From a virus, in IMG/VR virus record IMGVR_UViG_3300017771_000110, positions 1-23,633 of that record: a DNA stretch of 23,633 nt; one strand, written 5' to 3'. Shown one piece after another: positions 1 to 23,633 of this stretch (its first letter is position 1; every line of letters starts with the position of its first letter). The notes beneath the pieces were generated by a model. The model saw nothing but the letters and a program-made list of their open reading frames with translations. It ran no database searches and had not been told where the DNA came from. A program made the translations under genes and the position numbers.

Positions 1-285
1 ATACTGTATCTCGTTCATAACTTCAAATCTTACAAACCAACATAGTGCAGGTTTTAAGAAAACATTTAATAATGTAGAATTATCAGTTGTAAGAGTGCCA
101 TTGTGCCTTTGTATTTTAAGTTCTTCATAAAAGTCTAATCCAAGTTCAGGCTTTATATGAGCTAACTCTGCAATATCTAATATGCTATTACTAATCAAAG
201 CTGTATCTGTAGCTTGATTTGTGAAAGAGTTTTGTATTACTTCTGATGCAGTAACAAAATTATTTAAGTTTCTTACATTAGCCAT
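1..285 (-). CDS. Head-tail adaptor-like protein, N-terminal 95 codons (runs off left edge)
   Basis: A minus-strand reading frame starts with ATG at 285 and stays open to base 1, so the 3' end lies outside the window. The visible protein begins MANVRNLNNFVTASEVIQ and is mostly helical, with LDIAELAHIKPELGLDFYEE in the middle and a Cys/Trp/Phe-rich stretch at the end (CWFVRFEV). The start is separated from the portal stop codon (287-289) by one base (TAA-T-ATG), which implies translational coupling. Small helical proteins encoded right after the portal are usually connector or adaptor proteins that join the portal ring to the tail (HK97 gp6-like; in Bacteroidetes phages often DUF6712-like). The role is inferred from position and general look, and I cannot see the full length. 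The reading frame is certain; the function is moderately supported. Confidence 0.6.
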   Translation of the reverse strand, partial: MANVRNLNNFVTASEVIQNSFTNQATDTALISNSILDIAELAHIKPELGLDFYEELKIQRHNGTLTTDNSTLLNVFLKPALCWFVRFEVMNEIQY

Positions 286-286
286 A

Positions 287-1579
287 TTAGTTTCTTGTTA
301 TAGTTTCTTCTTTCTCTACTCTAATCAGTTGTCTGTCTGCTAGTAACATATCACCATCATCTAGCTTAGCTAAATCTTTGTGCAACATAGCTCTTTGCTC
401 GTTTATAGTAAGAACTTGTTTTGGGTCTATGTCAGACAAGAATGATATTGGTGGCTCATATATTACAGTTAAATCTTCTGCATCTATACCTAGCTCTTTG
501 TTTATCACTCTTTTTATTGGCTCTAACAATATGTTAGTTGTGTCTTTGATTACTGTTGACATAGCTAATTCATAAGCTATTCTAATCTCACTACCTGTGT
601 TGTTCATCTTTCCTGAAGAAACAATACCACTTAACGCAGGTTGCCATCTGTGAGCAGTAATTATATTTTGGTCAGTTAGCTTTTGTAAATCTAAGAAGTC
701 ACCATCTTCTTTGTTGTTAAGAATCTGAACATCAGTACCTCTACTTTCATCTGCGTTCTTAACTAAGAATAATATCTTAGAGTTATTACCACTACCTGTT
801 AAAGTGTCCTTAGCAGTTTCTACAAACTTTTCTGCTTCAGCTTCACCAAAGTCACCATTTACAGTTACAATAGCAGAAGGACTAAATCCATTTTTAAAGT
901 TTGTATGATTAAACTTGCCAATTTCAAAATCTATTGCAATGTGTTCTAAGGCAGCTACATAGTCAGGTAAACCATAGAAGCTAAATGTACTTTCATAGTC
1001 CTTGTAGTGTATCACAAAACTACTATTAGACATATTAGGATAAATAGGAATAACCTGCTTCTTTTCAGGATTTCTCTTATAGTTATCCCAATCAGGATGA
1101 AAGCAAATACTTTTCTTGTTTTTGCTAACTCTGGCAGTAGCAGCATCTTTATGATAAAAGTTAATACCACCATCATAGACAACACCTTCTAGGTAGGCGT
1201 TACCATATGTATAGTAATCATCTGCTAGTTTCTTAAAACAATCCTTAAGAGATTCTCCGTTAGCATTTACATCAGAGATGAACTCTGCTAACCTATCGTT
1301 TTCTGTCTTAAATCCACTACCTGTTGTAAAAGTAGTTTTCTGTGCAAGTACAGAACGGTGTGTTGAAGAATGTCTTTTTAAATCTGCTAAATATTGTGGG
1401 AAAAGATTGTCTTTACCAAACGGTATATATTCTTCTCTTACCCTATCTATTTGCTTTACCTCTCTATCTACATTAGGTGTACTAATGTTTACGAAAGCAT
1501 ATTTAGTATTAAAACTACTCTTTGTCTGAACTGTCTTTACTTGACTTCTTTTTGCCTTTTGTTTTCTTTGGTGCTGCAT
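287..1579 (-). CDS. Phage portal protein
   Basis: A 430-residue protein, a normal size for HK97-type portals. The portal forms the dodecameric ring at one capsid vertex through which DNA enters and leaves, and which docks terminase and then the tail. Family signs: an N-terminal segment reading IPFGKDNLFPQYLADLKRHS (about 53-71), followed by a K-x-TFTTGSGF strand; the typical central motif YGLPDY (about 202-207) with NFKNGFSPSAIV about 20 residues later (227-238); and a C-terminal acidic helical region. The ATG at 1579 is the only good start, although it overlaps the end of the upstream 66-aa gene by 65 bases. It is followed one base later by an adaptor-like gene. Lying downstream of the capsid gene rather than upstream is unusual. 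Confidence in the family is high; exact start is slightly uncertain because of the overlap. Confidence 0.88.
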   Translation of the reverse strand: MQHQRKQKAKRSQVKTVQTKSSFNTKYAFVNISTPNVDREVKQIDRVREEYIPFGKDNLFPQYLADLKRHSSTHRSVLAQKTTFTTGSGFKTENDRLAEFISDVNANGESLKDCFKKLADDYYTYGNAYLEGVVYDGGINFYHKDAATARVSKNKKSICFHPDWDNYKRNPEKKQVIPIYPNMSNSSFVIHYKDYESTFSFYGLPDYVAALEHIAIDFEIGKFNHTNFKNGFSPSAIVTVNGDFGEAEAEKFVETAKDTLTGSGNNSKILFLVKNADESRGTDVQILNNKEDGDFLDLQKLTDQNIITAHRWQPALSGIVSSGKMNNTGSEIRIAYELAMSTVIKDTTNILLEPIKRVINKELGIDAEDLTVIYEPPISFLSDIDPKQVLTINEQRAMLHKDLAKLDDGDMLLADRQLIRVEKEETITRN

Positions 1580-1715
1580 CTTCTACAAATTCTATGTGTT
1601 TTGTGTGACCAAGTTCATAGGCTTTTTTAAGTTCTTCCTGTGTGGCATCTGCCCACATAAAGCCTTTCATATTATTGAAACGAGCCTCACCTTTTTTTAC
1701 TTTTGCTTTATACAT
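1515..1715 (-). CDS. Small lysine-rich protein between tail-tube-like gene and portal
   Basis: A 66-residue protein starting MYKAKVKKGEARFNNMKG, with a central helical segment containing WADATQEELKKAYELGHTKH and a C-terminal tail made almost only of Lys, Ser, Asp and Thr. I do not recognise a named family; similar short proteins occur in the structural regions of Bacteroidetes phages. It is preceded by a hairpin (1744-1761) and by the element TATATTGC three bases before the ATG, so it may be the first gene of a portal transcription unit. Its 3' end overlaps the portal gene by 65 bases in the +1 frame. The A-rich overlap encodes the charged tail of one protein and the basic N-terminus of the other. 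A basic tail might bind nucleic acid or a charged partner, but that is only a guess. Confidence 0.6.
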   Translation of the reverse strand: MYKAKVKKGEARFNNMKGFMWADATQEELKKAYELGHTKHIEFVEDAAPKKTKGKKKSSKDSSDKE

Positions 1716-1725
1716 ATTGCAATAT
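1714..1725 (-). promoter_or_regulatory. Palindrome / -7-like element overlapping start of the 66-aa gene
   Basis: ATATTGCAATAT is a perfect 12-bp palindrome that overlaps the start codon at 1715. On the minus strand it reads TATATTGC-AAT-ATG, close to the Bacteroidetes -7 promoter element TAnnTTTG, ending three bases before the ATG. The same TTGC-N3-ATG layout occurs at 4433, 4803 and 20943. It may be a promoter giving a near-leaderless mRNA, an operator, or both. No convincing -33 element is placed at the usual distance. Confidence 0.35.
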
Positions 1726-1728
1726 ATT

Positions 1729-1761
1729 AAAAAAATACATAGCTAGGGGCAAATGCCCCTA
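1729..1761 (-). terminator. Intrinsic terminator-like hairpin after the tail-tube-like gene
   Basis: Perfect inverted repeat TAGGGGCA / TGCCCCTA (1744-1751 and 1754-1761) lies 25 bases after the stop of the 186-aa gene. On the minus strand the GC-rich hairpin is followed, after about eight bases, by a run of seven T (1729-1735). The stem is strong, but the T tract is a little far for a classical terminator, so it could be partial or serve to protect the upstream mRNA. Confidence 0.55.
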
Positions 1762-1785
1762 ACTTGTGTATCTTAATTACTATAA

Positions 1786-2346
1786 TTATGCTATAGAGTA
1801 TGAGCCATCAGAAGCATCAATAGTTACAGCAGGAGTAAGTAAGTATGGTAACTCACCTGACATAGCTGTAAATGTTAATGTAACTCCGTTCTCATCACCT
1901 AAAGCAGCACCTGTTGCAGCTTCAACACCTGATAGTCTAGCATACATTTGGTCATTTGAAATATCTCCTGTAAGAGAATACTTGTTAGATAGACCAACTA
2001 CATAAGTAACATCATTGAAGTCAGTAGCGAAAACAACTAAGTTCTCATTACTTAAAGTATCAATAGCAGACATATGTGCATCAGACATATTTGGTATATA
2101 AGCAGAAATAGTGTGTTCAAACATAATTGTTCCACCCTCTTTTGTTCCTGAGCTAGTTAGTGAGCCTGTACCTTGCTTAAGTTCAAATAACTTAACATTT
2201 GCTTCTGTGATAGTAGATATCGTGTGATTTGCAGCAGAGTCAAAAGCTACAGAACTAATATCAGAAAACAAGCAAACACCCAAGTGCTTTAGACCACCTC
2301 TCCTTTCCAAGTCGGAGTGAACAACGCTAATTTTTTCTATTGCCAT
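1786..2346 (-). CDS. Structural protein, tail-tube-like
   Basis: A 186-residue protein starting MAIEKISVVHSDLERRGGLK. The sequence is strongly beta-patterned and low in charge, as expected of a virion subunit. Towards the end it has the run ATGAALGDENGVTLTFTAMS followed by a hydrophobic strand ending at ELPYLLTPAV. That layout (a GD-x-NG turn, then a hydrophobic strand and a Leu/Pro-rich segment) resembles tube-like proteins of Bacteroidetes phages, from memory of the pattern only. It sits directly after the capsid gene and is flanked on both sides by terminator-like hairpins (2377-2402 and 1744-1761), suggesting its own expression level, which fits an abundant virion protein. Alternatives are a second capsid or head-decoration protein. 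That it is structural is likely; the tail-tube assignment is tentative. Confidence 0.55.
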   Translation of the reverse strand: MAIEKISVVHSDLERRGGLKHLGVCLFSDISSVAFDSAANHTISTITEANVKLFELKQGTGSLTSSGTKEGGTIMFEHTISAYIPNMSDAHMSAIDTLSNENLVVFATDFNDVTYVVGLSNKYSLTGDISNDQMYARLSGVEAATGAALGDENGVTLTFTAMSGELPYLLTPAVTIDASDGSYSIA

Positions 2347-2368
2347 TTTATTTTGGTTTTATTGTGTT

Positions 2369-2402
2369 AAAAATTATTAGGGGGAGTATTTCATCCCCCT
2401 AA
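2369..2402 (-). terminator. Hairpin downstream of major capsid gene
   Basis: Perfect 9-bp inverted repeat TTAGGGGGA / TCCCCCTAA (2377-2385 and 2394-2402) with an 8-base loop starts five bases after the capsid stop codon. On the minus strand it is followed by AATAATTTTTAAC, giving only five T (2369-2373). A partial terminator or 3'-end stabiliser after the most highly expressed gene is plausible. Confidence 0.5.
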
Positions 2403-2406
2403 ATTA

Positions 2407-3426
2407 TTATGCCATATTATCAGGCGTATAGTAAGCAGCTAATTTAGCATCTTTCAAAGCTACAGCTACAGAGTAAGCTACTCTAAAACGATACTCTTTG
2501 TTATCGTTAGAATACCATTGCTCTACAGAGTTTTCGTTGAAGTCAGTAGCAACAACAAAAGCATCTTTAGTAGTTAACATAGCTCTGTGAGTTTCAGCAG
2601 CATTAGAAGCACCGTTAATGTTTGCAACATTAGAAGCGATAGCCACATCCCAATCTCTACGAACAATAATAGGAATACCTCTATAAGTAAGGCTTTGAAC
2701 ACCATTAACCATAGCTCCATATCCTGCAGCAGCAAAACTAGAAGATTCTAAGTTTGTAGCCATATAATCATCTGCTACATCACCTGAAACAAAGTAAACG
2801 TGATTTCCTGCTTCTAACAATTCAGGAGAAGCAATATCGTAAAGACCTTTAAGAATATCTAAACCACGACCTGCAACTAAAGCTGCATCAGTTGGTTGTT
2901 CAGTAGCTAAAGTTCCACGATTTAATTTGTTAGCAGTTACATTGAAAGCTGCATCAAATAAACCATCATATTGGTCAAAACCACCTGTACCACCTGCAGC
3001 ACTAGATAACCACAACTGCTTGTTGAAGTCAGACTTAACGCCTTGTCCGATAAGGTCTAATAAAATATTTTTTACAACAGTTCCATCAACATTATCAAAT
3101 TCGTGACCACCTCTCATAAGTTGTCCTTTGATTTTGTTGTATAAAGCGTTACCTGCAAACGCAACCTCTGCTTCTCTACGAACAGGAGTTATTGTTACAG
3201 TATCACCTATTTCACCTGCTGCTCCTGAGAAAGCCCCAAGAGGAGCAAGAGCTCCTGTAATTCCACCTAATTGCTTAAACTTATCAATAACGATAGTTCC
3301 TGCTACATTAGGCATTACATCCATATAAGACATATAGTCTTGCCCCATAAATAGAGGCTCAATTATTGATTTACTTACATCATATTTTTCGATGTTAGGT
3401 AAATTTGCACTTGTTAAAGTCGCCAT
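2407..3426 (-). CDS. Major capsid protein
   Basis: A 339-residue protein starting MATLTSANLPNIEKYDVSKS. It would be the main subunit of the icosahedral shell, probably with the HK97 fold. Visible support: an early conserved-looking segment SIIEPLFMGQDYMSYM; a strand-rich part (TVTITPVRREAEVAFAGNAL) resembling an E-loop/P-domain boundary; a Gly/Ala-rich middle; and a C-terminal segment VEQWYSNDNKEYRFRVAYSV like the P-domain strands of phage capsids, in which the subunit ends with an Ala-rich strand. It lies directly downstream of the prohead protease and scaffold-like region and is followed by a strong hairpin, as expected for the most abundant virion protein. There is no long N-terminal scaffold (delta) domain, consistent with scaffold being supplied by the upstream gene. 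Family confidence is good by context; the fold is inferred. Confidence 0.82.
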   Translation of the reverse strand: MATLTSANLPNIEKYDVSKSIIEPLFMGQDYMSYMDVMPNVAGTIVIDKFKQLGGITGALAPLGAFSGAAGEIGDTVTITPVRREAEVAFAGNALYNKIKGQLMRGGHEFDNVDGTVVKNILLDLIGQGVKSDFNKQLWLSSAAGGTGGFDQYDGLFDAAFNVTANKLNRGTLATEQPTDAALVAGRGLDILKGLYDIASPELLEAGNHVYFVSGDVADDYMATNLESSSFAAAGYGAMVNGVQSLTYRGIPIIVRRDWDVAIASNVANINGASNAAETHRAMLTTKDAFVVATDFNENSVEQWYSNDNKEYRFRVAYSVAVALKDAKLAAYYTPDNMA

Positions 3427-3440
3427 AGTTTTTTAATTTA

Positions 3441-4433
3441 TTATTTTAATAATGATTTTGCAAATACATCCCATTCATTAACTACAACATCTGCTTCGTT
3501 AATTGCAGGGTCATTATCTGCCTCTACTTTAGTTTCTGTAGCGTTTAGCTTCGCTAATTCAGCTTCTAATTCAGACACCTTGTTTTCTAATTCAGAGATA
3601 GAAACCTCTTTGTCAGAAATGATGCTTGATAGTTCTTCTTTCTCGTTTGACAAGTCTGTAAGTTTGTTTACAACTTCCTCGTTATCAGAAAGAACAACGG
3701 AAACTTCCTCATTAGCAGGGGCTTCAGCTACGCCTTCTCCCTTCACAGCGTTAATGATTTCTTCCTTAACACCGTTAAACCAATTTTTCAATTCGTCAGT
3801 CATTTTCGTTTTCTTAATATTACTAATTAGTTCCAATCTATTTTTAACTTCTTTTTCATCTACATTGGTAAACTTTGAAAAGTTAAAACTAGCAGCTACT
3901 TTGATAGGCTCTGTTATAGTATCTATAAAACCCATCTCTTTAGCCTCTTGACTTGTCAGCCAAGTCTCTTTATCCATCATATCCGATATTGTCTCATCTG
4001 AAAGTTGAGTTTTGTTGGAATAGATAGACACAAGCTCTTGCTTGATTTTATCTAGTAAATCGGCAGTCTTACGCATATCATCTGCACCACCTGCAGACTT
4101 ACCAAAAGGATTGTGTATCATAAAGAAACCATTTTCTGCCATCTCTATATTATCACCTGCTAAGGCAATAATACTAGCTATTGATGCAGATAGTCCTTCA
4201 ATTTTAACATTGACATATCCTCTGTGTGAACGCAAAACATTGTAAATTGCAAGGCCATCAAAAACACTACCACCTACGGAGTTCATTCTGATGTTTATAT
4301 CCTTGTCACCTGCCGACTTTAAGTCGTCTATAAATCTTTTTGCAGAAGTACCGTAATCACCTATCTCATCATAGATAGATATCTCAACAGTTGCACTTTC
4401 TGCTTCATTCTGAAATTCGTACCAATTATTCAT
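3441..4433 (-). CDS. ClpP-like prohead protease fused to scaffold-like coiled coil
   Basis: A 330-residue protein with two parts. Residues about 15-180 form a ClpP/S14-like serine protease: the substrate-binding strand with NSVGGSVFDGLAIYN (51-65), the nucleophile motif GLSASIASIIALAG with probable catalytic Ser84, and FFMIHNPFG with probable His107. The acid of the triad should lie in the 150-175 region (ETWLTSQEAKEMGFID). Residues about 211-330 are acidic and coiled-coil-like (heptads at about 255-298), as in scaffolding proteins. It would cleave the scaffold during head maturation. A good internal ATG at codon 211 (3803), after AAGAAAACGAAA, could yield the scaffold alone, as in lambda C/Nu3. 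Preceded by TACATTTGC-AAA-ATG, a promoter-like sequence. The gene directly precedes the capsid gene. Confidence 0.87.
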   Translation of the reverse strand: MNNWYEFQNEAESATVEISIYDEIGDYGTSAKRFIDDLKSAGDKDINIRMNSVGGSVFDGLAIYNVLRSHRGYVNVKIEGLSASIASIIALAGDNIEMAENGFFMIHNPFGKSAGGADDMRKTADLLDKIKQELVSIYSNKTQLSDETISDMMDKETWLTSQEAKEMGFIDTITEPIKVAASFNFSKFTNVDEKEVKNRLELISNIKKTKMTDELKNWFNGVKEEIINAVKGEGVAEAPANEEVSVVLSDNEEVVNKLTDLSNEKEELSSIISDKEVSISELENKVSELEAELAKLNATETKVEADNDPAINEADVVVNEWDVFAKSLLK

Positions 4434-4445
4434 TTTGCAAATGTA
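4434..4445 (-). promoter_or_regulatory. Promoter-like -7 element at start of protease/head module
   Basis: On the minus strand TACATTTG (4445-4438) matches the Bacteroidetes -7 consensus TAnnTTTG exactly and is followed by CAAA-ATG. The core TTTGCAAA is palindromic. Transcription would start at or within a few bases of the ATG. I could not find a matching -33 TTTG at 19-21 bp. Confidence 0.4.
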
Positions 4446-4476
4446 ATTATATCAATAATAGGTCTTTAGAAAAAGT

Positions 4477-4803
4477 TTACAAATTCTTTCTAATATTTGT
4501 TTTTGTTAAAAAATTATACTTAGTTTTATATAAAATATTCTGTACTGTTCTTTCCGAAATATCGTATTTAATACCTAAGTCAATCATAGTTACACAAATC
4601 TTACCATCATTCCTTTTCAAGAAATCAGCGTAATCTTTTATAATCATATAATCTCGTAATCTTCTAGGCTCTATCAGGCCTTTCTCTGCTAGGAACATTA
4701 AAACATCTTTTATTCCTGCTTCTTCAGAATGTCTATTTTTGATATCTACATAAGCACTTTCGACAAATTCCTTGACAATAGTAAGCTTATTATTTTTTAT
4801 CAT
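4477..4803 (-). CDS. Helix-turn-helix regulator (possibly Mor-like) between tail and head modules
   Basis: A 108-residue basic protein. The N-terminal half is helical; residues about 70-93 (VTMIDLGIKYDISERTVQNI and following LYK) form a helix-turn-helix in which DISERTV is the turn and start of the recognition helix. The general layout, an all-helical N-terminus with a C-terminal HTH in about 110 residues, resembles the Mor/C family of Mu late activators, but I cannot confirm the family. It is out of place among virion genes: the tape measure stop is 66 bases upstream and the protease start 43 bases downstream. Its own start carries ATATCGCAATAT, nearly the palindrome found at the 66-aa gene, so autoregulation and control of head genes are plausible. 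DNA binding is well supported; the target is inference. Confidence 0.68.
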   Translation of the reverse strand: MIKNNKLTIVKEFVESAYVDIKNRHSEEAGIKDVLMFLAEKGLIEPRRLRDYMIIKDYADFLKRNDGKICVTMIDLGIKYDISERTVQNILYKTKYNFLTKTNIRKNL

Positions 4804-4814
4804 ATCGCAATATA
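4802..4814 (-). promoter_or_regulatory. Near-palindrome / -7-like element at HTH gene start
   Basis: On the minus strand TATATTGC-GAT-ATG immediately precedes and overlaps the HTH start codon. ATATTGCGATAT differs by one base from the perfect palindrome at 1714-1725. Candidate promoter and autoregulatory site. Confidence 0.35.
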
Positions 4815-4869
4815 TTCTTTTACAAAAACTATATAATTTTATTAAAAATTATTTATCAACAATCTGTTG

Positions 4870-7800
4870 TTAAAACGAAGCTTGGCTTTCTAAAGACGAA
4901 ACTCTGTTCTGTGTTGAGGTAACATCACTCTCCACCATTACAACCTTTTGTTTTAAATTACCACCTGAAACCATCTGTTGTATGTTTGCTAGTTCTCCAC
5001 CCATAGCAAATTTCTCACCTGATGATATCAATCCACCATCTGCAAACTTTACACCATTACCGTTGTAAGAGTTTATAGCCGATAGTATAGGTCTAAATCT
5101 AGAGGTTGACCTTTTGTTTATTATAGCCTCACCACCTTCTGCTTCGTGTATTCTGCCACCTACTGCAAACTTAACACCACCACTAGCGTGTGAACGACCT
5201 CTAAACATACCACCCTTTGTTAGACCACCCTTAGCAAATCTAACTTCTTCACCCACTTCATCTACATTACCACCACCACCAAGTCCAAATAGATTCAAAG
5301 ATTTTGATAGTAATGCAACAACAGCAGCGATAGCAGCAATATTAAATGGTGGTGGAATGGATGTACCTGCGTTAGCAGCAGATTCTCCTGCTTTTGCAAA
5401 TGCAGACTTGATTGTAGCAATTATACCACCCTCTTTTGTTTTTATATTTAATTGCTCTGCTAAAGTAGCTATGGAAGTTGCAACAGAAGCAGCTTGTTGT
5501 AGTTTTGTTCCTATCTGAACAAGCTTGTTGTTTTCTCCCATAATACCACCTAGTTCAATCATAGAGCCACCCAAATCATTTACATCTGATATTCTTTGTG
5601 CTATTATTTCTTTTGATAATTCTGCATCAGTTAGCTCTAGTTGTCTTTGCTCAGATAAAAGCTGTTTCATCATTTCAAAATCACCTACAAATATATCTTT
5701 CTTTGCATCAATAAAATTTTTCTCCAACTCAAGTAGCTTTGCCTTATGCTCTACCTCTGTTATAAGGTTGTCAGCTAATTCCATAGCTAAATTATGCTTG
5801 TTTGTGTCAAAAGATTCTTGTGCCATTTGAAGCTTCAAACTTCTATTTTCATTAAGCAAAGCAAGTTCTTGTTTTTGTATTTTTAAATCCTCTTTAAGAC
5901 CGTTTTCTCCCATCTTGATATTAAGGTCTTTCATAGTTTCAAGATGCTTTATTTCTTCTTGTATCTGAAGTATTTTTCTGTCACTTTCAAACTTGTATGA
6001 CTTATTACCTATATCAAGTAGTGCCTTAGAGTGTCTTTGAGCTTCTTCTTCTATTTTAGCAGTAATAGCCTTTATTTTCTCATCTTCGCCTGTGCCACCA
6101 CTTCCTGTTGCAAACAAATCTCCGATAGAAAGACTTGTAGATTCTCCTCTTTTTAAAATTAAATCCATTATTTTTTGCTGCTCTTTTTCAAAGTAGCCAT
6201 CTTCTAATGTATCTAAAAATTGTTGAAGTGTTAATCCTGACTGCTCTAATAAAGCATCTAACATATCAGCATCTGCATAAAGCTCTTGTTCTGTTCCTGA
6301 GCCAAACATTGACATCATAATATCATAAGCAGTACCACCAACATCTTGTGTTAAGAATTGCATAAAAGAACTCATTTCCTCAAGTTGCTTTTTCGATTCT
6401 GCTATCTTTTTAGGGTCTAATGTAAAATTCTCTCCTAAAGTTTCTTGTATCATATCAGACTGAACAGTTATACTTATAAGCTCTTTGTTGAGGTCGCCAA
6501 ACGCTTCTACTAGCATTTTATTTGTCATAGCATCAATAAGACCACCACTACCTGATATAGCTTCTGTTATTTTGTCTATATTGTCTTTTTCATCTATAAG
6601 CTCTAGGTTATGAGTGTTTAAAAGCTTATTGAGAGATGCTATTTCAGACTTTTCTTTTTTTCGTAGTCCGTCAAGTATTTTTCTTGTTGAAGCATTATCT
6701 TTCAATAATTTTCCTTCTTTATCTGTAAGCTCATTTATTCTTTCTCTAGTTCTAGCTAAAGATTTAAGATTGTTTTCAGCTTCAGCTATACCTTCATTGC
6801 TATCTTTAGTTGCTTTATTGAATCTTGTAGTTAAGCTTTCGGCTTCTTTTAAACCACCTGCATACTTAACCATTTGTGTAATAGCAGTACCTACAAGAAC
6901 AATAAAAGCACCTATACCTGTTTTCATTATAGCGACTGTAAAAGCATTTGCAGATGCAGTAAGCAAAGTCATAGCTGTTGTTCCACTAGCTGCTGCCTTA
7001 GTTTTGAGTGCTAAAAATTTAGTATAAGCAATAGTAGCTATAGAAGCAGCTTTTACACCTAAAGTATATAAACCAACTGCTATAGCTAAAGCTTTAATTG
7101 TTTTAGCTATTTTACCAATTCTCTTAATATTTTTCTCACTTGCTAGAGTATTAAATCCTTTAGCAAAAGAATCTACTACTTTTTGCATCCTTTTGCCCAA
7201 ACCATCCATCAATGCTATTCTAAAACCATCAACAGCCGACTTGAATCGTAGGAAAGCACCCTGTAAACTATCACCAACAATCGCAGCCATAGCTTCTGCA
7301 GCTCCTTCTGAATTTCTAAGTTGCTCTGTTAGTATTTCTACGGATTCTGCACTATCTAGCATCCTACCAAAAGCAGCAGCAGTTCTTCTGTCTGTAATAC
7401 CTAAAACATCAGAAAGAGCAATACCTGAATCTTTCAACTGCTTTAGTCTTGGTAAAAGTTCATCAACAGAAGAAACAGAGCCACCTAATCTTTTAGAAAG
7501 CTTTGATGTTGGGTCTGCCAATCTTAACAATACATTTCTTAAAGAAGTACCTGCAATAGAAGCCTCAATACCTGCATCCGTAAGGGAAGCCAATATTGCA
7601 GTAGTGCCTTCAATTTCAAAACCTGCCATCTTTGCAATAGGAGCAACCTTAGTCATTGATGTTTGAAACTTCTCAATATCTAAAGCAGAACTTGTAAAAG
7701 CAGAAGCCATAACATCTGCTACTCTTGTTGCTTCACTAGCATCAAGACCAAAACCTCGTATAGCAGACCCCATTACTGTTGCAGTTCTAGCTAAGTCTTC

Positions 7801-8388
7801 ACCTGCTGCAGTAGCAGTCGCAAGTGTTGCTGCTTGTGCTTGTAGTATTTCTTCAGAAGTAAAACCTAATTTAGATAGATTTGTTTGAAGTTCTGCTACT
7901 TGAGTTGCAGTAAAGAATGTTGTTCTACCAAGTTCTTCTGCACTAGATTTTAGTCTTTTAAATTCTAAATCTGTTGCACCACTAATAGCTCTAACCTTAG
8001 CCATTTGAAAGTCAAACTCCTTGAATACTACAACACTTTCTTTTATTTGGTCGCCAAGAAACTTTGTTGCTTTTTTAAGACCATCTACTGCTAATGATGC
8101 TACACCAAAAGCAGTAGCCATCTTCATAGTAAAGCTAGTACTCTTTTTGGTTTGTGTCTGAACTTCTTTTTGAACTTTAGAGCCTTCTCTAAATTCTTTT
8201 CTTTGCTGTTTAAGTTTATCAGTAAGTTCAAGAACAGACTTCATATTTTCCTCTTGCCCCTGCTTATCATCTTTAAGAGCTTTTTTCTTCTTACGAAGGT
8301 CTTCAGCGTTCTTTTGTATTTCCTTGTTAAGACCTACAAGTTCATCAATACCTAATACTCTTACTCTATACTTTAATTCTTCAGCCAT
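4870..8388 (-). CDS. Tail tape measure protein (TP901 family)
   Basis: A 1172-residue protein, the longest in the window. Tape measure proteins occupy the tail lumen, fix tail length and help DNA pass the membrane. Residues about 130-390 carry the PhageMin_Tail/TP901 domain: GRTTFFTATQVAELQTNLSK, then repeated Ala-rich helices (AQAATLATATAAGEDLARTA) and the MAGFEIEGTTAILASLTDAG segment. Residues about 425-510 hold hydrophobic helices that could insert in the host membrane. The centre (about 520-960) is helical and coiled-coil-like, rich in Lys, Glu and Leu. The C-terminus is Gly-rich with repeats such as GGVKFAVGGR and the typical EGGEAIINKRST. By the usual ~1.5 angstrom per residue, the tail would be about 170-180 nm. 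It overlaps the upstream gene by 8 bases. Unusually, the chaperone pair is about 8 kb away. Confidence 0.93.
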   Translation of the reverse strand: MAEELKYRVRVLGIDELVGLNKEIQKNAEDLRKKKKALKDDKQGQEENMKSVLELTDKLKQQRKEFREGSKVQKEVQTQTKKSTSFTMKMATAFGVASLAVDGLKKATKFLGDQIKESVVVFKEFDFQMAKVRAISGATDLEFKRLKSSAEELGRTTFFTATQVAELQTNLSKLGFTSEEILQAQAATLATATAAGEDLARTATVMGSAIRGFGLDASEATRVADVMASAFTSSALDIEKFQTSMTKVAPIAKMAGFEIEGTTAILASLTDAGIEASIAGTSLRNVLLRLADPTSKLSKRLGGSVSSVDELLPRLKQLKDSGIALSDVLGITDRRTAAAFGRMLDSAESVEILTEQLRNSEGAAEAMAAIVGDSLQGAFLRFKSAVDGFRIALMDGLGKRMQKVVDSFAKGFNTLASEKNIKRIGKIAKTIKALAIAVGLYTLGVKAASIATIAYTKFLALKTKAAASGTTAMTLLTASANAFTVAIMKTGIGAFIVLVGTAITQMVKYAGGLKEAESLTTRFNKATKDSNEGIAEAENNLKSLARTRERINELTDKEGKLLKDNASTRKILDGLRKKEKSEIASLNKLLNTHNLELIDEKDNIDKITEAISGSGGLIDAMTNKMLVEAFGDLNKELISITVQSDMIQETLGENFTLDPKKIAESKKQLEEMSSFMQFLTQDVGGTAYDIMMSMFGSGTEQELYADADMLDALLEQSGLTLQQFLDTLEDGYFEKEQQKIMDLILKRGESTSLSIGDLFATGSGGTGEDEKIKAITAKIEEEAQRHSKALLDIGNKSYKFESDRKILQIQEEIKHLETMKDLNIKMGENGLKEDLKIQKQELALLNENRSLKLQMAQESFDTNKHNLAMELADNLITEVEHKAKLLELEKNFIDAKKDIFVGDFEMMKQLLSEQRQLELTDAELSKEIIAQRISDVNDLGGSMIELGGIMGENNKLVQIGTKLQQAASVATSIATLAEQLNIKTKEGGIIATIKSAFAKAGESAANAGTSIPPPFNIAAIAAVVALLSKSLNLFGLGGGGNVDEVGEEVRFAKGGLTKGGMFRGRSHASGGVKFAVGGRIHEAEGGEAIINKRSTSRFRPILSAINSYNGNGVKFADGGLISSGEKFAMGGELANIQQMVSGGNLKQKVVMVESDVTSTQNRVSSLESQASF

Positions 8389-8890
8389 CTTGGTTTGCTT
8401 TTTTTATGGTTTTTGTAAACTGTACTTTTATATTATCTCCAATAGCCTTTTGTAATCTTTTTTTAATCTTAGCTTTTTGAGGATTTATAGCACGATTTAT
8501 ATAATCTGTTCTGTGTGTTGCTCCTGTTCTAGCAAAGCTACCTTTCGTTGGAGTTCCTTCTATCTCTATTCTTCTAATAACTGCAGTTGCTATTCTTGCT
8601 TTTTCTGCTTCGTTTGCATAAGCTATGCCCTTATCATCTATCCATTGCATTATTCTGTCAAATGGTGGTGAGTGTGGTCTTGTGCCTTTGTCTATAGCAC
8701 TCCAATACTTTGCCTTTGATGTAATTCGTACTTCTGCTTCAGAGTTACTTACATTAACTTTATGCTTTGTTGTAGCAGCAAGTTTACCTGTAGCAATATG
8801 TTTTTGATTCATCAACTCATTGACAAGTGCCTTCTTGATATCTCTACCAATAATATTTAATTCGTTATTTAGTATTGTTCTTATATCCAT
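8381..8890 (-). CDS. HK97 gp10-like tail-completion / neck protein
   Basis: A 169-residue basic protein. The family signature is present at about residues 63-90: KYWSAIDKGTRPHSPPFDRI followed by MQWIDDKG, matching the 'ie.GTrPH.pP...i..Wi..kG' core of HK97 gp10-like proteins, which sit at the head-tail junction or tail end and help finish tail assembly. The N-terminal helix (MDIRTILNNELNIIGRDIKK) precedes HIATGKLAATTKHKV, another common element of this family. The C-terminus is Lys-rich. It lies directly upstream of the tape measure gene with an 8-base overlap and shares one base with the upstream LamG gene stop, so it is translationally coupled on both sides. Usually such a gene sits between adaptor and tail tube; here it precedes the tape measure. 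Confidence 0.75.
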   Translation of the reverse strand: MDIRTILNNELNIIGRDIKKALVNELMNQKHIATGKLAATTKHKVNVSNSEAEVRITSKAKYWSAIDKGTRPHSPPFDRIMQWIDDKGIAYANEAEKARIATAVIRRIEIEGTPTKGSFARTGATHRTDYINRAINPQKAKIKKRLQKAIGDNIKVQFTKTIKKANQDG

Positions 8891-9837
8891 TAGTATGATA
8901 TTGTTGAATTTTGTTTTATAAGAGCACTTTCTATTTTATCTAATGATAGGCTCAACGCACCGTTCCAAAACTGAACACCACCAATACTGCCACCAAAAAA
9001 TTCAGAGCCATCTATTGCTCTACCTAATGTATTTATTACTAAGTCATTGCCTGTAACACTTGTTTCTGCTTGTTTTACGCCATCAATTCTAGTAGTCAAA
9101 ACATTTGACTTTCTTACCAATGTTAATACATATGGCCTGTTTAATTCTAGTTTTGTTGTAGTTGGTATAATATATGTGTTTCCTGAGCCAAACCCAACGT
9201 GAAGATTTGAATCTGCATTTTCATTAAAAGTAACAAAAACATCTGCATCAGAATTATTTCCAAGAATTCTTGCTCTTTGTAAAATATCTAAATTAAACAA
9301 AGCAAATATTGTAAAGTTGTTTTGCAAAGTTATGTTAGCAGAGCTTGTCATAAAAGAGCTTCCTTTATCAAAATAAGGTGTTGAAAATCCCACTCTACCA
9401 CCACTTTTACCACCAACATATGGCTGATTTAATGTTGTAGATTGTGTAAAAGATACATCTGATTTTATAGAATTCCATTCACTAACTCTTACACCTGAGT
9501 ATTTACCATCAGAATCATTGCTTAATACACCTCTTTTATATGTAAAAAATGATGAGTTAGTTACAGATACGCTTGAGCTTGTCGTTGTAGTGCCTTGTGC
9601 TGTTTGATTTATTAAAACATCTAACTCATCAAAATTAGAATTTGAATTGTCTCTATTAAGAATAAGTTGTTGTTTTGTTACTCTTTCAGGGTCGCTTACT
9701 AATACTTCGCTATAGTAGTAGTCACCATCAGATTCTTGTTGCTCATAGAGCATAGGAGTATATACGCCATCTATAAGTGTGTATAGCTTATTTCTGTTTC
9801 TTTTTATTATTTTTCTTCCTGATATACCTGCTTTCAT
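8890..9837 (-). CDS. LamG/concanavalin A-like virion protein
   Basis: A 315-residue protein. The first ~110 residues contain a compact basic N-terminus (SGRKIIKRNRNKLYTLIDGV) followed by a Ser/Thr-rich linker. Residues about 120-315 form a LamG/ConA-like jelly roll: GGRVGFSTPYFDKGSSFMTS, the paired strands NNFTIFALFNL, FVTFNENADSNLHVGFGSGN, TRIDGVKQAETSV and the C-terminal signature IGGVQFWNGALSLSLDKIES. Such domains bind glycans or proteins, so this is probably a tail-tip or side-fibre component contacting host polysaccharide. The gene is joined by one-base stop/start overlaps to both neighbours, a large hub protein upstream and the gp10-like protein downstream. It is one of three LamG-bearing genes in the operon. 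The domain call is good; the exact virion location is unknown. Confidence 0.72.
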   Translation of the reverse strand: MKAGISGRKIIKRNRNKLYTLIDGVYTPMLYEQQESDGDYYYSEVLVSDPERVTKQQLILNRDNSNSNFDELDVLINQTAQGTTTTSSSVSVTNSSFFTYKRGVLSNDSDGKYSGVRVSEWNSIKSDVSFTQSTTLNQPYVGGKSGGRVGFSTPYFDKGSSFMTSSANITLQNNFTIFALFNLDILQRARILGNNSDADVFVTFNENADSNLHVGFGSGNTYIIPTTTKLELNRPYVLTLVRKSNVLTTRIDGVKQAETSVTGNDLVINTLGRAIDGSEFFGGSIGGVQFWNGALSLSLDKIESALIKQNSTISY

Positions 9838-12587
9838 TATATATTCAATCCATTAACTAAATTCATAACATCTCCATCTAATACATCATCTTTACCTAAA
9901 TCAAAAAACTCCATAAGCTCTACCTTTGTAGATTCTTGAAGGTGTGGCTTGTAATCAACTATTTTGTTAATTCTATAGTAAACACCATCTAAGTAAACCA
10001 ATCTTCTAAAATCTAATCTTAGTATATCTTGATAGCTTAGTTTAAAATAAGAAATTCTAATCTTTGGTCTTGATTTAAGTTGCTTGAACATTCTATTGTA
10101 AAAATGATAAAAAAGACCTCTTATTCTATGAGTTTTGTTAGGGTTTGTAGATGCAGTAAAACCATCAGCAAATTCATTACCATCGTCGTGATAATATACA
10201 ACATCATTAAAAGATAGGTTAGGGTCAACCATTATGTGTGTGTTCAATGGCACATTAAATGCTTTTGCAGAAGCATAAGCACCCATACTATACTCTAACC
10301 TAAATCTACTGCCATTATCAATCTCTCCTAAATTGTCAAATGTTATAAAATTAGCTCTAGTAAATTTAAAAGCAGCAGCATTTGAAGGCTCAAGTTGACT
10401 TGTGTTATTATAACTAAAAACAGTTGCATTACCTGTAAGAGCACTATCATATTGAACTAATTGGCCACCTGAATATATTGGTGCAGCTAGAAGTATTCTA
10501 CTTCCTATCTGAAAGTTTTTATCTGACCTATCTGCAAATCTTTCTGCCATAAGGTAGGAGTAGTCTCTATGATATATTGGTATTAAGGGAGCTCTAGCTT
10601 TAGAGTGACCAACATCAGAATCTATATATTCAGGCTCATACCAATTAAATGTTGGGCTAAAAAATTTATTTTCTATAGTATATGTTCCATCTTGAAAAAC
10701 ACCTGATGTGTTAATTTCTTTGTACTCACCCCAATCTATCAAGTTCCTAGAATTAAATCTTTCTAAAAACGCATCGCTACTAGCATCTTTGTATTTTACC
10801 CTTATCTCTGATTTTAGTTCGTGTGGAAATTCTTCTACTGTATTTTTACTATAATCAATTTTATCTGACCAATCAAAAGCTTTTAATTTTGAATCATAAA
10901 AAAAGTCATATGGCTCAACAAAAACCTTTTTCTGTATGGGGTCTGTATGAAACTGAAGATTATACATCTGTGCAATTCCCATAACAAAATCAGATTGCTT
11001 TCCATCAGGAAGAAAAAAGTGTGGATTATCTATTGGCTCTCCAACTGTCATATCTGCTTTTCCACTTATCTGCAAAAAACTGTCAGTTTCAAACTGAAAT
11101 GTAACACTATCCCCATCAGAATTTGAAGGGTAAAGGGGCGTTACAGATAAAGCTATTAAATATTTATTACCCACACCACTTACAGATATAGGACTACTAG
11201 GAGACCAAGTTCTTACAATGTCTTGAGGTGCATCTGCAGTATAGCTTTGCTGTTGATACCACTTTAGTTTAAAGTTTGCGTGTTCTGAGCCTGAGCCATT
11301 ATGTACGAAATTAGCAGTCTGATATAAACCATTTGCATTATCATCATCATCAGTAACTTCCCAAAGCTCTACTTTTGCTCTAAAAGATAAGTGATAGTCA
11401 GTTCCACCTGTGCTACTATCCCTAACAAACCTTGCTTTTATGTTAAAATCAATTTCGTGGTCACCTGCTTCATTTATACAAACCATAGTTCCACTATAAG
11501 AGTTTGTTATGTTTGAATTATTGGAGCTTGTACCCATCTGCACATTACCTGTGCTTTGTGATGATGGCTCATCGTAATCATCTATAAGCTCATTACCACC
11601 AAAAAGATATCTTGCCTTTGCTCCTGAAGCATTGCCACTAGGTGCATAACTAAAATTACCTGTACTGTCATTTACAGTTCCATCACCAATCATAAAAGAT
11701 GGTGTAGTAGATGAACTACCATTATCAAAATATGCGTTCAAAGAAGTTGTTTGTGGTGTAGGAATACTTGTCAAAGATATTTTTCCAAACTTATTATTTA
11801 CCTGCTCTGCTCTTTTTTCAAATTCAAAAGGCATTATCAAGCTTTGGAAGTAAGCACTATTACAAAAAGTACTTTCAACTGTATATCCCTGAGCTTCAAA
11901 TATCTTATCCCAAATATTTTTTATATAAAAAGCAGGAACAAAATCACCAAAAGTAACTTGATTTCTATCACTTAAACCTTCGCCTACGGACATCAAAGGC
12001 CATAGTATTCTATCAAAGTTGCTTGAGAAATGATGGAAGTCATTACCTATATGATTTAAATCTGTATTACTAGCATTTGTATTGTCACTAGGACTAGATG
12101 AGTTTATATGAAAGCAGTTGTCATAAACATATCCTTGCTCTGCAACATCTGATATTGAGCTAAATCTAAGGTCTTTAAGCTCTAGGTTTTTTATTTCAGA
12201 AGCCCAATCCATATTATCTCCTACAAACTCACAACTATAACCCAATGGATTGTCAGACCTTGTTACTTTAGTAACCCTTAACTTACCTGATATTATTGGT
12301 ACATTATCAGCATATATTACTGCATCTATCTTACCAAACACATTTGTGCTTGTATCGTCATATCCTTGATAAAAAACATTTTTCAGTATTCTATTATTAT
12401 TATTAGTTGCAGGTATATCGAATGTTTTAGAAAAACTTCCTGACCTAGAGTTTATGTCTCTTATGTCAAAGCTTTGTATTGTCAAAGACAAAGGAAAGTC
12501 TTCGCTAGATGTTACATCCAACACGCCTATAACCTCTTTAGAGCTTGAAGCGTTAAATCTTCTTAATTCTATTGTAATTTCAACCAT
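9837..12587 (-). CDS. Large tail-tip/baseplate hub-like protein
   Basis: A 916-residue protein. The N-terminal ~150 residues include SINGLE-domain-like strands and the motif SRSGSFSKTFDIPATNNNNR (about 48-66), common in tail proteins of Bacteroidetes siphophages, followed by YGYD-like turns. FVPAFYIKNIWDKIFEAQGY (about 216-235) and FFLPDGKQSDFVMGIAQMYN with KKVFVEPYDFFYDS (about 520-567) look like the helix and beta parts of a tail hub (Dit/Tal-type) domain. Between them, about residues 270-515, lies a Ser/Asn/Gly-rich beta-strand region that looks like an insertion, possibly carbohydrate-binding. The C-terminal ~130 residues (FKQLKSRPKIRISYFKLSYQ, YLDGVYYRINKIVDYKPHLQ) are a further beta domain. 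It is coupled by one-base overlaps to its neighbours. A role in the tail tip is likely; which hub protein it equals is not certain. Confidence 0.65.
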   Translation of the reverse strand: MVEITIELRRFNASSSKEVIGVLDVTSSEDFPLSLTIQSFDIRDINSRSGSFSKTFDIPATNNNNRILKNVFYQGYDDTSTNVFGKIDAVIYADNVPIISGKLRVTKVTRSDNPLGYSCEFVGDNMDWASEIKNLELKDLRFSSISDVAEQGYVYDNCFHINSSSPSDNTNASNTDLNHIGNDFHHFSSNFDRILWPLMSVGEGLSDRNQVTFGDFVPAFYIKNIWDKIFEAQGYTVESTFCNSAYFQSLIMPFEFEKRAEQVNNKFGKISLTSIPTPQTTSLNAYFDNGSSSTTPSFMIGDGTVNDSTGNFSYAPSGNASGAKARYLFGGNELIDDYDEPSSQSTGNVQMGTSSNNSNITNSYSGTMVCINEAGDHEIDFNIKARFVRDSSTGGTDYHLSFRAKVELWEVTDDDDNANGLYQTANFVHNGSGSEHANFKLKWYQQQSYTADAPQDIVRTWSPSSPISVSGVGNKYLIALSVTPLYPSNSDGDSVTFQFETDSFLQISGKADMTVGEPIDNPHFFLPDGKQSDFVMGIAQMYNLQFHTDPIQKKVFVEPYDFFYDSKLKAFDWSDKIDYSKNTVEEFPHELKSEIRVKYKDASSDAFLERFNSRNLIDWGEYKEINTSGVFQDGTYTIENKFFSPTFNWYEPEYIDSDVGHSKARAPLIPIYHRDYSYLMAERFADRSDKNFQIGSRILLAAPIYSGGQLVQYDSALTGNATVFSYNNTSQLEPSNAAAFKFTRANFITFDNLGEIDNGSRFRLEYSMGAYASAKAFNVPLNTHIMVDPNLSFNDVVYYHDDGNEFADGFTASTNPNKTHRIRGLFYHFYNRMFKQLKSRPKIRISYFKLSYQDILRLDFRRLVYLDGVYYRINKIVDYKPHLQESTKVELMEFFDLGKDDVLDGDVMNLVNGLNI

Positions 12588-14944
12588 TATGTAATTATTG
12601 CTCTTTTCTTTCTGCTTTCAACATAATCTACAGTTACTGTTGTAGATTGCTCACTATCATAGCTTGTCAAGTTACCATCTTTTAGTAGAACAGGAACATA
12701 GTAGTTTCTATTCATAGATGAAAACTTTTGACTTTGACTAGGGTCATCAGTAGAATATTCTGTAACCTTTATGTAATCAACAAAAGTCCTACCTGCTGTG
12801 GCATCGTGATTTAATATAAACATAGGTGCAAAAAAACGCACATCTTTGTGAGCATAAGCGTGATGAATAGGTATATTTCTTTGACCACCATAACTACCAC
12901 TATCTTTATAAACACCACTAATATATCCTCTTTGCACTACAAATCTATCATTTGAAGCAGTTGTAACAGTATCAAGTGTTATATAATATTGTGAGGAAAA
13001 GCTATTAGCTCCTGTTTGATTTACAAAAGTTGTTTTATCTTTTGCAAAACCTGTAAGACCACAATATATTAGGTCACTAGTTCCTTCAGTACTTTTATAC
13101 CTTATCTCTACTTCGTATAATTTATTTTTATCATACTTGAATAAATTTTTACTGTGAGCCCAAACTCGGTCATTACCTGCATTATTACCCTTTCTATAAA
13201 CTTGTGTTCCTGTTAAATGTCCTTCATCTGTAAAAAATGCAGCATCTGTATTGAAGTCACCTGCATCAGCAGTCCAATTATTTGATATTTCTGCAACAGA
13301 AGAATAGCTACTAAAGTCTTCTTTGAATATCTCTTTTGCTCTCCAACCTCTTTCTACCCATACATTAGAGCTCATCATCATATCTTCCACCATCTGCCTT
13401 TCATCAAAAGTTATGGGTCTTGTTGTTGCACTTCCGTTACCATAAGCATCTACTGTATGTTTTCTTATAGATGGATATTGGTCGTCTGTAAGCCCTGCTA
13501 TTCTAGGTATTAAAGCACCACCATTAGCAGTAGCAGTTGTTTGTTGTATGTGACTTCCTTTAAAAAGAGTTGTATTACTATCATTACTTGATATTTGACC
13601 TCTAAATTTAGGATATACTGTCTGTTGATATGTAGATGAGCTTGTTTGCAAACCTCTACTCATAGCACCATCAAAAGTGTAACTATCTATACCACCCAAT
13701 CTGCATTGCCAATGAAATCTAGTGCTTTCATTATAGTTTCTTCTTTTGTGGTCTATAGTATATCTTATTGTTTGACCAATCTGTTCGTGGGGGCTAGAGT
13801 TATTACGAGTTGTTACTTCATAATAAGCTATATTAGAAAAGTCAGATACAGGTTGATTATTTCTAAATTTACTTGGAGCTGTAAAGCATAACTCCTTAAT
13901 ATTTCTAGTTCCTACACCTATTTGTATAACTGCATATGAAGGATTTTGATTTCCACCATCACCATAAGAAAACAAACCGTTATTACCTGTATTTGTGCCA
14001 TCACCATCTGCAGTAGCATTTATATTCAAAGCATAGTAACCTTGACCTGATGTGCCTTCTCCATTATCAATTAAATTTCCATTAAAATCATAAAAATGAA
14101 CAAGAGCATACACGCCATTCGTTCCATTCTTTGCTGCAAAAGTTAAATATTCACATTCATCAACACCAATTATTCTATTTTGTGGTTTTACGGATAGATA
14201 CTTCATTCTACCATAAAGATTTTCATTATCATTAGAATCGTGTAAGTATATCTTATTTATTACTGAATGTTGTAATTCATTCTCATAAGTTCCATCTACC
14301 TCAGCATAAGATTGTCCGTGATATCCAAATATTTCTTCATTATATGATAAAGCACTATTGATAACTCTTGGATAGCAATAACCTTTTAAATCAGGTCTGA
14401 CACCTGTTCCGTTTGCTAAAACTAGCTTTCCTGTAGTGTCTATATACTCAGGAGTATATGCTATTTGATAATAGGTGAATAGGTTATATGCTATTTGTCC
14501 TAAGGTTATATCTCTTAAAACATTGGGGTTTTCAGTATCTTGAGAGCAAGGTCTTAGATTATAACTTAAATAGTTTCTCATTAAAGGGGCACAATCTAAA
14601 GTAAAGTATCTGTAAGTAGCACCTGTACTAGCAGGAGTGTTTTGTGAATTTGGAGTGCTATCAATAGACCATCCGTGAACAAATGGAGTATATGGAACGT
14701 GCACAGCAAATGTTTCATCAGGTAGTGCAGTATTATCATAAGAACTACTATTATTATTATTTAGCCATTGGTCTGTTGTTTCATTGAATGGAGTAAAATG
14801 AAATCTACAACTAACAAAATCTTCTACATTACCTGTTAATCCATCTGTATCTCCACCATTAACTCTTATAGTAAGTTTTAAGGGACTATATACGCTATGA
14901 AATTCATTATCTTTTGGAAAATCTACTTTTTGTACTATTGCCAT
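12587..14944 (-). CDS. Tail/baseplate protein with inserted jelly-roll domain
   Basis: A 785-residue, beta-rich, Asn/Thr/Tyr-rich protein without transmembrane segments or signal peptide. Residues about 1-120 begin with a strand-rich domain (SPLKLTIRVNGG); the centre shows QIGQTIRYTIDHKRRNY and HWQCRLGGIDSYTF, a common arrangement in structural proteins of Bacteroidetes phages. Residues about 539-730 form a separate domain starting EDFSSYSSVAEISNNWTADA and ending FFAPMFILNHDATAGRTFVD-YIKV, the pattern of carbohydrate-binding jelly rolls. After it the host domain seems to resume: YYVPVLLKDGNLTSYDSEQS then VTVDYVESRKKRAI. The gene starts two bases after the upstream stop and shares one base with the next. 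Probably a tail-tip or receptor-binding component. I do not recognise a named family for the full length. Confidence 0.65.
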   Translation of the reverse strand: MAIVQKVDFPKDNEFHSVYSPLKLTIRVNGGDTDGLTGNVEDFVSCRFHFTPFNETTDQWLNNNNSSSYDNTALPDETFAVHVPYTPFVHGWSIDSTPNSQNTPASTGATYRYFTLDCAPLMRNYLSYNLRPCSQDTENPNVLRDITLGQIAYNLFTYYQIAYTPEYIDTTGKLVLANGTGVRPDLKGYCYPRVINSALSYNEEIFGYHGQSYAEVDGTYENELQHSVINKIYLHDSNDNENLYGRMKYLSVKPQNRIIGVDECEYLTFAAKNGTNGVYALVHFYDFNGNLIDNGEGTSGQGYYALNINATADGDGTNTGNNGLFSYGDGGNQNPSYAVIQIGVGTRNIKELCFTAPSKFRNNQPVSDFSNIAYYEVTTRNNSSPHEQIGQTIRYTIDHKRRNYNESTRFHWQCRLGGIDSYTFDGAMSRGLQTSSSTYQQTVYPKFRGQISSNDSNTTLFKGSHIQQTTATANGGALIPRIAGLTDDQYPSIRKHTVDAYGNGSATTRPITFDERQMVEDMMMSSNVWVERGWRAKEIFKEDFSSYSSVAEISNNWTADAGDFNTDAAFFTDEGHLTGTQVYRKGNNAGNDRVWAHSKNLFKYDKNKLYEVEIRYKSTEGTSDLIYCGLTGFAKDKTTFVNQTGANSFSSQYYITLDTVTTASNDRFVVQRGYISGVYKDSGSYGGQRNIPIHHAYAHKDVRFFAPMFILNHDATAGRTFVDYIKVTEYSTDDPSQSQKFSSMNRNYYVPVLLKDGNLTSYDSEQSTTVTVDYVESRKKRAIIT

Positions 14945-14946
14945 AA

Positions 14947-16194
14947 TTAAGATATATTGTATTTATGATTTAAGTAATTCATTATTGATGTAGCTTGACT
15001 GTCCGTTACTGCATATTGAAATATCATAACCTCTTGCACATTAAGTAAACCAAAATTTGTTAAATCAGTACCCATTAACATAGCATCTTGACTAGAATAA
15101 TCTACAGGATTTAAATAATCACTATTAGTCACACTTGTTAAGGTTGCACCATTTAAAAAATATGTTAATGTTTGACCACTAACTTTATGACCTCTGATAG
15201 CTACCTTTGTGCTTCCTGAAGCAACATCTGATGACAAAATTAGGGCATCTGCACCTGAAGCAACAACATCAATAACTTGACTTTTAAACTGTTTTTCACC
15301 ACTAAAATCTTTTATAGTTATATCCATTGTAGCTGCATTAGGAGTTCCAAAGCCCAAACTTAAAATAGGAGCATCTGTTTCATTAGAATCTGTAGTTTTT
15401 GCAACATAGAATATAGTGTGGTCGCCCTTCAAGCTTCTAGTATTTGCTGGGTTTCCTAAAGTATTTTCATCACATATAAGATTATCATCAACACCATCAA
15501 AGCTTAAAAAAGGATATCTGTTGTTTACATTTACAGAATCTGACATCTCATATTTGTATTCAGGCTGCTTTGTAGATGTTGATTGTGAAAAGTGATTGTT
15601 AAAGACACTTTGGTCTTTCCATTGACTAACAACCTCTTTACCACCAAAGTATTTTGTTTTTACACCAATATCACTTCTGAGCCAAAGTTGTGGGCTAAGG
15701 TCTCTGATTGATTGGTCATCAAAAGCAGCAAAAGCGTGTGAGAAGCAATCTACAGTAAAGTTCATTCTAACTTGAACAACTCTATCGTTTTGTTGATTTG
15801 TTTCTCTTTCTATAGTTATTGGAACAGGAACAAGTGTCACCTGTTTGTTTGGATAACTGTCAAGAAAGCTTTGCAACCAAAAATGTGCTTCTGATTCCAA
15901 AAGTGTATATATCACATCAAGATTTGCATTTGTGTCATTAGCACCTGTGTTGCTATCACTTGTTCTATATGGTTTAGCAAAGATAACCTCAAACTCATAC
16001 TCCTCTTTCAAATGTGCGTTTATTGGGTCTTTTTCCGTAGCAGGAAGCGTTGAGGTTGGTGGCATAACTAAAAGCAAAGGATAGTCAATGTTATGCAACT
16101 CATTGATATCATCTTCATAACCAAAAACAAACTGCCCACTAGACCATTTGCTTTCCATTCTATCTCTTATGTCTCTTAATCTGTTAAATGCCAT
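14947..16194 (-). CDS. Tail terminator-like domain fused to LamG domain
   Basis: A 415-residue two-domain protein. Residues about 1-160 resemble tail terminator/completion proteins: an N-terminal helix, YPLLLVMPPTS strand, YEFEVIFAKPY strand, the helix LDVIYTLLESEAHFWLQSFL, and a final strand pair ending VRMNFTVDCFSHA. Residues about 165-415 are a LamG-like module: LWLRSDIGV, VVSQWKDQSVFNNHFSQSTS, YPFLSFDGVDDNLICDEN, HTIFYVAKTTDSN, and the C-terminal VQEVMIFQYAVTDSQATSIM. The fusion would place a binding domain on a ring at the head-proximal end of the tail, or the N-domain may instead be a tail-tip piece. The start overlaps the stop of the frameshifted chaperone by one base (TAATG). LamG call good, N-domain moderate. 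Confidence 0.65.
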   Translation of the reverse strand: MAFNRLRDIRDRMESKWSSGQFVFGYEDDINELHNIDYPLLLVMPPTSTLPATEKDPINAHLKEEYEFEVIFAKPYRTSDSNTGANDTNANLDVIYTLLESEAHFWLQSFLDSYPNKQVTLVPVPITIERETNQQNDRVVQVRMNFTVDCFSHAFAAFDDQSIRDLSPQLWLRSDIGVKTKYFGGKEVVSQWKDQSVFNNHFSQSTSTKQPEYKYEMSDSVNVNNRYPFLSFDGVDDNLICDENTLGNPANTRSLKGDHTIFYVAKTTDSNETDAPILSLGFGTPNAATMDITIKDFSGEKQFKSQVIDVVASGADALILSSDVASGSTKVAIRGHKVSGQTLTYFLNGATLTSVTNSDYLNPVDYSSQDAMLMGTDLTNFGLLNVQEVMIFQYAVTDSQATSIMNYLNHKYNIS

Positions 16195-16502
16195 TATTTA
16201 ATATTTTTTTGACTTTCTTCTTTTACAGCTATTTCAAAATCAGACTTGGATGTTTTCCAAGCTATGTATGTTAAAACCTTATATAGTTTTTCGTCTTTAA
16301 CGCTTTGTATGGCATCTTTACCGTCTTTTGTAAACAAACCATCCATAGCAACATCATAAAGGCTGTTAAGCCACCCATATGGCTTCATAATCCTACTAGC
16401 CTTTACGACTGCAACAGACTTTGAGTTTCCTGCTCTGAAAACATTCGGATAGCGTTCAGACACATTGTTGTTCGTTTGTTCAAAAAAAAACTGAACTCCC
16501 AA
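16194..16502 (-). CDS. Second part of tail-assembly chaperone, expressed by -1 frameshift
   Basis: This 102-codon frame has only a TTG at its upstream end (16502), inside the preceding gene, and no ATG before about codon 40. Its first 100 bases overlap the 217-aa gene in the -1 frame. It is best read as the T part of a G/GT-type pair: after -1 slippage on the T9 run, translation enters this frame at 16484 with TTT GAA CAA and adds 96 residues, ending at 16194. The added region has a folded-looking C-terminus (PYGWLNSLYDVAMDGLFTKD, LYKVLTYIAWKTSKSDFEIA) with a Lys-rich end. The fused product would be 287 residues, 191 of them from the upstream frame. Such fusions bind the tape measure protein during tail assembly. 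An independent TTG start is possible but less likely. Confidence 0.72.
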   Translation of the reverse strand: MGVQFFFEQTNNNVSERYPNVFRAGNSKSVAVVKASRIMKPYGWLNSLYDVAMDGLFTKDGKDAIQSVKDEKLYKVLTYIAWKTSKSDFEIAVKEESQKNIK

Positions 16503-17056
16503 ACGATATCCATTGTAAGTTGTCTAAATTTAGCGACTTTATCGTCTATATTATCTAAATCTACTTCCTCATCAACTGCTTTGCACATTATAGCCATTTG
16601 TTCAGGCAAAATGTCAAACCTTCCGTTTTTCAAATACTCAACTCCCATCTCTAGCTGATTTGCTTCAATGTATTCTCCAAATGTTCCTTCGCTAAAGAAG
16701 TTCATTGGAAAATAGTATTTTACGCCATCAACATCAAAACTATCTATTCCCTTCGGCTCATAATCTTTCATTATATTATCTAATGAAGAAATTACAGCGT
16801 CTACATCATCAACAGGGTATTTATTTACATCTTTTTCGCTTACTCCTGTCATATAGCAAAAAAGCTCTCTATACATCTTAGTTTGTTGAACAAAGAAAAA
16901 CTTGCTCAAATCTTTTCCCTCGTCTTGTTTTTTCTGCTCCTCTGTTCTTTGATACTTTTTGATTATCTGATAAATACCACAATAGTATTCTATTGTCATT
17001 TCTTCCCATTGACAAGGGATTGACTTTTCTTTACCGTTAATCTCTAATACTAACAT
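16403..17056 (-). CDS. Tail-assembly chaperone (G-like), frame-0 product
   Basis: A 217-residue acidic, mostly helical protein. It begins MLVLEINGKEKSIPCQWEEM, a strand pair followed by TIEYYCGIYQIIKKYQ, a layout seen in chaperone genes of Bacteroidetes phages. A second domain follows (YYFPMNFFSEGTFGEYIEAN, FDILPEQMAIMCKAVDEEVD). It ends with 26 residues after a run of nine T (16482-16490), where ribosomes are expected to slip -1 into the 16194-16502 frame. That makes a short and a long product in a fixed ratio, as with lambda gpG/gpGT. The 100-base overlap and the slippery T TTT TTT support the assignment more than the sequence itself does. The start overlaps the upstream gene by 20 bases. 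Confidence 0.72.
   Translation of the reverse strand: MLVLEINGKEKSIPCQWEEMTIEYYCGIYQIIKKYQRTEEQKKQDEGKDLSKFFFVQQTKMYRELFCYMTGVSEKDVNKYPVDDVDAVISSLDNIMKDYEPKGIDSFDVDGVKYYFPMNFFSEGTFGEYIEANQLEMGVEYLKNGRFDILPEQMAIMCKAVDEEVDLDNIDDKVAKFRQLTMDIVWEFSFFLNKRTTMCLNAIRMFSEQETQSLLQS
16482..16490 (-). other. Programmed -1 ribosomal frameshift site (T9 slippery run)
   Basis: On the minus strand the sequence CAG-T9-GAAC is read in frame 0 as AGT TTT TTT TTG AAC. The heptamer T TTT TTT fits X XXY YYZ, and a -1 slip reads TTT GAA CAA in the next open frame. Nine T is also long enough for RNA polymerase slippage. I did not identify a clear downstream stem-loop or pseudoknot. A sequencing error in the homopolymer could mimic this. 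Confidence 0.7.
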
Positions 17057-17474
17057 CTTCTCTAAGTTTAATAAACTCTTTTTCTAAGTTTTGTCTTTCT
17101 TCGTGCTCTTTTAGTACATCTGAAAGATTTCCTACTAAATTTAGTGTTGATTTAATAAATCTATCTTGTTCTTCTTCAAAATCAACAAAATTTTCTATCT
17201 TTTTGTTTTTTATACCTGTTAAAAACCCTAAACAAGCATAAAGACTTAAAGTTGGTATCATATACATCCATTCATCTTTAGTTCTTTGTTTTTCAGTAAA
17301 AGATTTAAAATCATTTGAATATGTTATGATTGTATCTAAAATTTCTTGAAAATCTTTGAACTTACCATAATTTTTGTCGTGCTCAGTTATTTTATACAAT
17401 CTAGACTGCAAAAACTTCAAATGACCTGTAATAAGCCTTTTATGTGCTAAATTTAGTGTTTTTACTCTTTTCAT
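17037..17474 (-). CDS. Helical protein of unknown function upstream of chaperone
   Basis: A 145-residue protein, strongly charged and helical, starting MKRVKTLNLAHKRLITGHLK. Residues about 68-88 contain a short hydrophobic stretch (WMYMIPTLSLYACLGFLTG), followed by a coiled-coil-like Glu/Lys-rich C-terminus (EEEQDRFIKSTLNLVGN, KEHEERQNLEKEF). I do not recognise a family. Its place between a virion protein and the chaperone pair, with a two-base gap upstream and a 20-base overlap downstream, suggests a tail-assembly role, but it could also be a small membrane-associated factor if the hydrophobic stretch crosses the membrane. Confidence 0.6.
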   Translation of the reverse strand: MKRVKTLNLAHKRLITGHLKFLQSRLYKITEHDKNYGKFKDFQEILDTIITYSNDFKSFTEKQRTKDEWMYMIPTLSLYACLGFLTGIKNKKIENFVDFEEEQDRFIKSTLNLVGNLSDVLKEHEERQNLEKEFIKLREDVSIRD

Positions 17475-17476
17475 AA

Positions 17477-18013
17477 CTATACATTTATTGTTATTGTTTG
17501 TTTTTTACCACCAAAACCTGCTGAATATACTACAACATTATAAGAGCCACTTCTAGGTATAATTGTTTGTATTGTATTAGCAGTTATATTTGATGGTTGA
17601 AATATTTTCCAAGTATTTCTATCAAATAAAAACTTTGTTTTTTCCGTTCCTGCAGAAGAAGTAGCAGTCCAAGTAACAGTATCTCCCTCTCTAAACTTTT
17701 TTAAACTTGGTTGTAATACTATTGTTCCTGTTCTAGTATATGATGCCTTACCATCTACATATTCAGAAAAAACTTTTTCATTTTTTAAATAAGTCATTTC
17801 TTCATCTTCTTGTGCTAACACTTTAGTTTTTTCAGATGATGATAGTGAATTTTTTTGTGTTGCACCATCAATGACACACATATATATATCATTTGCAGCG
17901 TCTAACTCTGTTGGAAAATCTATACTCTCTCCACTCAAACCTAATGCTGTATTAACTCTATTTATTGCAGCTTGACACTCTGCCTGTGTTCCTTTAAAAA
18001 TTTCTCTAGCCAT
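17477..18013 (-). CDS. Virion protein of unknown function with Ig-like C-terminus
   Basis: A 178-residue protein starting MAREIFKGTQAECQAAINRV, an N-terminal helical part (to about residue 70) that could be an attachment domain. Residues about 95-178 look like an immunoglobulin-like/PKD-type beta sandwich: KFREGDTVTWTATSSAGTEK, then ITANTIQTIIPRSGSYNVVV and the final strand KKQTITINV. Ig-like domains are common add-ons of phage surface proteins and may bind host cell-surface glycans. It shares one base with the end of the upstream LamG gene, so the two are probably made together and may act together. No named family is recognised. Confidence 0.55.
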   Translation of the reverse strand: MAREIFKGTQAECQAAINRVNTALGLSGESIDFPTELDAANDIYMCVIDGATQKNSLSSSEKTKVLAQEDEEMTYLKNEKVFSEYVDGKASYTRTGTIVLQPSLKKFREGDTVTWTATSSAGTEKTKFLFDRNTWKIFQPSNITANTIQTIIPRSGSYNVVVYSAGFGGKKQTITINV

Positions 18014-18780
18014 TATATTCCTACTCTTGTTTTTATATCATCTATTACTGCATCAAAACGAGAATCAGAAAGAGATGAATTATAAATTGCTATTTCTGCT
18101 ATACTAACTTGACTACCACCAGCCGTTGTAGCTCCTAATGTATTTGTATCAAATGTAGCTGTTGTATTAGTTTTCGTAGAACTAATTATTACATTCGACC
18201 TACTATTTCTCATAAAAGTTATTGTTGTACCTGTTCTTCTAATTGCAAAAACAAAAAGCTGATTGTTTACATGAACGTGTGTTTGTTCTGTACTTTTTGC
18301 GCTAGAATAATTTTGGTCAGAGCCATGTCCATTAAAAGAATAGTAACTATTATCGCCTGGTAAAAAAGCAAGATTACCCACAGCAATACTATCATTATTT
18401 CCCCCTTGAACTACAGGATTTATTTTAGTTGTTGATGTATTATAGGGTATTCTTATTGCCATAAATGCTGTAAACTCATTTGAGTTTGGGAATTCAGTAT
18501 CTGTACCATATGTACTATTCAATTCCATATACCTGTCAGAACTGAAATTTAATGTATTGTCAGATGAATCAAACTCAGGTCTTTTGTTAGTAGCAGTAAT
18601 ATTTCCCATTTTTCTGTTATTACCACTACTATCATCCCAAGTTAATACAGTTGTACCACTTGTTGTTATGCCTGTATTAAATTTATACCAAGCTTGTAGT
18701 CCACTAAAATCTGTCAAAGCAAAACCACTTGACCTAACTGTAGGGCTACCTACGCCCATATGTAGTCCTAAACTAAGCAT
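18013..18780 (-). CDS. LamG/concanavalin A-like protein
   Basis: A 255-residue protein that is almost wholly one LamG-like jelly roll (about 22-255). Signs: LQAWYKFNTGITTSGTTVLT, WDDSSGNNRKMGNI, RPEFDSSDNTLNFSSDRYME, EFTAFMAIRIPYN, VHVNNQLFVFAIRRTGTTIT-F, and the C-terminal signature VSIAEIAIYNSSLSDSRFDA. This is the 'W.d.Sg.n....~...P' pattern of LamG_3 modules, which bind glycans. It begins one base after the stop of the upstream 91-aa gene and overlaps the next gene by one base. With no visible anchor domain it probably decorates the head or tail, or is held by a neighbour. It is one of three LamG modules in this operon. Confidence 0.72.
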   Translation of the reverse strand: MLSLGLHMGVGSPTVRSSGFALTDFSGLQAWYKFNTGITTSGTTVLTWDDSSGNNRKMGNITATNKRPEFDSSDNTLNFSSDRYMELNSTYGTDTEFPNSNEFTAFMAIRIPYNTSTTKINPVVQGGNNDSIAVGNLAFLPGDNSYYSFNGHGSDQNYSSAKSTEQTHVHVNNQLFVFAIRRTGTTITFMRNSRSNVIISSTKTNTTATFDTNTLGATTAGGSQVSIAEIAIYNSSLSDSRFDAVIDDIKTRVGI

Positions 18781-18781
18781 A

Positions 18782-19057
18782 TTATCTAGAGTATGCTATT
18801 ACTACACCACTTGTAAGGGTAATCGCTGTTACATTTAGCATCAATGTAGTACCTGCAGGTAAAGTTGTCTGTAAACCTGCTGCATTAGTAACTTCGCTAT
18901 CGCAAGTTATAGAAGCAACAACAGTTTCAGTAGCACAATAAACGCAATAGTAGTCTTTTCCTGAATGTGCATTTGCATCACTAATAACATCAATGCTTTG
19001 GGTTTCACCCAACATTCTCATTAAGGCAATGTTGTCATCTAAAAATTCGTAAGCCAT
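18782..19057 (-). CDS. Small beta-rich structural protein (decoration or fibre-like)
   Basis: A 91-residue protein starting MAYEFLDDNIALMRMLGETQ. The centre has KDYYCVYCATETVVASITCD; the last part, LPAGTTLMLNVTAITLTSGV followed by VIAYSR, matches a pattern I know from short virion proteins of marine phages, in which 'tTlpAGT.l..n.tsitLtSG.viAY' forms the end of a small beta domain. Function is unknown; decoration of the head or tail is possible. It is the first gene of the long tail operon, 90 bases after the large terminase stop, and a promoter-like pair (TTTG-N20-TAAAATTG) lies in that gap. Confidence 0.6.
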   Translation of the reverse strand: MAYEFLDDNIALMRMLGETQSIDVISDANAHSGKDYYCVYCATETVVASITCDSEVTNAAGLQTTLPAGTTLMLNVTAITLTSGVVIAYSR

Positions 19058-19064
19058 ATCGTTT

Positions 19065-19096
19065 CAATTTTATATATTATTATCCATTTTTGCAAA
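19065..19096 (-). promoter_or_regulatory. Bacteroidetes-type promoter candidate for the tail operon
   Basis: On the minus strand TTTG (19096-19093), a 20-base spacer and TAAAATTG (19072-19065) fit the Bacteroidetes -33/-7 promoter (TTTG, 19-21 bp, TAnnTTTG) with one mismatch. The predicted start point falls just before or at the ATG at 19057. Confidence 0.4.
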
Positions 19097-19147
19097 ATTG
19101 CCACTTTATTTCCTTCTATATTAGAAGAATTGTTGTGAATTTACAAA

Positions 19148-20575
19148 TTATCCAAAATAAAGCACTTTTCCACCTCTAAAATGCTTATTTAGTGCCATAA
19201 CAAGGCAATCTACCATATCGTCGTGCTTTGCAGCAGGAAATTGTTGACATTGCAGTAAAAACTCCTCATTCCAAGCACCTTTGAGCAAAGACACCCTACC
19301 ACTCTCTATACTAGCACTAATATCTTGAACTCTGGCGACTTTGTCCTTAGTTGGTGGCTTATCTTCCTTAACATTTAGTCCTGTTTCTCTAATTAGTGTC
19401 TGAACAATGGATTTACCACTAGCTTTTGGCTCTACATATATTTTTGACCTACTTGAGTAGCCATTTTTATGCACAAACTTACCTATGTGCTTAATTAAAT
19501 CAGGAAACTCTAATCTTACATTTTGCACTTCCACAATCTGCCACTTGTTTTCAAAGAACTTATAAGCCATAAGTGCAGATGGGTCGTTCTTCTGACTAGC
19601 AGTATATGCAGGGTCAATAACAAAATGAACATCACCATCAATTTTATCAGTATCAATATTAAACCAATTTTTTTGTATCATACCACTATCTGCAGGTGTG
19701 GGTCTTTGTTGCAGTTGCCCTGCATACCCATAAGAGCCAAGAGCAGACTTATAGTCATCTAAAATCTCTCTACCAAACCTTTCTTCCCAAAAAAGCCCAT
19801 TTTTATAATATTCTTCTAAGTGTTGAGGTTTTAAATCATCAGATAATTCTGCAGGAATACATATATGCTTATGCTTATCAGGTGAATTGTACAATAGATA
19901 GCCACTAAGGTCATCTTCGTGAACTCTCTGCATAATAATTATTCTTACCCCTGTCATTGGATTGTTAAGTCTTGAGTATAGTGTTGACTTATACCATTCG
20001 TTAGCATTATCTCTTTCTGTTTCAGATGCTGCATTTTTTGGTGATGTTGGGTCGTCAACTAAAATTATATCCCCCCCCTGTCCTGTAACAGAGCCACCTA
20101 CAGATGTTGCCCTGCGAACACCAAGAAAAGTGTTCTCATATCTAGCCTTGAGGTTTTGGTCTTTTTTGATTTGATATGTTTCGCCCCAATGATTCTGATA
20201 CCATTCGCTTTGAATAATATCTCTACTCCTAGTTGCGTGTTCTATACTAATCTCTGCAGAATAGGAAGCAGTAATAAATCTCATTTTGGGATAAACAGCC
20301 CAACACCAAGCAGGAAACATAACTGTTACAAGAAGTGATTTGGTACTACGGAAGGGTATATTGATTATTATGTCTTTATCTTTCTTTCTACCTTCTTTGA
20401 TTCTTTCTGCTTCTGATTGCAATATATCGCAAAGGTATTTATGGTGAAAGTTTGTTGATAGGGGTACTGATGGCTCTGCTATATCCCAAGCCTTGACAAA
20501 GAACTCGTAAAAGGATTTTTCGCAAATGGCTTTTTCCATAGCCATCATCAGTTGCTTCTTATGATTTTCTTTCAT
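19148..20575 (-). CDS. Terminase large subunit
   Basis: A 475-residue DNA-packaging motor with ATPase and nuclease domains. It pumps DNA through the portal and cuts the concatemer. Visible motifs: a P-loop variant IINIPFRSTKS (about 70-80; usual form IPPRhsKS), Walker B DIILVDDP (169-176), coupling motif IIIMQRVHEDDLSG (212-225), and RNase H-like nuclease acidic residues Asp321 (HFVIDPAYTASQKNDPSA), Glu382 (IYVEPKASGKS) and Asp452/453/456 (KHDDMVDCLVM). Length is normal for this group. It shares one base with the small subunit stop, so the two are translationally coupled. A 90-base gap with a promoter-like pair separates it from the tail operon. Confidence 0.95.
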   Translation of the reverse strand: MKENHKKQLMMAMEKAICEKSFYEFFVKAWDIAEPSVPLSTNFHHKYLCDILQSEAERIKEGRKKDKDIIINIPFRSTKSLLVTVMFPAWCWAVYPKMRFITASYSAEISIEHATRSRDIIQSEWYQNHWGETYQIKKDQNLKARYENTFLGVRRATSVGGSVTGQGGDIILVDDPTSPKNAASETERDNANEWYKSTLYSRLNNPMTGVRIIIMQRVHEDDLSGYLLYNSPDKHKHICIPAELSDDLKPQHLEEYYKNGLFWEERFGREILDDYKSALGSYGYAGQLQQRPTPADSGMIQKNWFNIDTDKIDGDVHFVIDPAYTASQKNDPSALMAYKFFENKWQIVEVQNVRLEFPDLIKHIGKFVHKNGYSSRSKIYVEPKASGKSIVQTLIRETGLNVKEDKPPTKDKVARVQDISASIESGRVSLLKGAWNEEFLLQCQQFPAAKHDDMVDCLVMALNKHFRGGKVLYFG

Positions 20576-20943
20576 TATACTTCTTCAAATTCTGTATCGT
20601 CTGCTTCCATCTCAGCCATCTTTTGTTTTAGCTGCTCAACACTCATTGAATCATCAAGAGTTATTTCTATTTTGGTATTACCATTGGCACTAATTTCAGT
20701 TGCCTGTAGTTTGGGTATTGCATAATTTAAAAGCTTGGCTACTGCACCAATATATGCTTCAGGATTTTTGTTTGCCAACTTCTCTAAAGCGTTCCTAATA
20801 TTTTCTTCCTGCCCTGCTAAAGCCATAGTCAAAACCTCTCTTGAGAATTTTGTAACTCTATTTATTGAGCCCTTAGTTCTACCCCCAACAGTATTGCCAA
20901 CTGCAAAAGGTTTTCCAACAACCTTCTTATTTTTTTCTTCCAT
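20575..20943 (-). CDS. Terminase small subunit
   Basis: A 122-residue basic-then-acidic protein that recognises viral DNA for packaging and regulates the large subunit. The N-terminus KKVVGKPFAVGNTVGGRTKG-S is a Gly-rich segment typical of small subunits in many Bacteroidetes and other phages; helices follow (TKFSREVLTMALAGQEENIR, NPEAYIGAVAKLLNYAIPKL), ending in an acidic tail (EMEADDTEFEEV) that may contact the large subunit. It precedes the large subunit gene with a one-base overlap. Its start carries TATAGTTGC-ATT-ATG, another instance of the TTGC-N3-ATG motif, after about 400 bases without a clear gene. Confidence 0.85.
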   Translation of the reverse strand: MEEKNKKVVGKPFAVGNTVGGRTKGSINRVTKFSREVLTMALAGQEENIRNALEKLANKNPEAYIGAVAKLLNYAIPKLQATEISANGNTKIEITLDDSMSVEQLKQKMAEMEADDTEFEEV

Positions 20944-20955
20944 AATGCAACTATA
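20944..20955 (-). promoter_or_regulatory. Promoter-like element at terminase start
   Basis: On the minus strand TATAGTTGC-ATT-ATG directly precedes the small terminase gene. It matches the -7 consensus TAnnTTTG with one mismatch and has the TTGC-N3-ATG spacing also seen at 1715, 4433 and 4803. No clear -33 element at 19-21 bp. Confidence 0.3.
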
Positions 20956-21268
20956 CTAATAAAATTGAAGATTTCTTCACATTTTTATTGCAAACTGCAC
21001 TTTTCACAATGCTTTTTCTAAAAATTAAGTTTTCTAAACGCTAACTTCGTATCTCTATTCCAAAGTGTTTTTATCTAAACAACTTTTCTAAAAATAACAA
21101 CATATAAAATTGAATTAGGATTTGTTATGGCTGCGTATATGTGGCTATGTTGGTAATCCATATATATTGACGGATTTTGTTTTGTCAAAATGTCAGTAAA
21201 TCAATAAAAAATGCGTTAAAATTGTGATAATTTGCATAAATAAAGAAATTTTGTAGCTGGTATAATAT
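20956..21268. other. Intergenic control region before the terminase operon
   Basis: About 310 bases of AT-rich DNA without a convincing gene between the terminator at 21269-21295 and the terminase start. Contents: an inverted repeat TTGAC-N12-GTCAA (21167-21188); a sigma70-like TTGACA (21188-21183, minus) with ATATAT 17 bases later, although Bacteroidetes rarely use this type; and a TTGCAA at 20988-20993. A 28-codon minus-strand ORF (21075-21161) starts there but is too short to support. Probably promoter and operator DNA for the late genes. Confidence 0.4.
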
Positions 21269-21295
21269 AAAAAAACGCCCTACATAAGCAAGGCG
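21269..21295 (-). terminator. Intrinsic terminator of the short early-type operon
   Basis: On the minus strand the hairpin CGCCTTGC-TTAT-GTAGGGCG (21295-21276; eight pairs with two G-T) is followed directly by seven T (21275-21269), about 50 bases after the stop of the 50-aa gene. A classical rho-independent layout. Confidence 0.8.
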
Positions 21296-21346
21296 ATTAT
21301 AATAACAATTATTAAAAATATTGTTGTCGGTGTGTAGTTTTCTAAT

Positions 21347-21499
21347 TTATTTTTGATTCATATCATTTAAATTTTTTATTGTTAGTATCTCTCTAATCCT
21401 TTTTGTAAGTTGGTAAGGATTTAAAAACCCATCATCGAACAAATCTAAACACATTAAAATTTGTTTTTTAATATATTGAATGTCTTTTCTTGTATTCAT
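21347..21499 (-). CDS. Small helical protein of unknown function
   Basis: The frame is open from an ATG at 21553, but that start lies inside the upstream gene. The ATG at 21499, 25 bases after the upstream stop, is preferred and gives 50 residues: MNTRKDIQYIKKQILMCLDL then FDDGFLNPYQLTKRIREILT and a short polar end. It is helical and charged, with a central FDDGFLNPYQLTKRI turn, and no membrane segment or zinc motif. No family is recognised. It is the last gene before the terminator at 21269-21295 and probably belongs to the same mRNA as the two genes upstream. Confidence 0.5.
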   Translation of the reverse strand: MNTRKDIQYIKKQILMCLDLFDDGFLNPYQLTKRIREILTIKNLNDMNQK

Positions 21500-21524
21500 A
21501 AGCAATTTAATTAAAGTTAATAAT

Positions 21525-22610
21525 TTAATTTTGTATATGGTCATTATGCACATAACTTTCTATGTTTCCACTTATATATGTGCAATTTTCCTCAGAATAC
21601 CAAACATCGTCTACGCTTGAATATATTGCGCAATGTTCACATCTTGTTTCTTCTAAATCTTCAACCCAAATTTGGGTGTCTTCATCTACTGAAACACCAC
21701 AACACTCGCAAACTATCTGTTCTACATCTGAATATGTTCCACCGGTACAATTCAATTGGTATCTTGTGTCGCTGTCGCTGTCTGTCTGTAAATAATTACC
21801 ACAAGAAAACTGAAAGGTGTCTAAATATGGAAGTGCTTCTAATTCGTCAACCTCAATATCATTATCAATTTTTACAAATTGAAAAGAAGGATAAGAACGA
21901 TAATTTGTATTCGAATCCCAATTTAAAAACCTACAATTATAGGCGTTAATTGGTGTATCTTTGCTTATCTTCTCAACCTCTCGAATCTTGAAAATAATTT
22001 TTCTATACATTATTTTACTAATTTCATCATTCCCAAAGGAATAAATTCTGTCAATATAGATGTCAGTTTTTGTGTGTCTCTCATTGTACCAAACAAGACA
22101 ACGAGCCAAAAGTTCGCCATTCTCAATAAGTGCAAATAGTTTAACGGGCAAATGCTCGTAAATCTCAAAATATGATTTATGTTTTTCTTGCATACACGAG
22201 GATTCGCCAAACCTGTGGTTACTCATATTGTAAATCCTTGCAATATCTGTACCCTTAAATACTTTTAAATCTATTTTCTTTTGCTCTATGATATATTGGC
22301 TTAATTTGTCTGCAAAAGGTTGTAAATCATCTGAATCTATGTTTATAAATTTAGATAACAATTTACTTGCTGAAGTATGATAAAAATATTTTTTTCTATC
22401 TTCCTTTGTAAATTGTTTTAATTTTACAACATCATTTTTAATTAGTTGGTTTTGTCGCTTTTCTGTAATGTAACTAATTTTTGAAAAGTCAGTTTGACTA
22501 AGCCCCAATTTTATTGGTGTAGTTTCTGAGTATTCTTTTTTTCTATATCCTTTTTTAATTAGTTCTAATATAATTGAATCAATTTTCTGTTTTAATGTTT
22601 GCTTTTTCAT
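21525..22610 (-). CDS. Unknown protein with C-terminal zinc-binding motif
   Basis: A 361-residue protein. The N-terminal ~110 residues are basic and helical (MKKQTLKQKIDSIILELIKK; EDRKKYFYHTSASKLLSKFI). The middle (about 135-250) has SSCMQEKHKSYFEIYEHLPV, KLFALIENGELLARCLVWYN and DIYIDRIYSFG, then FLNWDSNTNYRSYPSFQF. I know this 'cM....f.iY...pv.l......l.gRal.W...DRiY' pattern from uncharacterised proteins of marine phages; its strand-strand-helix order hints at an alpha/beta fold but not a function. The end has probable zinc ligands C301, C304, C324 and C327 (VCECCGVSVDED, TRCEHCAIYSS). It starts four bases after the 49-aa gene stop. A host-takeover or DNA-related role is possible but unproven. 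Confidence 0.7.
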   Translation of the reverse strand: MKKQTLKQKIDSIILELIKKGYRKKEYSETTPIKLGLSQTDFSKISYITEKRQNQLIKNDVVKLKQFTKEDRKKYFYHTSASKLLSKFINIDSDDLQPFADKLSQYIIEQKKIDLKVFKGTDIARIYNMSNHRFGESSCMQEKHKSYFEIYEHLPVKLFALIENGELLARCLVWYNERHTKTDIYIDRIYSFGNDEISKIMYRKIIFKIREVEKISKDTPINAYNCRFLNWDSNTNYRSYPSFQFVKIDNDIEVDELEALPYLDTFQFSCGNYLQTDSDSDTRYQLNCTGGTYSDVEQIVCECCGVSVDEDTQIWVEDLEETRCEHCAIYSSVDDVWYSEENCTYISGNIESYVHNDHIQN

Positions 22611-22614
22611 AAGA

Positions 22615-22764
22615 TTAAAAGTTTAATTTAATAATTGCGTTAATGGTAGGTAAAAGAAAAATAAAAATAAATCCTACAAACATTATCACATTAGTGCCAC
22701 TTGGCTCGATTTCTGTTTGTCTTTTTACTTTGTCTAATAATTTAGGGTTTGTTGTGTATTTCAT
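22615..22764 (-). CDS. Small single-transmembrane protein
   Basis: A 49-codon frame with ATG at 22764 and TAA at 22617-22615, four bases before the start of the 361-aa gene, which supports its being real. The protein is MKYTTNPKLLDKVKRQTEIE, then PSGTN, then a hydrophobic segment VIMFVGFIFIFLLPTINAII and the end KLNF. A basic N-terminus before one membrane helix predicts a cytoplasmic N-terminus by the positive-inside rule. No family is recognised; small membrane proteins of this type in phages are often early host-interaction or lysis-related, but nothing here decides between these. TATATTTGC (22799-22792, minus) lies about 28 bases upstream and could be its promoter. Confidence 0.55.
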   Translation of the reverse strand: MKYTTNPKLLDKVKRQTEIEPSGTNVIMFVGFIFIFLLPTINAIIKLNF

Positions 22765-22791
22765 AATATATTTATTGGTTAAAAACTTTAG

Positions 22792-22799
22792 CAAATATA
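22792..22799 (-). promoter_or_regulatory. -7 element candidate before the 49-aa gene
   Basis: TATATTTG on the minus strand matches TAnnTTTG exactly, 27 bases before the ATG at 22764, leaving room for a short leader. The expected -33 TTTG is not seen at 19-21 bp; the region is so AT-rich that a chance match is possible. Confidence 0.35.
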
Positions 22800-22883
22800 T
22801 AAAAAAATTATATAAATACTAAAAAAGTTTAACCCTTTAATAAATCTTTTTTAATATCCAAGCAAAAACTAAAAAATTTAATA

Positions 22884-22910
22884 CAAATATAAATAAATGA
22901 CAACTTGTCA
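22884..22910 (-). promoter_or_regulatory. Promoter-like element with perfect operator palindrome
   Basis: TGACAA-C-TTGTCA (22898-22910) is a perfect 13-bp inverted repeat. On the minus strand it ends six bases before TATATTTG (22891-22884), an exact TAnnTTTG match, so it fills the spacer between the -7 and -33 positions. That is where a repressor or activator would be expected to act. It could control the 22615-21347 operon. Confidence 0.5.
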
Positions 22911-22974
22911 GAACGGTGTTTTTTTTTAAAATCTAGGAAAATACACCCACCATATATACTATGGCAGATGCTCA

Positions 22975-23046
22975 GCAGTTACTTAGCAGTTTCTTCAGCA
23001 GTTACTTAGCAGTTTCTTGGCAGTTACTTGAGTGTCGCAGTTTCTT
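22975..23046. repeat. Six-copy GCAGTTWCTT direct repeat (iteron-like array)
   Basis: Six exact copies of GCAGTTWCTT start at 22975, 22986, 22998, 23009, 23020 and 23037, alternating A and T at the W position. Spacings are 11, 12, 11, 11 and 17 bases, about one helical turn, so bound proteins would lie on one face of the DNA. The copies fall in different reading frames, so this is a DNA signal, not a repeated protein. It lies in a gene-free, AT-rich region. Replication iterons or an operator array are the main candidates. Confidence 0.8.
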
Positions 23047-23064
23047 ACAAAAAAAATTTGGCAC

Positions 23065-23107
23065 AAAAAAAAGTAGGTGAGGAAATTACACATAAACCCA
23101 CCTACTT
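23065..23107 (-). terminator. Intrinsic terminator after the 110-aa gene
   Basis: Perfect 9-bp inverted repeat AAGTAGGTG / CACCTACTT (23071-23079 and 23099-23107), with further GG-CC pairing inside, is followed on the minus strand by a run of eight T (23072-23065). It lies about 57 bases after the stop of the 110-aa gene. Confidence 0.75.
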
Positions 23108-23163
23108 ACCTGAACTCTAGATAAATCTAAAGTCACTAAAAAACAAACACTTTAATCAATCAA

Positions 23164-23496
23164 CTATAAACTTTCTTTACAATAACCACATCTTCTGATG
23201 TCTTCGTCAAATGATGCACCACAACAGGCTGATTCCTTTTGGTCAGCATCTCTTAGATAATCTATAAACTCAAAGTTCTCATAGCTATCCCAATCCAAGT
23301 CGTAGTGTGCATAGAACACACCCTCATATGTAAAAGATATATCTAAGTCGTTGTCACCTGTTCTAATATCTACATCATCAAAACCCATAGACGATAAGTA
23401 GTTTTCTACTGATGAATCGCTTGGTCTGATGTCAATAGTATTGTTTTCTCTCCAATCGCTATCGCAATATCCTATGTCACTTCCTGCTCTACACAT
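23164..23496 (-). CDS. Small acidic protein with C-terminal zinc ribbon
   Basis: A 110-residue, very acidic protein starting MCRAGSDIGYCDSDWRENNT. The middle is strand-rich (VDIRTGDNDLDISFTYEGVF, YAHYDLDWDSY). The end carries two Cys pairs, ACCGASFDEDIRRCGYCKES (C91/C92, C103/C106), a probable zinc ribbon. No family is recognised. Its terminator lies 57-100 bases downstream (23065-23107). The region upstream of its start turns into C-rich low-complexity sequence on the plus strand, so no promoter can be judged. Together with the 361-aa gene it makes two zinc-ribbon proteins at this end. Confidence 0.65.
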   Translation of the reverse strand: MCRAGSDIGYCDSDWRENNTIDIRPSDSSVENYLSSMGFDDVDIRTGDNDLDISFTYEGVFYAHYDLDWDSYENFEFIDYLRDADQKESACCGASFDEDIRRCGYCKESL

Positions 23497-23516
23497 AATT
23501 ATATTTTTTTTAAGGT

Positions 23517-23633
23517 TAGTTTTTTTGGCGTTTTTTTGGGGACACTTCCCCCTTGCTTTTTTTTGGTTTTTCTCTGTCCCCCTAGGCCCTCCCCCCGCCC
23601 CACCCGCCCCCCGCCGCCGCTCCCCTCCCCCGC
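23517..23633. other. C-rich low-complexity right end, probable assembly artefact
   Basis: Base composition changes sharply from AT-rich to T/C-rich and then almost pure C/G (from about 23575). Included are an inverted repeat GGGGACA / TGTCCCC (23538-23544, 23575-23581) and, near the end, long C runs. No coding potential or known phage end structure is visible. Low-quality read ends joined to the contig are the simplest explanation. Confidence 0.55.

Follow-up and report, generated by a model that had tools for sequence, protein, structure and literature searches.

In phage P4, the ori and crr elements contain a short repeat in several copies, which are initiator sites bound by the alpha protein. 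Origins of the lambda type carry four to six direct repeats which adjoin an AT-rich stretch and are recognised by a phage protein (PMC7466680), and the iteron plasmid origins of RK2, F and R6K combine direct repeats and AT-rich DNA with DnaA boxes that assist Rep (PMC10797057). The repeat array described here shares with lambda-type origins a block of direct repeats beside AT-rich DNA, and with iteron plasmids both of these features; a word resembling a DnaA box is present in many relatives but not in the window's subclade. It differs from lambda, whose iterons are situated inside the initiator gene O, in that the array is intergenic and lies 3′ of the replication operon. Its 10-bp units are variably spaced, and its likely reader is a separate 65-aa helix-turn-helix (HTH) protein. 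Unlike in iteron plasmids, no Rep with two winged-helix domains was found here, and the spacing is not helically fixed. The likeness to P4 lies in the several copies of a short repeat, but the motif is unrelated and no alpha-like primase-helicase was found in the group. A repeat block with AT-rich DNA is already known from lambda and iteron plasmids; the intergenic array, its tolerance of spacing and the separate small HTH protein as probable reader set this locus apart. No description of the element was found in the literature searched, which covered few subscription journals.

The window, i.e. the whole stretch of 23,633 bp analysed here, is an incomplete virus record in which all recognised genes are on the minus strand. 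As the initial annotation had reported, GCAGTTWCTT is present in six exact copies at 22975-23046, with plus-strand starts at 22975, 22986, 22998, 23009, 23020 and 23037. An exact-match scan detected no copy in the rest of the window, and 100 shuffles of the window yielded 0.23 copies on average, two at most and never six. Since all genes are on the minus strand, this strand is taken as the working strand of the repeat, and the motif then reads AAGWAACTGC. In coding-strand order, the units, all exact matches, are AAGAAACTGC (unit 1, 23037-23046), AAGTAACTGC (unit 2, 23020-23029), AAGAAACTGC (unit 3, 23009-23018), AAGTAACTGC (unit 4, 22998-23007), AAGAAACTGC (unit 5, 22986-22995) and AAGTAACTGC (unit 6, 22975-22984). 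A degenerate seventh unit on the same strand, GCATCTGC (GCAGATGC on the plus strand; 22964-22971), sits in register 11 bp beyond the sixth, so that the array spans 22964-23046, and similar xTCTGC/CCTGC units close the array in many relatives. Start-to-start spacings are 11, 12, 11, 11 and 17 bp along the plus strand, the last separating units 2 and 1. The period of about 11 bp first proposed is not strictly kept: one spacing in the window is 17 bp, and those of relatives range from 9 to 18 bp. The alternation of A and T, likewise seen in the window, is not conserved (relative G003 has AAGTAACTGC throughout) and is due to a local 22/23-bp duplication; TRF reports two alternative units, of 23 bp (score 102) and of 11 bp.

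The array follows the 110-aa gene p110 (23164-23496, minus strand), an ORF with homologs in relatives which in the clade of the window is located between hth65, the gene for the 65-aa protein HTH65, and the array. An intrinsic terminator of the upstream operon (23063-23107, minus strand) closes p110; its hairpin at 23071-23107 has an 11-bp stem and runs into U8, with a folding energy of -16.9 kcal/mol and z = -2.7. The array comes after this terminator. A terminator-like hairpin or palindrome lies on the other side of the array at 22943-22971. Of the neighbours originally described, the terminator is borne out; on the side of this hairpin are also the palindrome TGACAACTTGTCA at 22898-22910 and two TAnnTTTG motifs. 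In sister genomes the palindrome TGACAACTTGTCA is either altered or degenerate, and it may be an operator of another regulator. The TAnnTTTG motifs, Bacteroidetes-type -7 elements found by scanning the minus strand, are at 22884-22891 (TATATTTG) and at 22792-22799, the second just before the small ORF that comes next and starts near 22765. AT content in the window peaks at 22766-22858 (0.875 over 80 bp), and this stretch is a candidate unwinding element. The host is probably a marine bacterium of the Bacteroidota, given these promoter motifs and the relatives of terL (19148-20575, minus strand; PHROG 38, 7e-96), the best annotated of which are Croceibacter and Cellulophaga phages (38-44% identity). 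A DNA-level search against annotated phages gave no match.

Scanning IMG/VR by pattern and by terL yielded about 100 loci of relatives. The near sister of the window (G006, 34,594 bp) ends in a 109-bp terminal repeat and is therefore considered circular as assembled. Beyond the point where the window ends, it carries hth65 and then the replication module, all on one strand. The initial annotation took loss of the repeats from relatives with conserved intergenic DNA as evidence against them; in the IMG/VR relatives the array is conserved, and its position and core stay the same throughout the group although flanks and spacing vary. Among 42 distinct arrays, the coding-strand consensus is WGWAACTGCY, with C after the core GWAACTG in 144 of 155 units, and spacings are 11 bp (45 cases), 17-18 bp (29), 9 bp (10), 12 bp (7) and rarer others including 10 bp. 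The array is always in the orientation of transcription, on the coding strand of a control region, and none was found on the reverse strand of the control regions tested. In G016, exceptionally, it lies within an ORF upstream of hth65.

Several further repeats were noted in relatives. Two arrays 1-2.5 kb apart are present in G005, G002, L009, L005 and L010, the second of which begins with GTATCTGCC-type units and, in G002 and L009, carries a DnaA-box-like word. Repeats of GAAACTGCT at 9-bp spacing occur inside or beside small ORFs, where they encode Glu-Thr-Ala repeats (oriented coordinates: G016, 29727-29795; G012, 4593-4616; G014, 26650-26684; G017, 23734-23757); these are either a coincidence or relocated sites, and are treated apart from the array. 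In G001 and G003, 23-bp palindromic units (TTACCTTAGTGTA..TACAC) form an array of their own 3′ of the repeats and are probably operators for a different regulator. Preceding terS and the structural operon in relatives are two to four copies of AAGGGT(T/A) at 11-bp spacing with a TATA-like end, about 90-180 bp and sometimes 0.5-1.2 kb upstream of terS (e.g. L107 about 12583, L124 about 4700). This element, distinct from the array and not seen in the window, is perhaps the activator site of a late promoter.

HTH65 is a stand-alone HTH protein whose gene lies beyond the contig end of the window. In all examined genomes that include the region, it is encoded 5′ of the array, G016 being the one exception. 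The array is present at 52 of 53 HTH65 loci with at least 1.3 kb of downstream sequence, with none on the reverse strand there. Conversely, a DNA-only pattern of three TGAAACTGC at 11 bp, which made no use of protein, retrieved 73 loci. Of these, 69 have an upstream HTH65 gene on the strand of the array, and the remaining four have less than 1 kb of upstream sequence. Protein-first and DNA-first tests thus agree on the linkage. There are 296 HTH65 loci in IMG/VR; none was confirmed in the GTDB genome collection, so that a prophage or host clue is absent, and its matches in annotated phages did not go beyond the HTH portions of HNH endonucleases and similar proteins. A G-tract element (at least three runs of GGGG or more) lies near hth65 in most genomes, with 36 clusters on the coding strand and 0 on the other (e.g. 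L104 about 2600-2650, L110 at 17888), and could possibly form a G-quadruplex. The only G-tract cluster of the window is at the contig end (23548-23633, minus and thus coding strand), where the last bases may be partly misassembled. Contig ends were rejected as physical genome ends, since they are scattered overall, and in three contigs (the window, G008, G010) the break falls at the G-tract.

The structural model of HTH65 (pLDDT 79) is a three-helix HTH with a basic N-terminal arm, the best Foldseek neighbour of which is DNA-bound CENP-B (1hlv; TM 0.61, rmsd 1.5, weak E 0.12). Profiles CENP-B_N (0.0011) and HTH_3 (0.00019) both scored below cut-off, and a search of PDB sequences gave nothing convincing. 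The HTH of CENP-B reads asymmetric sites, and the predicted HTH65 fold, which is like those of the CENP-B/Psq/transposase type (CENP-B 1hlv, IstA 8b4h), would be fit to do so with one monomer at each site. Unlike these proteins, HTH65 stands alone as a phage protein that lacks catalytic and dimerisation domains, and membership in this type is not claimed, as the matches are weak (E 0.12).

A DnaD-like gene is located upstream in all 40 array loci with at least 4 kb of upstream sequence. Relatives encode a DnaA domain IV protein (PF08299, 2e-19), a DUF3127/SSB protein and a weakly DnaD-like protein, so that DnaD-like, DnaA-IV-like and SSB-like replication genes lie in cis to the array, as in iteron origins. 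For the DnaD-like protein, a PDB sequence search retrieved nothing, and its model had no PDB relative. Among close relatives, array type agrees best with the DnaD-like gene and the gene next to it, with an AUC of 0.77, against 0.59 for terS, 0.56 for terL and 0.50 for portal; the contrast is a modest one, and linkage confounds it. In G031 (26915, oriented), the N-terminal domain of the DnaD-like protein has been swapped for HTH_36 (3e-15), joined to the usual DnaD-like C-terminal domain of the group, and the repeat sequence is unchanged; the DnaD-like N-terminal domain is therefore probably not the reader. Together with the linkage of the loci, this swap makes HTH65 the favoured reader of the repeats, though only by association.

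The repeats themselves have an even chance, in our judgement, of being the protein-binding block, or iterons, of a phage replication origin. Of the three readings first offered (iterons, sites for a cooperatively binding regulator, packaging signals), iterons fit best because replication genes lie upstream, the AT-richest DNA alongside, and a DnaA-box-like motif is present in many relatives. The AT-richest 80 bp of the genome is found at most 350 bp downstream of the array in 14 of 27 genomes (3 expected), the window among them; the word GTTATYAACA is about 125-fold denser within 420 bp downstream of arrays than elsewhere (1.26 against 0.010 per kb; 27 in 21 kb against 13 in 1.28 Mb) and lies near the array in 25 of 42 genomes, counts that, like those of the AT maximum, do not represent independent events since the genomes are related. 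TTATTAACA has been proposed as a DnaA box (PMC2751442). As in iteron origins, moreover, the array is a cluster of direct repeats in a non-coding control region.

From these sequence features we infer the following course of events. HTH65 would be made from the early or replication operon just upstream, and a monomer would bind each non-palindromic site of about 10 bp (WGWAACTGCY), coating the array. With the DnaD-like protein, the small partner of the latter and a DnaA-domain-IV-like protein, all of the same module, it would then open the adjoining AT-rich DNA and help to load the host helicase. The same HTH65 complex may also control the downstream promoter.

Several observations speak against an origin. 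Spacing is variable (9, 10, 11, 12, 17 or 18 bp) and not helically phased; constant spacing is typical of iteron plasmids, whose iterons are sensitive to half-turn insertions (PMC10797057), but is not strictly required of origins, so that its lack lowers the claim to membership among iteron origins. GTTATYAACA is absent from the window's own subclade, and two arrays occur in some genomes. GC skew at fourfold-degenerate sites, a check suggested in the initial annotation and run on six genomes, showed no switch at the array and is uninformative on the origin. The AT-rich DNA beside the array could be promoter DNA, and HTH65, with its weak PDB match (E 0.12), looks like a regulator.

The main rival of the origin is an operator, at which HTH65 would bind cooperatively and switch the downstream operon, or read-through from its own operon, with no role in replication. 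We regard this as possible though rather doubtful, and both roles can coexist. A stand-alone HTH65 encoded beside the sites is what an operator would call for, as is the TAnnTTTG motif that nearly all genomes have downstream; the terminator hairpin of some genomes contains one repeat, different palindromic operators crowd the same region, and variable spacing would suit a flexible regulator. Yet the distance from array to promoter motif ranges from about 20 to 390 bp, which is unusual for an activator or a repressor, and an operator leaves both the DnaA-box-like motif and the genome-wide AT maximum unexplained.

It is improbable that the array is a packaging (pac) site to which the small terminase subunit binds in phase. 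In the window and close relatives, terL has the polarity of the array and follows it at a distance of about 2.4 kb, terminases are known to use repeated sites, and headful packaging fits circular assemblies with scattered breakpoints. However, no homologous TerS/TerL was found downstream in 7 of 12 array loci with at least 4.6 kb of downstream sequence, the spacing is out of phase, and the array tracks terminase genes less well than dnaD (see above). Nor does it co-vary with the small terminase gene, as would be expected of a pac site: TerS of G015 is 98% identical to that of G006, yet their array types differ, and TerS of G002 is only 74% identical, yet the array type is the same. It is slightly more improbable still that the repeats work at the RNA level, in a leader that is transcribed from upstream and serves antitermination or protein binding: their orientation always follows transcription and terminator hairpins include some of the copies, but a strong terminator precedes the array, no Rfam family matched (nor was any tRNA found), and the predicted fold of the linked protein is of a DNA-binding type. 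Least plausible is a Chi-like recombination octamer or neutral tandem duplication, despite the 23-bp duplication found by TRF and the genome-wide strand bias of GAAACTGC (107 against 23), since this octamer is rare off the array (about 1 per 10 kb), unlike Chi, and position and core are conserved as flanks and spacing change.

Under the origin reading, the locus may tentatively be viewed as representing a new class of phage origin in uncultured marine Bacteroidota phages, in which a CENP-B-like 65-aa HTH protein, and not an initiator of the DnaD or O type, would read a spacing-tolerant iteron array within a compact locus that also holds a conserved G-tract (a possible G-quadruplex) and DnaA-box-like sites. 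If the origin reading is right, a marine phage group that is abundant and uncultured would have had its replication origin located, and along with it a protein that probably binds this origin. This provides a simple, testable model of one very small HTH protein and one 10-bp site, and the tolerance of spacings from 9 to 18 bp, together with a domain swap that left the sites unchanged, would inform the co-evolution of sites and readers at phage origins.
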